DNA from: Halobaculum magnesiiphilum
GTDB lineage: Archaea; Halobacteriota; Halobacteria; Halobacteriales; Haloferacaceae
Assembly (NCBI RefSeq): GCF_019823105.1
Contig: NZ_CP081958.1
Coordinates: 496,001 to 560,000 of the forward strand
Direction of reading: 5' to 3'
DNA: 64,000 bases
In this document: one piece after another, positions 1 to 64,000 of the stretch
How positions within the stretch are numbered: the first letter of the stretch is position 1
Layout of the letters: every line of letters begins with the position of its first letter
Notes under the pieces: generated by a model
Told to the model about the DNA's origin: nothing
The model's database searches: none
What the model saw: only the letters and a program-made list of their open reading frames with translations
Made by a program: the position numbers and the translations under genes

Positions 1-1229
1 TTCGCGTAGATGCTCGACATCGCCAGGTCGACGTTGCTCGTGGAGACGCCCAGTTCGACCATCGCGTCGACGATGGCCTGCCCGCGGATGCCGCGGCGCT
101 TCACCGACGCCAGCGTCGGCGCGCGCGGGTCGTCCCAGCCGGTCAACTCGCCGGCGTCGACCTTCTCCTTGATCGTCGAAGTGGACATCGGCACGTCGTA
201 GGCGTCGATCTGGACGTGCCCCCAGTGGACGACCTCGGGGTACTCCCAGCCGAAGTAGTCGTAGACGAACCGCTGGCGCTTGGCGGAGTCCTGGAGGTCG
301 ATGCCGCGGATGATGTGCGTGACGCCGGTGAGGTGGTCGTCGATGCCCGACTGGAAGTCGAGCATGGGCCACGCGCGGTAGTCGGCCGCCTCCTCGCGCG
401 GGTGGGGCGTGTCGACCATCCGAAAGGCGACGAAATCGCGCAACGCGGGGTTCTTGTGGTGGATGTCGGTCTTCACGCGGAGGACCATCTCGCCGTCCGA
501 GTACTCGCCGTCGACCATCGCCTCGAACTCCTCTCGAACGGTCTCGACGGACTTGTCGCGGTGCTCGCAGGCTTCGGCGTCGGCCTTCAGGCTCCGGAAG
601 TGCTCGGCCGGACACGAGCAGGTGTAGGCGCCGCCCTTCTCGATCAGTTCACGGGCGTGGTCGTAGTACGTCTCGACGCGGTCGCTCGCCTTCAGCACCT
701 CGTCGGGCTCGAAGCCGAGGTAGCCGATGGCGTCGAGGATCTCGTCGTAGGCGTCGAGATCCGGGCGCTTGGTCTCGGGGTCGGTGTCGTCGAAGCGGCA
801 GAGCATCCACCCGTCGTAGATCTCCTTGTACGTCCCGATAACCGCGGGCATGCGCGCGGAGCCAAGGTGCCACGGGCCGTTCGGGTTCGGCGCGAGGCGC
901 ATCCGGATCTCGTCGTACTCGTCGGCGTTCGGGAGGTCCGGGAGGACCGACTCGTCCTCCTCGTCGTCGGCCTCCAGCTCCTCGACGAGGTCGGGGTCGA
1001 GTTCGAGCAGTCGCTCGCGGCGCTCGTCGTCGCTCATCCCCGAGACCTCCGCGACCACCGGCGCGACGACGCCGGGCACCTCGTCGCCGTGCGGTCGGAA
1101 GTCGGGGTTGTCGCCCATCAACGGGCCCATGATGGCGCCCACCTCCGGGTCCGAACCGTGCTTCAGAGCGTTGTAGAGCGCGTGCGTCTCCGCCTCGGCG
1201 CGCACGCGCTCCTCGAGATCGTCGTCCAT
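1..1229 (-). CDS. gltX: Glutamyl-tRNA synthetase, archaeal type (partial, C-terminus beyond window)
   Basis: Charges tRNA with glutamate (in archaea usually both tRNA-Glu and tRNA-Gln, the latter then amidated by GatDE). The reading frame on the minus strand starts at ATG 1229 and is open to the window edge, so about 409 codons are present and the anticodon-binding C-terminus is missing. The class I HIGH-like motif HLGSAR lies at about residues 122-127 after APNPNGPW, and the KMSKS-equivalent VPMSTST lies near residue 346. A CxC...CEH metal-type cluster near residue 203 is typical of the family. The roughly 100-residue acidic N-terminal extension before the Rossmann fold is normal for archaeal GluRS. 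A perfect palindrome sits 40-60 nt upstream of the start. Identification is secure; only the 3' end is unseen. Confidence 0.97.
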   Translation of the reverse strand, partial: MDDDLEERVRAEAETHALYNALKHGSDPEVGAIMGPLMGDNPDFRPHGDEVPGVVAPVVAEVSGMSDDERRERLLELDPDLVEELEADDEEDESVLPDLPNADEYDEIRMRLAPNPNGPWHLGSARMPAVIGTYKEIYDGWMLCRFDDTDPETKRPDLDAYDEILDAIGYLGFEPDEVLKASDRVETYYDHARELIEKGGAYTCSCPAEHFRSLKADAEACEHRDKSVETVREEFEAMVDGEYSDGEMVLRVKTDIHHKNPALRDFVAFRMVDTPHPREEAADYRAWPMLDFQSGIDDHLTGVTHIIRGIDLQDSAKRQRFVYDYFGWEYPEVVHWGHVQIDAYDVPMSTSTIKEKVDAGELTGWDDPRAPTLASVKRRGIRGQAIVDAMVELGVSTSNVDLAMSSIYA

Positions 1230-1564
1230 TACGCCGGCGTTCTCCCCGCGCGCCCAAAACCGGTCCGGATCGGACCCGGATCCGGGTCCGAACCGCGACT
1301 CGCGTGCCCCGGGCTCGGGAGCGGTGAGAAACGGGTCGCGCCGGCGGGCCACCCCACCATGGGTCCGTTCCCGTCGACGCGACCGAGTGGTGTGCGTCGT
1401 GGCACACGCGGGTAGGGGCGTTCGGAGGCAGGGGACTCGCCGATATATGGGCGTCGACCGTTCACGTCGTTTCACGCCGGCGTCGACGCGCGAGCGACCG
1501 GTAGTCCGTGCGTACCGCAGTCGGCCACACCGGGTTTCATGTGCTCGCGAGTGGACCCCCGGCC
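1230..1564. other. Divergent intergenic region between gltX and the MaoC gene
   Basis: This 335-base stretch lies between two divergent genes. I see no credible coding frame: open frames on both strands are Arg/Pro-rich shadows. It contains a perfect 22-base palindrome (1270-1291) and a TATA-like TTTCAT hexamer (1535-1540) placed 27-28 nt before the ATG at 1565. Confidence 0.6.
1270..1291. repeat. Perfect 22-bp palindrome upstream of gltX
   Basis: Positions 1270-1280 are the exact reverse complement of 1281-1291, centred on GGATCC. It lies 41-62 nt upstream of the gltX start codon, where a promoter element or operator would sit. It could be a repressor site or simply a GC-rich chance palindrome. 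Confidence 0.6.
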
Positions 1565-2011
1565 ATGCCAGTCTACTACGAGGACGTCGAGGTCGGCGAT
1601 GTCGAGACGCACGGCGACTACGAGGTGACTCGCGAGGAAATTCTGTCGTTCGCCGAGCGGTACGACCCGCAGTGGTTCCACACCGACCCCGACCGGGCGG
1701 CCGAGGAGTCGCCCTACGGCGGCGTCATCGCCTCCGGGTGGCACACCGCCGCGATGACGATGCGTCTGCTCGTGGAGGGGACGCTCGCCGAGGCCGCGAC
1801 CGTCGGCGCGAAGGGCGTCGACGAGCTCCGCTGGCCGGAGCCGGTGCGGCCGGGCGACACCCTCCGGATCGAGAACGAGGTGCTGGAGAAGGTGCCAGAA
1901 CGCCCGGAACGGGGGCTGATCCGTGCGCGAACGCGAACGTACAACGGGGACGACGAGGCCGTGTTCTCGATGATCGGGAACGTGATGTACCTCCGCCGAG
2001 GCGACGACTAG
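1565..2011 (+). CDS. MaoC-like hotdog-fold dehydratase
   Basis: A 148-residue single-hotdog protein of the MaoC/(R)-specific enoyl-CoA hydratase family. The family adds water to or removes it from CoA thioesters in fatty-acid or polyester metabolism; the substrate here is not evident. The signature region QWFHTDP...GGVIASGWHTAAM (about residues 37-65) matches the hydratase-2 motif with its Asp and His dyad. I chose ATG 1565 rather than an upstream in-frame start because the upstream 19 codons do not look like the family and a TATA-like hexamer (TTTCAT) lies 27-28 nt before this ATG, giving a leaderless message. No operon partner is visible. A convergent RNA methyltransferase gene follows. Confidence 0.85.
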   Translation: MPVYYEDVEVGDVETHGDYEVTREEILSFAERYDPQWFHTDPDRAAEESPYGGVIASGWHTAAMTMRLLVEGTLAEAATVGAKGVDELRWPEPVRPGDTLRIENEVLEKVPERPERGLIRARTRTYNGDDEAVFSMIGNVMYLRRGDD

Positions 2012-2070
2012 GCCCCGATTACCGTTGCATGAGGCCCGATGAGTCGGACGACTCGTCGTTGGGGGCGACC

Positions 2071-2883
2071 TCAGCGCGCCCGCGGTTCGTCGTCGCGCTC
2101 GCGGTCGCCGTGGTCGGCGTGCTCCATGAGGTCGGTCGCCCGACGGAACACGCCCGTCAGCGTCGTCACCTCCTTGCTCGTCGGGTGCGCGCGGCCGACG
2201 AGCCGGCGGATCAGCCGCTCGCTGCGCTCGCGCTTGTGGTCGCGCGACTCCGCCTCCTCAAGGAACGCGCCGAACTGTTCGTAGAAGCGTTCGATCTCCG
2301 GCTCGGCGGCGCGCTCGTGTTCCACGTCCGGAAGCTGGTACTCGTCGAGGAACAGCGAACGGAGCTCGTACAGCGTCACCGTCGCCGCCTGCCCGAGGTT
2401 CATCACCGGGTACTCGGGGTTCGCGGGGACGGAGACGAGCTCGTCCAGTTGCGCCAACTCCTCGTTGTTCAGTCCGGTCCCCTCGCGGCCGAACACCAGC
2501 GCCGTGTCCGTGTCGACGGTCGCCAGCGACTCCCGCAGTTCGGCGGGCGTCTTGAACGGGAACCGGACGTGCCGGCGCGCGTCCTCGCCGGTGATCGCGG
2601 TGGTGCCGACGGTGTGGTAGTTCTCGACGACCTCCTCCAGCGCCACCGTGTCGGCGTTGGGCAGCACGTCCTCCCGGGCGTGACCCGCGAAGCCGTACGC
2701 CTCGCTGTCGCGATCGATCTCCGGCGGGTCGACCAGCTTCAGGTCGGCGAGGCCGAAGTTCTTCATCGCCCGCGCGATGGTGCCGACGTTGCCCGGCGTC
2801 TCCGGCTCGACCACGACGACGACGAACTCGCGGTCGTCGTGTGCCGAGTCAGCGGCGGTCGCCTCGGTCGCGTCGTCGCTCAT
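2071..2883 (-). CDS. trmJ: TrmJ/SpoU-type (SPOUT) RNA 2'-O-methyltransferase
   Basis: A 270-residue SAM-dependent RNA ribose methyltransferase. The three SpoU motifs are visible: NVGTIARAMKNFG (about 32-44, with the catalytic Arg), LVFGREGTGLNNEEL (about 129-143), and PVMNLGQAATVTLYE (about 159-173), which form the trefoil-knot SAM site. Archaeal TrmJ modifies position 32 of tRNAs, and this protein has the TrmJ arrangement with a helical C-terminal extension, but sequence alone does not fix the target. The start codon overlaps the stop of the upstream gene by 4 bases (ATGA), so the two are translationally coupled. Confidence 0.88.
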   Translation of the reverse strand: MSDDATEATAADSAHDDREFVVVVVEPETPGNVGTIARAMKNFGLADLKLVDPPEIDRDSEAYGFAGHAREDVLPNADTVALEEVVENYHTVGTTAITGEDARRHVRFPFKTPAELRESLATVDTDTALVFGREGTGLNNEELAQLDELVSVPANPEYPVMNLGQAATVTLYELRSLFLDEYQLPDVEHERAAEPEIERFYEQFGAFLEEAESRDHKRERSERLIRRLVGRAHPTSKEVTTLTGVFRRATDLMEHADHGDRERDDEPRAR

Positions 2884-3473
2884 GTCGGATACTCCCGATC
2901 GAGATCGAGGTCGAAATCGTCGTCGCCGCCCTCGGCGTCGTCCTCGTCGCCGTCGGCATCGTCGCCGTCATCGTTCCCCTCCCCGTCCTCGAAGTCCGGC
3001 CGTTCGTCCGCGAGGAGGTCGTCGTCCTCGTACAGGTCCTCGGGGTCGCGCAGGTCCGGCAGCTCCTCGGGCGCCTCCTCGACGTGCTCCATGCCGCCGT
3101 AGCCGTCGGGGGCGCGGCCGCCGTCGTCGAACCACTCGTGGAACGCGTCGCGGAACGTTTCCTCGCCGGCGATCGAGGAGCCGCCGCGCTCGCGGAACCA
3201 GTAGAGGAAGTCCGCCTCGTGTTCGTCACACAGCAGCACCTCGTCGAGCGGCTCGCCGTAGACGATGCTCGCGACCCTGCACTGCCGTTTGTTCTCCTCG
3301 CCGTGGATCAGATAGCAGGCGTCGCAGGGCTTGTTCATCACGACCTGAAGCCGCACGAGCCGGTGGCGGGGCTCCTTCGGGATCTCCTCCAGCGGCCTCC
3401 AGCCGCCGGCGTCGGTGAAGACGTCGTCCTCGTCGAAGCGCCAGCCGCGCAGGCCGATGCTCACCTTACCCAT
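2880..3473 (-). CDS. Conserved haloarchaeal protein with Cys motif and acidic tail
   Basis: A 197-residue protein I cannot assign a function. It starts MGKVSIGLRGWRFDEDDVF and carries a CDACYLIHGE...CRVAS cluster and a LLCDEH motif, suggesting a small metal site. The last 60 or so residues are nearly all Asp, Glu and Gly. I chose ATG 3473 because upstream codons of the longer open frame are Arg/Pro-rich and unlike a haloarchaeal protein. It is followed with a 4-base overlap by the SpoU methyltransferase gene, which argues for co-expression and perhaps a role in RNA modification; that link is inference. Confidence 0.75.
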   Translation of the reverse strand: MGKVSIGLRGWRFDEDDVFTDAGGWRPLEEIPKEPRHRLVRLQVVMNKPCDACYLIHGEENKRQCRVASIVYGEPLDEVLLCDEHEADFLYWFRERGGSSIAGEETFRDAFHEWFDDGGRAPDGYGGMEHVEEAPEELPDLRDPEDLYEDDDLLADERPDFEDGEGNDDGDDADGDEDDAEGGDDDFDLDLDREYPT

Positions 3474-3645
3474 TTGCCCCGTCTTGCCGCGCGCCGGGGA
3501 TAAGCGGCGCGCTCTCGGGCCCCGGGGGTTGGAGCAGGGGAGGGGGCGTGCTCCCGGCGCCGGCGGGCCGTGACCGTCGGTCCCATCGGACGCCGACGGC
3601 TCCGCGATCACAACACCGAAGCGCGACCCGCCCCTGCAACGGTTC

Positions 3646-4791
3646 ATGCGAACTGTGGACGCCGCCGGCCTCCCGATCGGCGACGATCACCCGCCGCGGA
3701 TCATGGGCGTGTTGAACGTCTCGAAGGAGTCCCCCTACGATCCCAGCGTGTACGACGACGCCGGCGAGGCCGCCCGCTACGTCGACGAGGAACTGATCGG
3801 CGAGGGCGCGGACATCGTCGACGTGGGTCTCGAATCCGCGAACAAGCGCTTCGAGGTGCTCTCGGCCGAGGAGGAACTGGAGCGACTCGACACCGCGATC
3901 GAGACGATCGAGAGCGTCTCCGGCGACGCCGTCTTCTCAATCGAGACGCGCTACCACGAGGTCGCCGACGCGGCGCTGGACCGCGGCTTCGACATGGTGA
4001 ACGACATCTGCGGCTTCGCCGACCCCGAGATGCCCCGCGTGTGCGAGGAACACGACGCCGCGGTGGCGAAGATGGCGTCGCCGCCGGACCTGGAGCGACC
4101 GGGCGCCGTCGAGGAGGTGGACGACATCTACGAGGCGCTGTCGCTGAACGGCTTCACCGACAAGACCATCGTCGACCCGGCGTTCGGCGGCTGGTCCGAG
4201 GAGAAGACGCTGGCGGACGACCGCGAGACGTTCCGCCGCCTCCGGGAGTTCCGCGGCTACGGTCGCCCGATCCTGGTGTCGATCAACCGGAAGAACTTCC
4301 TCCGGAGCGTCGCCGGCCGCGACACCGAGGAGGCGCTGCCCGTCTCGCTGGCGGCGACCTCGATGGCCGTCGAACGGGGCGCACACATCGTCCGAACGCA
4401 CGACGTGGCCGAGACCCGGGACGCCGCGCTCATCGGGACGGAGTTCGCCCGCGACCGCGTCCGGGCCCGGGGCGAGGTGTCCGTCGAGGAACTGGACGTG
4501 GCGACGACCGGCGACGCCCGCCGGCACGTCGACCGGCTCGGCGGCGACTCCGCCGTCGCCGACGACGCCGTGGCACGGGTGTACGAGTTCGGCGGGCTCG
4601 AACCAGAAGAGATCGGTGCGCTGCGCGCTTCTACCGCCGATTCGTCGGCCCTTCTCGTCGCCGACGGGACGGGATCGTCTGCCCTGCTGATCGGCACCGT
4701 CGCCGAAACTGTGGCGGCCGCACAGGCCGCGAGCGGGGCTACGGAGGCGTTGGACGCCGCGCTGTCGTGCGTCGCGCGTCCGACAGAGTAA
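3646..4791 (+). CDS. folP: Dihydropteroate synthase family protein with C-terminal extension
   Basis: A TIM-barrel pterin-binding protein of 381 residues. Dihydropteroate synthase joins hydroxymethyl-pterin diphosphate to p-aminobenzoate in folate synthesis. Family landmarks are recognisable: MGVLNVSKES (about 22-31, canonical MGILNVTPDS), GADIVDVGLES (canonical GADIIDVGGES), FSIETRYHEVADAALDRGFDMVNDICG (canonical SIDT...INDVSG). Two features are odd. The usual TRPG after GGES is replaced by ANKR, and about 100 residues follow the barrel, against a usual length near 270-280. mptE follows 128 bases downstream on the same strand, supporting a pterin role. A related pterin-dependent enzyme with another aryl-amine substrate is possible. 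Confidence 0.85.
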   Translation: MRTVDAAGLPIGDDHPPRIMGVLNVSKESPYDPSVYDDAGEAARYVDEELIGEGADIVDVGLESANKRFEVLSAEEELERLDTAIETIESVSGDAVFSIETRYHEVADAALDRGFDMVNDICGFADPEMPRVCEEHDAAVAKMASPPDLERPGAVEEVDDIYEALSLNGFTDKTIVDPAFGGWSEEKTLADDRETFRRLREFRGYGRPILVSINRKNFLRSVAGRDTEEALPVSLAATSMAVERGAHIVRTHDVAETRDAALIGTEFARDRVRARGEVSVEELDVATTGDARRHVDRLGGDSAVADDAVARVYEFGGLEPEEIGALRASTADSSALLVADGTGSSALLIGTVAETVAAAQAASGATEALDAALSCVARPTE

Positions 4792-4919
4792 GAAAACTTA
4801 TACCCGATCGGTCGATAGCAGACGATGGAAGCCGGAAGGGCACCGCGGGTAGGGGTACTCTGGTGCGCTTTCGGCCCGATCCCGTATTACTGTGAGCCGT
4901 CACGCCGGTAGTCACCACC

Positions 4920-5594
4920 ATGGAGTTCACCGACTGGGAGCCGATCTACGCGGCGATCCTCGCCGACTTCGGGTTCGACCGCGCCGCCGACGAGGCGGTC
5001 AGGGACCGCGCCGCCGCGTTCGCCGAGCCGTTCGACCTCGACCGGCTGGACTGTTCGGGCGCGACCGTCGCCGTCGCCGGCGCGGGGCCGTCGCTGGAGG
5101 CCGACGCGTCCCTCGCTCGCGACGCAGATTTCGTATTCGCTGCTTCGACCGCCACGGACCGCCTCGTCGCCGAGGGCGTCGCGGTCGACGCGATGGTGAC
5201 GGACCTGGACAAGAACCCCGGGACCGGACTCGCGCGGACCGAGCGCGGCGCCGTCGTCGTCGCCCACGCCCACGGCGACAACGGGGACCTGATCGAGGAG
5301 TGGCTCCCGCGCTACGACGCCGCGAACACGCTCGTCACGACGCAGGCGGCGCCGGTCGACGCCGTCGCCAACTACGGCGGCTTCACCGACGGCGACCGCG
5401 CGGCGTTCCTCGCCGATCACTGCGGCGCCGAGCGGCTCGTCTTCCCCGGCTGGGACCTCGACGACCCCGAGGTGGACGGCGTGAAGGCACGCAAACTGGA
5501 CTGGGCCGAACGCCTGCTCCACCTTCTGGAGCGCCGCCGGGGCGAGCGATTCGCCGTCCTCGACGGCCGACGCGACGGGATCGATCCGCTGTGA
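4920..5594 (+). CDS. mptE: 6-hydroxymethyl-7,8-dihydropterin pyrophosphokinase MptE
   Basis: A 224-residue protein of the MptE (DUF115) family, the archaeal replacement for FolK that pyrophosphorylates 6-hydroxymethyl-dihydropterin, making the substrate used by dihydropteroate synthase. Visible landmarks are VAVAGAGPSLEAD (nucleotide-type glycine loop), DAMVTDLDKN, VVVAHAHGDN and a terminal GVKARKLDWAE segment, in the order typical of the family. Length is normal. The adjacent folP gene on the same strand makes a functional pair catalysing consecutive steps. Confidence 0.9.
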   Translation: MEFTDWEPIYAAILADFGFDRAADEAVRDRAAAFAEPFDLDRLDCSGATVAVAGAGPSLEADASLARDADFVFAASTATDRLVAEGVAVDAMVTDLDKNPGTGLARTERGAVVVAHAHGDNGDLIEEWLPRYDAANTLVTTQAAPVDAVANYGGFTDGDRAAFLADHCGAERLVFPGWDLDDPEVDGVKARKLDWAERLLHLLERRRGERFAVLDGRRDGIDPL

Positions 5595-5656
5595 CTGTTC
5601 CACGGCGTCCCTCTACCTCGGTTCCGCCCACCCGCTAAAGGATATTTTAGCTGATA

Positions 5657-5662
5657 CTTATC
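5657..5662 (+). promoter_or_regulatory. TATA-like box of the proteasome-beta paralogue gene
   Basis: CTTATC is centred about 27 nt before ATG 5686. The spacing predicts transcription starting at or next to the A of the start codon, the common leaderless arrangement of haloarchaea. Confidence 0.5.
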
Positions 5663-5685
5663 CGCCGCGGGCGACACGGGACGGT

Positions 5686-6396
5686 ATGGACGACACGGAC
5701 ACCGGCGCGGCGTCGCTCGGGACGACCATCGTCGGGATCGTCGCGCATGGAGACACGAACCGCGAGGGCGAGCCGACGAACAATACCGCCGGTGTCGACG
5801 CCGGCAACGGCGACCGCGGCGACCACGGTGATCGCGGCGACGCGGTTGTACTCGCCTCTGATCGTCGCGCGAGCCTCGGACGGATGGTTTCGAGCAAGGA
5901 CGCCCGGAAGGTCCACCCCATCGGCGACGCGGCGGCGCTGGCGTTCACCGGCTCGGTCTCGGGCGCGCAGGCGCTCGTCGCCGACCTGGACGCCGAGCGC
6001 CGCCTCTACGAACTCCGCCGGGGCACCGAGATGTCGACCACGGCGCTGGCGGGGTATGCCGCCACCGCGATGCGCAAGCAGCGCTACGGCGTCCAGCACC
6101 TCCTCGGCGGCGTCGACGGCGACGGGGCCCACCTCTACACCTTCGACGGGGGCGGGTCGGTCCTCGAACAGCCCTACGCCGCCGACGGCTCCGGCGGGCA
6201 GTTCGCCTACGGCACTCTGGAGGACGGCTACCGGGAGGGGGTCGGCGTCGCCGACGCGGAGACGCTGGCCGCGCGCGCCGTCGCCGCCGCCAGCGAGCGC
6301 GACACCGCCTCCGGAAACGGGCTCCACCTGGTGACGATCACCGATGACGGGGTCGAGGAGGTCGTCTACGACGACCCGGCGGCGGTCGCCGCCTGA
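5686..6396 (+). CDS. Proteasome beta-type Ntn hydrolase with 30-residue insertion
   Basis: A 236-residue N-terminal-nucleophile hydrolase related to the 20S proteasome beta subunit. Autocleavage after Gly12 would expose Thr13 in TTIVGIV, and the catalytic set is intact: Thr13 (T1), Asp59 in SDRRAS (D17) and Lys75 in KDARKV (K33). T1 to D17 is normally 16 residues apart but here is 46, because a Gly/Asp/Asn-rich insertion (about residues 21-52) sits in the first beta-hairpin. The remaining fold is typical and a GSVSGAQA loop is present. It is probably a second or specialised beta subunit, or a stand-alone HslV-like paralogue. It overlaps the convergent regulator gene by 31 bases. Confidence 0.85.
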   Translation: MDDTDTGAASLGTTIVGIVAHGDTNREGEPTNNTAGVDAGNGDRGDHGDRGDAVVLASDRRASLGRMVSSKDARKVHPIGDAAALAFTGSVSGAQALVADLDAERRLYELRRGTEMSTTALAGYAATAMRKQRYGVQHLLGGVDGDGAHLYTFDGGGSVLEQPYAADGSGGQFAYGTLEDGYREGVGVADAETLAARAVAAASERDTASGNGLHLVTITDDGVEEVVYDDPAAVAA

Positions 6397-7508
6397 TCGT
6401 CGGCGTCGTCTCCCTCCGGGCCGCCCTCCGTCGACCGCTCGGTCGGTCCCGTTCCCGATCGGTCGTCTTCCGCCGCGGTCACGCGGTCGGTCTCGACCAC
6501 GGTCGGTCCGTCGCCCACGAGGAGCCGGAGCGTCTCCCCGTCGCCGGCGACCGAGACGCGGACGGCCGGCGGATCGGTCGACAGCACGCCCTCGGCCCAC
6601 TCCGACCCGAGGTTCCAGATCGGCCGCTCGCGCACGTCGATCCCGTGATCGTCGCAGAAGGCGACCACGGCCGGGTGCTCCGCGAGCGCGACCGACACCG
6701 GAACCCGGACGCGGAAGTCGCAGTCGGCGCACGCGCCGGCGACGACGGGACGCGCCGGCGCGTCCGCGGCGTCCGCATCTCGTTCCCCCGCCTCGGCGGC
6801 ATCCGGCAGCTCCGCCGGCTCGACGAACGTGATCTTCCCCTCGGCGCGGCCCGCGCAGTCGGGACAGACGCCGTCGGCGAGCTGCCGGAGGCGCGCCCGG
6901 TGGTAGGCGTCGAACGCCGGGAGCACCTCGTCGGTGTCGCGGTCGCGGACGCCGCCCGGCGGGAACGGGAGCGCGAGGAGTTCGGTCGCGCAGTCGGTGC
7001 AGGCGACGCCGACGTGGTTGTCGGCGATCCGCGCCTCCAGCGCCGCCGCGCCGCAAACCGGGCAGTCGCCGTCGACCGGCTCGGGGTCGCGATCCACGCG
7101 CTCGGTGTAGACGCCGGCGTCGAGCGCGCGGGCGGCCTGTCGGCCGGCGAACGTCGGCCGGTAGCGCCCGTCGTCGTCGGTTCTCACGTACCGGTCCGTC
7201 AGCTGCCGGAGGTGGTAGGCGAACCCCGCCGACGGGCCGTCGGGGTCGTCGGCGACGCGCTCGAACAGCTCGGTGAACCCGAGGGGACGGTCGGCGGACG
7301 CGAGCGCCCGGACCGTCCGGAGGCGCGTCTCGTCGGCCAGGGCGGCGAAGGCGTCGTCGGGCGCGACAGCGGACGCCCCCGCGTCGTCGACCTCGTCGGG
7401 GCTCGCGCCAGCCGCATCGGTCGCGTCGGCGTCTGCGGCGTCCGCGTCGTTGGCGGCGACGCCCGCGTCGGCTCCGTGGCCGGGCGACGCGTCGTGACCG
7501 TCGTTCAT
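6366..7508 (-). CDS. ArsR-like winged-helix regulator with zinc-ribbon sensor region
   Basis: A 380-residue predicted transcription regulator. After a roughly 45-residue Ala/Asp-rich low-complexity leader, residues of about 48-120 form a winged-helix domain (DDAFAALADETRLRTVRALA, then ADRPLGFTELFERV and FAYHLRQLTDRYV), as in haloarchaeal ArsR-family proteins. Beyond it are CxxC pairs (CPVCG, CTDC, CPDC, CADC) of one or two zinc ribbons, probably a ligand- or metal-sensing region. I chose ATG 7508; the frame is open much further upstream but that part is antisense to the photolyase. It is divergent from the photolyase gene across about 130 bases, so it could regulate it, but nothing else shows this. 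Confidence 0.8.
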   Translation of the reverse strand: MNDGHDASPGHGADAGVAANDADAADADATDAAGASPDEVDDAGASAVAPDDAFAALADETRLRTVRALASADRPLGFTELFERVADDPDGPSAGFAYHLRQLTDRYVRTDDDGRYRPTFAGRQAARALDAGVYTERVDRDPEPVDGDCPVCGAAALEARIADNHVGVACTDCATELLALPFPPGGVRDRDTDEVLPAFDAYHRARLRQLADGVCPDCAGRAEGKITFVEPAELPDAAEAGERDADAADAPARPVVAGACADCDFRVRVPVSVALAEHPAVVAFCDDHGIDVRERPIWNLGSEWAEGVLSTDPPAVRVSVAGDGETLRLLVGDGPTVVETDRVTAAEDDRSGTGPTERSTEGGPEGDDADDQAATAAGSS

Positions 7509-7640
7509 ACCCCGCAGGATCACCGGCGGGGACAAGAAGCTGTCCCGGCCGGCGGACCGGCGCGCGGAGCCATCTGCGCGGCAGCGCGTCGCCTCGCCGT
7601 CGCCCCTGCGCTTACTACCGTCGCGCCCGTGTCCGGTTTC

Positions 7641-9125
7641 ATGCGACTGTTCTGGCACCGGCGGGACCTGCGCGTCGCCGACAACCGCGGCCTCGCCGCC
7701 GCGGCCGACGCGACCGGGGACGACGGGGCGGTCGTCCCCGTGTTCGTCTTCGACGACGACGTGCTGGCTCACGGTGCGCCGCCCCGCGTCCGGTTCATGC
7801 TCGACGCGCTCGCGGCGCTTCGGGACGACTACCGCGACCGTGGCTCGGACCTGGTCGTCGCCCGCGGCGACCCGGCGGAGGTGCTCCCGGAGCTGGCCGA
7901 CGAGTTCGGCGCCGAGGCGGTCGTCTGGAACGAGGACTACTCCGGGCTGGCCCGCGAGCGCGACGCCCGCGTCCGGATGGCGCTGGACGCCGCCGGCGTC
8001 GCTCGCGAGACCCGTCACGACGCCGTCCACCACGAGCCGGGCACGATCACGACGAACCAGGGCGACCCCTACGCAGTGTTCACCTACTTCTGGAAGAAGT
8101 GGCGCGACCGCGAGAAGGCCGATCCGGTCGACCCGCCCGCGGGCGACGACCTCGCCGACGCCGTCGCCGGCGAGCGTCTCCCCGGCATCGCGGACCTCGG
8201 GTTCGAGGAACCGGAGGCCGACGTGCAGGCCGCCGGCACCGACGCCGCCCGCGACCGGCTCGATAAATTCTGCGAGGACGCCATCTACCGCTACGACGAG
8301 GACCGTGACTATCCGGCGAGGGAGGCCACCTCCCGGCTCTCGACGGATCTCAAGTGGGGAACGATCGGCGTGCGGGAGGTGTACGCCGCGACCGAGGAGG
8401 CGAACGCCGAGACGGCAGCGATGGCCGACGACACTGTCGAGGACGACGACGCCGTCGAGGCGGTCGAGGAGTTCCAGTCCCAGCTCGCGTGGCGGGAGTT
8501 CTACACGCAGGTGCTGTGGGCGAACCCCGAGGTGGTGACGGAGAACTACAAGGAGTACGACCGCCCGATCGAGTGGCGGGACGACGAAACTGCGATTGAA
8601 CACCTGGCGGCGTGGAAGGAGGGGAGAACCGGCTATCCGATCGTCGACGCGGGGATGCGCCAACTGAAGGAGGAGGCGTACATGCACAACCGCGTGCGGA
8701 TGATCGTCGCGTCGTTCCTCACGAAGGACCTGCTGCTCGACTGGCGCCACGGCTACGAGCACTTCAAGGAGCACCTCGCGGACCACGACACCGCCAACGA
8801 CAACGGCGGCTGGCAGTGGGCCGCCTCGACCGGGACCGACGCCCAGCCGTACTTCCGCATCTTCAACCCCATGACGCAGGGGGAGCGCTACGACCCCGAC
8901 GCCGAGTACGTCGCGGAGTACGTCCCCGAGCTCGCGTCGATATCCGCCGACAACGTTCACTCCTGGCACGAGCTGTCGGTGGGTCGCCGCCGACAGCTCG
9001 CCCCGGAGTACCCCGACCCGATCGTCGACCACTCCGAGATGCGCGAGCGGGCGCTCTCGATGTTCAAGCGCGCCCGCGGCGAGGTGGAGGGAGAGGAGGA
9101 AGAGGAGGAGGCGAGCGCCGACTGA
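7641..9125 (+). CDS. phr: Deoxyribodipyrimidine photolyase (cryptochrome/photolyase family)
   Basis: A 494-residue FAD enzyme that uses light to split cyclobutane pyrimidine dimers, expected in sun-exposed halophiles. The N-terminus MRLFWHRRDLRVADN starts the Rossmann-like antenna domain (about 1-135), and the C-terminal FAD domain carries YPIVDAGMRQL, MHNRVRM, FLTKDLLLDWRHG, DTANDNGGWQWAAS and QPYFRIFNP, which are hallmark class I CPD photolyase motifs. The start ATG 7641 is supported by a CTTACT TATA-like element 27-28 nt upstream. The last 15 residues are Glu-rich. It stands alone, divergent from a winged-helix regulator. Confidence 0.95.
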   Translation: MRLFWHRRDLRVADNRGLAAAADATGDDGAVVPVFVFDDDVLAHGAPPRVRFMLDALAALRDDYRDRGSDLVVARGDPAEVLPELADEFGAEAVVWNEDYSGLARERDARVRMALDAAGVARETRHDAVHHEPGTITTNQGDPYAVFTYFWKKWRDREKADPVDPPAGDDLADAVAGERLPGIADLGFEEPEADVQAAGTDAARDRLDKFCEDAIYRYDEDRDYPAREATSRLSTDLKWGTIGVREVYAATEEANAETAAMADDTVEDDDAVEAVEEFQSQLAWREFYTQVLWANPEVVTENYKEYDRPIEWRDDETAIEHLAAWKEGRTGYPIVDAGMRQLKEEAYMHNRVRMIVASFLTKDLLLDWRHGYEHFKEHLADHDTANDNGGWQWAASTGTDAQPYFRIFNPMTQGERYDPDAEYVAEYVPELASISADNVHSWHELSVGRRRQLAPEYPDPIVDHSEMRERALSMFKRARGEVEGEEEEEEASAD

Positions 9126-9143
9126 CGCCGACGGCCCGTCGGA

Positions 9144-9284
9144 TCACACGCCGATCTCGCTCACGCCCAGGATCGCCCCGCAGGCAGCACACTCCCAGAC
9201 CGTCGCGTCTCCGGTGAACCGGGCGTCGGTCTCGCTCTCGACGACCTCGCGGATGTCCGTGTCGCAGTGGGGACAGTGACCCAT
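9144..9284 (-). CDS. Small zinc-ribbon protein
   Basis: A 46-residue protein with two Cys pairs, CPHC and CAAC, separated by about 27 residues, the layout of a single zinc ribbon, ending CGAILGVSEIGV. Small zinc-finger proteins of this kind are very common in haloarchaea and several are known regulators or protein-interaction modules, but the role of this one is unknown. I chose ATG 9284 (MGHCPHCDTD); a longer in-frame extension is Arg-rich and implausible. Confidence 0.7.
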   Translation of the reverse strand: MGHCPHCDTDIREVVESETDARFTGDATVWECAACGAILGVSEIGV

Positions 9285-9391
9285 GCGCCCTTCGAGCGGC
9301 CGGCCGCACATGAACCTGATCGCCGCGCCGTCGCTCCTCGTGACGGCACGGCTCACGGTACGACTATGCCGCCGGAGACCCTCCACGGGGT

Positions 9392-10015
9392 ATGGACATC
9401 GCCGTGCTGCTGTACGAGGGGTTCGACGAGTTGGACGCGGTCGGCCCGTTCGAGGTGTTCCGCAACGCCGAGGCCGCCGGCGCCGATTTCCACACGGAAC
9501 TCGTCTCGCTCGACGGTCCCGGAACGGTCACCGCGAGCCACGGGATGCGCGTCGAGGCCGAGGGCGACCTCCCCGAGCCGGGCGACCTCGACCTGCTCGT
9601 CGTCCCCGGCGGCGGCTGGAACGACCGCAGCGAGGCGGGCGCGTGGGCGGAGTACGAGCGCGGTGCGATCCCGGAGGTCGTCGCCGCCCACCACGACGCC
9701 GGCGCGACCGTCGCGTCCGTCTGCACCGGCGGGATGTTGCTCTCGAAGGCCGGGGTCTTCGACGGTCGTCCCGCGGTCACTCACGCCTCAGCCCTCGAGG
9801 ACCTCCGCGACACCGACGCCGACGTCCGCGAGGAGCGCGTCGTCGACGACGGGGACGTGCTCTCGGCGGGCGGCGTCACCTCGGGGATCGACTTGGCGCT
9901 CCACATCGTCGAACGCGAGGCGGGCGCCGAGATCGCCGAGTCGGTGGCGACGACGATGGAGTACACCCGCCAGCACGACGCCTACGAGCCGGGCGCGATC
10001 GCGCGATCGGAGTGA
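9392..10015 (+). CDS. DJ-1/PfpI family protein
   Basis: A 207-residue glutamine-amidotransferase-like protein. The nucleophile elbow SVCTGGMLL places Cys at about residue 111, preceded by the conserved acidic pocket (Glu in LLYEGFDELDAVGP) and VPGGG. The closest recognised architecture is the isonitrile hydratase / AraC-type amidase-like branch of DJ-1/PfpI, which includes isonitrile hydratases, chaperones and glyoxalases; the sequence does not decide between them. The LDAVGPFEVF N-terminus is characteristic of the branch. It is convergent with the BASS transporter across 36 bases that contain a short T-run. Confidence 0.85.
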   Translation: MDIAVLLYEGFDELDAVGPFEVFRNAEAAGADFHTELVSLDGPGTVTASHGMRVEAEGDLPEPGDLDLLVVPGGGWNDRSEAGAWAEYERGAIPEVVAAHHDAGATVASVCTGGMLLSKAGVFDGRPAVTHASALEDLRDTDADVREERVVDDGDVLSAGGVTSGIDLALHIVEREAGAEIAESVATTMEYTRQHDAYEPGAIARSE

Positions 10016-10051
10016 CGCGCCGGACGGAACGTCTCTTTTCGTCGCCGGCGC

Positions 10052-11047
10052 TCAGTCGTCGGTCGCCGGCGCCGCCGCGGGCTCCGGGGAGCCGTCGACC
10101 GCGTCGTCGCGCCAGGTGAAGAAGCTCGCGAGCGCGGGGCCGGAGACGTTGTGCCAAACGCTGAACAGCGCGGGAACGAGCGCCGCCGCCGGCGAGAACA
10201 GCGAGGTCGCGAGCGCCACCGCGAGGCCGCTGTTCTGGAGACCGACCTCGAACGCGCAGGTCCGCCGCCGGTCCGCGGACATCCCCGCCGCACGGCCGAC
10301 GCCGTAGCCGGCGCCCAGCCCGATCGCGTTGTGGACCACGACGGCGAGCAGTACCAGCGCGCCCGCGGTCAGGATGTTGTCGACGTTCGCGCCGACCACG
10401 CCGGCGACGATGGCGACGATGGCGACGACGCTGACCAGCGGGAACACGTCGACGCCCGCCTCGGCGGCCTCGGGCGCCCGCCGGTCGAGGACGTACCGGA
10501 TCGCGAACCCGAGCACGACAGGAACGATAACGATCTGGACGATGCTGCCGAACATCTGCGCGAACGTCACGTCGACCGTCTCCCCGAGCGCGAACAGCGT
10601 CCACGCGGGCATGACGATCGGCGCCGCGAGCGTCGTGAGCGTCGTGACGGCCACCGACAGCGCCACGTCGCCGCGGCCCAGGAACGTCATCACGTTCGAG
10701 GCGGTGCCGCCGGGGGCGGCGCCGACGAGGATCAGTCCGACGCCGATGGCGTCCGGGAGGTCGAGCAGGATGTACAGCCCGTAGGCCGCCAGCGGCATCA
10801 CGAGCCACTGCGCGGCCGCGGCGATCCCGACGTCGACGGGGCGCTCGACCAGTCGCTCGAAGTCCTCGGGTTGGAGCGTCAGCCCCATTCCGAGCATGAT
10901 CACCCCCAGCAGCGGCGTGACGTAGTCGAGGACCGGGATGAACGGGTCCGGGCGCACGAGCGCCGCGCCGGCGGCCGCGAGGACCCACACGACGAAGTAC
11001 TTGCTGGCGATCCGACCCACCGCAGCGAGCTGATCGATCAGGGACAC
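10052..11047 (-). CDS. Bile acid:sodium symporter (BASS) family transporter
   Basis: A membrane protein of 331 residues with about nine or ten hydrophobic segments. BASS transporters use the sodium gradient to move organic anions such as pantoate, pyruvate or bile-acid-like compounds; the substrate is unknown here. Family landmarks include LLGVIMLGMGLTL, the GAAPGGTASNVMTFLGRGDVALSV sodium-site region, and a late EVGLQNSGLAVALA helix. I chose GTG 11047 (reading MSLIDQLAAVGRI) because further upstream the frame loses hydrophobicity and becomes Arg/Ser-rich. It is divergent from the superoxide dismutase gene. Confidence 0.85.
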   Translation of the reverse strand: MSLIDQLAAVGRIASKYFVVWVLAAAGAALVRPDPFIPVLDYVTPLLGVIMLGMGLTLQPEDFERLVERPVDVGIAAAAQWLVMPLAAYGLYILLDLPDAIGVGLILVGAAPGGTASNVMTFLGRGDVALSVAVTTLTTLAAPIVMPAWTLFALGETVDVTFAQMFGSIVQIVIVPVVLGFAIRYVLDRRAPEAAEAGVDVFPLVSVVAIVAIVAGVVGANVDNILTAGALVLLAVVVHNAIGLGAGYGVGRAAGMSADRRRTCAFEVGLQNSGLAVALATSLFSPAAALVPALFSVWHNVSGPALASFFTWRDDAVDGSPEPAAAPATDD

Positions 11048-11219
11048 GACGTGACCGACGACCCCTCGCGCGTGAAAACGTGTCGCAGTGTACAAATCTC
11101 GCGAACCTGAGGTAAGCGCCCGCCCGACCGAGAACCGAACGGGCGGGGACGGATCGCAAGCCTGCGTCGGTTTCGGAGCGAAACGCTCTTGTGAAGTGCT
11201 AGCAGTCAACTTCTCAATC

Positions 11220-11225
11220 TTTAAC
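11220..11225 (+). promoter_or_regulatory. TATA-like box of sod
   Basis: TTTAAC predicts transcription starting near 11248-11252, leaving a short leader. A GGAGG Shine-Dalgarno sequence occupies 11250-11254, nine bases before ATG 11264. This strong ribosome-binding site is unusual among the mostly leaderless genes of the window. Confidence 0.5.
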
Positions 11226-11263
11226 AGCTATCCCGCCGTTGTACTGGCTGGAGGAATTCAACC

Positions 11264-11863
11264 ATGAGCTACGAACTCGATCCGTTGCCGTACGACTACG
11301 ACGCACTCGAACCACACATTTCCGAGCAGGTGCTGACGTGGCATCACGACACCCATCACCAGGGCTACGTCAACGGCTGGAACTCGGCCGAGGAGACGCT
11401 CGAGGAGAACCGTGAAAACGGCGAGTTCGGCTCGTCGCCCGGTGCCATTCGGAACGTGACCCACAACTCCTCGGGGCACATCCTGCACGACCTGTTCTGG
11501 CAGAACATGAGCCCCGAGGGCGGCGACGAGCCGTCGGGCGCGCTCGCCGACCGGATCGCCGAGGACTTCGGCTCCTACGAGGCGTGGAAGGGCGAGTTCG
11601 AGGCCGCCGCCGGCAACGCCTCCGGCTGGGCGCTGCTCGTGTACGACACGTTCTCGAACCAACTGCGCAACGTCGTGGTCGACAAGCACGACCAGGGCGC
11701 GATCTGGGGCGGCCACCCGATCCTCGCGCTGGACGTGTGGGAGCACTCCTACTACTACGACTACGGCCCCGCCCGCGGCGACTTCATCAGCGCGTTCTTC
11801 GAAGTCGTCGACTGGGACGAACCCTCGACCCGCTACGAACAGGCCGTCCAGCTCTTCGAGTAA
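11264..11863 (+). CDS. sod: Superoxide dismutase (Mn/Fe family)
   Basis: A 199-residue cytoplasmic enzyme that dismutates superoxide. The four metal ligands are recognisable: His27 in TWHHDTHHQGYV, the His of NSSGHILHDLFW (about residue 81), and Asp and His in LDVWEHSYYYDYG. The residues around the metal (GPARGDF at the end and the Gln in NQLR/DQGAIWGG) fit the Mn-type enzyme of haloarchaea. Length is normal. The gene is monocistronic with a TATA-like box and a good Shine-Dalgarno sequence, consistent with high expression. Confidence 0.97.
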   Translation: MSYELDPLPYDYDALEPHISEQVLTWHHDTHHQGYVNGWNSAEETLEENRENGEFGSSPGAIRNVTHNSSGHILHDLFWQNMSPEGGDEPSGALADRIAEDFGSYEAWKGEFEAAAGNASGWALLVYDTFSNQLRNVVVDKHDQGAIWGGHPILALDVWEHSYYYDYGPARGDFISAFFEVVDWDEPSTRYEQAVQLFE

Positions 11864-12022
11864 GTCGGAGACGACGAACGGATCCGGAGGGATCCGAGCC
11901 GAGCGTTCGATTTCTTTCGACGCACCGCTCGTGAGGGGCGGCTCCGCGCCGCCGTGTACTCCCGCGTCGGGGGCGAGACGCCGACACCCACAGTTAGGAC
12001 CCTCGCGACCGACACGCCGTCC

Positions 12023-12724
12023 ATGGAACTCGCCGACGGCGTGTACGCCCTGGAGTTGACGATGGAACGGGAGGACGGCACGGCCACCTTCCACCCGGCG
12101 GCCGTGGAGACGCCGAAGGGACCCGTGCTGATCGACGCCGGACTCCCGGGACAGACTGACCAACTGGCTGACGCGCTCGCGACCCACGGGCTGGATCTGG
12201 CCGATGTTCGCACGGTCCTCCTCACGCACCACGACGGCGATCACGCGGGCGGCCTGGCGGCGGCGTGTGAACGCGCCGCCGACCCCGTCGTGTACGCCCA
12301 CGAGGCTGCGGCGCCGTACGTCGACGGCCGGGAGTTTCCTATCAAAAGCGATCCCGAGGGCGAGCGCTACGAGCCCGTTCCGGTCGACGTGGCGTTGCAG
12401 GACGGCGTGACGTTCCGGACGGACGCGGGGCCGATGCGCGCGGTGTTCACGCCGGGTCACGCGCCCGGACACCTCGCGTTTCACTTCCCCGAGTCCGGCG
12501 TGCTGCTCGCGGCCGACGCGCTTCGCGGGGAGGACGGCGACCTGGTCGGCCCCGCGGAGCACTTCACGCCGGACATGGCCGAGGCGACCCGGTCGGTGGG
12601 TCGGCTCGCCGAACTGGGGGCGGGCGTGGGGACGATCCACTGCTATCACGGCGGGACCGTCGACGCCGGAATCCCCGAGATCGAAGCGATATACGAGTCG
12701 CTGGCGGCCGAGCACCCGGAGTAG
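12023..12724 (+). CDS. MBL-fold metallo-hydrolase
   Basis: A 233-residue metallo-beta-lactamase-fold hydrolase. The zinc-binding motif THHDGDHAGG (HxHxDH variant with His-His-x-x-Asp-His) lies at about residues 70-79, followed by FTPGHAPGHLAFHFP and the Asp of LLAADALRGEDG. Such proteins cleave thioesters, lactones or other esters; the substrate is unknown. ATG 12023 is favoured because it begins the conserved MELADGVYALEL strand and a TATA-like GTTAGG lies 27 nt upstream. The next gene is on the same strand after 123 bases. Confidence 0.88.
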   Translation: MELADGVYALELTMEREDGTATFHPAAVETPKGPVLIDAGLPGQTDQLADALATHGLDLADVRTVLLTHHDGDHAGGLAAACERAADPVVYAHEAAAPYVDGREFPIKSDPEGERYEPVPVDVALQDGVTFRTDAGPMRAVFTPGHAPGHLAFHFPESGVLLAADALRGEDGDLVGPAEHFTPDMAEATRSVGRLAELGAGVGTIHCYHGGTVDAGIPEIEAIYESLAAEHPE

Positions 12725-12847
12725 AACGCGAGAGCCAAGGCGGGATCGAAGAAGTGAGCGTGGGCGAAGGCGATGGCGAGAGCGAGTCGGCGACCAGGGC
12801 TGCCGCCGCCGGACGATTCATACCGTCGCCGGCCGAGACGCCGACCG

Positions 12848-13309
12848 ATGGAACACATCGACATCGACGACGCCGAGACGGGCGGGTTCGGCAGGGACGT
12901 GGAGATGCGCCGGCTCACCGACGCGCTCGGCGCCGAGGACATGGCGATCAACCACTACCGGCTCGACCCGGGCGAGGGGTTCTCCAGCGGAATGCACACC
13001 CACCTGGACCAGGAGGAAGTGTTCGTGATCCTGTCGGGGACCGCGACGTTCGAGACGGAGGACGGCGCCGTCGAGGTCGACGAGGGCGAGGCGGTCCGGT
13101 TCGCCCCCGGCGAGTACCAGACCGGGAGCAACGAGGGCGACGATCCGGTCGAGGCGCTCGCGCTCGGCGCGCCGGCCGACTCGACGGAGGTGCGCGTTCC
13201 GGTCACGTGTCGCGAGTGCGGGCACGACGCGCTCGCGGCGGTCCCCGGCGACGACGGCATGGGGTTCGTCTGCCCCGAGTGCGGCACCGAGGCGGACCTC
13301 CCGACGTAG
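12848..13309 (+). CDS. Cupin domain protein with C-terminal zinc ribbon
   Basis: A 153-residue protein. Residues of about 25-105 form a cupin barrel with the two metal motifs GMHTHLDQEEVFVILSG and FAPGEYQTGSN. A C-terminal ribbon with CREC and CPEC pairs follows (about 120-150). Cupins of this type are usually small sensors or isomerases; no substrate is implied by the neighbours. The start at ATG 12848 follows a TTCATA element at -27. The cupin plus zinc-ribbon fusion is common in haloarchaea but functionally undefined. Confidence 0.85.
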   Translation: MEHIDIDDAETGGFGRDVEMRRLTDALGAEDMAINHYRLDPGEGFSSGMHTHLDQEEVFVILSGTATFETEDGAVEVDEGEAVRFAPGEYQTGSNEGDDPVEALALGAPADSTEVRVPVTCRECGHDALAAVPGDDGMGFVCPECGTEADLPT

Positions 13310-13396
13310 ACAGACCTCTCGACGGAGGCCGACTTCTCGACGTGGCCGGTCTCCCGCGCGTCGCCGGCGACGGGGACGCCTCCCGCAACCCGCCGC

Positions 13397-13402
13397 GTTT
13401 TA
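13397..13402 (+). promoter_or_regulatory. TATA-like box of the 13428 operon
   Basis: GTTTTA is centred about 28 nt before ATG 13428, predicting a leaderless transcript that covers the small protein and the overlapping P-loop NTPase. Confidence 0.5.
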
Positions 13403-13427
13403 GCGACGGGCGGGGCTACGGTCGGGT

Positions 13428-13787
13428 ATGCCGATCGAGAAAGCCGAGTTCCCCGGGCTGTACCCATGCGACTTCTACACGCCCGCGGAGCTGTTCGAGC
13501 CGGACCGAATGTACACAGTCTACGAGATCGCACGGCTCCTGCAGGGGCTGGAGCCCGACGCCGAGATCGACGAAGGGACCGAGGAGGTGCTGCTCGACTG
13601 GGCGATCCCGTGGATCATGACGAACGCCGAAGACCTCGTCGTCGCGGAACCGCGCGGGGACGACGAGCCGGGGTACTACGGCCTGCGGCGACCCGAGGAT
13701 CTCGCTGGCGCCGATGGCAACGACGACGGCTCGACCGCCGGCGACGCCCCCGGACACCCGGACGACCCGTCGCCGGACGAGCAGTGA
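13428..13787 (+). CDS. Conserved haloarchaeal small protein (DUF5827-like)
   Basis: A 119-residue acidic protein whose core (residues 1-90) includes PCDFYTPAELFEP, MYTVYEIARLLQGLEP and VLLDWAIPWIMTNAEDLVVAEP, resembling the haloarchaeal family I recall as DUF5827; that name should be confirmed. The last 30 residues are low-complexity Asp/Gly/Pro. There are no membrane segments and no catalytic motif that I recognise. Its stop codon overlaps the GTG start of the following P-loop NTPase, so the two are translated as a pair. Confidence 0.75.
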   Translation: MPIEKAEFPGLYPCDFYTPAELFEPDRMYTVYEIARLLQGLEPDAEIDEGTEEVLLDWAIPWIMTNAEDLVVAEPRGDDEPGYYGLRRPEDLAGADGNDDGSTAGDAPGHPDDPSPDEQ

Positions 13788-14623
13788 GGCTCCTCGTCGC
13801 CGGCGCGGACCCGGTGGACGCCGGCAAGACGACGTTCGCGGTCGGGCTCGCGGCGCGGCTCCGCGCCGACGGCGAGGGGACGCGCGTGTTCAAGCCCCGC
13901 GCCGGCAACGACCGGTGGTTCGACCACGACGACGTGCGCCAGGCGGCGGGCGACAGCCGCCTGTACGGGAAGGACATCGACCGACTGCTCCGGGCCGCCG
14001 ACAGCGACGCGAGCCACGAGACCCGGAACCCGATCCACCGGCTCTGGCGACCGACACCGGGCGAGACCGGACTGCTCGGCGAGTCCGGGCGGACGTTCCT
14101 CGTCGACCGCGTCCGGACCGCCGACGGCGACGAGTGGGTGGTGAACGATACCGTCGAGATCCCGTCTCGGCTCCGCGAGGACCTCCCGCTCGCGGACGCC
14201 CGCCAGGTCGACTCGGTTCGGGCGGTCAACGACGCGATGGCTGACCTCCACCTGCCAGCGCTCGACCGACTGTCTGAGGACGTTCGGTCCGCCGGCGACG
14301 CGGGCGTCGCGCTCGTGGAGTCGTACGGCGACGTGGCGACCCCGCTGCGCGAGGTCTCCTTCGACGCCGTCGCCGTCGTCGACCCCGGCCGGTGTCGGGT
14401 GTACGGCGGCGACCGTTGGGCGCTCGCCCGAGAGGCCGCGACCGGCGGCCGCGACGAGGGAACGCTGGAGGTCCGCGTCGAGCGCGTCACCGAGATGCTC
14501 GATCCGCTCTCGACGCACGATCTCCGCCCGCTGACGGACGAGGAACGGGCCGACCCGGACGCCGTCGCCTCGGCCTACTCGGCGGCGTACGATGACCTTC
14601 TCGGGGCGGCCGGCGGCCGGTAG
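13784..14623 (+). CDS. P-loop NTPase of MinD/dethiobiotin-synthetase type
   Basis: A 279-residue predicted ATPase. The Walker A motif GADPVDAGKTTFAVGLA opens the protein (about residues 6-22) and resembles the GTDTxVGKT loop of dethiobiotin synthetase and cobyrinic-acid amidases; VALVESYGD and VAVVDPGRCRVY could be the switch regions. The start is GTG 13784, overlapping the previous stop by 4 bases (GTGA), which fixes the reading frame. No biotin or cobalamin genes surround it, so I make no claim about its substrate. It is likely to act with the preceding small protein. Confidence 0.75.
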   Translation: MRLLVAGADPVDAGKTTFAVGLAARLRADGEGTRVFKPRAGNDRWFDHDDVRQAAGDSRLYGKDIDRLLRAADSDASHETRNPIHRLWRPTPGETGLLGESGRTFLVDRVRTADGDEWVVNDTVEIPSRLREDLPLADARQVDSVRAVNDAMADLHLPALDRLSEDVRSAGDAGVALVESYGDVATPLREVSFDAVAVVDPGRCRVYGGDRWALAREAATGGRDEGTLEVRVERVTEMLDPLSTHDLRPLTDEERADPDAVASAYSAAYDDLLGAAGGR

Positions 14624-14699
14624 CTCAGGTCCGGTCCGGCCGATAGCCCGGGTTCGATCCGGCCGGCACGACTTCCCTCCGACCGAACCGATCCGGGAG

Positions 14700-15326
14700 C
14701 TAGCGCGTTCGCGCCGCCCGCCCGGCGAGTTCCACGTGCTCGAACGGCGAATCCAGCACGCTCGGCCCGTGGCCGACGTGGAGTTCCCGGAGGCCGTCGC
14801 CGTCGACGCGCTCGCGCACGCGGTCGATGCTACGGATCAGCGCGTCGCGGTCGCCCTCCTCCAGGTCCGTCCGCCCGAAGCCGCCGTTCTGGAAGATCAG
14901 GTCGCCCGCGAACAGCACGCCCGCGTCCTCGTCGTAGAAGCAGAGGTGGTCGTCCTTGTGCCCGGGCGTGTGCAGCGCCTCGTAGCTGCCGAGCCCCATA
15001 TCGACACGTCCGCCGTCGGGGATCTCGTTGTCCACGCTCGGCTGGCTCGTGTCGAAGCCCCACGTCTCGACGCCGAAGGCGTTGCGGACGGCCTCGACGT
15101 TGCCGACGTGGTCGTGGTGCGTGTGGGTGAGGACGATCGCGTCGAGGTCGTCGACGCGTTCGCGGACGAGCGGGAGGATATCGAAGTTCGACCCGGTGTC
15201 GACGAGGACGCGCCGGCCGTGGTCACCGTCGTCGGCCGTCGCGGGCGCGTCGGCGCCCGCGGGGCCGGAGACGAGGAACGCGTTGCTCGTGAACGCCTGC
15301 ACGCCGGCGGCGAGGTTGTGGATCAT
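14700..15326 (-). CDS. MBL-fold metallo-hydrolase (glyoxalase II-like)
   Basis: A 208-residue zinc hydrolase with the canonical THTHHDHVGN motif (about 72-81), LHTPGHKDDHLCFY and the bridging Asp in LFAGDLIFQNGG. The overall layout resembles glyoxalase II-like hydroxyacylglutathione hydrolases, though haloarchaea lack glutathione, so the substrate would be a different thioester or lactone. ATG 15326 starts MIHNLAAGVQAF; longer frames upstream are antisense to thyA. It is divergent from thyA with about 97 bases between starts. Confidence 0.88.
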   Translation of the reverse strand: MIHNLAAGVQAFTSNAFLVSGPAGADAPATADDGDHGRRVLVDTGSNFDILPLVRERVDDLDAIVLTHTHHDHVGNVEAVRNAFGVETWGFDTSQPSVDNEIPDGGRVDMGLGSYEALHTPGHKDDHLCFYDEDAGVLFAGDLIFQNGGFGRTDLEEGDRDALIRSIDRVRERVDGDGLRELHVGHGPSVLDSPFEHVELAGRAARTR

Positions 15327-15422
15327 GGACGACGATAAGCGACGGCGGGTCTTGGGGGTTGGCGTTCCGGACGGGTGGCCGGGTCCGGTAGGTCTATCAC
15401 GGACGCCCCGCCCTTCTCGCGT

Positions 15423-16430
15423 ATGCAGCAGTACCTCTCGACCGTCGAGGACGTGATCCGGGACGGCACCCACAAGCCGAACCGGACCGGCGTCGACACG
15501 CTCTCGTCCTTCTCGGCGCACTACGAGGCCGACCTCGCCGACGGCTTCCCGCTGCTCACGACGAAGGACCTCTCGGGCTTCCGCTGGAAGTCGCTCATTC
15601 ACGAGCTCCTGTGGTACCTCTCGGGCGAGGAGCATATCCGAGACCTCCGCGAGAAGACGGGTATCTGGGACGCGTGGGCCGACGAGGAGGGTCGCCTCGA
15701 CACCGCCTACGGCCGCTTCTGGCGGCGCTACCCCGTTCCCGAGGAGGGGCTGGAGGGCGAGACGTGGCCCGACGACAGCCACCGCTGGATGAACGACGAC
15801 GAGCGCACGTTCGACCAACTGGCGTACGTCCTCGACACGCTGCGGGAGAACCCCCAGTCGCGCCGGATCGTCGTCAACGCCTGGCACCCGGCGAACGCCA
15901 CGGTGTCGACGCTGCCGCCGTGTCACTACACCTTCGTGTTCAACGTCCAGGGCGACCGCCTGAACCTTCATCTCACTCAGCGCTCGGGCGATCTGGCGCT
16001 CGGCATCCCGTTCAACATCGCCGCCTACTCGATCCTGCTGACGGCCGTCGCTCAGCGCACCGGTTTCGAACCCGGGACGTTCGCCCACAGCGTCGTCGAC
16101 GCCCACGTCTACTGCGGCACCGGCGAGCGCGGCGACTGGTACGGCGACGCCGACGCCCGCGCGATGCTCCGTGACGGCCTCGCGGACGCCGAGTCGCGCG
16201 AGGAGTACGAGCGGCTGGCCGACTGGGTCGAGGAGACCGCGCCCGCCGAGGCCGACGGCGACGAGAAGAAGGATCACGTTCCGGGGCTGCTGCGGCAGCT
16301 CGGCCGCGAGCCGCGCGAGAAGCCGACGCTGCGCGTCGCCGACAAGCCGCTCGACGAGTTGGCGTTCGACGACATCGAGCTGCTGGACTACGACCCGGCA
16401 CCGGGCATCGAGTTCGCGGTCGCCGAGTGA
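15423..16430 (+). CDS. thyA: Thymidylate synthase
   Basis: A 335-residue enzyme that methylates dUMP to dTMP with methylene-tetrahydrofolate, producing dihydrofolate. Visible landmarks are the catalytic Cys167 in LPPCHYTFVFNV, the TQRSGDLALGIPFNIAAYS segment with phosphate-binding Arg and Asp and Asn for dUMP, and the N-terminal KPNRTGVDTLS. There is a haloarchaea-style acidic insertion near residues 255-285. The start follows a TCTATC element at -27. It overlaps the dihydrofolate reductase gene by one base, the classic thyA-DHFR operon in which the second enzyme recycles the dihydrofolate made by the first. Confidence 0.97.
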   Translation: MQQYLSTVEDVIRDGTHKPNRTGVDTLSSFSAHYEADLADGFPLLTTKDLSGFRWKSLIHELLWYLSGEEHIRDLREKTGIWDAWADEEGRLDTAYGRFWRRYPVPEEGLEGETWPDDSHRWMNDDERTFDQLAYVLDTLRENPQSRRIVVNAWHPANATVSTLPPCHYTFVFNVQGDRLNLHLTQRSGDLALGIPFNIAAYSILLTAVAQRTGFEPGTFAHSVVDAHVYCGTGERGDWYGDADARAMLRDGLADAESREEYERLADWVEETAPAEADGDEKKDHVPGLLRQLGREPREKPTLRVADKPLDELAFDDIELLDYDPAPGIEFAVAE

Positions 16431-17008
16431 TGCCGGACGGTCCCGGCCCGACCGACGGGTCCCCTTCGGCCGGCGCCGACGCGGGCGGTGACGCCGACGG
16501 CGGCGGCGATATTCGCGTTTCGCTCATCGCCGCCGTCGCCGCCAACGGCGTCATCGGCGCCGAGGGCGGGATGCCGTGGCACTTCCCCGCGGACATGCGC
16601 CACTTCAAGGAGACGACCACGGGACACCCCGTGATCATGGGCCGGCGGACGTACGAGTCGATCGCGAGGGACATCGGGGGCCCGCTCCCCGACCGGACGA
16701 ACGTCGTCCTCTCGCGGTCGAACCCGGACCTCCCGGAGGAGGTGATCGTCGCCGGGTCCGTCGAGGAGGCGCTCGCGGCCGCCCGCGCCGACGCCGCCGA
16801 ACGGGGCGTCAACACCGTGTACGTCGCCGGCGGCGGCGCCGTCTACGGGCAGTTCCTCCCGCTCGCGGACGAACTGGTGTTGACGGAGGTCCACGAATCG
16901 TACGAGGGGGACACCGAATTTCCCGAGTTCGACCGGGGTGAGTGGGTCGAGGTCGACCGGGGGGAACACGACGCGTTCGACTTCGTCGTCTACGAACGCC
17001 GGGAGTAG
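16430..17008 (+). CDS. folA: Dihydrofolate reductase
   Basis: A 192-residue enzyme that reduces dihydrofolate with NADPH. After a Gly/Asp/Ala-rich leader of about 28 residues the fold begins at VSLIAAVAANGVIGAEGGMPW, followed by the substrate Asp in FPADMRHFKETT, GHPVIMGRRTYESI, the NADPH region VYVAGGGAVYGQFLPLADEL, and LTEVHESYEGDTEFPEF. The start ATG 16430 overlaps the thyA TGA by one base. The leader is longer than in bacterial enzymes and could alternatively be trimmed if translation began further in, but no internal Met precedes the fold. Confidence 0.95.
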   Translation: MPDGPGPTDGSPSAGADAGGDADGGGDIRVSLIAAVAANGVIGAEGGMPWHFPADMRHFKETTTGHPVIMGRRTYESIARDIGGPLPDRTNVVLSRSNPDLPEEVIVAGSVEEALAAARADAAERGVNTVYVAGGGAVYGQFLPLADELVLTEVHESYEGDTEFPEFDRGEWVEVDRGEHDAFDFVVYERRE

Positions 17009-17078
17009 CGCGCGCGGTCGAGGACAGCCGCACCATGCAGAACGGCTTTCCGCCCGCCGCGCCATCCGTCGAGCGAAC

Positions 17079-18089
17079 ATGGTTCGCCCCCGCCTCGTCG
17101 CGCTCGCCTGCTGCCTCCTGCTCGTGCTGGCGGGTTGTGTCGTCGGGCCGGCGGGCAGCGACGCGACCGTCGGCGGCGGGGACACCGCGACCGCGCCGCC
17201 CGGTTCGGGCGGAACGCCGGCCACCGCCGCCCCGCCGGCGGACGGCATCCGCGTGACCGTCGTCGAGATCGTCGACGGCGACACGTTCCGGTTCGAGTAC
17301 GAGAACGGCACGACCGACACGGCCCGCCTCCTTGGCGTCGACACGCCCGAGATCTACGGCGAGAACTCCCCGGACGAGTTCGAGGGCGTCCCGGACACCG
17401 AAGCTGGTCGCGCGTGTCTCCGCGAGTACGCCGACCGCGCCAGCGCCTACGCGAAGAACCGCCTGCTCGGCGAGGAGGTGACGATCGCCTTCGACGCGAA
17501 CGAGCCACGTCGCGGGTACTACGACCGGCTGCTCGTGTACGTCCACCACGACGGCGGGTCGTTCAACTACGCGCTGATCGACCGCGGACTGGCCCGCGTG
17601 TACGACTCGTCCTTCGAACGCGGCGACCGCTTCTACGCCGCCGAGGAGCGGGCGATGGCCGCCGACCGCGGGCTGTGGACCTGCCGCGACGGCACGCCCG
17701 GCCCCGCCGGCGACGACGAGACGACCGCCACCGCGTCCGCGACGGCGACGCCCGCCGGCGACGGGGTCGTCGTCTCGCGGATCCACGCCGACGCCGAGGG
17801 CGAGGACGGTGAGAACCTCAACGACGAGTACGTCGTCCTCACGAACCGCGGCGACGAGCCGGTCGACCTCTCGGGGTGGACGCTGTCGGACGAGGCTGGC
17901 TTCACCTACGAGTTCCCCGACGGCGTGACGCTCCCCGCGGACGCGTCGCTCACGCTCCACGTCGGCAGCGGCGAGGACACCGAGACGGACCTGTACTGGG
18001 GCCGGGAACGACCGACGCTCAACAACGACGGCGAGACGGTGACACTGCGCGACGAGGACGGAAACCTCGTCGCCGAGCGGTCGACCTGA
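17079..18089 (+). CDS. Secreted thermonuclease lipoprotein with lamin-tail domain
   Basis: A 336-residue exported nuclease. MVRPRLVALACCLLLVLAGC is a lipoprotein signal with the lipobox Cys at residue 20, so it is probably lipid-anchored outside the cell. A Thr/Ala/Pro-rich linker leads to a staphylococcal-nuclease domain (about 63-205) with VDGDTFRFEY, ARLLGVDTPEIYG and YYDRLLVYVH, which contain the Asp, Arg and Glu positions of the calcium site and catalysis. Residues of about 225-335 form a lamin-tail (LTD) beta-sandwich: NDEYVVLTNRGDEPVDLSGWTL. SNase plus LTD fusions are known in haloarchaea and may serve DNA scavenging. Confidence 0.9.
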   Translation: MVRPRLVALACCLLLVLAGCVVGPAGSDATVGGGDTATAPPGSGGTPATAAPPADGIRVTVVEIVDGDTFRFEYENGTTDTARLLGVDTPEIYGENSPDEFEGVPDTEAGRACLREYADRASAYAKNRLLGEEVTIAFDANEPRRGYYDRLLVYVHHDGGSFNYALIDRGLARVYDSSFERGDRFYAAEERAMAADRGLWTCRDGTPGPAGDDETTATASATATPAGDGVVVSRIHADAEGEDGENLNDEYVVLTNRGDEPVDLSGWTLSDEAGFTYEFPDGVTLPADASLTLHVGSGEDTETDLYWGRERPTLNNDGETVTLRDEDGNLVAERST

Positions 18090-18141
18090 GGCGCCCCGCC
18101 TCCGGCGACACAGCTATCCGTCGCACGTGGATCGTTCGCAT

Positions 18142-18549
18142 GTGCCACATCTTCGCTTCGACCTCTCGGTCGCCGTCACCGACGACGAGCGCGCGTCGTT
18201 CGCCGACTGGGTCGCCGAGACGTACGCCGAGGTCATGGACACCGGAACCGACCACGTCGGCGTGGCGGTCGTCGAGAGCGACCCGCAGTTGGGCGGGGCC
18301 GGGGAGGACGACCCGGTCGCGCTCGTGAACGCGGACGTGCGCGTCGGCCGGACCGTCGACCAGCGACACGCGCTTGCCCGCCGCCTCACCACGGAACTCG
18401 GTGACCGGTTCGGGATTCCGGAGCGGACGGTGTACGTCGTCCTCACCGAACACGAGGGCGCCGACTTCGTGCTCGGCGGGGAGCCGCTCGACGCGTGGGA
18501 CCCCGCCGAGCGCGACGGTGCGAGCGTCGCCGGCGACGAGGGTTCGTAG
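18142..18549 (+). CDS. Tautomerase-superfamily-like protein (Pro1)
   Basis: A 135-residue protein beginning MPHLRFDLSVAVTDDERASFADWV. If GTG 18142 is the start, removal of Met leaves Pro as residue 1, the catalytic base of 4-oxalocrotonate tautomerase and MIF-like enzymes; the strand-helix pattern that follows, and RRLTTELGDRFGIPERTVYVVLTE, match that fold. A GCTATCC element 27 nt upstream supports this start over the in-frame GTG at 18127. The sequence reads like a duplicated tautomerase unit. The substrate is unknown. Confidence 0.7.
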   Translation: MPHLRFDLSVAVTDDERASFADWVAETYAEVMDTGTDHVGVAVVESDPQLGGAGEDDPVALVNADVRVGRTVDQRHALARRLTTELGDRFGIPERTVYVVLTEHEGADFVLGGEPLDAWDPAERDGASVAGDEGS

Positions 18550-18577
18550 GGGTCCCGGATCACGGAAACACCGTTTC

Positions 18578-19333
18578 TCAGGGTTTCCGCAGCACCGCCT
18601 CGTAGTGGTGGTCGTTCGAGTACCGGACCGTCGCGACCGGCCACTCCGAGCCGACGCACGCCTCCCGGAGCACGTCGGGCGCGAACGGCCGGAACAGCAG
18701 GGTGTCGCCCACGTCCCCCTCGTACTCGAAGTGCATCACGCGGTAGCCCATCCCCGGCGTGGGGTCCGGCCGCCAGCCGAGGAGGTCGCGCGCGCCGTCG
18801 GCCTCGGGGTCGTAGTTGTCGACGACGGCGACGGCGTCGTCGGTCGTCACGAACGCGAGGTCGGCGAGGAACTCGCGGAGGCGGTGCGGCGGTCGCGCCA
18901 GTCCGAGCTGGGTGCCGTGGGCGTACACCCCGCGGAAGCGGTCGCGGTCGAACGACTCGCGCAGCGCGAACATGTCGCCCCGGACCGCCGACTCGACGCC
19001 GCGCTCGCGCATCGTCGCGACGAGGTGGGCGGACGGCTCCAGCCCGACCACCTCCCCCTCGTAGCGCTCCTGAAACCGGAGCACGTCGCGTCCGGCGCCG
19101 GCGCCCAGGTCGAGCAGCGGCGCCGTCAGTCCGTCGGAATCGACCGTCTCGTAGGCCGACTCGTCGCGATCGGCGAAATAGAACCCCTCGATCGGGTGCT
19201 CGACGCGCTCGGCGCCGTCGACGCACCACAGCGGCTCGGTCTGCTCGTCGCGCGCGAACTCGCGGATCGCGCGGCCGAACGGGTCCGTTCGGTCGCCCTC
19301 GACGGCGTCGCCTCCGGGATCGGCGGTCGACAT
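18578..19333 (-). CDS. Class I SAM-dependent methyltransferase
   Basis: A 251-residue methyltransferase. The SAM motif LLDLGAGAGRDVLRFQ is at about residues 68-83, followed by GEVVGLEPS (acidic residue for the ribose), RGDMFAL and a post-motif AVVDNYDPEADGA. The N-terminal 60 residues, with EQTEPLWCVDGAERVEHPIEGFYF, are characteristic of a haloarchaeal subgroup. The substrate is unknown. ATG 19333 begins MSTADPGGD. An 8-bp inverted repeat lies directly before the start codon and could regulate it. Confidence 0.85.
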   Translation of the reverse strand: MSTADPGGDAVEGDRTDPFGRAIREFARDEQTEPLWCVDGAERVEHPIEGFYFADRDESAYETVDSDGLTAPLLDLGAGAGRDVLRFQERYEGEVVGLEPSAHLVATMRERGVESAVRGDMFALRESFDRDRFRGVYAHGTQLGLARPPHRLREFLADLAFVTTDDAVAVVDNYDPEADGARDLLGWRPDPTPGMGYRVMHFEYEGDVGDTLLFRPFAPDVLREACVGSEWPVATVRYSNDHHYEAVLRKP

Positions 19334-19334
19334 A

Positions 19335-19357
19335 CCGACCACGACGGAAGTGGTCGG
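19335..19357. repeat. Inverted repeat immediately upstream of the methyltransferase start
   Basis: CCGACCAC (19335-19342) and GTGGTCGG (19350-19357) form a perfect 8-bp inverted repeat with a 7-base spacer, ending one base before the ATG codon (19331-19333 on the minus strand). It may be an operator or a 5' hairpin. Confidence 0.5.
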
Positions 19358-19481
19358 GAAAACGATATGTGAATGATGGTAGCATATGACATAGTGGGTG
19401 GGCACGGACAACGAGGGCGCAGAAACCGGCAAGGTTGGCAGCTACCACACCGACTACCGACGCGGCCGGCAGTCGGGTGGT

Positions 19482-19871
19482 ATGTCCCAACTGCTGCCCG
19501 ACGAGGCCGCGGACCGACTCGTGTCGACGTGCCGGACGACGGTCGGCGACAACGCCCGCTCGGTGACGTTCTTCACGCGGACCGACCACGAGCAGCTCTA
19601 CCTCCGTGACGACCTGGAGCAGGACGCCGACCTGATGGCCTTCATCGGCACCGAGCGACAGGACTTCGCGATGGCCAGCGACGGCTACTCGGGCACCGAG
19701 TTGGGCGAGTACCGCTACACGCTTCGGGTGTTCGAGAACGGCTACGCCGTCCGGATCGACGGACGCGACAAGGGCGTGCTCGTCACCAGCGACGGCATGG
19801 AGCTTCGCGACTTCAACCACCTCGCCAGCGCCGTCTCCGCGACGCTGGAGGAGTGGGAAGGCGAGGACTGA
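19482..19871 (+). CDS. Conserved haloarchaeal protein (DUF7522-like)
   Basis: A 129-residue soluble protein resembling a haloarchaeal family that I recall as DUF7522; that label is tentative. It has a predicted alpha/beta arrangement with SVTFFTRTDHEQLYLRDDL and YRYTLRVFENGYAVRIDGRDKGVLVTSD, reminiscent of a Roadblock- or profilin-like sensor fold, but I see no catalytic motif. The start ATG 19482 gives MSQLLPDEAAD; the in-frame upstream extension is less convincing. DUF2071 follows 46 bases later on the same strand. Confidence 0.7.
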   Translation: MSQLLPDEAADRLVSTCRTTVGDNARSVTFFTRTDHEQLYLRDDLEQDADLMAFIGTERQDFAMASDGYSGTELGEYRYTLRVFENGYAVRIDGRDKGVLVTSDGMELRDFNHLASAVSATLEEWEGED

Positions 19872-19917
19872 GGACGAGCGCCCAAAGACGTTTCTCGTTC
19901 CTGCACCGAGTTTCGGC

Positions 19918-20610
19918 ATGGTCCTCCCGCTCGAGATGGGCTGGCGACACCTCCTGTTCGAGAACTGGCCCGTCGACCCCGACGTGATGGACGCGCACCT
20001 TCCCGAGAGGCTGGAGCCGGACACCTACGACGGCTCGGCGTGGCTCTCCGTCGTCCCGTTCACCAACGTCGCCGTTCGGCCGAAGGGGATGCCGGAGGGC
20101 GCCGGCATCCGACTCCCGGAGCTCAACGTCCGCACGTACGTCACCCGCGACGGCGTCCCGAGCGTCTACTTCTTCAGCCTCGACGCGCAGGGCGTCGCCA
20201 GCGTCGTCGGCGCCCGGGTGTTCCACCGCCTCCCGTACTACTACGCGCGGATCTCGCTCGACTCGGACGGCGCGGGCGGCGTCCGCTTCCGGAGCCGTCG
20301 CCTCCACCCCGGCAGCCGGCCGGCGCGCTACGAGGCGACCTACCGCCCGACGGGCGATGCGTTCGACGCCCCCGACGACCCGCACGCCGAGTTCCTCGTC
20401 GAACGCTATCGCTTCTACACCGAGGCGCAGGACGGATCGATCCGCTACACGGACGTGGACCACGATCCGTGGACGCTGTACCCCGCCGAGGCCGACGTGA
20501 CGACGAACACCCTCCTGCAGTCCCACGGCTTCGCGACGCCGGACGCCGACCCGGTGTACCACTACAGCCCCGGGTTGGACGTGGTAACGTCGCGGAGCAA
20601 GCGGCTGTAA
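19918..20610 (+). CDS. DUF2071 (YqjF) family protein
   Basis: A 230-residue protein of the DUF2071/YqjF family, related to acetoacetate-decarboxylase-like folds. Diagnostic segments are LLFENWPVDPDVMDAHLPERLEPDTYDGSAWLS, the GIRLPELNVRTYV strand, YFFSLDA and LPYYYARI. Members are widespread in bacteria and haloarchaea; their reaction is not known to me. Length is normal and the termini fit the family. It is convergent with lhr. Confidence 0.88.
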   Translation: MVLPLEMGWRHLLFENWPVDPDVMDAHLPERLEPDTYDGSAWLSVVPFTNVAVRPKGMPEGAGIRLPELNVRTYVTRDGVPSVYFFSLDAQGVASVVGARVFHRLPYYYARISLDSDGAGGVRFRSRRLHPGSRPARYEATYRPTGDAFDAPDDPHAEFLVERYRFYTEAQDGSIRYTDVDHDPWTLYPAEADVTTNTLLQSHGFATPDADPVYHYSPGLDVVTSRSKRL

Positions 20611-20640
20611 GCGGAACCGCGGACGGACGTGAGGCGTCGC

Positions 20641-20680
20641 GGGCGACGACTACTTCCAGAGGGCGACGACTACTCCCAGA
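20641..20680. repeat. 20-bp tandem duplication spanning the lhr stop codon
   Basis: Two adjacent 20-base units (20641-20660 and 20661-20680) differ at a single position. The second unit contains the lhr stop (20670-20672) and last codons; the first repeats them downstream of the gene. Confidence 0.7.
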
Positions 20681-23507
20681 AGCTCTTCGTCCGCGCGTAC
20701 TGGCGCTCCTGTTTCAGGATGTCGCGGTAGAAGTCGTCCTCGTCCTCGCGCAGTTTCCCGATGATCCGCGCGGCGTTGTGCGGGCCGACGCCGCGGGCGG
20801 CGAGCGCGATCACCGCCTGCTTGCCGTGCGCCTGCACGAGGTTCGCCGCGCGGTTCGCCTTCCGGGTCAGCTTCTCCTGTTCGTCGTCCTTGTCGCTCGC
20901 GCGGACCGCCTTCACGACCTCGTCGGCCCACGGATTCAGTGCGGCGATGCGGGTGGAGCCACACTCGGGACACTCCGGCGTGTCGCGGACGCGACGGACC
21001 TTCGTCCGCTGCTTCCATTCGCCGCAGTGGACGCACAGCTGGATCACGTGGTCGTCCATGATGCGGTCGCGGATCGTCTCGATCACGGAGGCGTCTGCGT
21101 TCTCCGGGACGAGGAACTCCCGCCCCGAGGAGCGGCCGTCCGTCCCGAGCGGCGTGCGTTCGCGGGCGGCGACGACCTCCACCTCGCCCTCGTCGATGTC
21201 CGCGAGCATCTCCGCGGTCTCCTCGACGGCGAGTTCGGTGTGGAACACCTCCCGAACCGCCTCGTCGAAGACGGGCGTGTCCTCCAGCGCGGCCATGAGG
21301 CGGTCGCCGCCGAAGCGCTTGTTCCCCTGGTAGCGCTTGAGCGCGCCGAACTTCGCGGCGACGTGCGCGAGCGTGAACTTCAGCGTGTCCGAGTGCTTCA
21401 GGGCGAGTTCGAGCAGGGCCTCGACGTGCTTCGGGTCGGTCTCCTCCAGCACCTCGATGACGGTTCCGGGGGTGACGCCGTTGGGCACCTCCAGCTCGAC
21501 GCGGTAGGGGTCGGCCTCCATCCCGACCGACGAGCCGGTCCGTTGGCCGATGAGCGCAGAGAGGAGGCGCCCGAGGGTACGGTTCACCTCGTGGCCGAAG
21601 GCGGCGTTGACGGCGATGCTCCGCCCCCGTCCCTCCACGACGATCCGGTCGTCCGTCGGCATCGGGTGGCCGGCGTCGACGTGGCGCCCGACCGTGTCGA
21701 GGCCGACCGAGACGGTGTCGGCCTCGGCGGGATAGCGGCCGGCGAACTCGCGGGCGACCGCGTCGGCGTCGGCGCCGCCGGCGAACTGCGGCTCGGCGAC
21801 GCCGCGCATCTCCCCGACCTCCGCGGCGACGGCGCGCGGGACGGGGATCTCCTGACCGGTCCAGGAGGGCACCTCGCCGGCGGGGTCCTCGATGGGCGCC
21901 ACGTTCACCTCCGCCTCCTCGTCGTCGATGTCGTTGATGCGCCACAGCTCCCCGCGCTGGATGAACGCCTCCCCCGGCGCCGCGAAGTTGACGACGAACC
22001 GTTCGTCGAGCGTGCCGATCTGCCGGCGCGAGGAGATATCGTACACGTCGTACGTCTCCTCGTCGGGGATCATCGAGAGGTTCCGGTAGTAGTACTGCCA
22101 GGTGCCGCCGGAGGTCTCCAGCACGTCTCGTTCCTCGTCGATCCACAGCAGGCGGTTGCCCGACAGCTCCCTCGCCACCTCGCGGAACGTCTCCTCCGGG
22201 AGGTCGCGGAAGGGGTACGCCCGGGTGATCAGCTCGTACGCCTCGCGGGCGTCGACCTCGCCCATGTCCATGAGGAGGCCGACGATCTGGTTCGCGAGCG
22301 TGTCGAGGCTGCCGTGGTGGATTCCGGAGTCCTCGACCTCGCCCGCGACGGCCCGCCGGGCGATCGCCAGCGCCTCCATCGTGTCGTCGGGGGCGTCTGT
22401 GACGACGGTGCCGTGGCTGGTCTCGTCGCGGCGGTGGCCCGCGCGGCCGACGCGCTGGAGCAGGCGTGCGACCTCGCGCGGGGAGTTGTACTGAACGACG
22501 TGGTCCACCCGTCCCACGTCGATCCCCAGCTCCATCGACGAGGTGCACACGAGGCCCGCTATCTCGCCGGCCTTGAACGCGTCCTCGACCTCGATGCGGG
22601 CGTCCTTCGACAGCGACCCGTGATGGACGCCGATCGGCTCCCCCAGCGTCTTGAACCGGGATCCGAGCGCCTCCGCGGTCTGTCGGGTGTTGACGAAGAT
22701 CAGGACCGACTCGTGCTCGCGGACGATGTCGCGGATCAGCCGCACGTGGCTCGCGATGTCGGTGTCCGTCGCCAGCTTCCCGGCGAGGCGTTCGTCCTCG
22801 GGCGTCGTCGCCGGCGACACCACGTCGAACTCGACCTTGCTCCCCACGTCGACCTCGATCACCTCACAGCCGCGGTCGCCGGTGAGGAACCGCCCCACCT
22901 CCTCCGGGTCGCCGACGGTCGCCGAGAGGCCGATCCGCTGGAAGTCGCCCGCGAGTCGACGGACCCGCTCCAGGCCGACGGTCAACTGCGCCCCCCGCTT
23001 CGAGGCCGCCAACTCGTGAACCTCGTCGACGACGACGTGATCCACGTCCGCGAGGGCCGCGCGGAGCTTCTCTCCCGTCAACATCGCCTGGAGCGTCTCC
23101 GGCGTCGTCACCAGCACGTCCGGCGGGTCGTTCGCCTGCTTGCTCCGCTGGTAGTCGCTGGTGTCGCCGTGGCGAACCTGTACGTCGAGGTCGAGGTAGT
23201 CGCCCCACCACTCCAGGCGCTCGCGCATGTCGCGGTTGAGCGCCCGCAGCGGCGTCACGTACAGCGCGCCGAGCCCCTCGGGGCGAGTCTCCGCCAATGC
23301 CGACAGCACGGGCAGCATCGCCGTCTCCGTCTTGCCGGTCCCGGTCGGGGCGATGACGAGGGCGTCCTTTCCGTCCGCAAGCGGCGGGATCGCCCGTCGC
23401 TGCGGCGCCGTCGGCGTCGCGAACCCCCGCTCGGAGAGGGCCGATCGCACCTCCTCGCCCAGCGCCGCGAAGGCGTCCATCCCCGTCGCTCGCGGCGTGT
23501 CGCTCAT
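20670..23507 (-). CDS. lhr: Lhr-family SF2 DNA helicase
   Basis: A 945-residue helicase of the archaeal Lhr group, linked to DNA repair and recombination. The RecA1 domain has motif I APTGTGKTE (about 53-61), motif Ia LYVTPLRALNRDM, motif II DEVHE and motif III GLSATVGDP; RecA2 has FVNTRQTAE and the motif VI region QRVGRAGHR. A winged-helix and the long Lhr core follow. Near the C-terminus are a four-Cys zinc site (CVHCGEW...CPECGS) and an HhH-like segment RGVGPHNAARIIGKLRED. Length and order match archaeal Lhr1. It has no obvious operon partner. Confidence 0.95.
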   Translation of the reverse strand: MSDTPRATGMDAFAALGEEVRSALSERGFATPTAPQRRAIPPLADGKDALVIAPTGTGKTETAMLPVLSALAETRPEGLGALYVTPLRALNRDMRERLEWWGDYLDLDVQVRHGDTSDYQRSKQANDPPDVLVTTPETLQAMLTGEKLRAALADVDHVVVDEVHELAASKRGAQLTVGLERVRRLAGDFQRIGLSATVGDPEEVGRFLTGDRGCEVIEVDVGSKVEFDVVSPATTPEDERLAGKLATDTDIASHVRLIRDIVREHESVLIFVNTRQTAEALGSRFKTLGEPIGVHHGSLSKDARIEVEDAFKAGEIAGLVCTSSMELGIDVGRVDHVVQYNSPREVARLLQRVGRAGHRRDETSHGTVVTDAPDDTMEALAIARRAVAGEVEDSGIHHGSLDTLANQIVGLLMDMGEVDAREAYELITRAYPFRDLPEETFREVARELSGNRLLWIDEERDVLETSGGTWQYYYRNLSMIPDEETYDVYDISSRRQIGTLDERFVVNFAAPGEAFIQRGELWRINDIDDEEAEVNVAPIEDPAGEVPSWTGQEIPVPRAVAAEVGEMRGVAEPQFAGGADADAVAREFAGRYPAEADTVSVGLDTVGRHVDAGHPMPTDDRIVVEGRGRSIAVNAAFGHEVNRTLGRLLSALIGQRTGSSVGMEADPYRVELEVPNGVTPGTVIEVLEETDPKHVEALLELALKHSDTLKFTLAHVAAKFGALKRYQGNKRFGGDRLMAALEDTPVFDEAVREVFHTELAVEETAEMLADIDEGEVEVVAARERTPLGTDGRSSGREFLVPENADASVIETIRDRIMDDHVIQLCVHCGEWKQRTKVRRVRDTPECPECGSTRIAALNPWADEVVKAVRASDKDDEQEKLTRKANRAANLVQAHGKQAVIALAARGVGPHNAARIIGKLREDEDDFYRDILKQERQYARTKSFWE

Positions 23508-23591
23508 CGACGCGGATTGCGTCGCGAGCCGGTTAAGCGTCGCGCTCCCGGCGCTTGCCGGCCGCCTCGTTCCCGGCGCTCGGACCGCGCG

Positions 23592-23741
23592 TTACTCCCG
23601 GCTGACGGCGATGTTTCGGACGGCGCCGTCGCACTCCGGACACGTCCCCGGGTGGCTGTTCGACCGGGTCCGCGTTCCGCAGCCGAGGCACTCGAACACG
23701 CCCTCAGACGGGGTATAGGGGTCGATATCGTTTGTCGGCAT
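23592..23741 (-). CDS. Small rubrerythrin-like zinc-ribbon protein
   Basis: A 49-residue protein with CLGCGTRT and CPECDGAV pairs, a rubredoxin/rubrerythrin-type metal ribbon. The start MPTNDIDPYTPSEGVFECLGCG is a pattern widely repeated in haloarchaeal small proteins. It is probably a zinc- or iron-binding accessory protein of unknown partner. Because the coding region is short, the identification rests on the Cys spacing and this conserved opening. Confidence 0.75.
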   Translation of the reverse strand: MPTNDIDPYTPSEGVFECLGCGTRTRSNSHPGTCPECDGAVRNIAVSRE

Positions 23742-23845
23742 GTCACACCGTATCATCCCCGAGGTTGTAACTGTTTCCTGCGAATCACTATGAGTAGTAC
23801 TAGGTGTAAAAGGAGTGACGGTGAACGAACGTCCATTTCTATCCG

Positions 23846-24988
23846 CTACAGCAGCTCCTCCTCGGCCAACTCGACGGCCTTGCGAACGGCGCCCACCGAG
23901 GTGAGGTAGCCGGCGCCGACGCCCGCCTTCGACGCCTTCGCGGCCGCGCCGGTGAGCACTGTCGGTCCCAACTGCGCGACGGCGCCGTCGCCGACGGAGA
24001 CGAGCCACCCGGGCACGTCGAAGCGATAACTGGCGAGCCGCGGCGCGAAGTCGTCCGGGGAGGCAGACAGCTCGTGGTCGACCAGCCGGCCGACGTTCTC
24101 GGCGGCCGTCTTCGCCTCCCGCACCGCCGCCGACGCGGACGCGGGAACCGCCTCGCCGTCGGCGTCGACGACGCGGGCGGCGTCGCCTAACGCGAACGTG
24201 CGGTCAGTGAGCCGGAGGTCCGCCCGGACGACGGGTCGGTCGCCGTCGAGGGCGTCGTCGCCGGCGATGCCGCCGGTCCAGACGAGTTGGTCATAGCGGA
24301 GATCGCCCGCGTCGGTGACGATCCGGTCGTCGAACACCGCCTCGACGGCGGTGCCGGTCTCCACGTCGACGCCGCGCGCCTCCAATTGCTCCCGGATCGC
24401 CCGGCCGAAACTCGCGGGGAAGTTCGGGGCGACCTCGTCCAACTGTTCCACCAGGGCGATCTCCACGTCGTCGGGCACCTCCACCCCCTCCTCGCGGGCC
24501 AGCGCGGCGAGCTCGCCGGCGACCTGCACGCCGGACAGGCCGGCCCCGCCGACCACGACGCGGCCGCCGCCGTCGGCCACGTCGAGGAACCGCTCCCGGA
24601 TCGCGGCGGCGTCGTCGAGCGACTTCATCGGCGTCGCATGCTCGTGCAGCCCCTCGATCCCGTAGTAGGCGGTCTCTGAGCCGAGACAAACCGCCCCGAA
24701 GTCCCACTCGATCGCGTCGCCGTCGGCCAACTCCGCGCGGCCCGCCCCCGCGTCCACGTCGACGACGCGGTCGACGACCAACTCCGCGCGGTCGAGCAGG
24801 TCCCTCAAGGGAACCGAGATCGCGTCGGCGACCGCGGGGCGGCGGATCGCGCGGTGGGTCTCGTGGACGAGGACGTGCTCCTCGCCGTCGTTGACGAGGG
24901 TGATGTCGACCGCCGACGGGAGCCGGGATTCGAGCCTGCGGGTCAGGGCGACGCCGGCGTAGCCGGCGCCGAGAACGACGACGTGCAT
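23846..24988 (-). CDS. FAD-dependent NAD(P)H oxidoreductase (NDH-2-like)
   Basis: A 380-residue flavoprotein of the pyridine nucleotide-disulphide/type II NADH dehydrogenase family. The FAD-binding GAGYAGVALTRRLE is at residues 8-21, the NAD(P)H loop VVVGGAGLSGVQVAGELA is near 148, and TFALGDAARVVDADGEAVPASA is the second FAD motif. It could feed electrons from NADH into menaquinone as an alternative to complex I, or serve a sulphide:quinone-type role; the Cys pair of SQR is absent, which favours NDH-2. I chose ATG 24988, where the Rossmann strand begins. Confidence 0.88.
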   Translation of the reverse strand: MHVVVLGAGYAGVALTRRLESRLPSAVDITLVNDGEEHVLVHETHRAIRRPAVADAISVPLRDLLDRAELVVDRVVDVDAGAGRAELADGDAIEWDFGAVCLGSETAYYGIEGLHEHATPMKSLDDAAAIRERFLDVADGGGRVVVGGAGLSGVQVAGELAALAREEGVEVPDDVEIALVEQLDEVAPNFPASFGRAIREQLEARGVDVETGTAVEAVFDDRIVTDAGDLRYDQLVWTGGIAGDDALDGDRPVVRADLRLTDRTFALGDAARVVDADGEAVPASASAAVREAKTAAENVGRLVDHELSASPDDFAPRLASYRFDVPGWLVSVGDGAVAQLGPTVLTGAAAKASKAGVGAGYLTSVGAVRKAVELAEEELL

Positions 24989-25292
24989 TCGGTTCGGGTA
25001 CGGCCGCCGCGGGTAAGGGCGTGACGGGCGTCGCGCTCGTCGGTTCGTCCGAACGTTCACATATCAAGCCGGAACCAGCAGCTCCGTGACCTGAGGTCGA
25101 CCCGCGGGCGACGAGCGGGTGTGCGGCGCACCGCTCGCGGGGGGCGGGGACGACCGACGGGGCCGAGACGACCGCGCCCCGTCGTCCCCGGACGCAGCCG
25201 CGCCGCCTGTCAGCCCGGGGCGCAGCGACGGCTCCGCGTTCGCCGGACCTGTGTCCCCACCCGTTCACGAAGTTCGGAGCGGTGTCCCCGGA
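24989..25292. other. Intergenic region upstream of NDH-2-like gene and downstream of mvaD
   Basis: About 304 GC-rich bases between two minus-strand genes. I see no gene here. A 7-bp inverted repeat with a 12-base loop (25112-25118 and 25131-25137) lies about 150 bases beyond the mvaD stop and could be a weak terminator or processing site. Confidence 0.4.
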
Positions 25293-26294
25293 TCAGAACA
25301 GCGCCTTCGACTCGCCGAGGACGCGCGCCGGGCCGCCGACCTCCCAGATGTCGGTCTCGACGCCGACCTCGGCGACGCGCTCCTCGACGCGCTCGGCGTG
25401 CTCGGCGGGCGTGTTGACGTAGACGCTCGCGCCGGTGTCCGTCGAGAAGTACACCGGCACGTCTTCCTCCTGTCGGAGCTCGCGGACGGCGTTGAACACG
25501 GCGATGGTCTCGGGCTGCCAGTACACCCAGCCGGCGGGGCCGGTCATCGTCGTCGCCGTCAGCGACAGCGAGTCGTGCTCGGCGATCTCGAAGATGCCCG
25601 AGAACTCCCCGGTGCGAAGGCGGTCGCGCATCCGCTGGAGCTGCTCGTGGACGTGGGCCATCCGGGCGTCGAACATGTGGCTCGCCTCCGCCTCGCGGTG
25701 GGCCTCCTCGGTCTCCTTGTACGCGGGAACGAGCGCCGTCACGACGCGGAGGTCCTCCTCCGGGTCGAAGCCGTCGGGACCGACGCCGACATCGAGACGC
25801 TCCGAGCGGCAGTCCTCGTCGTTCATCCCGGCGTACAGCACCGAGTACGCGCCGGTAACCGCGCGCGCTGCCGACGAGGAGCCGCGGCGCGCGACCGTCG
25901 ATATCTCGGGGCGCGTCATGTCGAGCCCCGCGGCTTCCACGAGCGACATCGCCAGCGCGGCGAAGCCCGATGAGGAGGAGCCGAAGCCGACGTTCGACGG
26001 GAAGGAGTTCTCCGACTCGACGCGGACGGCGGCGTCCAGGTCCGCGAGGTCGCGGACGTGGTCGGCGACCATCCCGATACGCTCGGCGCCGCGGCCGTCG
26101 ACGACCTCGCCGTCGATGCGGTACTCGTCGTCGTCGGGTGCACCGTCCGGTTCCCACTCGACGGTCGTCGTCGTCCGCGAGGGGGCCGTACAGAGGCTGA
26201 TCGAGTCGTGGTACGGGAGCCGCCGCTCGGCGTCGCGCATCCCGTGGTACTTCACGAGGCCCTGAATGGGGTGGGCCGTCGCCGTGGCCTTCAT
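25293..26294 (-). CDS. mvaD: (Di)phosphomevalonate decarboxylase
   Basis: A 333-residue GHMP-fold decarboxylase of the mevalonate pathway that supplies isoprenoids for archaeal lipids. Visible motifs are TAHPIQGLVKYHG at the start, SENSFPSNVGFGSSSSGFAA (nucleotide/substrate loop) and YFSTDTGASVYVNTP with the catalytic Asp. In haloarchaea this family is known to act on mevalonate 5-phosphate rather than the diphosphate (the alternative archaeal mevalonate route), so the likely reaction is phosphomevalonate to isopentenyl phosphate. That substrate is family knowledge, not read from the sequence. It lies upstream of no other pathway gene. Confidence 0.92.
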   Translation of the reverse strand: MKATATAHPIQGLVKYHGMRDAERRLPYHDSISLCTAPSRTTTTVEWEPDGAPDDDEYRIDGEVVDGRGAERIGMVADHVRDLADLDAAVRVESENSFPSNVGFGSSSSGFAALAMSLVEAAGLDMTRPEISTVARRGSSSAARAVTGAYSVLYAGMNDEDCRSERLDVGVGPDGFDPEEDLRVVTALVPAYKETEEAHREAEASHMFDARMAHVHEQLQRMRDRLRTGEFSGIFEIAEHDSLSLTATTMTGPAGWVYWQPETIAVFNAVRELRQEEDVPVYFSTDTGASVYVNTPAEHAERVEERVAEVGVETDIWEVGGPARVLGESKALF

Positions 26295-26411
26295 ACCCGC
26301 CGAACGGGCGGGCGGGTGGTTAGTCGTTCCGAATGGTCGTATCCGGACCGTCGGCGTCGGCAGCGGTGCCGTGTCCGGGACCGCGTCGGCGTCGACGGCG
26401 GCCGGCCCGCG

Positions 26412-27269
26412 TCACTCGTACTCGTAGAACCCCTTGCCGGTCTTCTTGCCGAGGTCGCCGGCGGCGACCTTCCGCTTGAGGAGGTACGCCGGCTTGTAGC
26501 GGTCGCCAAGCTCCTCGTGGAGCGTCTCGCTTGCGTCGAGACAGATGTCGAGGCCGATGTGGTCGGCCAGTTCGAGCGGGCCCATCGGGACGTTCGTACC
26601 GAGCTTCATCCCCTTGTCCATGTCCTCCTTCGAGGCGACGCCCTCGTCGTATGCGCGGATCCCCTCGTTGATCCACGGCATGAGCACGCGGTTGGTGACG
26701 AACCCGGGCTTGTCGTCGCTCTCCCAGGTCTCCTTTCCGAGGTCCTCGGCGAACGCGTGCGCCAGATCCGTCACCTCGGCGGCCGTCTTCTCGCCGGTGA
26801 CGACCTCGACGCCCGCCATGATCGGGACGGGGTTCATGAAGTGGAGGCCGACGACGAGGTCCTCGCGGTCGGTCGCCGAGGCGATTGTCGTGATGGAGAG
26901 CGTCGAGGTGTTCGTGGCGAGCACGACATCGTCGTCGGTCACGTCCTCGAGGTCCCCGAAGATGTCCTGCTTCACCTCCATGTCCTCGAGCGCCGCCTCG
27001 ACCACGAGGTCGGCGTCGGCGAGATCGCCGATGGCTGTCGTTCCCGTGATCCGGTCCTGGATGGCCTCGGGCGACTCGTCGAGTTCGTCCTTCGCGTCGA
27101 GCCGGGACAGCGACGACTCGATCGACTCCAGCCCGTTGTCGACGAACCGTCGTTCGATGTCGCGCATCACCACGTCGTAGCCGGCGGTCGCGGCGACCTG
27201 GGCGATGCCGTTGCCCATGGTTCCCGCGCCGACGACGCCGACCGTCCGAATATCCGAGAGTCCGCGCAT
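26412..27269 (-). CDS. 3-hydroxyacyl-CoA dehydrogenase
   Basis: A 285-residue NAD-dependent enzyme that oxidises L-3-hydroxyacyl-CoA in beta-oxidation or makes 3-hydroxybutyryl-CoA. The N-terminal Rossmann motif VGVVGAGTMGNGIAQVAATAG is at about residues 9-29; further landmarks are NTSTLSITTIA (with catalytic-region Ser), GLHFMNPVPIM (His) and GFVTNRVLMPWINEG (Asn), then the C-terminal dimerisation domain ending LGKKTGKGFYEYE. I chose ATG 27269, which begins MRGLSDIRTVG. Haloarchaea often carry several paralogues, so I cannot name the chain-length specificity. Confidence 0.92.
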   Translation of the reverse strand: MRGLSDIRTVGVVGAGTMGNGIAQVAATAGYDVVMRDIERRFVDNGLESIESSLSRLDAKDELDESPEAIQDRITGTTAIGDLADADLVVEAALEDMEVKQDIFGDLEDVTDDDVVLATNTSTLSITTIASATDREDLVVGLHFMNPVPIMAGVEVVTGEKTAAEVTDLAHAFAEDLGKETWESDDKPGFVTNRVLMPWINEGIRAYDEGVASKEDMDKGMKLGTNVPMGPLELADHIGLDICLDASETLHEELGDRYKPAYLLKRKVAAGDLGKKTGKGFYEYE

Positions 27270-27406
27270 GGGAGGTGATGCCCCGGCGGTCACCGTAAGC
27301 GTAGCGGAGCGGCAGCGAGGGAACGCCGACGGAATTATCCACGAATGAGAATGTGCGCAGAAAGATTAAACCGTCCGGGTCCGACGCATCCGACAGGTGA
27401 CCAGGT

Positions 27407-28144
27407 GTGGGGGATGAGGATGTCAGGGAGTTGAAATTCGTGGGGCCGGCGACGGCCGCGGTCCTCGCGGACGCGCCGTTCGGCGCGGCGGACGTTCGCG
27501 AGAAGGCCGTCTCCTACCGGATGCTGATCGACGCCGGGGTGAATCCGGGCGTCGCCGCTCGCATCCGTCGTGAGCACTCGCTGGCGTGGTCGTTCGAGTC
27601 GGAGGGCGAGGACCTCGCCCGCCGCTCGAGCCAGGTCCGTGGTCTCGGCGACGCCGAACGGGCGTGGGTCGCCGCCTCGTCCGGCGACTGGCAGGGCCAG
27701 GACTCCGAGGGATCCGACGCCGCGGAGGGCGGTGCGGGCGGCGACGACACTGACGACGACGTTCGGGTCGACACCGACGACGCTGCTGCCACGGCCAACG
27801 ACGACACCGCGGCCACGACCGACGACGAGGAGACGGACGACGGGGAGGCCGCCGAACGGGCGTGGGTCGCCGCCTCCGCCCGCGGCGACGCGTCGGGCAC
27901 GAAAACCGACGGCTCGGGCGACCCCGTCGCCGCGGAGTCCGCGTGGCGCGAGCGCTCCCGACCGACGCCAGTTGTCGACGTAGCGGGGGTCAACGATCGG
28001 GACGCAGCCGACCTCGCGGAGGCGGGGATCACCTCCGCACGCGCGCTCGCCATCGCCGACCCAGAGGAGATCGGCGAGGCCCTCGATCGCGACGCCGCGC
28101 ACGTGGCAGAACTCCGCGACGCGGCCGCCGAACACGTCGACTGA
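27407..28144 (+). CDS. Helix-hairpin-helix protein with repeated AERAWVAAS motif
   Basis: A 245-residue acidic protein. Residues of about 8-60 (LKFVGPATAAVLADAPFG...GVNPGVAARIRREHSL) and 188-240 (VAGVNDRDAADLAEAGITSARALAIADPEEIG) are helix-hairpin-helix-like units of the kind that bind DNA or nucleic-acid processing complexes. Between them lies an Asp/Thr/Ala linker with three copies of AERAWVAAS-like motifs (about 82-91, 148-157 and a weaker one at 175-183). The start is GTG 27407. I assign no enzymatic role; a DNA-repair or RNA-polymerase accessory function is possible. Confidence 0.75.
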   Translation: MGDEDVRELKFVGPATAAVLADAPFGAADVREKAVSYRMLIDAGVNPGVAARIRREHSLAWSFESEGEDLARRSSQVRGLGDAERAWVAASSGDWQGQDSEGSDAAEGGAGGDDTDDDVRVDTDDAAATANDDTAATTDDEETDDGEAAERAWVAASARGDASGTKTDGSGDPVAAESAWRERSRPTPVVDVAGVNDRDAADLAEAGITSARALAIADPEEIGEALDRDAAHVAELRDAAAEHVD

Positions 28145-28200
28145 TCGACGGAAGGCGATACTCGCTGCCGAGTAAATATCAATCCTCGTACACCATTTGA

Positions 28201-28206
28201 TTTATC
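28201..28206 (+). promoter_or_regulatory. TATA-like box of fba
   Basis: TTTATC is centred 27-28 nt before ATG 28231. It predicts a transcript starting at the ATG, and so argues against the in-frame GTG at 28216 as start. Confidence 0.55.
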
Positions 28207-28230
28207 ATCGATGGCGTGGCGGAATCATAC

Positions 28231-29046
28231 ATGCTCCCCGACGCGGACGCGGCGATCACCCGGGACGGTAAGGCGCTCATTCTCGCGTACGACCACGGGA
28301 TCGAACACGGCCCGGTGGACTTCGAGCCGAACCCGGAAACGGCCGATCCCGAGCGGGTGTTCGAGCTGGCGACCCACGACGCGGTGACGGCGCTCGCGGT
28401 CGGGAAGGGCGTCGCGGAGGCGCACTACCCCAGCTACGACGACGACGTGGCGCTGTTGGCGAAGCTCAACGGCACCTCGAACCTCTGGATGGGCGAGCCA
28501 GACTCCGCCGTGAACTGGTCGGTCGAGTACGCCGCCGAGCTCGGCGCCGACGCGATCGGCTTCACGCTGTACGGTGGCTCGAACAACGAGGTGGAGATGG
28601 CCGAGGAGTTCCGCGACGCACAGGAGGCGGCCCGCGAGCACGACATGGGCGTCGTGATGTGGTCGTACCCGCGCGGACAGGGGCTGAAGAACGACACCGC
28701 CCCCGACACGATCGCGTACGCCGCCCGGCTCGGGCTCGAACTCGGCGCCGACATCGCGAAGGTGAAGTACCCCGGATCGCCGGAGGCGATGGCTCACGCG
28801 GCCGAGATGGCCGGCCCGACGAAGGTGGTGATGTCCGGCGGGTCGAAGACCGACGACCGCGCGTTCCTGGAGACGGTCGCCGGCGCGATCGACGGCGGCG
28901 CGAAGGGGCTCGCGGTCGGCCGGAACGTCTTCCAGCGGGAGAACCCCGAGGAGATCCTCGACGCGCTGGAGGCGGTCATCTTCGAGGAGGCGTCCGTCGA
29001 CGAGGCGCTCGAACACACCTCCGCCTCCGCCGTCGCCGACGACTGA
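28231..29046 (+). CDS. fba: Class I fructose-bisphosphate aldolase (archaeal DhnA type)
   Basis: A 271-residue TIM-barrel aldolase that condenses DHAP and glyceraldehyde-3-phosphate (gluconeogenic direction in haloarchaea). Landmarks: ITRDGKALILAYDHGIEHGP (about 11-30), MGVVMWSYPRGQGLKND, the Schiff-base region ADIAKVKYPG with Lys177 or Lys179, and TKVVMSGGSKTDD near the phosphate site. I chose ATG 28231 (MLPDADAAITRDG), matching family N-termini and the TATA-like spacing. It overlaps fbp by one base, so consecutive gluconeogenic steps are co-translated. Confidence 0.93.
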   Translation: MLPDADAAITRDGKALILAYDHGIEHGPVDFEPNPETADPERVFELATHDAVTALAVGKGVAEAHYPSYDDDVALLAKLNGTSNLWMGEPDSAVNWSVEYAAELGADAIGFTLYGGSNNEVEMAEEFRDAQEAAREHDMGVVMWSYPRGQGLKNDTAPDTIAYAARLGLELGADIAKVKYPGSPEAMAHAAEMAGPTKVVMSGGSKTDDRAFLETVAGAIDGGAKGLAVGRNVFQRENPEEILDALEAVIFEEASVDEALEHTSASAVADD

Positions 29047-29975
29047 TGGAGGGAGCCGACTCCGATCCCGGCGACGGCGCCGCGGACTCGGCCGATCCCG
29101 ACGCGGTCGCCGTCGCGGAGACGACACTGGAGGCCGTCGCCGCGGCGGCTCCCGAGATCCGCGCGGGGCTGCCGGGGCGACGGCGCTACCTCGACGACGA
29201 GAACCCGTCCGGCGAGGACGTGCTCGCGGCCGACGTGTACGCCGACGAGCTGCTGGAGGCGACGTTGGGCGACATCGACGGCGTCGGCACCTACGCCAGC
29301 GAGGAGCGCGAGTCGACGGTCGACACGGGCGACGGGGCGGTGTCGGTCGCGGTCGACCCGCTGGACGGCTCCTCGAACCTGGAGTCGAACAACCCGATGG
29401 GCACGGTCGTCGCGATCTACGACGGTGACCTCCCGGCCTCCGGGCGCGACCTCGTCGGCGCCGGGTTCGTGTTGTACGGCCCGGTCACGACGATGGTCGC
29501 CGGCGTCGGCGCGCCCGCTGACGCGACGATCCGAGAGTACCTCGTCACCGGAGAGGGCGACCGGGAGAAGCTGGAACGGATCGAACTCCCCGACGACCCG
29601 ACCGTCTACGGCTTCGGCGGGCGCGTCCCCGACTGGCCCGACGACTTCGCCACCTACGTCGACGAGATCGAGGACGAGCTGAAGCTACGCTACGGCGGCG
29701 CGATGATCGCGGACGTGAGCCAGGTGCTCTCCTACGGCGGCGTGTTCGCGTACCCGGCGCTGGAGTCCGCGCCCGACGGGAAGCTCCGCCTCCAGTTCGA
29801 GGGCAACCCCGTCGCATATCTCGTGGAGGGCGCCGGCGGGCGCTCCTCCGACGGCGCCCGGTCGCTGTTGGACGTGGAGGCGACCGGGATCCACCAGCGG
29901 GTGCCGGTCCACGTCGGGAACGAGGCGCTGATCGAACGGCTCGAAGCGGCGCTCGACGAGGTTCCAGCCCGATAG
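29046..29975 (+). CDS. fbp: Fructose-1,6-bisphosphatase
   Basis: A 309-residue member of the FBPase/inositol-phosphatase superfamily that hydrolyses fructose-1,6-bisphosphate, the next gluconeogenic step after the aldolase. The metal-binding signature DPLDGSSNLESNNPMGTV (about 101-118) is preceded by GTYASEERES, and GNPVAYLVEGAGGRSSDG...GIHQRVPVHVGN lies near the C-terminus. The start ATG 29046 overlaps the fba TGA by one base. The first 20 residues are low-complexity Ala/Asp. The operon structure and motif set make the sugar-phosphatase assignment firm. Confidence 0.94.
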   Translation: MEGADSDPGDGAADSADPDAVAVAETTLEAVAAAAPEIRAGLPGRRRYLDDENPSGEDVLAADVYADELLEATLGDIDGVGTYASEERESTVDTGDGAVSVAVDPLDGSSNLESNNPMGTVVAIYDGDLPASGRDLVGAGFVLYGPVTTMVAGVGAPADATIREYLVTGEGDREKLERIELPDDPTVYGFGGRVPDWPDDFATYVDEIEDELKLRYGGAMIADVSQVLSYGGVFAYPALESAPDGKLRLQFEGNPVAYLVEGAGGRSSDGARSLLDVEATGIHQRVPVHVGNEALIERLEAALDEVPAR

Positions 29976-30024
29976 CGCTTCCCGAACCGATAGACCCACA
30001 CGTCGGGCGTGCCGAGGCTGGGTA

Positions 30025-30252
30025 ATGAGAGACCGCTACAAGGCGCTCATGCTGCGCAGCTTCAAGGACGCGATGGACATCGTCGACGAGTACAACGGGT
30101 GGGCCGAGAAGGCCTTCGACGACTCCTCGCCGGTGCCGCCGCAGGCGGTGCCGCAGGTCGCATTGATGTTGTACCAGAGCCGGGTGATGGACGGGTGGGG
30201 CGGCGAGGGTGGGTTCGACGTGCCGGAGTTCGACGACAAGATGTTCGACTAG
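30025..30252 (+). CDS. Small conserved protein, function unknown
   Basis: A 75-residue protein starting MRDRYKALMLRSFKDAMDIVDEYNGW. It is mostly helical at the N-terminus with PPQAVPQVALMLYQSRVMDGW in the middle and an acidic aromatic tail (FDVPEFDDKMFD). I recognise no family. Codon usage is haloarchaeal and the gene lies 49 bases after fbp on the same strand, so it may be the last gene of that operon. Confidence 0.65.
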   Translation: MRDRYKALMLRSFKDAMDIVDEYNGWAEKAFDDSSPVPPQAVPQVALMLYQSRVMDGWGGEGGFDVPEFDDKMFD

Positions 30253-30461
30253 CGTCGCCGAACGAGCGAACGGAGTGAGCGAGTGAGGCGACGGTACCAC
30301 GGCGTTCACAAATCGCACCGCGATTTGTGAGCTCACGAGACCAAAGGTCTCGTGAACGGCGAGGTCTGCGGGCCGAGCCGCCCAGAAAATTAGCGAGGCG
30401 CGAGGGAGCGAACGGAGTGAGCGACCGAGCGCCTCGGCCACACGGCGGCGAGCTTGTGGCC
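30253..30461. repeat. Cluster of inverted repeats with a duplicated 19-mer
   Basis: This stretch carries five inverted repeats. Two are perfect long hairpins: 30306-30316 with 30320-30330 (11-bp stem, 3-base loop), and 30333-30342 with 30346-30355 (10-bp stem, 3-base loop). An identical 19-base sequence starting GAGCGAACGGAGTGAGC occurs at 30264-30282 and 30406-30424, each copy enclosed by short inverted arms (30253-30259 with 30287-30293, and 30394-30401 with 30429-30436). A further 7-bp pair is at 30436-30442 and 30455-30461. The region separates the fba-fbp operon from the convergent peptidase gene. Confidence 0.8.
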
Positions 30462-30522
30462 GAGCCACGAACATGGGTAGCGTCGACGAACGAGCAAGGA
30501 CGCCCGCGACGGATGCCCTGGT

Positions 30523-32469
30523 TCAGTCGTCGCTCGCGGCCACGTCGGCTTCGACGGTGCCGACACGACGCTCGAAGAAGTCGTCGAGCAGTTCGAGGCT
30601 CCGGATCTTGTCGTCGATGTCCGAGGAGCCGTGGCCCTCCTCGCCGAGTTCCTCGTACTCGTAGTCGTCGCCCTCCTCGTAGCCGGCGTCCTCGAGGGCG
30701 TCGCGGAAGATGCGCGCCTGCGACACCGGGACCCGACGGTCGTTGACGCCGTGGACGATCAGGAGGGGGGCCGCGAGGTTGTCGACGTGGGTGACCGGCG
30801 AGCGCTCCTCGTACAGCGCCTCGTTCTCGTCGGGCTCGCCGAGGTACTTCACCATCAGCTCCGAGCGGAAGTGGGGCATGGTGTTCTCGGCCATGTCGAA
30901 CAGGTCCGAGACGCCGACCCACGCGACCCCCGCGTCGTAGAGGTCGGGGAACTGCACCAGCTGCCAGTACGCCGAGTAGCCGCCGTAGGAGCCGCCGAAG
31001 ACGACGACGCGGTCGTCGTCCAGCCAATCGTACGCGGCGAGGACGTGCTCGGCCGCGGTGGCAACGTCGCCCTGCTCGGCGCCGCCCCAGTCGTCGTACA
31101 GCTCCTCGACGAACTCCCGGCCGCGGCCGGTGGAGCCGCGATAGTTCACCTGGAGCACGGAGAAGCCGCGCGAGAGCAGGAACTGCGTGCGGTAGCCGAA
31201 CGAGAGCGTGTCGCGGTGGCGCGGGCCGCCGTGGGGGTTGACGACCAACGGCGACGGCCGCTCGCCGGAGTCGTAGAAGATCGCGCCGATCTCCAGTTCG
31301 TCGTACGGGTCGTGCTCGACGGCGCGCTGCGGCGTCTCGGGCACGCCGTCAGACTCGACGGTGATGTACTCCGCGTCGGCGAAGTCGTCGGGGGAGAACG
31401 GGCCGTACTCGGCCTCCAACACCGTCTCGTATTCGTCGGCGTGGAGGTCGTACGCGAGCAGTTCGGGCCGGCGAGTCGGCGTGGTGTGCATGAGCAGCAC
31501 GCGGTTCTCGTCGAGGACCCACCCGTCGTCCGAGGGGCCGCGACCGAAGGTTGACACGCCGCCGGGCACGTCGAGTTCGCGCCCCTCACCGGTCGTCGTG
31601 TCGTAGACGACCGGGACGACCTCGGCGTCGCGCGTCCGCGTCGCGAGGAAGCGATCGCCGTCGGGGAGGAAGAACTCGGGCGTCTCCTCGTACTCGCTGG
31701 TCCCGAACCACGTCACGTCGTCGGCCTCGAAGTCGTACACGCCGCAGCGACCCTTGTCCGGCGTGTTGTCGGAGACGAGCAGCGCCTCGCCGTCGGGGTG
31801 CCAGTCCGCCGGCGCCGACTCAGCGCCGGTCTCGCCGATCTCGAGGCTGCGGGCGTTCGATCCGTCGAGATCGTCGCCGGCCGCCGGCCGGCTCTCCGTG
31901 GCGCTTCGCGCCACGCTGGCGACGAACACGTCCGCGTTGTCGTAGTCGTCAGACGTGTTCGTCGTGAACGCGAACCGCTCGCAGTCGGGCGACAGCTCCG
32001 CCGTCCAGACGGCGCGGTCGTAGTCGGTGACCTTCGTCGTCTCACCCGAGGGGAGGTCGTGGCGGTAGACGTTCATCTGCCCGTCGGCGTTCGACCCGAC
32101 CAGCAGCGTCTCGCCGTCGTCGCCGACCGACTGGAGCGTCACCTGTCCGTCCATCTCGACGACCGGTTCGGCGGTGCCGTCGCGGTCGATGGCGTGAACG
32201 TCGTTCTGCTCGTTGCCGGCCTCGTCGAGGTGGAAGAGGACGCGCTCGCCGGCGGCGTCCCACGCGAAGCCGTGGCGGGCGTCCTTCGGAACCTGACCGT
32301 CGGACCACCGGTCCAGTTCTCCGGTGTCGGGGTCGAGGAGGTACAGTTCGTTGCGGCCGTCGATGTCGTAGTACAGCGCGATTTCGGACCCGTCCGGGGT
32401 CGACGCGGGGTGCGCCATCGTCGGCAGCTCTGCGAGGGCTCGGAGGGTGTCGTCCGGGGTATCGGTCAC
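30523..32469 (-). CDS. S9 family prolyl-oligopeptidase-like serine peptidase
   Basis: A 648-residue two-domain protein. Residues up to about 390 form a TolB/WD-like beta-propeller (repeats such as SPDCERFAFTTN and WHPDGEALLVSD). The C-terminal alpha/beta-hydrolase domain carries the nucleophile Ser in FGGSYGGYSAYW (near residue 493), the Asp in VHGVNDRRVP (near 576) and the His in EEGHGSS (near 611). It is likely an acylaminoacyl or oligopeptidase working on short peptides in the cytoplasm, since no signal peptide is seen. I chose GTG 32469 (reading MTDTPDDTLRALAELP); a second GTG lies two codons upstream. Upstream open frame is antisense to the carboxylase gene. Confidence 0.9.
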   Translation of the reverse strand: MTDTPDDTLRALAELPTMAHPASTPDGSEIALYYDIDGRNELYLLDPDTGELDRWSDGQVPKDARHGFAWDAAGERVLFHLDEAGNEQNDVHAIDRDGTAEPVVEMDGQVTLQSVGDDGETLLVGSNADGQMNVYRHDLPSGETTKVTDYDRAVWTAELSPDCERFAFTTNTSDDYDNADVFVASVARSATESRPAAGDDLDGSNARSLEIGETGAESAPADWHPDGEALLVSDNTPDKGRCGVYDFEADDVTWFGTSEYEETPEFFLPDGDRFLATRTRDAEVVPVVYDTTTGEGRELDVPGGVSTFGRGPSDDGWVLDENRVLLMHTTPTRRPELLAYDLHADEYETVLEAEYGPFSPDDFADAEYITVESDGVPETPQRAVEHDPYDELEIGAIFYDSGERPSPLVVNPHGGPRHRDTLSFGYRTQFLLSRGFSVLQVNYRGSTGRGREFVEELYDDWGGAEQGDVATAAEHVLAAYDWLDDDRVVVFGGSYGGYSAYWQLVQFPDLYDAGVAWVGVSDLFDMAENTMPHFRSELMVKYLGEPDENEALYEERSPVTHVDNLAAPLLIVHGVNDRRVPVSQARIFRDALEDAGYEEGDDYEYEELGEEGHGSSDIDDKIRSLELLDDFFERRVGTVEADVAASDD

Positions 32470-32598
32470 GTCCACCGATTCGACCCCGGAACCTTCAGTG
32501 TACCCAGAATCGAATTTCTGAAAGTTTCCTGAACCGTTTGGCGGGGAGCGTCGCCCGCCATGGAAAACCCTTTCCGCAATTCTTGCGCACACCACCGT

Positions 32599-34416
32599 AT
32601 GAAAGTCCACGTGGGCGCGGGTGCGACCGAGGAGGAGGCCGGCGCCATCGCCTCGGCGCTGGCCGAGCACTTCGGCGTCGACATCGAGGTGTACGCCGGC
32701 GACGACGCTCATGACGACGGCGGCGCTGCCGACGAGCCGATCGCGACCGCCGAGCCGCCCGAGATCGAGTACCCCTTGGACGACGACCTGGGTCCGACCG
32801 ACCGCGAGGCCGAACTCCGCGCGGAGATCGACGACATCCTCGAGGGCGGCCCCGAGAAGTACAAGCAGCGGCTCCCCGAGCAGGGGAAGCTGTTCGTTCG
32901 CGACCGCCTCGACCTGTGGTTCGGCGACGGCGGGGCCGGGGGGACCGGCGACGCGAGTACCGAAGACGCCGCCGACGGCGTGAAGTTCGAGGACGGGAAG
33001 TTCGCCCACTTCGACGCCTGGCACGGGAACTCCCCCGACGTGGCGGAGGCCGACGAGGGCAACCGGCTCCCCGCGGACGGGCTCATCACCGGCGCCGCCG
33101 AGTTCGAGGGGCGCGACCTGCACTTCATGGCGAACGACTTCACCGTGAAGGCGGGGTCGATGGCCGGTCGCGGCGTCGAGAAGTTCCTCCGGATGCAACA
33201 GCGCGCACTCAAGAACGGGAAGCCGGTCCTCTACCTGATGGACTCCTCGGGCGGCCGGATCGACCAGCAGACCGGGTTCTTCGCCAACCGCGAGGGGATC
33301 GGGAAGTACTACTACAACCACTCGATGCTCTCGGGGCGCGTCCCGCAGATCTGCGTGCTCTACGGCCCCTGTATCGCCGGCGCCGCCTACACCCCGGTGT
33401 TCGCCGACTTCACCGTCATGGTCGAGGGGATGTCCGCGATGGCGATCGCGTCGCCGCGGATGGTGAAGATGGTCACCGGCGAGGAGATCGAGATGGACGA
33501 CCTGGGCGGTCCTGACGTGCACGCGAAGTACTCCGGCAGCGCAGACCTCGTCGCCGAGGACGAACAGCATGCCCGACAGCTCGTCGCGGATCTGATGAGC
33601 TACCTCCCCGACAAGGCCGGCGAGAAGCCGCCCCGCAGCGAGCCGAAGCCGCCGACGTATTCGCCCGACGGCATCGACGAGCTGATCCCGGAGGCGCCGA
33701 ACCGCCCGTACGACGTCCACGACCTGCTCGACCGCATCTGCGACGCGGAGTCCGTTTTCGAGCTGAAACCCGAGTACGGCACGGAGATCGTCACGGCGTT
33801 CGCCCGCATCGACGGCAAGCCCGTCGGCGTCGTCGCCAACCAGCCGACCGAGCGCTCGGGTGCCATCTTCCCGGACGCCGCCGAGAAGGCCGCCGAGTTC
33901 ATCTGGACCTGTGACGCCTACGAGATCCCCCTGCTGTACCTCTGTGACACGCCGGGGTTCATGGCCGGCTCGCAGGTCGAGAAGGACGCCATCCTCGAGA
34001 AGGGCAAGAAGTTCATCTACGCGACCTCCTCGGCCACCGTCCCCAAGCAGACCGTCGTCATCCGCAAGGCGTACGGCGCGGGCATCTACGCGATGGGCGG
34101 CCCCGCCTACGAGCCGGAGTCCGTCATCGGGCTCCCCTCCGGCGAGATCGGGATCATGGGCCCCGAGGCGGCGATCAACGCCGTCTACGCCAACAAGCTC
34201 GCTGAGATCGACGACCCCGACGAGCGCGCCGAGCGCGAGGACGAACTCCGCGAGGAGTACCGCCGCGACATCGACATCCACCGGATGGCGAGCGAGGTCG
34301 TCATCGACGAGATCGTCCCGCCCTCCGACCTCCGCGAGGAGCTCGTCCAGCGGTTCGACTTCTACGAGGACATCGAGAAGTCGGTCCCCGACAAGAAGCA
34401 CGGGACCGTTCTCTAG
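32599..34416 (+). CDS. pccB: Acyl-CoA carboxylase carboxyltransferase (beta) subunit with N-terminal extension
   Basis: A 605-residue carboxyltransferase that moves the carboxyl group from biotin to acetyl- or propionyl-CoA. The crotonase-fold halves are clear: YLMDSSGGRIDQQTGFF and VLYGPCIAGAAYTPVFADF in the N-half, and IPLLYLCDTPGFMAGSQVEK and KAYGAGIYAMGGPAYEPE in the C-half. The first 45 residues (MKVHVGAGATEEEAGAIASA) resemble the small PccX/epsilon-type subunits of actinobacterial and haloarchaeal carboxylases, then an acidic linker follows, so a fusion is likely. No biotin carboxylase gene is in the window. ATG 32599 begins this extension. Confidence 0.92.
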   Translation: MKVHVGAGATEEEAGAIASALAEHFGVDIEVYAGDDAHDDGGAADEPIATAEPPEIEYPLDDDLGPTDREAELRAEIDDILEGGPEKYKQRLPEQGKLFVRDRLDLWFGDGGAGGTGDASTEDAADGVKFEDGKFAHFDAWHGNSPDVAEADEGNRLPADGLITGAAEFEGRDLHFMANDFTVKAGSMAGRGVEKFLRMQQRALKNGKPVLYLMDSSGGRIDQQTGFFANREGIGKYYYNHSMLSGRVPQICVLYGPCIAGAAYTPVFADFTVMVEGMSAMAIASPRMVKMVTGEEIEMDDLGGPDVHAKYSGSADLVAEDEQHARQLVADLMSYLPDKAGEKPPRSEPKPPTYSPDGIDELIPEAPNRPYDVHDLLDRICDAESVFELKPEYGTEIVTAFARIDGKPVGVVANQPTERSGAIFPDAAEKAAEFIWTCDAYEIPLLYLCDTPGFMAGSQVEKDAILEKGKKFIYATSSATVPKQTVVIRKAYGAGIYAMGGPAYEPESVIGLPSGEIGIMGPEAAINAVYANKLAEIDDPDERAEREDELREEYRRDIDIHRMASEVVIDEIVPPSDLREELVQRFDFYEDIEKSVPDKKHGTVL

Positions 34417-34829
34417 GGCCGGATCCGACCCGCCCGGTCCGACAGTCGTTCCGTTCACTGCTCGGATCCCTCAGACCGGCTGTTACCGCTGTGATAACGG
34501 CGGGTGACCGGATCCTTCCGGCTATCTGTTCGCGGTCGGAACGATAGATTTTACGATGGAGACCATCCCGTCACGCGATCCGACGGGCGTCGGTCGACGC
34601 CGCAGAAGTGAGGACAGAGCGCGCGTCAAGACCTCGATTTCGACCGGTAATGGACGGATCTTCGGCGGGTTCGGGACCAGCTATCGTCCGAGTTATTGTA
34701 CTTTTACTGAACTTTAGAAGTGTCGTGGCTTCTCTCACCCTCGTCGGAGCGAGCGCGCCTCCGCGGGGAGAGGAGCGATGACAGAGACATATCAACACGA
34801 GCGATCGAGGAATCGGGAGGCCCGCGAGG
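34417..34829. other. 413-base intergenic region upstream of the surface-protein island
   Basis: I see no gene in this stretch. It is more AT-rich than its surroundings near 34690-34720, where TTTTACTGAACTTTAG could hold the promoter for the large secreted protein at 34830, about 100 bases downstream. That would leave a long leader, in contrast to the leaderless genes elsewhere. Confidence 0.4.
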
Positions 34830-37800
34830 ATGAGACGAGTGGGTAGAAAACAGGTATTCGCGGTACTGTTCGCGGTACTGACGGCGACGTCGATGGCCGT
34901 CGGCACGGTCGCGGTCTCGGGGGGGGCCGCCGCCGCGGCGCCCGGCGATGTCGTTTACCGCGTGAACGCCGGCGGCTCGACCGTCGCCGCCGCCGACGGC
35001 GGCCCGGACTGGGCCGCCAGCGACGGAACGTACGTCTCCGGAGGGAACACGTACTCCCAGGACGTGAGCGTCTCGACGGACGCGAGCGTTCCAGGGTCGA
35101 CGCCGACATCGGTGTTCACCTCGGAAGTGTACGGTAACCAGGAGTGGACCTTCTCGGAGAACATCCAGAGCGGCCAGCAGTACGAGGTCCGCCTGTACTT
35201 CGCCGAGATCTTCCATGGGGTTGACGGCGACGCCGGAGGCGAGGGGGACCGCGTCTTCGACGTCAGCGTCGAGGGCGAGACGGTCCTGGACGGCTACGAC
35301 ATCTACGCCGACGTCGGCGCGGCGACCGGAACGATGCAGTCGTTCACGGTGACGCCCGAGGACGGCGAGATCGACGTGGATCTCGCGACCGAGGTCGACA
35401 ACGCGAAGATCTCCGCGATCGAGATCGTCGAGGCGGAGCCGCAGCCCGACACGCTCGGCGGCCCCTCGGACGCCGACTTCGGGTCGGTCGTCGTCGACGA
35501 TTCCGCGACCGAGACGGTCACGGTGACCAACCTCGGCGCCGACGGCGACGGCGACATCACGATCACGGACGCGTCGGTGACCGGCACGGACGCGGGCGAG
35601 TTCTCGGTCGGCACCCCGTCGCAGACGACGCTTGCGCCCGGCGAGTCCGCGGACGTCCCCGTGACGTTCTCGCCGTCCAGCGTCGACCCGAAGAGCGCGA
35701 CGCTGGAGGTGACCCACGACGGATCCAACAGCCCGTTGACGGTCGATCTCGCCGGCGAGGCGACGAGCGCGACGGAACCCAGCTTCGACAAGTCCACGCT
35801 GGAGGGATTCAGCGCGGGCAACCCGACCGCGATCGAGATCGGCCCGGACGGCCGGGTGTACGTCTCGACGCAGGGCGGCACCGTGTATGCGCTGTCGGTC
35901 GAGCGCACGGGTGACAACAGCTACGAAGTCGTCAACGAGGTCGAGATCGACGCGATCGAGGACATCCCGAACCACGACGACCTCGGGAACCTCGAATCCG
36001 GCCAGGACGACCGGCAGATCACCGGCCTGACGGTCGGCGGCACCGCCGAGAACCCGGTGGTGTACGTCTCCTCGAGCGACCCCGAGATCTCCGTCGGACA
36101 GGACGACGACACGACGGACACGAACTCCGGGGCCATCTCGAGGCTGACGATCGACGCCGGGAGCGACGAGACGCTGCAGACGAGCGATATCACGCACGAA
36201 GTGCTGGTGCTCGGGCTCCCGCGCTCGGAGGAGAACCACGCGACGAACGGGCTCGACCTCTCGGCGGACGGCGACACGCTGTACGCCGCCCAGGGCGGCC
36301 ACACCAACAAGGGCGCGCCGGGCGACAACTTCGGCCACACGCCAGAGTACGCGCTGTCGGCGGCGATCCTCGAGATCGACCTGGCACAGATCGAGGGGAT
36401 GTCCGCCGACAGCCACCAGACCTACGACAGCGATTATCCGGACCTGCCGTTCTACTACGCGTTGCCGACGATCGGCGACGACGAGGTCCTGCCGTTCGGC
36501 GGCGACGACGGCGCCAACCAGGCGGAGCTCGTCGAGGACGGGCCGGTCCAGATCTACTCGCCCGGCTACCGGAACCCGTACGACCTGGTCGTCGCGGAGA
36601 GCGGGCAGGTCTACGTCGCCGACCACGGTCCGAACGGCGGCTGGGGCGGCCAGCCCGCCGACCAGAACGGCGACACCGTCGCCGACGCCGCGTCGGTGAC
36701 GAACCACCCGAACGAGGACGGCAGCTACTCCACGAGCGACCAGCTCGTGAAGGTCGACGAGGGGGACTACGGCGGCCACCCCGCGCCGATCCGTGCCAAC
36801 CCGACCGGCGCCGACCTCTACGACGCGAACGGGGACGTGAGCCTCGACATCACGGAGTCGAACTCGCCGGTCCCCGAGAGCATGGTCGACCCGCGGCAGG
36901 CCGACTACATCCCGCCGACCGCCGGATCGCCCGACCCGGGCGCGCCCGCCGGCAGCGCGAACACGATGGAGGACCAGAGCGGGAACAAGGTCCTCTTCGC
37001 TCCGACCGGCGGGACGGCGCAGTACACCGCCTCGAACTTCGGCGGCGCGATGGAGGGCGACCTCCTGCAGGTCGAGCTCGGCGGCTCGATCAAGCGCGTC
37101 GAGTTGAGCGCCGACGGCTCGACGGTGACGAACGTCGAGACGGTCGGCAACACGAACGGACCGCTCGGCATCTCCGCCCAGGACGACGACGAGGTGTTCG
37201 GCGGGACGATCTGGATCGCCAACCACGGCGGCGACGACATCACGGTGTTCGAGCCGGCCGATTACGGGAGCGACGACGGTGACGGCGACGACGGCGCCGG
37301 CGACACCTGTACCGGCGCCGACGACGCCTCGCTCGACGAGGACGGCGACGGCTACGACAACGCCGACGAGATCGACGCCGGCACAGACCCGTGTTCGGCC
37401 AGCTCGACGCCCGTCGACTTCGACGACGACGGCACGTCGAACCTGAACGACCCCGACGACGACAACGACGGCCTCGACGACACCGAGGACCCGTTCGCGG
37501 TCGACCCGGACAACGGGCTCGACACGACGGCTCCCGTCCAGCACGACCTCTCCGAGCTGAGCCTGTTCGGCGAGAACGGGCAGGGCTGGACCGGCGTGAT
37601 GACGAACGGGCAGGACTACCAGGACCTCTACGACCCGACGGAGATGACGGTCGGCGGTGCGGCCGAGGTGCTCACCGTCGAGGAGGTCCCACAGGGTGAC
37701 GCGTACGCCGGCACGAACACCCAGCAGTACGGCTTCCAGTTCGGCGTCGACACGCCCGACGAGCCGTTCGTCGTCGAGACGACGGTCGCCTCGTTCCCGG

Positions 37801-40800
37801 AGAACCCGGAGGACTACCAGTCGGCCGGGCTGTTCATCGGGACCGGCGACCAGTCGAACTACGTCAAGCTCGTCGCCGCGGCCGACGGCGGCGACGGCGG
37901 CGTCGAGTTCGCCCAAGAGGTGGACGACTCCTTCGACGGCCAGATGACCGGGGAGAGCGCGGTCACGGGCAACGATGTCACGCTTCGAATGACCGTCGAA
38001 CCGACGACGGACCCGGCGCCGAACAACGGCGTCGACGAAGTCGCGGTCACCGCCGAGTACGAGGTCGACGGCACCACGACCGAGGTCGGAACGACCGCGA
38101 TGCCGGCGAGCTGGCTCGACACCTCCGACGGCGTCGCGCCCGCGGTCGGCATCATCTCGACGTCCAACGGCGCGAGCAGCACGTTCCCGGCAACGTGGAC
38201 ACAGATCTCCGTCGATTACGTGAACCCGCCCGCGAACGAGCCGCCCACGGCCGACGCGGGCGCCGACCAGACCGTCGAGGAGGGAACCCAGGCCACGCTC
38301 GACGCCTCCGGGTCACAGGACCCGGACGGTGACCAACTCGGGTACACGTGGACCCAAACGGACGGTCAAGACGTCGACCTCAGCGTGAACGACGGTGAGC
38401 AGACGACGTTCACCGCTCCCGACGTCGGATCGGAAACGACGCTGACCTTCCAGGTGAGCGTCTCGGACGGGCAGGACAGCGACGCCGACTCGGTGAACGT
38501 CACCGTGCAGCCCTCCGAGGACGAGCCGCCGGCAGGCGACGGGATGACCGTCGCGGAGGCGGTCGCACTGGGCGGCGAGAACGACTCGCAGATCGAGAAC
38601 GCGGAGATCCAGCAGGCTATCAGCTGGTGGTCTGCCGGCAGCGAGGTCCCCGACACCGGCGGGGAGACCATCACCAACGCCCAGATCCAACAGCTCATCA
38701 ACTACTGGTCGACTGACGCGGCCGTCGGCGACGACGGTGACGACTCCGACGACGGCGACGACGGCACCGACACGCCCGCCTCGGCGACGATCGAGGTCAC
38801 GCCGGACACCGGCACCGAGGCGAGCACCTACGGCGGCGGCTCGTTCACGATCGAGAACACCGGCGACGAGGAGGTCTCCTCGGTCACCTTCGACCTCTCG
38901 TCGTCGGCGATGCCCGACGTGGTGTTCGACCCCAACGGAACGGCCGGCGATTCGGCCGCGAAGGGGCTGAACATCGACTCGGAGTCGGGTGACGGCGTCG
39001 GCGTCGTCAGCACCGACGACGGCGACGTCTTCAGCCAGCCGCACAACGGCGTGAACGGCTCCGACGGCTACGACGTGATGACCGTCGAGTTCGACGACTT
39101 CGACCCCGGCGAGTCGGTGTCCCTCTCGGTGGACAACGACCCGACGAGCATCAAGGACGCGAGCCTCGCCTCGCAGGAGGCCGGACCGATCTCCGGCCTC
39201 GAACTCGCCCGCTCCACCGTGAGCGTGGAGTACGGCGACGGCGGCGTTCAGGAGACACAGCTGTTCGGCGACGGGAGCGCGGGCGGCGCACAGGCGACGC
39301 TCGACGAGTCGGTCGCGCCGGCACCGAGCATCGACGTGCAGGACGTCGATCTCGACGACGGCGCGCTCCGCGACCACCACGGCGCGGCCACCGTGAGCGA
39401 TGCCGACCAGACCGTGACCGTCTCCGGCGAGCCCGGCGAGACGGTCACGCTGCTTCACTTCGAGGGCGAACTCGAACTGACCAACGTCCCCGAGTACGAC
39501 GGCACGCCCGGTTACGACATCGACGCCTACGAGGCCAACAAGATCGAGCAGGTCGACTACGAGACGGTCACGCTCGACTCGAACGGCGAGGCCGAGATAC
39601 CCGTCACGCTACTCAACTCGACCGACGTCGGCGGCTACAACTACCTCGTGGCGACCCACGGCGAGCCCGGGTCCGACACCGGCCTCGCCTCGAACGTGGT
39701 CGTCCTGAAGTACGAGGAGAGCGCCGGCGACGGCGATGACGACGGTGCCGCCACCAGCTTCGCGGTGAACGCCGGCGGCGACGCCTACACCGCCGCCGAC
39801 GGCACGGAGTTCCAGGCCGACACGAACTTCGACGGCGGCACGGCGTTCGCGACGGGAGGTTCGGGCACGCCCGCGGATCCCGAGATCGCGAACACCGACG
39901 ACGACGAGCTGTACCACACCGAGCGGTACGGCGACTTCAGCTACGACGCCCCCCTCGCGGACGGCACCTACGAGGTCACGCTGCACTTCGCCGAGCTCTA
40001 CCAGGGCGTGGCGAACGACGGCGGCGAGGGCGATCGGCTGTTCGACGTCTCGATCGAGGGTCAGCAGGTCCTCGACGAGTACGACATCTACGCGGAGGCC
40101 GGCGGTGAGCACGCGGCGATCACCGAGACCGTCACCGTGGAGGTCACCGACGGCGAGCTGAACGTCGACTTCAGCACCGTCGAGGACAACGCGAAGGTGT
40201 CGGCCATCGAGGTCGAGCCGGCCGACGGAGACGACGGCGGCGACAACGCCGCGCCGACCATCGGTTCCATCGCCGACCAGACTGTCACGGAGGGCGACTC
40301 CGCGAACGTCTCGGTCGATACCGACGACCCCGACGGCGACCCGGTGTCGCTGTCGGTGAGCGGTCCGGACTTCGTCGCCGTCTCGAACGGCGAGGTGACG
40401 GTCACCCCCGCGTCGGGTGACGCGGGGACCTACACGGTCGACGTGACGGCCGACGACGGCAACGGCGGAACGGCGACCGAGTCGTTCCAGCTCACCGTCG
40501 AGGAGCAGTCCTCAGACGACGGCGCCTCCCAGCAGGTGCTCCACCGCGTGAACGCGGGCGAGGGCGAGACGATCCCCGCGACCGACGACGGTCCCGACTG
40601 GACCGGCGTCGCGGACACGAGTTCGCCGTACCTCGCGGCTGCCGACGGCGGCAACTACGGCGACGGCACGATCGCCTCGACGACCGCGAACGTCCCGGCG
40701 AGCACTCCGGACGGAGTGTGGGACGCCGAGCGCTACGGGAACATGACGTGGGAGTTCGCGGTCGACGCCGGCGAGGACGTCGAGGTTCGACTCTACCTCG

Positions 40801-41045
40801 GTAACTCGTTCAGCGGCGCGAGCGAGCCCGGCGACCGCCAGTTCAACGTCTCGATCGAGGGTCAGCAGGTCCTGACGCAGTACGACCCCGTGGCCGACGT
40901 CGGTCACGCGACGGGGACGATGAAGAGCTTCACCGTCACCGAGGACGGCGACGGGACGATCACGGTCGTCTTCGAGCAAGGGGCGGTCGAGAACCCGGAG
41001 GTTCGGGCCATCGAGATCCTCGGACCGGAGGACAGCGACTCGTAG
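34830..41045 (+). CDS. Giant secreted protein: three malectin domains, beta-propeller, PKD, dockerin-like
   Basis: A 2071-residue exported protein. A Sec signal peptide covers residues 1-37. Domains in order: malectin-like (about 44-201), ASPM/HYDIN-type Ig (207-312), a beta-propeller resembling glucose/sorbosone dehydrogenase (314-811; NPYDLVVAESGQVYVADHGPNGGWGG), thrombospondin-type-3-like Asp repeats (820-895), a LamG/DUF1349-like sandwich (897-1131), PKD (1134-1227), a dockerin-like helix repeat with two NAxIQQxIxxWS motifs (1239-1297), two Ig-like regions (1319-1631), malectin (1643-1796), cadherin-like Ig (1804-1892) and malectin (1902-2067). Malectin domains bind carbohydrate. No membrane anchor is seen, so retention may rely on the dockerin-like part. 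It is probably a polysaccharide-binding surface or matrix protein. Confidence 0.85.
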   Translation: MRRVGRKQVFAVLFAVLTATSMAVGTVAVSGGAAAAAPGDVVYRVNAGGSTVAAADGGPDWAASDGTYVSGGNTYSQDVSVSTDASVPGSTPTSVFTSEVYGNQEWTFSENIQSGQQYEVRLYFAEIFHGVDGDAGGEGDRVFDVSVEGETVLDGYDIYADVGAATGTMQSFTVTPEDGEIDVDLATEVDNAKISAIEIVEAEPQPDTLGGPSDADFGSVVVDDSATETVTVTNLGADGDGDITITDASVTGTDAGEFSVGTPSQTTLAPGESADVPVTFSPSSVDPKSATLEVTHDGSNSPLTVDLAGEATSATEPSFDKSTLEGFSAGNPTAIEIGPDGRVYVSTQGGTVYALSVERTGDNSYEVVNEVEIDAIEDIPNHDDLGNLESGQDDRQITGLTVGGTAENPVVYVSSSDPEISVGQDDDTTDTNSGAISRLTIDAGSDETLQTSDITHEVLVLGLPRSEENHATNGLDLSADGDTLYAAQGGHTNKGAPGDNFGHTPEYALSAAILEIDLAQIEGMSADSHQTYDSDYPDLPFYYALPTIGDDEVLPFGGDDGANQAELVEDGPVQIYSPGYRNPYDLVVAESGQVYVADHGPNGGWGGQPADQNGDTVADAASVTNHPNEDGSYSTSDQLVKVDEGDYGGHPAPIRANPTGADLYDANGDVSLDITESNSPVPESMVDPRQADYIPPTAGSPDPGAPAGSANTMEDQSGNKVLFAPTGGTAQYTASNFGGAMEGDLLQVELGGSIKRVELSADGSTVTNVETVGNTNGPLGISAQDDDEVFGGTIWIANHGGDDITVFEPADYGSDDGDGDDGAGDTCTGADDASLDEDGDGYDNADEIDAGTDPCSASSTPVDFDDDGTSNLNDPDDDNDGLDDTEDPFAVDPDNGLDTTAPVQHDLSELSLFGENGQGWTGVMTNGQDYQDLYDPTEMTVGGAAEVLTVEEVPQGDAYAGTNTQQYGFQFGVDTPDEPFVVETTVASFPENPEDYQSAGLFIGTGDQSNYVKLVAAADGGDGGVEFAQEVDDSFDGQMTGESAVTGNDVTLRMTVEPTTDPAPNNGVDEVAVTAEYEVDGTTTEVGTTAMPASWLDTSDGVAPAVGIISTSNGASSTFPATWTQISVDYVNPPANEPPTADAGADQTVEEGTQATLDASGSQDPDGDQLGYTWTQTDGQDVDLSVNDGEQTTFTAPDVGSETTLTFQVSVSDGQDSDADSVNVTVQPSEDEPPAGDGMTVAEAVALGGENDSQIENAEIQQAISWWSAGSEVPDTGGETITNAQIQQLINYWSTDAAVGDDGDDSDDGDDGTDTPASATIEVTPDTGTEASTYGGGSFTIENTGDEEVSSVTFDLSSSAMPDVVFDPNGTAGDSAAKGLNIDSESGDGVGVVSTDDGDVFSQPHNGVNGSDGYDVMTVEFDDFDPGESVSLSVDNDPTSIKDASLASQEAGPISGLELARSTVSVEYGDGGVQETQLFGDGSAGGAQATLDESVAPAPSIDVQDVDLDDGALRDHHGAATVSDADQTVTVSGEPGETVTLLHFEGELELTNVPEYDGTPGYDIDAYEANKIEQVDYETVTLDSNGEAEIPVTLLNSTDVGGYNYLVATHGEPGSDTGLASNVVVLKYEESAGDGDDDGAATSFAVNAGGDAYTAADGTEFQADTNFDGGTAFATGGSGTPADPEIANTDDDELYHTERYGDFSYDAPLADGTYEVTLHFAELYQGVANDGGEGDRLFDVSIEGQQVLDEYDIYAEAGGEHAAITETVTVEVTDGELNVDFSTVEDNAKVSAIEVEPADGDDGGDNAAPTIGSIADQTVTEGDSANVSVDTDDPDGDPVSLSVSGPDFVAVSNGEVTVTPASGDAGTYTVDVTADDGNGGTATESFQLTVEEQSSDDGASQQVLHRVNAGEGETIPATDDGPDWTGVADTSSPYLAAADGGNYGDGTIASTTANVPASTPDGVWDAERYGNMTWEFAVDAGEDVEVRLYLGNSFSGASEPGDRQFNVSIEGQQVLTQYDPVADVGHATGTMKSFTVTEDGDGTITVVFEQGAVENPEVRAIEILGPEDSDS

Positions 41046-41378
41046 TCCCAACGCTCCGCCCGAACCGATGACCGGAACCTCCACACGCGCCGTCGCTGTC
41101 CGCCCGCGGTCAACCGGCGGGGTCGGCCCCGACAGCGACGGCCGCGCGAGGACGCGGACCGCCGACGACAGCCGACCGCTCTCGTGTGTCGCGACGCGGC
41201 CCCGACCGGCGCCCTTCGGGGGTAACGCTCACGAGAACCGACTCGCGCCGGTCGGGCCACTTCGGCCCCCGAGGTTCTCCCGCTCATCGGTCGCGGTCGG
41301 GCGAGACTGCCCCGACCAGCGAACCGAGCGACGAACGATCCCACGACGACACCCAACTCAACGACACCGACAACAACG
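41046..41378. other. 333-base intergenic region within the surface-protein island
   Basis: It separates two secreted-protein genes on the same strand. I see no convincing gene, no TATA-like element at the usual spacing and no strong hairpin. It may hold an untranslated leader for the gene at 41379. Confidence 0.4.
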
Positions 41379-43385
41379 ATGAACGATACAGCACGCAGAC
41401 ATCTCAGACAGACGGTCGCGACGCTCGTCGCGCTCTCGATCGTCCTCTCGGTCCTCGGACCGGTGGGGACGGTTGCGGCGGATCCGAGCGTCTCGATCGA
41501 TCAGACTGCCGGCAGCGACACGGTCGAACCGGGAGAGACGGTGACGATCACGACGACGCTGACAGCGGAGGACGTTAACGGTCCGCTCGTCGAACTGGAC
41601 TTCCCGGACGGCTGGGAAGGCACGGTTACCGACTCGGACGGCGGAGCGGTGAACCCGCAGGACGACAACGGTAACGTCCTCTCGTCGAACTCCCCGTCGA
41701 TCGTCTGGCTCAGCTCGGGGACCTACGAGGTCACGACCGAGCTCCAGGTGCCGGAGGACGCGACTCCCGGCGAGTACACGATCTCGACCACGGGGTCGGG
41801 AGTCGACCCGACCGACGATGACTCGCTCGCCAACGAGGACGACGAGATAGACTCGACGGAGACGACCATCACGGTCCAGGACCCCGACCAGAACGAGGAC
41901 CCCACGGCGGCGTTCACCGCGAGTCCGTCCTCGCCCGACGCGGGTGAGGGGGTCTCCTTCGACGCTTCCGGCTCCAGTGACGCCGACGGTTCGATCGCGA
42001 GCTACGAGTGGGACTTCGGTGACGGGTCGACCGCCACCGGTGTCTCGCCGTCGCACACCTTCGACGACGCCGGCGAGTACGACGTGACGCTCACGGTCAC
42101 GGACGACGACGGCGCCACGGCGACGACCACGGAGACCGTCTCCGTGAGCGAGCCCGAGCCCGCGAACGAACCGCCGACGGCCGACGCGGGCGCCGACCAG
42201 ACCGTCGATGAGGGCGACGCCGTGACGCTCGACGCGTCCGACTCCAGTGACGCCGACGGCTCGATCGCGAGCTACTCGTGGACGCAGACCGACGGCCAAA
42301 GCGTCGACCTGTCGGACGCCGACGCGGCGCAGCCGACGTTCGACGCCCCCGCGGTCGACTCCGACCAGCAGCTCACGTTCGAGGTCGACGTCACCGACGA
42401 CGACGGCGACACGGCGAGCGACACGGTCGTCGTGACCGTCGAGGCCGCCGACGAACCGCCGGAGAACCAGGACCCGACGGCCGACTTCTCCGGCCCCTCG
42501 AACGCCGAGACCGGCGAGTCGGTGAGCTTCGACGCGTCCGCCTCGTCCGACACCGACGGTTCGATCGCGAGCTACGAGTGGGACTTCGGCGACGGGTCGA
42601 CCGCGACCGGCGTCTCGCCGTCACACACGTTCGACGACGCCGGCGAGTACGACGTGACGCTCACCGTCACGGACGACGACGGCGCCACGGCGACGACCAC
42701 GGAGACAGTCACCGTGACCGCGGCGTCCGACGAGCCCGACAACGAGACGCCCGCGTCGACGACGATGAGCCTCTCGCCCGAGAGCGAGCTCGTCGCCGTC
42801 GGCGACACCGCCGAGTACGATATCGTCGTCGACGACGTCGAGAACGGGGTCGGCGCGTACGTGCTGACCGTCACCGTCGACGACCCGAGCGTGGCCTCGA
42901 TCACGGACGTCGAGCTCGCGGACGTCTCCGACGAGGACCTCACCGACGTGCAGATCGCCGAGGACGGCTCCTCGGTGACCGTCGAGGCGGTCCTGGTCGA
43001 CACCGACGACACCGGAGCCGTGACCGTCGGAACGGTCACGGTGGAGTCCGCCGGGGAGGGGACAACGGGGGTCTCGCTCGACGTCTCCGAGCTCGGCGAC
43101 GAGTCCGGCGACCCGTACGAGGTGACGGACACGTCCGGCGCCTCGCTCGAGGCGTCCACCCTCGTCGTCGGCGAGTCCGACAGCCCGGCGCAGGACCCGG
43201 ACGGCGACGGCGACTTCGAGGACATCAACGGTGACGGCACCGTGGACATCCTCGACGTCCAGACGCTGTTCGCAGACCGAGACGGCGAGGCCGTGCAGAA
43301 CGCGCCCGACGCGTTCGACTTCAACGGGGACGGCGAGTTCACGCTGCTCGACATTCAGGCGCTGTTCGCCGAGGAGACGGGGTGA
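41379..43385 (+). CDS. Secreted PKD, cohesin-like and dockerin-like protein
   Basis: A 668-residue exported protein with a Sec signal (about 1-33). An Ig-like N-terminal domain (34-170) is followed by three PKD domains (173-262, 263-358, 364-448), a cohesin-like beta-sandwich (459-600; GDTAEYDIVVDDVENGVGAY) and a C-terminal dockerin-like pair of EF-hand repeats (606-668; DINGDGTVDILDVQTLF and DFNGDGEFTLLDIQALF) with Asp/Asn positions for calcium. PKD1 and PKD3 are nearly identical even at the DNA level. Having both a cohesin-like and a dockerin-like module in one chain is scaffoldin-like. The next gene encodes a membrane-anchored paralogue of the same cohesin-like domain nine bases later. Confidence 0.88.
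   Translation: MNDTARRHLRQTVATLVALSIVLSVLGPVGTVAADPSVSIDQTAGSDTVEPGETVTITTTLTAEDVNGPLVELDFPDGWEGTVTDSDGGAVNPQDDNGNVLSSNSPSIVWLSSGTYEVTTELQVPEDATPGEYTISTTGSGVDPTDDDSLANEDDEIDSTETTITVQDPDQNEDPTAAFTASPSSPDAGEGVSFDASGSSDADGSIASYEWDFGDGSTATGVSPSHTFDDAGEYDVTLTVTDDDGATATTTETVSVSEPEPANEPPTADAGADQTVDEGDAVTLDASDSSDADGSIASYSWTQTDGQSVDLSDADAAQPTFDAPAVDSDQQLTFEVDVTDDDGDTASDTVVVTVEAADEPPENQDPTADFSGPSNAETGESVSFDASASSDTDGSIASYEWDFGDGSTATGVSPSHTFDDAGEYDVTLTVTDDDGATATTTETVTVTAASDEPDNETPASTTMSLSPESELVAVGDTAEYDIVVDDVENGVGAYVLTVTVDDPSVASITDVELADVSDEDLTDVQIAEDGSSVTVEAVLVDTDDTGAVTVGTVTVESAGEGTTGVSLDVSELGDESGDPYEVTDTSGASLEASTLVVGESDSPAQDPDGDGDFEDINGDGTVDILDVQTLFADRDGEAVQNAPDAFDFNGDGEFTLLDIQALFAEETG
41985..42136 (+). 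repeat. PKD-domain direct repeat, copy A
   Basis: About 152 bases encoding the core of PKD1 (SIASYEWDFGDGS through TATTTET). Copy B is at 42555-42706, 570 bases downstream. I count about seven differences, all at third codon positions and silent. Confidence 0.8.
42555..42706 (+). repeat. PKD-domain direct repeat, copy B
   Basis: Second copy of the PKD core (PKD3), matching 41985-42136 except for about seven silent third-position changes. Confidence 0.8.
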
Positions 43386-43394
43386 ACTGAACGG

Positions 43395-44408
43395 ATGTGG
43401 ATGCCAGGGATCGACGCTCCGACGTCGTCCGTGACGGCGGCCCTGCTGGGGCTGCTGCTGGTGACCGCGGCGGCGGCTCCGGCCGTCGCGGCGACGGACA
43501 CGACCGTGCGGCTCGTCGGGGCCGGGGGGACGACGGCCGTCGGCGAGACCACGACGGTCGCCGTCGTCGTCGCGGACGCCGAGGACGGGGTCGGCGCGTA
43601 CGACCTGACCGTCGCCGTCGAGGACCCGGACGTGGCGACCGTGGTCGACGTGGAGCTCGGCGGCGACCCCGGACTCCGTGACGTCGAGGTCGCCTCGGAC
43701 GGGTCGAGCGTATCAGTCCGCACGGCGCTGATGGAGACGGACGACGAGGGCGAGGTGACGGTCGCGACGGTCACCGTCGCCGGCGAGTCCCCCGGCTCGA
43801 CCGACCTCGACCTCTCCGTCGAGACCCTCGGCGACGAGGAGGGGCAGGCGTACACGGTGACCGACGAGGACGACTCCTCGATCGAGGTCGCCGACGACGC
43901 CGGCTCGGACGGCGAGTCGGACGACACGGACGACGGAACCGGCGACAGTTCGACCGGCGACACGGACGACAGTTCGGGTGACACCGACGACGGGACTGAC
44001 GGTACCCCCGACGACGGGTTCGACGGTACCCCCGAGGACGATTCCGGTTCGAACGCCGGCTCCGGTTCGGACGACACCGGGTCGGACGACACTGGGTCGG
44101 ATTCCGGTTCGGACGACGCCGGATCGGACTCCGACTCGGGATCCACGACGACTTCCGTCGCGGACGACGGGGCGGAACCCACCCCGTCGCCCGAGGCCAC
44201 GGCGACCCCGGCTGCTGAGACTGCCACGGAGGCGACCGACTCGTCGACGGAAGCCGCGTCCGACGCGGACGAGGACGACGAGCTCCTGGCCGTCGGGGTC
44301 GGGACCGACGGCTCGAACGCGCCGCTGCAACCCACGACGGTGGTCGTTCCGCTGGTGGCCGGGCTAGCCCTGGTCGGCGGCGCCGCCTACCTGTACCGGC
44401 TGCGCTGA
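43395..44408 (+). CDS. Membrane-anchored cohesin-like surface protein
   Basis: A 337-residue exported protein. A signal peptide (about 1-33) precedes one cohesin-like domain (about 34-170; GETTTVAVVVADAEDGVGAY, then VTVATVTVAGE), which is clearly paralogous to the cohesin-like domain of the preceding gene. A long Ser/Asp/Gly/Thr linker (about 170-300) with GSDDTGSDSGSD-type repeats, a likely wall-spanning and glycosylated spacer, leads to a C-terminal transmembrane helix (VVVPLVAGLALVGGAAYLY) ending RLR. The layout is that of an anchoring cohesin. It lies nine bases after the PKD protein gene, so the two are co-transcribed. Confidence 0.85.
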   Translation: MWMPGIDAPTSSVTAALLGLLLVTAAAAPAVAATDTTVRLVGAGGTTAVGETTTVAVVVADAEDGVGAYDLTVAVEDPDVATVVDVELGGDPGLRDVEVASDGSSVSVRTALMETDDEGEVTVATVTVAGESPGSTDLDLSVETLGDEEGQAYTVTDEDDSSIEVADDAGSDGESDDTDDGTGDSSTGDTDDSSGDTDDGTDGTPDDGFDGTPEDDSGSNAGSGSDDTGSDDTGSDSGSDDAGSDSDSGSTTTSVADDGAEPTPSPEATATPAAETATEATDSSTEAASDADEDDELLAVGVGTDGSNAPLQPTTVVVPLVAGLALVGGAAYLYRLR

Positions 44409-44491
44409 CCGGGCGGTTCCGGCCCTCGTTTTCCCCGTTCTTCCATCCTCGATCGCCCGAGCGACGCTCGTGGTCAGCGAACGGTGCCGGC

Positions 44492-45097
44492 TCACCGATC
44501 GAGCGCCGCGCGGAGCCGTCCGACCTCCTCGCGGACGGCCCGCCACGAGTCGATCGAACCCGGGATCGACTCCGTCTCGCCTTTCCGCCCGGATCGCGTG
44601 TGCTCGTCGACGAGCGACCGCACCGCCTGCGGGTCGTCGACGCGGCGGAAGGCGAGGTCGCCGCCGGCCGTCTCCAGCTTCACCGTCCCGTAGCCGAACA
44701 GCGATCCGGTGACGGACTGCTCGTACGCGGTGTTCTCGGCCATCGAGAGCCGCGCACGGGCGACGCGCCGGCCGACGATCCCGGTCTTCACCGACGCCGC
44801 GCGGTCGGTGAGGACGTACCGGGTGTTCACGAGCGACAGCACCGCGACCCCGGGGATCGCGAGGCCGACGAGGACGGCGAGCGCCGCGATCGCGAGCCCG
44901 AAGCGGCTCGTCGCCGCCGGCCCGACGGCGACCGCCATTCCGCCACCGGCGACGAGCAGCCCGACGAGGCCGGCCGGAGCCGCAGCCGAGAGCCGCGGCC
45001 GCCCGGTCCAGCGCACGACCTCGTCGTCGTCGACGGTGACCGACGCCGGAACGGCCCAGTCGGTGACGACACCGTCTGGTTCCGCGTCGGCGGTCAT
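44492..45097 (-). CDS. PH-domain (bPH2/YdbS-like) membrane protein
   Basis: A 201-residue protein with two adjacent transmembrane helices (about 40-90; GLVGLLVAGGGMAVAVG and LAIAALAVLVGLAIPGVAVL) followed by a bacterial-PH domain with the family pattern NTRYVLTDRAASVKTGIVGRRVARARL and FGYGTVKLETAGGD. The YdbS/YdbT families are often found as pairs and may act in stress or membrane homeostasis; no specific role is shown here. Its start overlaps the stop of the upstream PH-domain gene by 4 bases. Confidence 0.82.
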   Translation of the reverse strand: MTADAEPDGVVTDWAVPASVTVDDDEVVRWTGRPRLSAAAPAGLVGLLVAGGGMAVAVGPAATSRFGLAIAALAVLVGLAIPGVAVLSLVNTRYVLTDRAASVKTGIVGRRVARARLSMAENTAYEQSVTGSLFGYGTVKLETAGGDLAFRRVDDPQAVRSLVDEHTRSGRKGETESIPGSIDSWRAVREEVGRLRAALDR

Positions 45098-45765
45098 CGG
45101 TCGTCGTCGCCGGCTGTCGACGACGCGTCGGCGTCGGGGCCCTCGCCATCGCCGCCGACAGGGCCGTCCTCGCCGTCGCGGTTGTCGGCGTCGACGTCGT
45201 CCCCGGCGGCGTCAGCGGCGGCGCCGTCGTCCTCGACGGCCGCGCGGATCGCGCGCAGTTCGCCGAGGATGTCGTCGAGCACGTCGGCTTTCGTCTCCCC
45301 GTCGCCGGCGTCGCCGCGGCGGTCGCGGGCGCGGATGCGCTCGTTCACCAGCTCCTGGATCCGCTTGGGCTCGGCGACGCTGTCGAAGCTGAGCTCGACG
45401 CCCGAGCCGCCGGCCGTGGAGATGTCGACGCTTCCGTAGCCGAACTGCGTGCCGAAGAAGTCCTGCGAGTAGGAGGTGTCCTGCACCTTCTCGAAGCCGA
45501 CCCGCTTCACGTCCCGGGAGACGACGCCGCGCTTCTTGTACAGCGCCTCGGTGGTGATCACGTACTCCGTGTTCTCCCGCGAGAGGTACGCCGAGACGAC
45601 GATCGGAATGCCGACGAGCACCAGCGACAGGGGCACGCCGACGACGAGCGCGGGGACGAGGCTCATCGAGTGCGGCTTGCCCGTCCAGACGACCTCCTCC
45701 TCGGGGTCGAGCGAGAGCCAGTCGAAGCCGTCAGGAAGCGTGTCCTCGGTGGAGGGAGATTCCAT
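45094..45765 (-). CDS. PH-domain (bPH2/YdbS-like) membrane protein
   Basis: A 223-residue paralogue of the next gene. DPEEEVVWTGKPHSMSLVPALVVGVPLSLVLVGIPIVVSAYL gives one or two membrane segments, and NTEYVITTEALYKKRGVVSRDVKRVGFEKVQDTSYSQDF...FGYGSVDISTAGGSG is the bPH2 core. The C-terminal 80 residues are helical then Asp/Ala-rich, with LDDILGELRAIRAAVEDD, a probable coiled-coil. The pair is transcribed together with a 4-base overlap and probably forms a heteromeric membrane complex; partners and function are unknown. Confidence 0.85.
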   Translation of the reverse strand: MESPSTEDTLPDGFDWLSLDPEEEVVWTGKPHSMSLVPALVVGVPLSLVLVGIPIVVSAYLSRENTEYVITTEALYKKRGVVSRDVKRVGFEKVQDTSYSQDFFGTQFGYGSVDISTAGGSGVELSFDSVAEPKRIQELVNERIRARDRRGDAGDGETKADVLDDILGELRAIRAAVEDDGAAADAAGDDVDADNRDGEDGPVGGDGEGPDADASSTAGDDDR

Positions 45766-45818
45766 GACCGTTGCTCCCGCGTCGGAGGTGATAAAATTCC
45801 GCGCCGACGCGCCGCGCG

Positions 45819-46511
45819 TCAGTCCGCCCGGTGGGACAGGAGGATCCGGCGGTAGTACGGCTCCATCACGCGGATCGCCTCCTCCCAGTGATCAGTGGTG
45901 TGGCGGTCGTGAAGTTCGACCCCGAGGAGATACCGAACCGGCGCGGCGCCGAACCCCTCGCGGCCGTCGCTCGGCTTGGTCGGGTACTCTTCGTCGCCGA
46001 CCGCGGCGCGGTATTCGAGCAACTGCGCGCGCAACATCGGCGTCCAGTAGTCGCCGTTCGCCTTGTGGTTGCGCCACGCCCGGGTCGTCGCGGTCGCGTA
46101 CTCGCGGTCGATGTCGGCGACGGCGGCACGCTCGGCCAACGCATCGTAGACGCGCCCCCAGTCGCCGCCGCGGATCGACTCGGGGTCGATCCGGTCGCCG
46201 TCCATGTGGTCGGTCTCCAACTCGTCTTTGGCCCACAGCGCGTCGACGTACGCGCGGGCCGCGCGCCGCGCGGTGTCGTCGTCGACGTGGGCGAACTGCC
46301 GGCGATCGACCTCGCCGAACGACTCGACGGCCGCGTCCCGTTCGCCCCGGTCGTGATACCGGAAACCTGCACACAGCTCGCGTGCCATGTGACGGGCGAC
46401 GTGCTCGACGCGGTCGGCGTCTTCGTCGGCATCGTTCCGATCCGGGTTCTTCAGCGTCCGATCCGCCTCGCGATGTGCCTCGTGTCCGCGCGTGGGTTCG
46501 TTTCTCGTCAT
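45819..46511 (-). CDS. Conserved haloarchaeal protein of unknown function
   Basis: A 230-residue hydrophilic helical protein that I do not recognise. After a 30-residue charged leader come VEHVARHMARELCAGFRYHDRGERDAAVESF, a TPR- or DUF309-like helical pattern, and WRNHKANGDYWTPMLRAQLLEYRAAVG; the C-terminus has LLGVELHDRHTTDHWEEAIRVMEPYY. There are no catalytic motifs or membrane segments. Start choice at ATG 46511 is uncertain because the leader is low-complexity and an internal Met exists at about residue 42. Confidence 0.65.
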   Translation of the reverse strand: MTRNEPTRGHEAHREADRTLKNPDRNDADEDADRVEHVARHMARELCAGFRYHDRGERDAAVESFGEVDRRQFAHVDDDTARRAARAYVDALWAKDELETDHMDGDRIDPESIRGGDWGRVYDALAERAAVADIDREYATATTRAWRNHKANGDYWTPMLRAQLLEYRAAVGDEEYPTKPSDGREGFGAAPVRYLLGVELHDRHTTDHWEEAIRVMEPYYRRILLSHRAD

Positions 46512-46634
46512 GTGCGGCGGCGGATCCCCTCCACCGGTGACACTACCAGTTTTCGATCAGACAGCGACAAAATCCTACTCCGGGCGATCGGAGAACATCG
46601 GATCGAACCGCGGCCGGTCCGACCGTCCGACGAC

Positions 46635-47108
46635 CTACTCGGCGTGCTCGCGCTTCAGCGACAGCACGGTCCGCTCGAACGTGCACACGAGCGTCTCGCC
46701 GTCGTCTGCGTCCGGATCAAGCTTGTACGCGTCGACGCGCATCGTCACGACGCCGCGCTCGCCGTCGCTGGTCTCGCGCTTGTCGAGCACCGTCGACTCC
46801 GCGCGGACCGTGTCGCCGTGAAACACCGGGTTCGGGTGCTCCACGTCGTCGTACGAGAGGTTCGCGACGATGGTGCCGTCGGTGGTGTCAGGGATGGAGA
46901 GTCCGGTCGCCAGCGCCATCGTGTAGATGCCGTTGACCAGGCGCTCGCCGAACTGCGTCTCGGCCGCGAACTCGGCATCGAGGTGGAGCGGCTGCTGGTT
47001 CATCGTCATGTCGCAGAAGACCTGGTTGTCCCGCTCGGAGACGGTGCGGCGCTTCTCGTGGACGATCGTCTCGCCGACCTCGAACTCCTCGTAATACTTG
47101 CCGGCCAT
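46635..47108 (-). CDS. MaoC-family acyl-CoA hydratase
   Basis: A 157-residue single hotdog protein. KYYEEFEVGETIVHEKRRTVSERDNQVFCDMTMNQQPLHLDAEFAAET holds the hydratase-2 motif with Asp and His, and NGIYTMALATGLSI is the central helix. It stands divergently next to a CitE-type CoA-ester lyase, the arrangement seen for mesaconyl/itaconyl-type hydratases paired with malyl/citramalyl-CoA lyases, so the substrate is probably a C5 dicarboxyl-CoA. At 157 residues it is much shorter than the roughly 350-residue mesaconyl-CoA hydratase of the methylaspartate cycle, so I do not name it. ATG 47108 starts MAGKYYEEF. Confidence 0.85.
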   Translation of the reverse strand: MAGKYYEEFEVGETIVHEKRRTVSERDNQVFCDMTMNQQPLHLDAEFAAETQFGERLVNGIYTMALATGLSIPDTTDGTIVANLSYDDVEHPNPVFHGDTVRAESTVLDKRETSDGERGVVTMRVDAYKLDPDADDGETLVCTFERTVLSLKREHAE

Positions 47109-47241
47109 GCGTGGACCGACGGCCGGCCGGGTGAAAACCGTGCGGGAACCGTCGCCGTCGTGTCCGGTACCCGCCGCTGCCTCCGCGGTCGCCGCGACCC
47201 AGTCGGCGGGATTGATACGCCGGTCCGACGAACCTCGACCC

Positions 47242-48126
47242 ATGCCACGACGCAGCGTCATGTTCTCGCCGGGCGACCGCCCCGAGCTGATGCGGAAGGC
47301 GCCCGCGACGGGGGCGGACACGATCGTCTTCGACCTGGAGGACGCGGTCGCGCCGGGCCGCAAGGCGGAGGCGCGGGCGGCCGTCCGCGACGTGCTCTCC
47401 GACCCCGACTTCGACCCGGACGCCGAGGTGTGCGTCCGCGTCACCGGCACCGAGACGTACCGCGATCTGGAGGTCCTCACGGACGACGGTGACGCCGCCT
47501 TCGACGCGGTGATGCTCCCGAAAGCGGAGTCGGGAGACGCGGTCGAGCATCTCGGCGACCAACTCCGCGAGCACGGCCGTCGGGTTCCCGTGATCGCGCT
47601 GATCGAGACCGCCCGCGGCGTCCTCCGCGCCGAGGCGATCGCGGACGCGAAGCCGACCGACGCGGTCGCCTTCGGCGCCGAGGACCTCTCGGCGGACCTG
47701 GGCGCGACGCGGACCGACGAGGGCACGGAGGTGCTGTACGCCCGCGAGAAGACAGTCACGGCCGCTGCGGCCGCCGGCGTCGACGCGATCGACACCGTCT
47801 ACACCGACTTCGGCGACGAGGCGGGACTCGCCGAGGAGACTCGCTTCGCGGCGACGCTCGGCTACGACGGCAAGATGGCGATCCACCCCTCGCAGGTGCC
47901 GGTTATCAACGACGCGTTCACCCCCGACGACGAGGAGATCGCGTGGGCCCGGCGCGTGCTCGCCGCCCGCGAGGAGGCGGCCGCCGACGATCGCGGCGTC
48001 TTCGAGGTCGACGGCGAGATGATCGACGCGCCGCTCGTCGCGCAGGCCGAGCGGGTCCGCGAGTACGCGAGGCTGGCGGACGAGTGGGAGACTGAGGAGG
48101 AGGAGGAGGGAGAGGAGAGACAGTAA
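47242..48126 (+). CDS. HpcH/HpaI (CitE-like) CoA-ester lyase
   Basis: A 294-residue TIM-barrel lyase. RRSVMFSPGDRPELMRKAPATGADTIVFDLEDAVAP is the classic N-terminus, with VPVIALIETARGVLRAEAIA (Glu metal ligand), VAFGAEDLSADLGA (Asp ligand) and YDGKMAIHPSQVPVIN completing the family set. Relatives split malyl-CoA, beta-methylmalyl-CoA or citramalyl-CoA into glyoxylate or pyruvate plus an acyl-CoA. The divergent MaoC hydratase would supply the hydroxyacyl-CoA substrate. In haloarchaea such lyases serve the methylaspartate cycle; whether this one does needs the rest of the genome. The tail is Glu-rich. Confidence 0.9.
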   Translation: MPRRSVMFSPGDRPELMRKAPATGADTIVFDLEDAVAPGRKAEARAAVRDVLSDPDFDPDAEVCVRVTGTETYRDLEVLTDDGDAAFDAVMLPKAESGDAVEHLGDQLREHGRRVPVIALIETARGVLRAEAIADAKPTDAVAFGAEDLSADLGATRTDEGTEVLYAREKTVTAAAAAGVDAIDTVYTDFGDEAGLAEETRFAATLGYDGKMAIHPSQVPVINDAFTPDDEEIAWARRVLAAREEAAADDRGVFEVDGEMIDAPLVAQAERVREYARLADEWETEEEEEGEERQ

Positions 48127-48169
48127 GGGTCGGCCCTCGATCCGGGTCGCTCGGCGGTTCGCTACCGGG

Positions 48170-49486
48170 TCAGGGCCACAGGCCGCGGACGCTCTTCGCC
48201 TCCGCGATACGGTCGAGCGCCACGACGTACGCTGCGTCGCGCCAGGTGACGTCCCTGTCCTCGACCTCGTCCCTGACGGCGTCCCACGCCGAGAGCATCT
48301 CCGACTCCAGTTCCTCCTGGACCTGTTCGAGCGTCCACGTGCGGCGATTGATGTCCTGGAGCCACTCGAAGTAGCTGACGGTGACGCCGCCGGCGTTCGC
48401 GAGGATGTCGGGGATGACGTGGACCCCGCGCTCGGCGAGGATCTCGTCGGCCGGGAACGTCGTCGGGCCGTTGGCGCCCTCGACGACGATGTCGGCGCGG
48501 ATCTCGTTCGCGTTGTCGACGGTGATCACGTTGCCGACGGCCGCCGGGATCAGCACGTCGACGTCGAGTTCGAGGATGTCGTTCCCCTCGTCGAGCAGGT
48601 CGGCGCCGTCGGCGTCGGCGCCGTACTCGGTGACGGCGTTCGGCTGCTCGGCGAAGCTCGGGATCGCGTGCGTATCGAGCCCCGACGGGTCGTGAACGGC
48701 GCCGCCGGAGTCGGAAACAGCGACCACGTCCGCCCCCCAGTCGTCGAGCAGGCGGGCGGCGTTGGCGCCCACCGAGCCGTACCCCTGCACGGCGACGGTG
48801 AGGCCGTCGAGGTCGAAGTCGTAGTACCGGGCCGCCTCGCGCGTGATGATCGCGACCGAGCGACCGGGCGCCTCCTCGCGTCCCTCCGAGCCGCCGACGA
48901 CGGGCGGCTTGCCCGTGACGACGCCGGGGATGGTCTCGCCCTCCTGCATCGAGTACGCGTCCATGAACCACGCCATCGTCTGGGCGTCGGTGCCCATGTC
49001 GGGCGCCGGGATGTCCTTCTTGGGCCCGACGAACTTGCGCAGTTCCTCGGCGAACCGGCGGGTGAGCCGCTCCTTCTCGTCGGTCGACAGCTCCTTCGGG
49101 TTGACGACGACCCCGCCCTTGCCACCGCCGAACGGGAGGTCCATCACGGCGCACTTCCAGGTCATCCACATCGAGAGGCCGACGCACTCCTCCTCGCTCA
49201 CCTCCGGGTGGAAGCGCAGGCCGCCCTTGTACGGGCCGCGCACGTCGTCGTGCTGTGCGCGGTAGCCGGTGAACACCTCGACGGAGCCGTCGTCGCGCTC
49301 CAGCGGCACCGCGACGCGGTGGACCGTCGTCGGGTGCTTGAGGCGCTCGATGACGCCGGGGTCGACGTCGAGGTGGGCCGCGGCGTGCTCCAACTGCCGG
49401 CGCGCGGTCTCCAGCGCCGATTCGGGCTCGTGCTGTTCGTCGGTGGCGACGCGCTTCTCGCCGGTGCCTGCTGTTCCGGTGGACAT
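48170..49486 (-). CDS. gdhA: Glu/Leu/Phe/Val dehydrogenase (glutamate dehydrogenase)
   Basis: A 438-residue NAD(P)-dependent amino-acid dehydrogenase, probably glutamate dehydrogenase, linking 2-oxoglutarate and ammonia to glutamate. The catalytic lysines lie in [57 protein letters not shown] follows; the dinucleotide loop is [19 protein letters not shown] and the C-half ends [16 protein letters not shown]. It is one of two divergent paralogues separated by about 211 bases that contain AT-rich promoter sequence. The first 30 residues are a polar leader. Confidence 0.94.
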
Positions 49487-49697
49487 GATGGGGTGTCGAC
49501 CGCCGCGGACGCGGCGGCGTCGATGTCCGCCGGTCGGAGACAGATGAATATAGTATTGATGGTATGGTTGTTTCTAAGGTATATATATTCAATAATATCC
49601 GAGGCGATCCCGACGGTTCCCGGCGTCCTCGGGCGTCGTAACGCCAGTTGACCGTCCTCCGGTAAACATAACCGCCGACCGACGGAACGGGGGATCA
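49487..49697. promoter_or_regulatory. Shared promoter region between the two gdh genes
   Basis: This 211-base divergent region contains a notably AT-rich stretch (about 49550-49600, with GTATATATATTCAATAATAT). On the minus strand ACTATATTC near 49552-49560 could serve gdhA; on the plus strand TAAACATAAC near 49664-49673 lies about 28 nt before ATG 49698. Confidence 0.5.
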
Positions 49698-50954
49698 ATG
49701 ACCGACCAAGCGAACCCCTTCGAGAGTCTCCAGGAGCAGGTCGACGACGCGGCGGCGCACCTCGACGTGGCCGACGACGTGCTCGAACGGCTGAAACATC
49801 CCGAGCGAGTGCTGGAGTTGAACCTCTCCGTCGAGCTGGACGACGGGTCGCTGGAGCGGTTTCGGGCGTTCCGGTCGGAGTTCAACGGCGATCGCGGCCC
49901 GTACAAGGGCGGGATCCGCTATCACCCGGGCGTCACGCGCGACGAGGTGAAGGCGCTGTCGGGGTGGATGGTGTACAAGTGCGCCGTCGTCGACATCCCC
50001 TACGGCGGCGGCAAGGGCGGGATCGTCCTCGACCCCTCGGACTACTCCGACGCCGAGATCGAGCGGCTCACCCGCTCGTTCGCCGAGGAGCTGCGCCCGT
50101 TCATCGGCGAGGACAAAGACATCCCGGCGCCGGACGTGAACACGGGCCAGCGGGAGATGAACTGGATCAAGGACACCTACGAGACGCTGGAGAACACGAC
50201 CGAACCGGGCGTGGTCACCGGCAAGTCGCTGGACTCGGGCGGCTCGGAGGGGCGCGTCGAGGCGACGGGCCGGTCGACGATGCTCACCGCCCGCGAGGCG
50301 TTCGACTACCTCGACACGGACATCGAGGGGGCCAGCGTCGCCGTCCAGGGGTACGGCAACGCCGGCCACATCGCGGCGTATCTCATCGAGGACATGGGCG
50401 CGAACGTCGTGGCCGTCTCCGACTCCTCGGGCGCCGTCTACGCCGAGGACGGGCTCGACGCCCGCGACGTGAAGCAACACAAGAACGAGACGGGCTCGGT
50501 GACGGGCTACGCCGGCGCCGACGAAGAGTTCTCGAACGAGGACCTGCTCACGATGGACGTCGACCTGCTCGTGCCCGCCGCACTGGAGAACGCCATCGAC
50601 GGCGACCTCGCCCGCGACGTGGAGGCTGACGTGATCGTCGAGGCCGCGAACGGGCCGCTCACGCCGGAGGCCGACGACGTGCTCACCGAGGCCGACGTAC
50701 ACGTGTTCCCCGACATTCTCGCGAACGCCGGCGGCGTCACCGTCAGCTACTTCGAGTGGGTCCAGAACCGCCAGCGGTTCTACTGGACCGAGGAGCGGGT
50801 CAACGAGGAGCTGGAGCGCCACATCGTGAGCGCCTTCGACGATCTGGTCGAGAGCTACGAGTCGCTCGACCTGCCGAACTTCCGCACGGCGGCGTACGTC
50901 GTCGCGGTCCAGCGGGTCGCCGACGCGTTCGCCGACAGCGGCAACTGGCCCTGA
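49698..50954 (+). CDS. gdhB: Glutamate dehydrogenase, second paralogue
   Basis: A 418-residue enzyme of the same family as its divergent neighbour but clearly distinct, with [56 protein letters not shown] and [22 protein letters not shown]. Conservation of the substrate lysines and the nucleotide loop supports activity. Haloarchaea often have separate NAD- and NADP-linked glutamate dehydrogenases; which is which cannot be decided safely from the sequence. The start ATG 49698 is consistent with a leaderless message. Confidence 0.94.
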
Positions 50955-51094
50955 GGCGCCGAGGGCTCGACCGCCCCGTCTCTCGCAACCGCAATCGCTT
51001 TCGCGTGAACGGAATCGGTCTCGCGGATCGGAACCCGTGCGATCGCCTCGCACGACCGGACTATCCCTATTGTCGCGGTCATCCTCGTGTTCAC

Positions 51095-52174
51095 ATGCAA
51101 CGCGCGCTCACGAGGCGACGCCTGCTCGGGGCGCTCGGACTCACAGGATCCACGGCGCTGTCGGGCTGTGTGGGCGGTATCTCCGGGCGCGGAGACGGCG
51201 CAATCACGGCCGGCGGCGTGTCGGGACCCCCCCAACGTGACGGTCCCTTGTATCAGCCGTGGGATCGCGAGACGGTGCGGGAGGCCGTCGTCGACGGCGG
51301 CCCCGGGAAGGACGGCATCCCGTCCGTGGACGACCCGTCGTTCGCGCCCGCGAGCGATGCGGAACTCGCCGACGACGAGGTGGTGTTCGGCTACGCCGGC
51401 GCCGAGGACGTGAAGGCGTACACCCAGCGCGTGCTCGTCTGGCACGAGATCGCCAACGACACCCTCGACGGGACGCCGGTCGCGGTCACCTACTGCCCGC
51501 TCACCGGCACCGCGATGGGGTTCGAGCGCGGCGAGACGACCCTCGGCGTCTCCGGACGGCTGGTGAACAACAACCTCGTCATGTACGACCGCGCGACCGA
51601 TTCCCGGTGGCCGCAGGTGCTCGCGACGGCCGTCGACGGCCCGCTCTCCGGCGACCAGCTCAGGGAGTTCCGACTCGTCTGGACGACGTGGGGGCGCTGG
51701 CGCGAGGCCCACCCCGACACGCTGGTGCTGACCGAGGAGACCGGCTACGCCAAGCGGTACGGCTCGGACCCCTACGGCAACTACAACCCGACCAGCGGCT
51801 ACTACGGCGGCGGGAGCCCGCTGTTCGAGTCACTCGACGATGGGTGGGCGGAGCGACAGGAGGACGCCAAGCGCGTCGTGATCGCCGCGCGGACCGCCGA
51901 CCGGGCGCTGGCGTTCGACAAGCCGGCGCTACGCGAGCGCGGGCTGCTCGCGAGCGACGACGGCGCGGCGGTCGCCGCGTACGACCCGCGCCTCGACACC
52001 GGGTGGGTGTACCGCACCGACGGGGTCGACGTGTCGCTCGCGGAGCCCGGTCGGGTGTCCGTGGACGGCGAGCGCTTCCGGGCGGACGACCTCCCGCTCT
52101 CGCGTGTGTACGGCTTCGACGCGATGTGGCACGCCGCCGGCGGCTTCTATCCGGAGGTGGAGTATGTCGCGTGA
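51095..52174 (+). CDS. Tat-exported lipoprotein with DUF3179 domain
   Basis: A 359-residue exported protein. The N-terminus MQRALTRRRLLGALGLTGS has a twin-arginine motif and is followed by the lipobox TALSGC, so it is probably folded before export and lipid-anchored. DUF3179 is recognisable from LVWHEIANDTLDGTPVAVTYCPLTGTAMGFER, with a conserved Cys in a YCPLTGTA setting, and NNLVMYDRATDSRWPQ; the Cys and His positions hint at a metal or heme site. The domain's function is unknown. It overlaps the next, membrane-protein gene by 11 bases, suggesting they work together. Confidence 0.88.
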   Translation: MQRALTRRRLLGALGLTGSTALSGCVGGISGRGDGAITAGGVSGPPQRDGPLYQPWDRETVREAVVDGGPGKDGIPSVDDPSFAPASDAELADDEVVFGYAGAEDVKAYTQRVLVWHEIANDTLDGTPVAVTYCPLTGTAMGFERGETTLGVSGRLVNNNLVMYDRATDSRWPQVLATAVDGPLSGDQLREFRLVWTTWGRWREAHPDTLVLTEETGYAKRYGSDPYGNYNPTSGYYGGGSPLFESLDDGWAERQEDAKRVVIAARTADRALAFDKPALRERGLLASDDGAAVAAYDPRLDTGWVYRTDGVDVSLAEPGRVSVDGERFRADDLPLSRVYGFDAMWHAAGGFYPEVEYVA

Positions 52175-52817
52175 GGCGGACGACGCCCCGTCGCGTCCGA
52201 TCCTCGGCGCCGCGGCGGCCCGGACCCGGCGGGCGCTCGCGGCGACGCTGGGGGACCGTGTCGCCGCCGCCGTTCTCGCGGGGTCGACAGTGCTGTATCT
52301 CCTCGTGTACGCGGTCGCCGTCGGCGACCTGGGACTGACGGGCGACGGTGCGGCGGGGGACGGTACGACGAGATTCGCGGCCGTCGACGTGATCGTCGCC
52401 GCCGAGCCGGTCGCTCGGGCGGTCGGGGGCGAGGCCGTCGCGCTCGTTCGGGTCGGCCCCGTCGAGGCGTTGTTCGCGCCGGCGACGCTCGCGGTCGCCC
52501 TCGGGCTCGCCGTGCTCGTCGGCGCGAACCTCGCGCTCTCGGTGCTCGCGTGGCGTCGACCCGCGGCGTGTGCGGTCTCGCCTGCCTCGGGACTCGCGGC
52601 GGGGGTGCCGGCGCTGCTGTCGGGGACCGCCTGCTGCGGGCCGCTGGTGTTCCTCGCGCTCGGCGTGCAGGCGACGAGCGCGGCGCTGACTGCGGTCACG
52701 TGGCTCCGCCCCGTCGCCGCGCTGCTGCTCGTCGCCTCGCTGGTGTGGGCTGCGTGGCGGCTGGACGTTCGATCGCCGGAGAGTGAGTTCCCGGCGAAAT
52801 CGCCTGCCGAGGCGTGA
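52164..52817 (+). CDS. Membrane protein with CCGP motif, partner of DUF3179 lipoprotein
   Basis: A 217-residue integral membrane protein with about four transmembrane helices (near 30-53, 104-128, 145-172 and 178-200). The segment LLSGTACCGPLVFLALGVQA, a paired Cys followed by Pro inside a membrane helix, resembles the vicinal-Cys feature of MerT-like metal transport proteins, but similarity is limited to this motif. Its start ATG 52164 lies inside the end of the DUF3179 gene (11-base overlap), so expression is coupled. It could handle copper, mercury or heme at the membrane; this is speculation. Confidence 0.7.
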   Translation: MSREADDAPSRPILGAAAARTRRALAATLGDRVAAAVLAGSTVLYLLVYAVAVGDLGLTGDGAAGDGTTRFAAVDVIVAAEPVARAVGGEAVALVRVGPVEALFAPATLAVALGLAVLVGANLALSVLAWRRPAACAVSPASGLAAGVPALLSGTACCGPLVFLALGVQATSAALTAVTWLRPVAALLLVASLVWAAWRLDVRSPESEFPAKSPAEA

Positions 52818-52860
52818 TCGCCCGGGAAACGCGAGGTACGGCTACCCGTCCCGGTTCCGC

Positions 52861-54543
52861 TCAGTCGTCGCGCTCGTCATCCTCATCGTCTTCGTCTTCG
52901 CCGTCCGCCGTCTCACAGTCCCCGGGGACGACGGCGGTCTCGCCCGCGTCGCGGTCGCCGTCGTCGGCGAACGGCGCGCCGATCGCGATGTCGCGAACGT
53001 CGTCGTCGGTCACGTCGCCCACGTCGGCGACCGCGAAGCCGGCGCGGTCGACCGAATCGTCGCCGAGGAACGTGGCGGTCGCGTCCGCCAGATCGACCGT
53101 CCGGCCGTCGTCGTCGCCGGTCACGAGGTAGGCTGCGCCCGCGAGGAGTCCGGCCTCGGAGTCGTGGTGGGGGGCGCCGACAAGGACGGCGGCGTACTCG
53201 TCACAGGAGTCGTCGACGCCGGCGACAGCGAATCCCGCGAGGTCGCCGCGTCGCTCTCCCAGCAGCGTCCGGTCGGCGTCCGCGAGGCTCGCGTCGGCCC
53301 GCGACTCGTCGTCGAAGTCGCCGCCGTGGACGACGTACGCGGCGCCGGCGTTGCGACCCGCTTCGTCGTTGTGCGGCGCGCCGACCACCACGTCGCCCGC
53401 GCCGTCGCCGTTCACGTCGCCGGCGACGGCGACGGCCCAGCCGGCCTTGTCGCCTCTCGCCTCGCCGGCGAATCGCGCCGTCGCGTCCGCCAAGCTCCGC
53501 TCCCCGTCGGCGTCCAGGGCGTCCGAGACGACGTACGCCGTGCCGGCGTCCGTCCCCTCCGCGTCGCTGCCGGGTGCGCCGACGATCAGGTCCGACCGAT
53601 CGTCGTCGGTCACGTCGCCGGCGGCGACGGCCCAGCCGGCCACGTGCTCGCGGTCCTCGCCGTGGAAGGTCGCGTCGGCGTCCGCCAGCGAGATGCTCGT
53701 CTCCTCCGGGCCGTCCCGGAGATCGACGACGTACACCGAGCCGGAGGCGTTGCCCGCCGGGTCGGCGGCCGGCGCGCCGACCACCGCAGCGCCGCCCTCG
53801 CCGTCGCCGGCGCTCAACACGTCGACCGCGAAGCCGGCGCGGTCGCGCTTCTCCTCGCCCGTGAGTCGGACGTCGGCCACGTTCGGCAGACTTCCATCTT
53901 CGATGTCGGAGCCCCCGTAGACGACGTACGCCGCGCCGGCGTCGGTCGCCTCGGCGTCGTCGCTCGGGACCCCGATGATCAGGTCGCTGTACTCGTCACC
54001 GTCGAGGTCGCCGCCGGCGACGGCCCAGCCGGCCACGTCGTTCTCGTCGGGCGCCGTGAACGTGTGGTCCGCCTCCGAGACGTCGATCTCGTCGGCGTCG
54101 ACGGGGCCGTAAAAGAGGTACGCCGCCCCGCCGTTCTTCTCGCTCGTGTCCGCGCTCGGCGCCCCGACCAGCAGGTCGTCGTGGCCGTCGCCGTTCACGT
54201 CGCCCACGCCCGCGACGGACCAGCCTGCGTAGTCGGCCCGCTCGTCGCCGACGATCAGCGTGTCGGCGTCCCCGAGGTCGATCCCGCCGCCGGCGACGCC
54301 GGCGGGTCCGCCGCCCGTCGAGGATGCCCGGTCGGCAGCAGGGTCACCGATCTCCGTGCCCACGTCGGTCGCGGCCGCGAGCCCGGTGACGCCGACCGCG
54401 GGTGCAACCACCAGCACCGCGACCATCACGATGACCGCCGCCGGAACCCGTCTCATCGCCTCGAACCGTCGATCACGCTCCCCATCGTCCGGTTCACCGC
54501 CGCCGAGTTCGGCCCCGTTGAGTTCGTCGTCGCTAGTGACCAT
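52861..54543 (-). CDS. FG-GAP seven-bladed beta-propeller surface protein
   Basis: A 560-residue exported or membrane-anchored protein. A 30-residue acidic leader precedes a hydrophobic segment (about 34-58; VPAAVIVMVAVLVVAPAVGV), then seven FG-GAP/integrin-alpha-type repeats of about 60-65 residues, each with an AG(W/F)xVAxxGDVxxDxxxDxxxGAP core such as YAGWSVAGVGDVNGDGHDDLL. The Asp-rich loops would bind calcium. Seven units make one closed propeller. The tail is Asp/Glu-rich. An alternative start is Met30 (54456), which would make the hydrophobic segment a conventional signal. It probably mediates adhesion or ligand binding; no ligand is evident. Confidence 0.88.
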   Translation of the reverse strand: MVTSDDELNGAELGGGEPDDGERDRRFEAMRRVPAAVIVMVAVLVVAPAVGVTGLAAATDVGTEIGDPAADRASSTGGGPAGVAGGGIDLGDADTLIVGDERADYAGWSVAGVGDVNGDGHDDLLVGAPSADTSEKNGGAAYLFYGPVDADEIDVSEADHTFTAPDENDVAGWAVAGGDLDGDEYSDLIIGVPSDDAEATDAGAAYVVYGGSDIEDGSLPNVADVRLTGEEKRDRAGFAVDVLSAGDGEGGAAVVGAPAADPAGNASGSVYVVDLRDGPEETSISLADADATFHGEDREHVAGWAVAAGDVTDDDRSDLIVGAPGSDAEGTDAGTAYVVSDALDADGERSLADATARFAGEARGDKAGWAVAVAGDVNGDGAGDVVVGAPHNDEAGRNAGAAYVVHGGDFDDESRADASLADADRTLLGERRGDLAGFAVAGVDDSCDEYAAVLVGAPHHDSEAGLLAGAAYLVTGDDDGRTVDLADATATFLGDDSVDRAGFAVADVGDVTDDDVRDIAIGAPFADDGDRDAGETAVVPGDCETADGEDEDDEDDERDD

Positions 54544-54821
54544 GGAACCCGCACGCGACGCGGGAGTTTTGTTATGAAGTTGACTCGATACGCGCCGGGA
54601 CGAGTAGCGTCACAGTACGTGGCGAAACGTCCGCTTTCGGTCGGTTATCCAGGGGACGGCTCGCGATCGAGAGACACCGACGTGAACCCGAACACGAGGA
54701 GGACGGCGCAGTCTTCGGGTACGGTCGGCCAACTCGGGTCAGTGTCGGGTGCGGCGCTCGACCGTGACACGTAGCGCTCTGCGATTCGCACCGTGAGTTC
54801 GAAGAAAATCTGAGCGTTTCG

Positions 54822-54871
54822 AGTTCGATGAAGCTTACGCCTCATCGAACTACGAAAATCGGAGATTTTCG
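54822..54871 (-). terminator. Two hairpins downstream of the sugar-acid dehydratase gene
   Basis: A perfect 10-bp stem (54822-54831 with 54842-54851, loop of 10) and a perfect 8-bp stem (54853-54860 with 54864-54871, loop GGA) lie just beyond the stop codon of the minus-strand dehydratase gene. The second has an AAAATC/GATTTT stem. They may end transcription or protect the 3' end. Confidence 0.5.
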
Positions 54872-54884
54872 ATTTGACTTCGAC

Positions 54885-56123
54885 TTACGCCTCGTCAAAC
54901 AGGGTCTCGCCGTCGACCATGTGTTCCTCGACGGTGTCCATGTCGAGGGTGAGGCCGATCCCGGGCTCCTCGGGGATCGTGATGTAGCCGTCCTCGATCA
55001 CGTCCTCCTCGACGAGGTCCTCCCACCAGCCCAGCTCGTAGGAGTGGTACTCGACGGCCAGCGAGTTGGGGATGGCGGCGCCGACGTGGGCGCTGGCCAT
55101 CGTCGCGACCGGCGAGGAGACGTTGTGCATCGCGACCGGGACGTAGTACTGGTTCGCCACGTCCGCGATCTTGCGGGTCTCGCGCATGCCGCCGACCTTG
55201 GGCATGTCGGGGGCGATGATGTCGACCGCCTGGTTCTCGATGAGCCGGCGCTCCTCGGTGACGCGGTAGCGGTTCTCGCCGACCGTGATCGGCGTGACGG
55301 TGGACTTGGTGACCTCCTCTTGCACCTCGAGGTTCTCCGGCGGGACGGGGTCCTCCAGCCACCACACGTCGTACTCCTCGATGGCGTCCGCGAGGCGCTT
55401 GGCGCTGCCGCCCGAGAACGTCCAGTGGCAGTCGAACGCCACGTCCGCTTTGTCCTTGACGCGCTCGGTCACTTTCTCGACGATCTCGGCCTTGTGGCGG
55501 ATCTCGCCCGGCCGGAGGTGGCGGTTCGCGCGGTCCTTCTCGAAGCCGGAGGGCACGTCGAGGTCGAACTTGAGGGCGTCGTAGCCCAGCTCCTCGACGA
55601 CGCGCTCGGCCTCGTCGGCACACGCCTCGGGGTCGGCCTCCTCCTCGGTGTGGCAGTCGCAGTACACCCGCATCTCGTCGCGGTACTTGCCCCCGAGCAG
55701 CTGGTAGGCCGGGACCTCGAGGATCTTGCCCGCCAGGTCGTGGAGCGCGACCTCGATGCCCGAGATGGCGGTGACGGTGACACCCTCGACAGTCCCCTCG
55801 CCGCTCATCTTCTGGATGAGGTGCTCGTACAGGCGGTCGATGTCGAGGGGGTTCTCCCCGACGACCATCGGCTTCATCCGCTCGATGAGTTCGGGGACGC
55901 CGGCGCCCCAGTACGCCTCCCCGGTGCCGACGATGCCCGCGTCGGTGTACACGCGCACGAGCGTCCACGGGAAGTTCCCGTCGACCATCGTGCACTGCAC
56001 GTCCGTGATCTCCACGTCGCGGCCGCCGCCTCGCTTCGCCGTCACGCCCATCGTCCCGCTCGACAGCTCCCGCATCGTGTACTCCGCGTTCGGGTCGTGG
56101 AGCGAGTCGTAGTTCCTGCTCAT
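54885..56123 (-). CDS. gnaD: Mandelate racemase/enolase-family sugar-acid dehydratase (probably gluconate dehydratase)
   Basis: A 412-residue enolase-superfamily enzyme. The capping domain (about 35-150) ends in VALHDLAGKI; the barrel carries YDALKFDLDVPSG (Lys and acid of the KxD-type motif), metal ligands in ADVAFDCHWTF (Asp), WWLEDPVPPEN (Glu) and ITVGENRYR (Glu), and a late VAMHNVSSPVATMASA with the general acid/base His. Length and sequence agree with haloarchaeal GnaD, which dehydrates D-gluconate to 2-keto-3-deoxygluconate in the semiphosphorylative Entner-Doudoroff route; a xylonate or galactonate dehydratase is the alternative. ATG 56123 gives MSRNYDSLHDPNAEY. Confidence 0.88.
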   Translation of the reverse strand: MSRNYDSLHDPNAEYTMRELSSGTMGVTAKRGGGRDVEITDVQCTMVDGNFPWTLVRVYTDAGIVGTGEAYWGAGVPELIERMKPMVVGENPLDIDRLYEHLIQKMSGEGTVEGVTVTAISGIEVALHDLAGKILEVPAYQLLGGKYRDEMRVYCDCHTEEEADPEACADEAERVVEELGYDALKFDLDVPSGFEKDRANRHLRPGEIRHKAEIVEKVTERVKDKADVAFDCHWTFSGGSAKRLADAIEEYDVWWLEDPVPPENLEVQEEVTKSTVTPITVGENRYRVTEERRLIENQAVDIIAPDMPKVGGMRETRKIADVANQYYVPVAMHNVSSPVATMASAHVGAAIPNSLAVEYHSYELGWWEDLVEEDVIEDGYITIPEEPGIGLTLDMDTVEEHMVDGETLFDEA

Positions 56124-56215
56124 ACTCGCCTGTTTACTCGCATTAGTGTAAAGGTTGGCAGTCTCTCGCGGGGGTCGGTCGCGAGGGACGGTCGGCGGTA
56201 CCCCGGCGGAACGAT

Positions 56216-56479
56216 TCAGCGACCGCCCGACGAGCGGACGAGCTCGACGGCGCGGTAGGCGCCGTACGAGAGCGCGACGAACCCGACGACGAAGACGACG
56301 GCGCCGACCGCGAGGCCGTAGTCGCGCCAGGCGACGTTGACGGCGACGAGCAGGAGGTACACCAGTCCGGCGAGCGCGGGCACGCCGAGGATCGCCGCGA
56401 TCAGGGATTTGGTCTCGTCGAACGGACGGCGGGAGGACACGGTGGTGGGCCTGACACGTTCTTGTGTGCTAAAGGACAC
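56216..56479 (-). CDS. Small two-helix membrane protein
   Basis: An 87-residue protein with two predicted transmembrane helices (about 27-49, LIAAILGVPALAGLVYLLLVAV, and 55-76, LAVGAVVFVVGFVALSYGAY) and basic ends. It has a polar N-terminal leader. I recognise no family; it resembles the many small haloarchaeal membrane proteins of unknown role. It borders the decayed transposase region. Confidence 0.65.
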   Translation of the reverse strand: MSFSTQERVRPTTVSSRRPFDETKSLIAAILGVPALAGLVYLLLVAVNVAWRDYGLAVGAVVFVVGFVALSYGAYRAVELVRSSGGR

Positions 56480-56719
56480 GGAATCCCGAGTGTTGTCACG
56501 ACGGCTACGCGTGTCACCACGAAGGACTGCCGAAGGTGACAGTCGCTTCCTGTTCGGTGATCAAATTTCGATCGCTTCACAGGAGCGCACCACGGTCCCT
56601 GTCTCGTTCAGAGAGTTTGAGAAGCGAGCAGCTCGCAATGAGAGGTGATCGTGCCACTCGCAGACCTACTCAGTTCCGGACTGGTTCGATGCGAATCGAC
56701 GGCATTCACTCATTTTCGT

Positions 56720-56877
56720 ATGGGTGTTCATTGAGTGTTCGACGTTGGTTACAACACCTTCGCCACCGGTACAACCATGATCGACCGAACCAACCGCTAC
56801 CTACTCAAACGCCCCTCGAGGCGGTGCTCGATTGGACAGTACCATTCCGGCAGCCGAACCTCCCATCTGGTGTGTGA
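56720..56877 (+). pseudogene. Transposase remnant (C-terminal end)
   Basis: The plus-strand reading ends HLRHRYNHDRPNQPLPTQTPLEAVLDWT, which has the YNHxRPxxxLxxxTPxE signature near the end of DDE (rve-type) transposases. The upstream catalytic part is missing, so this is a truncated insertion-sequence relic. The start position is approximate because no initiation site is preserved. Confidence 0.7.
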
Positions 56878-57306
56878 ACATATCCCAGAGGTTCGGTGAC
56901 GACCCAGTCGGCCACGGGGCAACATACAGCTATGACCACGAGCGAGTCGAACCCGACTGTTCCTCGCGCTGGGGTTCCTGCTGCTGTCGGCAACGAAGGC
57001 GGCTGACATCCTCACGGACGCCGTCGGGGTGACGCTGATCCCAGATCTACCCGAATTCTCCCTCATCGCGGTGGTCGTCTTCCGGGAGGTGAGAGCCGTC
57101 AACGGTTCAGGGGGCTCGGAACAAGGGTCGTACTGGCGACGGCCTGGTCGTCGAATTCTCCGCCTGTGAGGCGTACCGACGTACGGGATCACCCACGTAC
57201 CGTCGCTGCTTCCGATCGGAGGTACCGAAGACGCTCGCACGTGTACGCCTTCCCCGCCGTGAACAGCGCGCTGCTCGTCGCCCGGCTGTTCGAGATCCGC
57301 CTACTG

Positions 57307-57312
57307 TTTATC
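57307..57312 (+). promoter_or_regulatory. TATA-like box of the signal peptidase gene
   Basis: TTTATC is centred 28 nt before ATG 57338, the same hexamer and spacing as at fba. It supports ATG 57338 over the TTG four codons upstream. Confidence 0.55.
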
Positions 57313-57337
57313 CGATCGGGCGACGTTGTCCACCGCG

Positions 57338-58495
57338 ATGGGTGTTCGAAGCATCGTCGGGACCCTTCTCGGGGGAGCCCTACTCGTGGTTGTGGCCCTG
57401 CTGCTCGTCGGACAGCTCATGGGCCAGCCCGTGCTCCTCGGATACGTCTCCACGGGCAGCATGGCCCCGGCGCTCCAGCCCGGCGATGGCTTCGTCGCCA
57501 TCCCCCCCGCGTTCGCCGGGCCGATCGAGGAGGGAGACGTCGTCACCTTCGAGGCACGCGAGCTCAACGGCGGCGGACTCACGACCCACCGAGTGGTCGG
57601 TCAAACAGAGGAGGGGTTCATCACGAAAGGGGACGCCAACCCAGTCACCGATCAGGACGGGTCCGAGCCGCCGGTGTCGCGCTCGCAGGTCGTCGCGGTA
57701 GCATGGCAAGTCGGCGGCGACGTGGTCGTCGTTCCGAATCTGGGGGTCCTTGTAACGGGTGTCGGCGACCTCATCACCGGCGCCCAGCAGCAGTTGGCGG
57801 TGGCACTCGGAACCCGTGCGCTCCTCGGCACGCAGGGACTGGCGTATGTGCTGTTCGCCGTCGGCGTCGCGGGATACGCGCTCACTGCAGTGCTCGGCGC
57901 GCGGAGCCGGGAGCGCGTTCGCGGCGCCGTCCGACGGTCGACGGGGATGGCGAACGTCTGGACGATCGTCCTCGTGTTGGCGCTCGTGTTGGCGCTCGTG
58001 CTCACGGCGAGTATGATCTTCACCGGCGGGGAGAGGACCTTCGAGGTCGTCAGCTCCCAGAGCGACGCCGCCGGGATCCGCGTCATCCCGGTTGGCGGGA
58101 CGGAGGAACTCACCTATCGGATCCCGAACCCGGGGATCACGCCCGTCGTCGTATACCTGGAACCAGCGAGCGAAGGTGTGAGTATCGAGCCACAGCGGGT
58201 CCGGCTTGCGGGCGGCGAGGAGGCGAACGTCAGCGTCTCCATCTCCGTCCCGGACCGGACCGGCGTGTACGATCGAGGGTTCGTTGAACACCGGTATCTC
58301 GCGCTACTCCCCGCCGACGTTATCGACTCGCTGTACGCGATCCACCCGTGGGCGCCGATCCTCGCGATCAACGCACTTGTCTGTGGATTGTTCGTGCTCG
58401 TCGCGGTCGCGGTCGTCGGGTCCGGCGTGATCCGTCTCGACTCGCGCAATCCGAACGTCTCGACGCTCGACCGGATCAGACGCCGGCTCAGGTGA
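57338..58495 (+). CDS. Sec11/SipW-type signal peptidase I fused to Ig-like ectodomain
   Basis: A 385-residue membrane protease. After an N-terminal transmembrane helix (5-27) comes the archaeal/ER-type signal peptidase fold with the nucleophile Ser41 in STGSMAPAL, His84 in TTHRVVG (in place of a bacterial Lys) and Asp99 and Asp105 in TKGDANPVTDQDG. Beyond about residue 160 the protein has two more membrane helices (167-187 and 205-228), a beta-rich domain (230-335) resembling COG1470/NEW3-type Ig folds, and a C-terminal helix (345-370). Ser-His type enzymes include SipW, which processes fibre proteins. Its neighbours include small exported proteins with SipW-like signals, so it is probably their dedicated peptidase. 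Confidence 0.88.
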   Translation: MGVRSIVGTLLGGALLVVVALLLVGQLMGQPVLLGYVSTGSMAPALQPGDGFVAIPPAFAGPIEEGDVVTFEARELNGGGLTTHRVVGQTEEGFITKGDANPVTDQDGSEPPVSRSQVVAVAWQVGGDVVVVPNLGVLVTGVGDLITGAQQQLAVALGTRALLGTQGLAYVLFAVGVAGYALTAVLGARSRERVRGAVRRSTGMANVWTIVLVLALVLALVLTASMIFTGGERTFEVVSSQSDAAGIRVIPVGGTEELTYRIPNPGITPVVVYLEPASEGVSIEPQRVRLAGGEEANVSVSISVPDRTGVYDRGFVEHRYLALLPADVIDSLYAIHPWAPILAINALVCGLFVLVAVAVVGSGVIRLDSRNPNVSTLDRIRRRLR

Positions 58496-58555
58496 TCCGT
58501 TCCTCGTGGCGCGGTTGTTTTATTCTGTGCGGAACGGGGATGACTAACGCCTAAT

Positions 58556-58563
58556 CTTAAATG
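58556..58563 (+). promoter_or_regulatory. TATA-like box upstream of the coiled-coil protein gene
   Basis: CTTAAATG predicts transcription starting near 58585, a few bases before ATG 58593. It suggests a promoter separate from that of the signal peptidase gene. Confidence 0.45.
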
Positions 58564-58592
58564 TCTGGTTTGGTATACACCTGTAGGTTGCA

Positions 58593-59909
58593 ATGAGCGA
58601 GAACGGAGATCCGGATCGGGGAGGCCGACCCGGCCGGATCGACGAAAAGGTGCTCGGCTCCTGGATCCGGGAAGTCGCCGACGAAACGGGGATGACCGAA
58701 CAGGAGGTCCTCGATCGAATGCTCTCCGCCTACTGGCTGATCGACGAGTTCGAGGACCCATCCCGCGACGATGCCATCGATCGGTCGAAGCCGCTCGGCT
58801 TCGGGTCCGATCTCCCCGACCTCGGCGCCGATTCCCTCACCCCTGGGGTTTCGAGATTCGGGAACGACGAACCGGATCCGTCGGAACCTGAAGGAGACCG
58901 GCAGGGGGAGCCCGACCCGGAGCTGGCGCAGCTCTCCGCGAAGATCGACCGCATCGTCGAATTGCTCGCCGACGAGGCGGACGAGGAGTCGGACGACGAG
59001 CGGACCGACGCCAAGCTCGACACGCTCGACGACCGGCTAGACGCGCTCGACGACCGAACGGGAGCGCTGGCCGACACGGTCGACCGGCTTCGGAACTACG
59101 TCGAGGAGATCGACAGGGAGGCGCCCGATGCGGGCACCGTCGAGCGACTGCAGGACGCCGTTCCTGAGGTCGCACGCGAGGTACAGCAACTTCGCGAGGA
59201 CCAAGACACGCTTCGTTCGGAGGTCTCCGAGGACTTCGGCCACATCGAGCGGATCCTTCGGCACCTCCTCGACCGAACCGACGAGCTCGAGCGCTCACTC
59301 GAGCGGGCCCGCAGCCACGGGGAGGACCGGGAGCGGAGCCGCGTGGACGAGCGGCTTACGAAGCTGAAGCGGACTGCGAGCGCCGAGGGAATTCGCTCGG
59401 CCGAGTGCGACGAGTGCGACGGCTCGGTGGACCTCGGCGTCCTCCCGGAGCCCCGGTGTCCGCACTGCGGCGCCGAGTTCATCTCGCTGGAGCCGAGATC
59501 GTGGCTGTTCGGGTCGAACACGCTCTCGGTCCGAAGATCCCGGAACCCGGACCCTCGCGAGCCGCTCCACCCGGACCGTGGGAACTCCGCCGAGGCAGCG
59601 GAGAACGCCGCGTTGACGGACGAGTCGACTAGAACCGGTCCACCAGACGACCCCGCCGCGGTTGACGAGGGAGACGATTCCGCCGAGCCTGCTGACCGGA
59701 CGGGGGAAGCAGGCGAGAGATCGTCAGGGATAGCGAGCGAGATCGACCTGAGCGACGATATTCGACCAACCGGGGACCGGAGCTCCGACACCGACGGAGA
59801 TCGGGCCGACATCGAGGACGGGACGGAGACGGGGTCCGGAACGCACGCCGATGCGAACGAGGACGATGGCGAGGAAGCGGCCGGGGAGGGTTTCGACTGG
59901 GATCGATAA
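58593..59909 (+). CDS. Coiled-coil protein with zinc ribbon
   Basis: A 438-residue acidic protein that I do not recognise as a family. Residues of about 10-50 (KVLGSWIREVADETGMTEQEVLDRMLSAYWLIDEF) look like a small helical domain. Residues of about 105-255 are a long coiled coil (for example LDTLDDRLDALDDRTGALADTVDRL and later LRHLLDRTDELERSLERA). A four-Cys ribbon follows (CDECDGS...CPHCGAEF, near 275-300), and the last 130 residues are disordered Asp/Glu/Ser/Thr. There is no signal peptide or membrane helix, so it is probably cytoplasmic. Its position between the peptidase and DUF7504-type genes suggests a scaffold or regulator of the export locus. Confidence 0.7.
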   Translation: MSENGDPDRGGRPGRIDEKVLGSWIREVADETGMTEQEVLDRMLSAYWLIDEFEDPSRDDAIDRSKPLGFGSDLPDLGADSLTPGVSRFGNDEPDPSEPEGDRQGEPDPELAQLSAKIDRIVELLADEADEESDDERTDAKLDTLDDRLDALDDRTGALADTVDRLRNYVEEIDREAPDAGTVERLQDAVPEVAREVQQLREDQDTLRSEVSEDFGHIERILRHLLDRTDELERSLERARSHGEDRERSRVDERLTKLKRTASAEGIRSAECDECDGSVDLGVLPEPRCPHCGAEFISLEPRSWLFGSNTLSVRRSRNPDPREPLHPDRGNSAEAAENAALTDESTRTGPPDDPAAVDEGDDSAEPADRTGEAGERSSGIASEIDLSDDIRPTGDRSSDTDGDRADIEDGTETGSGTHADANEDDGEEAAGEGFDWDR

Positions 59910-60000
59910 CGTCCCGGCCCCTCGATCCCTCTGATGCGACTGAAGTGGGCGTTCACCAGCCCTCGCGGGATCGATCACAAACTATCAGCGTGGGACTACC

Positions 60001-60933
60001 GTGGACGACGAGACTACAGCCGACGAAGAAGAGGATCAAGGCGACGAGCGGCCGCGCAGTTCCCTCGCCGAGCTGGCGGACCGCATCGCCGGCGGCGACA
60101 CCACGGACGATCGGGCCGACGGAGAGCCAGACGGAGAGCCGCGGGATCGAAGGGACGCTGACCCGGACGAGGGGAGCGGAGACGACGGGATCGGGCTGGA
60201 CCTGTCGCTGTCGGGGTCGTCGTCCCACGAGTCGAGCGGCGACGAGCCGACCGGCTCTGACGACTCCGACGAGCAGTTCTCGTGGGAAGAGCTCTCCTCG
60301 GACCTCTCGGTGTCGGACGAGGCCTTCCGTGCGGACGAGGTGCTGTCCGAGGCGCGAAACGTGATGCTCATCGATTCCCATGGGGACATTTCGCAGGGGC
60401 CCTGTTTCGAGTGTCTCGCCCGAGCGCCTTCCCGCGAACTGGGTGTCGTCGTCGTCACGTTCACCGACATCGCGAGCGACTGGCTCGCCGACTGGCGGAC
60501 GCAACACGGCGACCTTCCGGCACAGGTGACGTTCATCCGGATCGGGGGGCACAACCGGGATGGACGAACCGAGACGATCTCGACCGAACAGGGACGGACG
60601 CAGGTCGTGCGGACCGGCGTCAGGAGCCCCACGGACCTCACCCGACTCGGTATCTCGATCAGTCGACGGCTCGGTGAGGCGGAGGACCGCGATCTCACCC
60701 CCGTCCTGTGTTTCGACGCGATCACTGATCTGTTGGAGTACGTCGACGTAGAACGGCTGTTTCGGTTCCTCACCACGCTGACCGGTCGGGTCGGGGCCCT
60801 CGGCGGGTCCGCCCACTACCACGCCGACGCGGCGGCGACCGACGAGGAGACGATCCGGACCCTCCGACAGGTGTTCGACGACACGATGTACGTCACGGAA
60901 ACCGGCAGCCTCCGACCCTCGAGGAACGATTAG
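60001..60933 (+). CDS. RecA-like (DUF7504-type) protein without Walker A
   Basis: A 310-residue protein. The first 105 residues are acidic low-complexity; the rest (about 112-305) looks like a RecA/KaiC-like alpha/beta fold of the haloarchaeal DUF7504 type: NVMLIDSHGDISQGPCFECLARAP, ELGVVVVTFTDIASDWLADWR, FIRIGGHN, LTRLGISISRRLGEA, PVLCFDAITDLLEYVDVERLFRFL. The usual GxxxxGKT loop is absent; the corresponding position reads SHGDISQGP. In related loci such proteins accompany signal-transduction or surface-structure genes. The start is GTG 60001. I assign the family tentatively, from the fold pattern. Confidence 0.7.
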   Translation: MDDETTADEEEDQGDERPRSSLAELADRIAGGDTTDDRADGEPDGEPRDRRDADPDEGSGDDGIGLDLSLSGSSSHESSGDEPTGSDDSDEQFSWEELSSDLSVSDEAFRADEVLSEARNVMLIDSHGDISQGPCFECLARAPSRELGVVVVTFTDIASDWLADWRTQHGDLPAQVTFIRIGGHNRDGRTETISTEQGRTQVVRTGVRSPTDLTRLGISISRRLGEAEDRDLTPVLCFDAITDLLEYVDVERLFRFLTTLTGRVGALGGSAHYHADAAATDEETIRTLRQVFDDTMYVTETGSLRPSRND

Positions 60934-60952
60934 GCCGCGGTTTCGCGACCGT

Positions 60953-61558
60953 TCACGCCTCGCTCCCGCCCAAGTTTACGTCCGGCGGCGGCCCCTCGTC
61001 ACCGAGGCGCATCTGACGGCTGGAGTACAGCTGCGCGAACGCCGACAGCGCGAAGCTCGCCAACACGACCGCCCCCCACGCGAGGTCCGGTACCGCGTCG
61101 AACGGGCGGACCTCCAGCCACGCCAGCGCGAGCACGATCGCGTTCGCCGCCGACAAGCCGGCGTAGTAGAGGCTCCACGGGACGCTCTCCTTCGGGACGA
61201 CCTCGAGGTAGATGTCGACCGCACGCATGCGGTCGGAGAGCTGAACCGTCCCGGCGTCGCTGTCGTACTCGACGACGCCCTCCCCGTCGAGCGTGTCGAG
61301 GTGCGACTGATACAGCGAGACGTAGACCCGCTTGCGCTCCTTGGAGGTGATCTCGTTCGGCTGCTTGTCGTTCTCCCACGCGGCGACCTGTTCGGCCAGT
61401 TCCTGTACGCTCACCGGTTCCTCGCGCTGCTTGAGGTAGTGGAGCGTGTATCGGCGGCGACGGTTGGAAAGTACGGAGTAGAGCGTGTCGGGCGAAACGT
61501 TCCGTTGGTCATCCGTGGGTGTGCTCACGCCGAGATCGTCTAGTCGATTGGCCGGCAT
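60953..61558 (-). CDS. Membrane-tethered winged-helix regulator (DUF7344-like)
   Basis: A 201-residue predicted transcription regulator. Residues of about 20-115 form a winged-helix (DTLYSVLSNRRRRYTLHYLKQREEPVSVQELAEQVAAWEN and RKRVYVSLYQSHLDTLDGEGVVEYDSD), the pattern of the haloarchaeal DUF7344 family. Two transmembrane helices follow (about 132-152 and 160-182), so the DNA-binding domain is tethered to the membrane. It faces away from the exported-protein gene at 61833, with 274 bases between. A regulator of the flanking surface-protein genes is a reasonable guess. Confidence 0.85.
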   Translation of the reverse strand: MPANRLDDLGVSTPTDDQRNVSPDTLYSVLSNRRRRYTLHYLKQREEPVSVQELAEQVAAWENDKQPNEITSKERKRVYVSLYQSHLDTLDGEGVVEYDSDAGTVQLSDRMRAVDIYLEVVPKESVPWSLYYAGLSAANAIVLALAWLEVRPFDAVPDLAWGAVVLASFALSAFAQLYSSRQMRLGDEGPPPDVNLGGSEA

Positions 61559-61832
61559 CGTCAGTGATGACGTGATAGCTCCCTCGCGTCACAAGGAAAC
61601 TGTATGAATTCGATTTAAATATGTCCATTCTGTTCGGGCTGTGACAGTCGAATCGATCCGATGGGGGATCGGTGACGCACAACTGTGTCGGGTGTCGGTC
61701 ACTGTGGCGGGACCTCGATCTGGTCGGATCCAACGTATTCGCACGGTAGATCGCTTTGAAATTCCATTTCATGTGAGCTGATTCGCCGTACGGTAACCAA
61801 GACTTAATGCCCAACAGCGACTCTATTTAGCC
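61559..61832. promoter_or_regulatory. Divergent promoter region of regulator and exported protein
   Basis: An AT-richer 274-base region. On the minus strand ATATTTAAAT (about 61612-61621) could be the regulator's TATA box. On the plus strand CTTAAT (61803-61808) is centred 27-28 nt before ATG 61833, predicting a leaderless transcript. Direct control of both by the DUF7344-like protein is possible. Confidence 0.5.
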
Positions 61833-62927
61833 ATGGGGCGCAGAGGCCGTGGCTCAAAGAATCGGCTCGGACGCCGGCTCTTCCTCCTGCTGGCAGCCGG
61901 TTCGGTAGCCGGCGGATTCGTCACGGCCTCGGGCGCCTACTCCTCGATGCGGGCCGGTCGAGAGACCAAGATAAACGTGGCCGGAGATTCTGACGCGTAC
62001 CTCGGGCTCTCGATCCCTCCGTACGTTGACGCAGGTGAAAGCGGGGAGGAGCTGGTCACGATCTCCAACAATACGGGTACCTCGCTCACGATATCCGTCG
62101 GGTTGGTCAACGCCTCGGGAACGGTGTCACCCAGTAGTACCTCGGTAGCGCCAGGCGCGTCTCAGACGTTCACCGTGGACCTCTCCGCCGACGTCTCGGC
62201 GGGGGATAACGCCCTGACCGTCGATATCTCCGCAACCGACGGATCGTCGGTGAGCGTCGAGCTCCGCCGGAGCCTGGGTGTCCGGAACTTCCTCCGGCGT
62301 CTGGAGGACCGAACGGCGAACGACAACGCGCTGTATTATCTCTCCTATCGGCTCCAGAACATCGACAACTTCCAGTCGTACGAACTCGTAGTACGGAACC
62401 TCGACTTGAACTGGGTACAGACGCGAACGTACACGAGCACGGATTACGAGCACATTTTCCGAATCCCGGCGTCGGGATCCGACGGCGGCACGGCCGGGTC
62501 CAGATACGAGTTCGACATGCGGGTCTACGACGCCAACGGGCTGGCGATCCAACGAACTATCACGGACGTCGCCGACGGCAACGATCCTCCGGACAACGAC
62601 AGCATCGGCGGGGGACCGGAGGACCCGGTGGTCGTCGACTTCACGATCACCGACAACGAGCAGTACAACACGGCCCATTACGTCGTCGACTACGAAGTGG
62701 ACAAAACGAGCAACCTCCAGGAGGTCCGGGTCACGTTCGACAACCAGTCCAATTCGTGGGCAGATACGACCGAGACGAGCACCGACGAGCCCACCGGGAC
62801 GGTCACGTACGACCAGGGCGGCGTCGCCGGCGACACCTACGAGATCACGGTGGAGGTCGTCAACGACAACGGTATCGTCACGGACTCGCTGACGAAAACG
62901 GACGTCGCCGACGGCACGGACCCGTAG
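61833..62927 (+). CDS. Exported TasA/DUF1102-like protein with two Ig-like repeats
   Basis: A 364-residue exported protein. The N-terminus has a short basic stretch, a hydrophobic core LFLLLAAGSVAGGFVTASGA and the segment YSSMRAGRETKINVAGDSDAYLGL, a SipW/TasA-like signature shared with the gene at 63172. Residues of about 45-145 form a first beta-sandwich (VTISNNTGTSLTISVGLV). Then two homologous Ig-like repeats follow, each ending with VRVYDANG/VEVVNDNG and a DVADGNDP or DVADGTDP motif (about 155-255 and 262-364). No C-terminal anchor is present. It is probably a fibre or matrix subunit or adhesin processed by the signal peptidase encoded at 57338. Confidence 0.82.
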   Translation: MGRRGRGSKNRLGRRLFLLLAAGSVAGGFVTASGAYSSMRAGRETKINVAGDSDAYLGLSIPPYVDAGESGEELVTISNNTGTSLTISVGLVNASGTVSPSSTSVAPGASQTFTVDLSADVSAGDNALTVDISATDGSSVSVELRRSLGVRNFLRRLEDRTANDNALYYLSYRLQNIDNFQSYELVVRNLDLNWVQTRTYTSTDYEHIFRIPASGSDGGTAGSRYEFDMRVYDANGLAIQRTITDVADGNDPPDNDSIGGGPEDPVVVDFTITDNEQYNTAHYVVDYEVDKTSNLQEVRVTFDNQSNSWADTTETSTDEPTGTVTYDQGGVAGDTYEITVEVVNDNGIVTDSLTKTDVADGTDP

Positions 62928-62940
62928 CGCGTCCCGAGCG

Positions 62941-62960
62941 GACCCTTGACGGCAAGGGTC
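62941..62960 (+). terminator. Hairpin downstream of the exported-protein gene
   Basis: GACCCTT and AAGGGTC form a perfect 7-bp stem with a 6-base loop, 14 bases after the stop codon. No T-run follows, so it may be an attenuator or RNA-stability element rather than a classical terminator. Confidence 0.4.
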
Positions 62961-63171
62961 GTGCCGGCGACCGCCGATTCGGCGATTCTTCGCTGAAACG
63001 TGCGATTCCGACCGAGTAGGCACGCCTACCGCACTGTCTCGGCCGGAGTAGGGAAGTGTACCGTTCGAGTAGGCCGGTCATACAAAGGAGAAACGGGTGT
63101 ATGGTGGAACTAAGCCTCGACGGGTCCCGCGGTGGACCGAACGGGCGAAACACACACGAGGTACACACGAT

Positions 63172-63681
63172 ATGAGACCCAAAGGAAAGCTGTTCGCGCT
63201 GCTCACGATCTTCGCCGCCATCGGGCTGGTGACTGCGAGCGGTGCGTTCACGACGGTGCAGGCGGATCGTACAGCGAATGTTGAAGTGAGCGGAGACAGT
63301 TCCGCACTGATAGGAATCACGGAGAACGAAAGCACGTCCTTAGCCAATCTGAACACTGATGACGGTGAGGCAACGTTCGAGTTTGGTAATAGCTCACATG
63401 GTCTAAACCAGAATGCCACAACGTCACTCACGCCCATAGCCGACATCACCAACAACGGAGACGAGGACGTGGAACTGACCATCAGCTTTAGTGACCTTCC
63501 GGAAAATTGGGGTGTCACCGCGGTTGATGGTGGCAACAACACCATCAGCGAAACTACTACACTCACACCCGGTGAGTCCATCGCCTTTGGTCTGGTGTTT
63601 GATATTCCATCCCAATCGATCACGGAATCTGAGGGATTCAGCTTTACGATCGAGATAAACGCTGACAGCAGCGAGGCATAA
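63172..63681 (+). CDS. Exported SipW-signal TasA-like small protein
   Basis: A 169-residue exported protein. KGKLFALLTIFAAIGLVTASGAFTTVQADRTANVEVSGDSSALIGI combines a signal core with the TASGA(F/Y) and GDSxA(L/Y)(I/L)G signature also seen at 61833. The mature part is all beta, with a long sandwich strand pattern (ANLNTDDGEATFEFGN, SLTPIADITNNGDEDVELTISFSDLP and ESIAFGLVFDIPSQSI) and many Asn, Thr and Ser residues. TasA/camelysin and archaeal bundling-pilus subunits share this size and signature. ATG 63172 begins MRPKGKLFALL. Codon and base use is less GC-rich than in the neighbours, a possible sign of recent transfer or surface-protein diversification. Confidence 0.8.
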   Translation: MRPKGKLFALLTIFAAIGLVTASGAFTTVQADRTANVEVSGDSSALIGITENESTSLANLNTDDGEATFEFGNSSHGLNQNATTSLTPIADITNNGDEDVELTISFSDLPENWGVTAVDGGNNTISETTTLTPGESIAFGLVFDIPSQSITESEGFSFTIEINADSSEA

Positions 63682-63804
63682 TCTCGTAGCGTTCGATAAA
63701 ATCGGTTAGGCGGAGTAGACACCGCCCCTTCCTCGGTCCCCTCTGCGGGCCTTCGCCAGCATCGCATAGCCGCTTGACCGCACCCACACTACACAGTACC
63801 CACG

Positions 63805-64000
63805 ATGAACACCACCGCCGCGAGACTGGCGTCCGTCCTCCTCCTCGTCGCGGTGGTGGCAGTCCCCGGCCAGTTTCTGCTCGCGTCCGCGGCAGCTCCC
63901 ACGGACGACGTATTCTCCGACCAAGGTGTGACGCTCCGGCCTTCCGAGGGGGCGAACGGCGACTACGCCAGCATCAACGACCAGGGCAACCTCACCGTGG
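63805..64000 (+). CDS. Exported protein, DUF1102-like (partial, runs off window)
   Basis: The first 65 codons of a gene open to the window edge. A signal peptide (MNTTAARLASVLLLVAVVAVPGQF, then LLASAAAPT) is followed by DDVFSDQGVTLRPSEGANGDYASINDQGNLTV, an opening typical of haloarchaeal DUF1102-like secreted proteins, where an (A/N)GxYAxIxDxGxLxV strand pair is common. It continues the run of exported proteins. Function beyond that cannot be judged because most of the gene lies outside. Confidence 0.65.
   Translation, partial: MNTTAARLASVLLLVAVVAVPGQFLLASAAAPTDDVFSDQGVTLRPSEGANGDYASINDQGNLTV

Follow-up and report, generated by a model that had tools for sequence, protein, structure and literature searches.

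A probable mobile cohesin-dockerin cassette for surface tethering in the haloarchaeon Halobaculum magnesiiphilum

Three adjacent genes of Halobaculum magnesiiphilum encode exported proteins, two of which carry cohesin and dockerin modules, and they raise the question of what such a pair does in a haloarchaeon: does it recruit carbohydrate-binding proteins in a cellulosome- or matrix-like device, as a preliminary description of this DNA proposed, or does it hold other proteins on the cell? The locus lies in the window, which is the whole stretch of 64,000 nucleotides analysed (contig NZ_CP081958.1, positions 496,001 to 560,000); coordinates below are those of the window. The locus is probably a cassette for surface tethering, horizontally mobile and centred on a cohesin-dockerin pair, and a variant of the ORF2375/2376 type of Archaeoglobus fulgidus. 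The fold and family of the domains, the gene pairing, the co-occurrence, the swapping of cargo and the island were obtained by computation. The features are the following.

34415-44491, no strand assigned, island with exactly three genes; blastn homology to congeners ends at 34414 and restarts at 44492
34830-41045, + strand, gene of protein 1 (2071 aa) with an N-terminal signal-like segment (ORF list)
34956-35429 (approximate), + strand, malectin domain 1 of protein 1 (PF11721)
38541-38729, + strand, helix repeat within protein 1, at about residues 1238-1300; its earlier name, dockerin-like, is unsupported
39756-40208, + strand, malectin domain 2 of protein 1, the best PF11721 stretch (residues 1643-1793)
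40536-41030 (approximate), + strand, malectin domain 3 of protein 1, the third PF11721 stretch
41379-43385, + strand, gene of protein 2 (668 aa): N-terminal signal-like segment (ORF list), Ig-like domain, three PKD domains, cohesin and C-terminal dockerin
42765-43127, + strand, cohesin of protein 2 (about residues 463-583), from an in-house profile (1e-34), the model and Foldseek/VIA-align
43200-43367, + strand, type I dockerin of protein 2, from PF00404 (match at residues 614-662), with two intact F-hand loops
43395-44408, + strand, gene of protein 3 (337 aa): N-terminal signal-like segment (ORF list), cohesin, Asp/Ser/Thr linker and C-terminal membrane helix
43500-43874, + strand, cohesin of protein 3 (residues about 36-160), from model pLDDT and the top Foldseek matches
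43902-44294, + strand, acidic low-complexity linker (stalk) of protein 3, from residue composition
44325-44405, + strand, C-terminal transmembrane helix of protein 3 (hydropathy 2.0 over 19 residues)

The three reading frames stand in a row on the plus strand, each with a signal-like N-terminal segment, which confirms the claim of three consecutive exported proteins; the start of protein 3 lies 9 bp beyond the stop of protein 2. The C-terminus of protein 2 is, judged by its match to profiles, a true type I dockerin. Dockerin_1 (PF00404) scores 30.2 bits in protein 2, against a curated cut-off of 22.9, and 34.6 bits on the isolated domain, and both F-hand calcium loops (DxNxDGxxxxxD) are intact, DINGDGTVDILD and DFNGDGEFTLLD. 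The same profile matches 25 of the 25 related dockerins scanned, and a profile of related dockerins matches solved ones, for example 1daq and 1ohz_B. Because the VIA-align rows span the cohesin part alone (model residues 1-134), support for the dockerin fold comes from sequence profiles. For the cohesin and dockerin part, the AlphaFold2 model, made from an alignment of 77 rows, has a mean pLDDT of 95.5 and a pTM of 0.80, and the linker between the two domains, about 27 residues long, has a pLDDT of 83 or more. The first assignment of PKD, cohesin-like and EF-hand dockerin-like modules to protein 2 is borne out by Pfam (PKD), Foldseek and PF00404.

Of the two profiles by which the preliminary description proposed to recognise the modules, PF00404 stands above its cut-off in protein 2, but PF00963 misses both cohesins: it gives no match above cut-off in protein 2 or protein 3, and few, weak matches (to E 2e-4) among their relatives. 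On their modelled structures, it is settled that both candidates are cohesins by fold, of a branch beyond the reach of the Pfam profile. The Foldseek search with the protein 2 model is led by 6kgf, 3kcp, 2xdh and 1ohz, among others (lowest E 1.5e-8, TMt around 0.7), and among the 50 PDB matches listed all are cohesins, cohesin-like modules or complexes thereof. VIA-align gives the protein 2 cohesin a Z of up to 14.9, again with cohesins on top. For the cohesin of protein 3, the top matches are 2ccl, 1ohz and 6kgf, with 2xdh also present, and all are cohesins. 2xdh, a noncellulosomal cohesin of A. fulgidus, appears in the match lists of both domains (Foldseek twice, VIA-align), with which it shares 16-24% identity. 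A profile made from haloarchaeal, methanogen, Archaeoglobaceae and bacterial relatives reaches the PDB cohesin 5lxv at E 2e-4. PF00963 misses the two domains because they are too divergent, which is a limit of the profile rather than a feature of the fold. Where unrelated Ig folds would have told against the earlier reading, the structure matches give cohesins instead and favour it.

Protein 3 looks like an anchored cohesin, even though a Pfam scan of the protein finds no match of any kind. Its cohesin was modelled as a read-through fusion with the protein 2 dockerin, in which TGA is read as W as a modelling device, on an alignment without dockerin rows; pLDDT is over 90 in most of the protein 3 cohesin, about 50 in the protein 2 dockerin and poor in the linker. 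The stalk of roughly 135 residues is 26% Asp, 17% Ser, 16% Thr and 15% Gly, and the hydrophobic helix behind it finishes YLYRLR. Fold, composition and hydropathy agree with what had been read from the letters, a cohesin-like protein with a long Ser/Asp spacer and a C-terminal membrane helix.

The two cohesins are paralogues, as had been claimed, and are 50% identical, yet the split between them is old. Both are nearer to the equivalent domain of other genomes than they are to one another, and in a tree of 157 cohesin domains, which is built on a short domain and has limited support, the protein 2 cohesin groups with the same position elsewhere and the protein 3 cohesin with other anchors. In 37 of 37 cases in that tree, the anchor of the same locus is farther away than the nearest dockerin-linked cohesin from another locus, so the two positions appear to have been kept apart for long. 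The 3.73-Mb genome holds exactly one dockerin, that of protein 2 (Pfam and a dedicated profile), and the profile search finds two clear cohesins, in proteins 2 and 3. A third, weak cohesin match (E 2e-4) recurs in a congener that has no dockerin, and a PF00963 scan of the genome gives two weak hits away from the locus (E 0.007 and 0.7).

The trio occupies an island of about 10.1 kb, where the sister genome G007 has about 159 bp (blastn), and the site is empty in nine of the nine congeners that retain both flanks. The flanking genes, a carboxylase gene (32560-34416) and a PH-domain-like gene (45097-45765), are 10.7 kb apart here versus about 0.8 kb in the nine congeners. The trio shares 75-85% DNA identity with that of another genus (G293), in which it stands at a different chromosomal place. 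Other versions of the unit are found in two congeners, one with a subtilase (G001, locus L039) and one whose cohesin-dockerin protein belongs to the PhoX group (G002, L047). No relative was found in the viral contigs searched.

Cohesin and dockerin go together throughout the order. The cohesin profile matches in 162 of 392 genomes and PF00404 in 180; both are present in 133, cohesin alone in 29, dockerin alone in 47 and neither in 183. A dockerin is found in 133 of the 162 cohesin-positive genomes versus 47 of the 230 cohesin-negative ones, an odds ratio of 17.9 that is inflated by the fusion of cohesin and dockerin in one protein and by shared ancestry, since related genomes are not independent, and understated in that G033 and G041 count as dockerin-less while the dedicated profile finds a dockerin beside their cohesins (L042, L052). 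The neighbourhood sample, picked mostly by cohesin matches and in part by dockerin matches, contains 98 cohesin ORFs. A dockerin is present in 52 of these, at the C-terminus in all 52. A dockerin gene lies at most 500 bp away from 42 of the 46 cohesin-only ORFs, on the same strand in all 42 and upstream in 40, and a C-terminal membrane helix is present in 29 of the 46. The same order, a dockerin protein and then a small cohesin protein, recurs in tens of haloarchaeal loci. Cohesin and dockerin are carried by separate neighbouring proteins at L037, L092, L093 and L114-L116, and also in Halorubrum salsamenti (L127) and an Aenigmatarchaeota genome (L144); as gene arrangements, such split loci argue for binding in trans. 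In Haloarcula pellucida and Halomicroarcula rubra (L129, L136) the genes form ladders, in which a dockerin giant opens the series; after it come two proteins that each combine two cohesins with a dockerin, and then a protein with three cohesins.

The recurring unit consists of a cargo-cohesin-dockerin protein and a cohesin-linker-membrane helix protein, with the cargo exchanged. In a set of 23 cohesin-dockerin proteins, each about 740-960 aa long, the cargo is PhoX in 19, PhoD in two and choice-of-anchor I in two. A 5'-nucleotidase C-terminal domain serves as cargo in Haloferax sp. Q22 (L124), and subtilase, SNase, GLUG repeats, PQQ propellers and glucose/sorbosone dehydrogenase (GSDH) are found as well. 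Since the cargo differs between loci, the coupling is the constant part and the displayed module, often a phosphate-scavenging one, the variable part. The best reading of haloarchaeal use is that it mostly keeps exported proteins, phosphate-scavenging ones and others, at the surface, rather than serving cellulose digestion.

From these observations we infer a contact between dockerin and cohesin, its calcium dependence, a position relative to the S-layer and a chain. Protein 3 would be the port: once exported, it would be held in the membrane by its C-terminal helix, and the acidic stalk would push the cohesin outward, toward the S-layer. Protein 2 would be exported as a soluble rod of Ig and PKD domains, and its C-terminal dockerin, loaded with calcium, would plug into the protein 3 cohesin. 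Additional protein 2 molecules could then attach head to tail through the protein 2 cohesin, giving an anchored chain; chaining is proposed because protein 2 carries a cohesin and the genome has no dockerin other than that of protein 2. In other haloarchaea the cargo of the unit is enzymes, chiefly PhoX and PhoD phosphatases, and the general role would be to retain exported proteins on the cell. Of the anchored cohesin and chaining scaffold first proposed, the families are right, protein 3 looks anchored and protein 2 could dock or chain. A caution against this reading is that the proposed calcium-dependent interface would have to work at multimolar salt with about 23% acidic residues.

A further step, for which our confidence is tentative, would make the locus a mobile kit in which protein 2 units polymerise into a calcium-dependent fibre that starts on protein 3, so that swapping the N-terminal part (phosphatase, nucleotidase, protease or lectin-like rod) alters what is displayed. 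Since two cohesins share one dockerin, however, protein 2 either chains head to tail or latches onto its own dockerin, and the single-chain model of protein 2 fits both. The pTM of 0.80, compared with about 0.64 expected by our own arithmetic for two domains of undefined placement, suggests that the cohesin and dockerin of protein 2 fit each other. In the intramolecular alternative, the dockerin folds onto the cohesin of the same chain to form a closed, stable C-terminal module, which would leave protein 3 as a surface protein in its own right or as one that binds just when the latch opens. The well-defined placement of dockerin and cohesin in that model agrees with such a latch, as do the linkers, which measure 24-31 residues in most of the fused proteins, whatever the cargo. 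We nevertheless consider it unlikely, in view of the loci in which cohesin and dockerin are on different proteins, the second, membrane-anchored cohesin that recurs directly downstream, and the scaffold ladders at L087 and L088, whose linkers are 129-232 residues long.

Protein 1 appears to be the co-inherited, carbohydrate-binding (malectin) giant of the cassette. Pfam gives it three malectin domains (PF11721, three stretches, E 3.9e-66), one PKD domain and one choice-of-anchor-D/HYDIN-like Ig domain. Of its description as a malectin, propeller and PKD protein, malectin and PKD stand, while the propeller is plausible and has no Pfam match above cut-off. The helix repeat was rejected as a dockerin, even a degenerate one: neither Pfam nor the in-house dockerin HMM matches it, and profile-profile comparison with dockerins (hhalign) gives a probability of 6.5%, so the dockerin-like label given to it before falls. 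One relative (L169) does show an EF-like loop, LDRDGDGELTQADVQ. Synteny places protein 1 in the cassette, as its orthologues adjoin cohesin and dockerin genes in many genomes. At least seven orthologues (L035, L087, L088, L105, L113, L129, L136) end in a true dockerin, and in those seven genomes they are probably clients of the system. In this genome there is no sign that protein 1 is held by the pair, because no dockerin (Pfam, in-house dockerin HMM) and no cohesin is detected in it.

A cellulosome-like, carbohydrate-degrading device, with a scaffold that gathers the malectin giant and further carbohydrate-active proteins, could draw on the malectin and PKD domains of protein 1 and on the terminal dockerins of those seven orthologues. 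It is quite improbable here, as the protein 1 of this locus lacks a dockerin, the genome has just the one, and the Pfam search of the three-gene cassette finds no glycoside hydrolase. With its single dockerin, the genome offers a scaffold neither enzymes nor carbohydrate binders that could dock: genome-wide, no dockerin-bearing glycoside hydrolase was found, nor any scaffoldin with several cohesins, proteins 2 and 3 having one each. By this census the locus is not a cellulosome, and neither the cellulosome-like device nor the scaffold holding carbohydrate-binding proteins of the preliminary description is upheld. Least likely is a generic adhesin or matrix cluster, with cohesins as Ig-like spacers and the dockerin as a calcium-binding cap that do not bind one another: PKD and Ig domains are common in haloarchaeal surface proteins and PF00963 stays below cut-off, but the best structural matches are cohesins, not other Ig folds, and cohesin and dockerin are paired genome-wide and gene by gene.

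The surface-tethering cassette suggests, in a form that can be tested, how haloarchaea, with a membrane and an S-layer alone, retain exported enzymes, chiefly phosphate-scavenging ones. The analysis also identifies a haloarchaeal cohesin family missed by Pfam and nearly always found beside dockerins, and a binding pair that is a candidate for orthogonal, salt-tolerant surface display.

By analogy of layout, the locus belongs with the noncellulosomal archaeal cohesin-dockerin pairs of A. fulgidus and ANME archaea. In A. fulgidus, ORF2375 presumably holds a cohesin too, so that there would be two cohesins and one dockerin, as in this locus. According to PMC9705933 (citing Voronov-Goldman 2011; Bayer 1999), the dockerin of ORF2375, which is C-terminal (residues 432-506), binds strongly and specifically to the cohesin of ORF2376, a small cohesin protein (residues 29-162); by the same account, the gene of the dockerin protein adjoins that of the small cohesin protein, there as here. 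Unlike the A. fulgidus pair, the locus in the window has PKD modules, an acidic stalk, a membrane helix, a malectin giant and an island setting. The ANME system is not cellulolytic; its scaffoldin-like proteins combine a single dockerin with several cohesins, and most of the clients reported for it are S-layer proteins or ABC-transporter binding proteins (PMC9012536). Scaffoldin-like proteins of the same composition are found at the haloarchaeal loci L087, L088, L129 and L136, whereas haloarchaeal cargo is mainly phosphatases, PKD/malectin proteins, proteases and propellers, and the haloarchaeal anchor is a dedicated, one-cohesin membrane protein. With the clostridial cellulosome (type I/II) the system shares the domain folds, the plug-and-socket logic and, at those four loci, the ladder of scaffold genes, but the window has no cellulases and no SLH anchor, and the genome has one dockerin. 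Finally, haloarchaeal glycoside hydrolases (Natronoglomus mannanivorans) and a GAG lyase bear dockerins that have been taken as substrate-binding, with no cohesin named (PMC10963439; PMC13260240). These enzymes, like protein 2, have type I dockerins on exported haloarchaeal proteins, and the haloarchaeal cohesin family provides candidate partners for them.

What the cohesin-dockerin unit of haloarchaea carries most often is a phosphate-scavenging ectoenzyme, either PhoX, PhoD or a 5'-nucleotidase, and such cargo occurs at loci L041, L042, L044, L047, L048, L050, L052, L089, L103, L107-L109, L118-L122 and L124. Two features of protein 1, the exported malectin giant of the window, are given below with a further cohesin match in the same genome (G000) and with window genes outside the three-gene cassette.

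38541-38729, duplicated helix module of protein 1, pattern ..AEIQQAI.WW..VPDTGGETI..
G000:C3:242334-242486 (L168), second site of this module, C-terminal in a protein of 335 aa
38790-39720, domain of about 300 aa in protein 1 (residues about 1321-1630), without a Pfam match
G000:C1:575394-575609, third hit of the broad cohesin profile, a weak one (E 2e-4) within a 160-aa frame
44492-45765, minus strand, two membrane proteins that look like the PH-domain (YdbS/YdbT-like) proteins of bacteria, recognized by eye
48170-49486 (minus strand) and 49698-50954 (plus strand), two adjoining, divergently transcribed glutamate dehydrogenase-like genes, recognized by eye

The 335-aa protein carrying the helix module at its C-terminal end is present in several congeners, and in one relative (L169) the first half contains an EF-like loop. 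Nearly every orthologue of the malectin giant contains the domain of about 300 aa, either once or twice. The weak third cohesin match is shared with the island-free congener G007, which has no dockerin. One of the PH-domain-like membrane protein genes is the island's right-flank marker, and nine of ten congeners have it.

Exported subtilases are found in tandem arrays at L101 and L102, both in genome G280, and at L104 in G118, where they are intermingled with proteins that have PGF-CTERM-like terminal membrane segments. Most of the array subtilases scanned have a PF00963 cohesin above the cut-off and a C-terminal dockerin of a different type, with the motif DVTAIHQTIVG. These arrays look like a second haloarchaeal cohesin-dockerin type that makes up a multi-protease, cellulosome-like cluster.

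Follow-up and report, generated by a model that had tools for sequence, protein, structure and literature searches.

What is built at the cell surface by a locus that places a signal peptidase next to several exported proteins, and is that combination of genes new? The question arose from the last part of the window, the stretch of 64,000 nucleotides analysed here, which covers bases 496,001-560,000 of contig 1 of a 3.73-Mb Halobaculum genome. A preliminary description had read these genes as a TasA- or bundling-pilus-like fibre locus. Gene content and homology among the exported proteins were obtained directly, as were the fold match of one subunit (63172; genes are named by their first position), the conserved linkage of the genes, and the presence of the same core at the locus of a solved Tafi pilin, the last three of which support the fibre reading. 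We consider it very probable that the locus encodes a Tafi-type pilus (a TasA-like fimbria) in Halobaculum, of a distinct subtype.

The forward strand first encodes a SipW-type (archaeal type I) signal peptidase of 385 aa (57338..58495), whose C-terminal ectodomain is flanked by two hydrophobic segments. It is followed by two subtype-specific genes on the same strand, one for a cytoplasmic zinc-ribbon coiled-coil protein of 438 aa (58593..59909) with CDEC...CPHC cysteines, and one for a 310-aa DUF7504 protein (60001..60933; PF24336, 1.2e-26) of a RecA/KaiC-like family without Walker A. A DUF7344 winged-helix protein of 201 aa with a C-terminal hydrophobic region (60953..61558; PF24035, 4e-32) is encoded on the reverse strand, divergently from the subunit genes. 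These, again on the forward strand, encode an exported TafC-like protein of 364 aa (61833..62927; NF052521, 2e-8, 34 bits with a cut-off of 410), an exported TafE/Tafi-pilin-like subunit of 169 aa (63172..63681; NF052522, 1.4e-16, 61 bits and below the cut-off of 155), and an exported, membrane-anchored PKD/PGF-pre-PGF protein of 708 aa with a TafF-like N-terminal domain (63805..65931, with 63805..64000 in the window). The locus does not stop where the window does but reaches about position 67,108, with a DUF5305 membrane protein (66089-67108; 8.8e-44) encoded after the 708-aa protein. Gene calls and profile matches found all features named in the preliminary description in their places, from the peptidase through the zinc-ribbon protein, the DUF7504-type protein, and the membrane winged-helix protein (DUF7344) to the three exported proteins. 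The third of these does start at 63805, but the earlier account of it had to be corrected, since it is a membrane-anchored protein of 708 aa with PKD domains that runs to 65931.

The 57338 peptidase scored only just over the cut-off of TIGR02228 (archaeal signal peptidase I; 52.0 vs. 51.85 bits). Its residues S41 (codon 57458-57460), H84 (codon 57587-57589), and D99 were invariant among 18 homologues, which bears out its earlier identification as a Ser41/His84 signal peptidase, and a segment of approximately 100 aa, the putative Ig-like ectodomain of the preliminary description, lies between the hydrophobic segments 200-232 and 335-369. The Bacillus SipW equivalog model NF046067 gave 29.8 bits, below its 190-bit cut-off. 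Judged by these scores, the enzyme is SipW-like and no equivalog of Bacillus SipW. A relationship between DUF5305 and the SipW ectodomain was also considered and rejected (hhalign probability 0.4%). The genome collection contained 411 relatives of the peptidase. Its nearest relative in the peptidase tree was that of Halobaculum saliterrae, with 92% identity, and the window peptidase and the canonical taf peptidases occupied separate parts of the tree.

The 63172 protein is the probable main fibre subunit. It has a Sec-like MRPKGK start and a GAF site at 63241-63249; the G-A-F motif was present in 66 of 69 TafE-like relatives, R33 and D42 were invariant in the family, and 60 of the 69 had a Tat-like RRxFL-type start. 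The protein matched PDB entry 9p0a, by its description the Tafi pilus of Natrinema sp. J7-2, at 3e-8 by phmmer, and a search of PDB sequences with the family profile gave 4.6e-35 for the same entry over profile positions 1-177. The AlphaFold2 monomer model is a beta-sandwich with a mean pLDDT of 77.5, exceeding 90 in most of the sandwich region and falling below 50 in the N-terminal strand. A fold search of the PDB returned, in this order, the Pyrobaculum bundling pili 7ueg (1.9e-4), the Sulfolobus thread 7pnb (6.4e-4), FimA, and 9p0a (1.7e-3), all with low TM-scores of about 0.4. Since FimA and other Ig-like proteins were among the matches, the sandwich fold by itself is unspecific. TasA itself lay outside the top 50, while one archaeal pilus that was matched has been published as TasA-related. 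With 7ueg and 7pnb ranking first and 9p0a also found, the model resembles bundling-pilus subunits, and the fibre reading was not refuted on this count. No sequence match to TasA/camelysin (Pfam Peptidase_M73) was found in the window proteins or the 69 relatives, and DUF1102 (PF06510) matched 20 of the 69 (best 1e-9) and not the window protein. The 63172 gene has a G+C content of 52.9%, compared with 69.4% for the window.

The 61833 protein has a Tat-like GRRLFLLL start and a GAY site, followed by a PapD/ASH-like first domain and two repeat domains. Its family matched the 63172/TafE family with a probability of 99.4% (hhalign), and the N-terminal domain of the 708-aa protein, which carries PKD domains (PF18911, 2.7e-21), matched the same family at 99.7% and TafF at 99.4%; these scores are partly due to common signal peptides, though 138-167 columns align. 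When the whole genome was searched with the 63172-family profile (63172 and 68 relatives), exactly three matches were obtained, all at the locus, with E-values of 7e-39, 1e-15 (1.3e-15, at the 708-aa protein), and 3e-11. The matches were precisely 61833, 63172, and 63805, and on these profile comparisons the exported proteins are true homologues belonging to one family; the preliminary description had noted a shared N-terminus in the first two.

The linkage was then followed across haloarchaea. The 118 related genomes yielded 87 strong hits for the peptidase; DUF5305 lay within 15 kb of 66 of them (within 1.5 kb for 56) and a TafE-like gene within 15 kb of 45. Chance co-occurrence was estimated at about 1-4% for genes present once or a few times in a genome of 3.4 Mb. 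The linkage exceeds chance, and P-values for it mean little because the genomes are related and do not count as independent samples. The peptidase was present in every one of the 61 genomes that have a TafE-like gene. Of the named haloarchaeal loci, 61 exceeded 15 kb in length, with DUF5305 at 60, TafC/TafE-like genes at 59, DUF7344 at 54, PKD-type proteins at 29, DUF7504 at 10, and the zinc-ribbon protein at seven. The locus core of SipW-type peptidase, DUF5305, divergent DUF7344, and TasA-like subunits is thus conserved across haloarchaea, and the predicted linkage of the peptidase with these exported proteins holds in other members of the group. Within Halobaculum (11 genomes), full-length peptidase, DUF5305, and TafE-like genes were found in the same six genomes, and a seventh had only a weak partial peptidase match. 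The low G+C content of the subunit gene and this patchy presence in the genus would fit a frequently exchanged surface structure.

The window locus differs from most of these loci in its two additional cytoplasmic genes and in the start of its subunit. The four cysteines of the zinc-ribbon protein (CxxC...CPxC) were kept in all eight relatives found and, with the coiled-coil profile matches, agree with its first characterization as a coiled-coil zinc-ribbon protein; the Walker A motif GxxxxGK[ST] was absent from 13 of 13 DUF7504 relatives. The RR motif was missing from six of the 69 TafE-like subunits, the window protein among them; every one of the six came from a locus encoding DUF7504, and four of these loci also encoded the zinc-ribbon protein. 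The best zinc-ribbon matches in other genomes were likewise near Tafi-type loci (e.g. in the genomes labelled G020 and G025), and weaker paralogues of both proteins occurred elsewhere. The subtype loci were mostly neighbours in the peptidase tree without forming a single clade; common ancestry therefore accounts for some of the association between the lack of RR and DUF7504. From these sequence features, the window locus looks like a distinct, rarer Tafi subtype with a Sec-like subunit start and two extra cytoplasmic genes. More tentatively, it may represent a second haloarchaeal type of Tafi pilus, in which the main subunit has moved from a Tat-like route to Sec and a dedicated zinc-ribbon/DUF7504 pair runs or positions the pilus; this is a possibility that we rate below even. 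If it were true, and if Tat exports its substrates in the folded state, the subunits would reach the two types of pilus in different folding states. The occurrence of both Tat-like and Sec-like subunits makes folded versus unfolded export directly testable.

We propose the following route of assembly. The subunit precursors would be exported, 63172 through Sec and 61833 probably through Tat, and the SipW-type peptidase would cut them next to the conserved G-A-F/Y site. In TasA, the signal peptide is removed by SipW and the N-terminal strand completes the next subunit in a donor-strand assembly (PMC9674648); by analogy, the freed strand of the archaeal subunits would complete the beta-sandwich of the next subunit, so that a fibre could grow with no type IV pilus motors involved. 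The 708-aa protein is probably a membrane-bound base or terminating subunit that holds the fibre base, DUF5305 may assist at the membrane, and DUF7344 is a probable regulator of the subunit genes that diverge from it. The zinc-ribbon/DUF7504 pair would act as cytoplasmic accessory or control proteins special to the subtype, and 61833 could be a second subunit or, given its modelled PapD-like first domain, a TapA-like initiator. With one peptidase and one to three subunits at one locus, the system offers a simple genetic target for usher-less donor-strand fibre assembly in archaea.

Other readings of the locus were weighed against this pilus. Among the surface filaments of haloarchaea, type IV pili are common, which would favor a type IV pilus or an archaellum-related system, but a class III prepilin signal, an assembly ATPase, and a platform gene are all absent from the gene calls of the locus, the peptidase is of type I and not a prepilin peptidase, and the subunit is a beta-sandwich. 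Gene content and fold therefore rule this reading out for practical purposes. It would be less surprising, though still improbable, if the exported proteins formed a loose secreted matrix or an S-layer-associated coat and no pilus, with the peptidase serving as their dedicated signal peptidase. The multi-domain, surface-protein-like architectures of 61833 and the PKD protein suit such a coat, and pilus assembly itself is deduced here; however, the 63172 family includes a subunit that was solved as a pilus and is encoded beside the same core genes. A viral origin was rejected, as PHROGs matched only a DUF7504-type family of unknown function and BFVD gave no fold match at 0.001 or below. A transposase tail suggested by eye at 56780-56877 had no Pfam match and was likewise dropped.

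A further alternative concerns one component and is a variant of the Tafi-type explanation, in which 61833 would donate a strand as a chaperone or initiator and so correspond to TapA of Bacillus. TapA, which has an Ig domain of its own, acts as a strand-complementing chaperone (PMC10151520). PapD-like chaperones were the best fold match of the modelled first domain, and Pfam ASH matched weakly (1.3e-3, under the gathering threshold). Yet the TM-scores were low (about 0.23-0.24 by query and 0.39-0.43 by target), and the AlphaFold2 model had a mean pLDDT of 58.5, being confident only at approximately residues 50-150 and too poor to interpret beyond residue 150. The profile homology of 61833 to the subunit family also argues against such a role, as does the name of its relatives, fimbrial protein TafC, and we regard it as rather unlikely.

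Among known fibre systems, the tapA-sipW-tasA operon of Bacillus subtilis likewise has a SipW-type peptidase beside its exported fibre subunits, but the window proteins have no sequence match to TasA, and the archaeal peptidase has an extra ectodomain. Archaeal bundling pili related to TasA are cited in PMC9674648, and those of Pyrobaculum (7ueg), the best fold match of the 63172 model (1.9e-4), share 11% identity with it. The Taf fimbriae of NCBIfam, in which TafE is named a fimbrial adapter, share with the window locus the peptidase, DUF5305, and DUF7344 families as well as TafC- and TafE-like subunits and the TafF-like N-terminal domain. Canonical taf loci were located through TafA, which exceeded its cut-off in 11 of the 195 genomes; one that was scored in full held TafF, TafE, TafA, DUF7344, TafC, the same peptidase family, and DUF5305 in approximately 7 kb, with all four Taf proteins above cut-off (TafA 250, TafC 567, TafE 225, and TafF 581 bits). 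In contrast, the window locus has another gene order, and its proteins remained far below the curated TafA/C/E/F equivalog cut-offs (TafE 61/155, TafC 34/410 bits), with TafA not found and no TafF match passing. Since these cut-offs were missed and the peptidase lies elsewhere in the tree, membership in the canonical taf group was rejected.

The strongest link is to the Tafi pilus of Natrinema sp. J7-2 (9p0a), which shares the subunit family, the fold, and the five-gene core. In a genome that contains a stretch 100% identical to 9p0a (L170), the gene of this pilin forms an uninterrupted group with those of a TafF-like anchored protein, SipW, and DUF5305, and DUF7344 lies 3.3 kb from this cluster; the window core is the Tafi locus core. 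The signal of the Natrinema pilin is a Tat-like NRRNVL, whereas the window subunit starts with MRPKGK, and the window locus has PKD domains in its anchored protein and the zinc-ribbon/DUF7504 pair, which was not found at the Natrinema-type locus. The suggestion that the combination might be undescribed therefore does not stand, since its core is already that of Tafi/Taf fimbriae, and what is novel is at most the subtype, namely the added zinc-ribbon/DUF7504 pair and the Sec-like start. Through this comparison, a haloarchaeal pilus of solved structure is connected with a cassette of five genes that occurs throughout the order.

The subunit gene of the pilus locus (63172-63681, +), encoding the exported TafE/Tafi-pilin-like protein, had a G+C content of 52.9% versus 69.4% in the window, and this compositional difference suggests its rapid divergence or recent exchange.

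FG-GAP (integrin-like) repeats were identified with Pfam (1.3e-35) in an exported protein whose gene lies close to the locus on the minus strand (52861-54543). The translation of 56780-56877 (+), HRYNHDRPNQPLPTQTPLEAV, resembled a transposase tail and had no match in Pfam. The zinc-ribbon coiled-coil protein had a paralogue away from the pilus locus in the same genome (G000:C1:1372994-1373842), and the match spanned a stop codon.

In Halobaculum saliterrae, an additional, second TafE copy was located immediately downstream (L069:15171-15967), preceded by a very AT-rich stretch; its body was in another reading frame than its start, possibly representing a frameshift or a draft error. A haloarchaeal-type pilus locus was also found on contig L127, labelled "Mollicutes bacterium" and probably mis-binned. 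The Natronomonas loci L113 and L114 comprised at least two Taf-like clusters inside ~21 kb, and some genomes, e.g., G080, G018, and G039, carried 7-11 TafE-like genes each.
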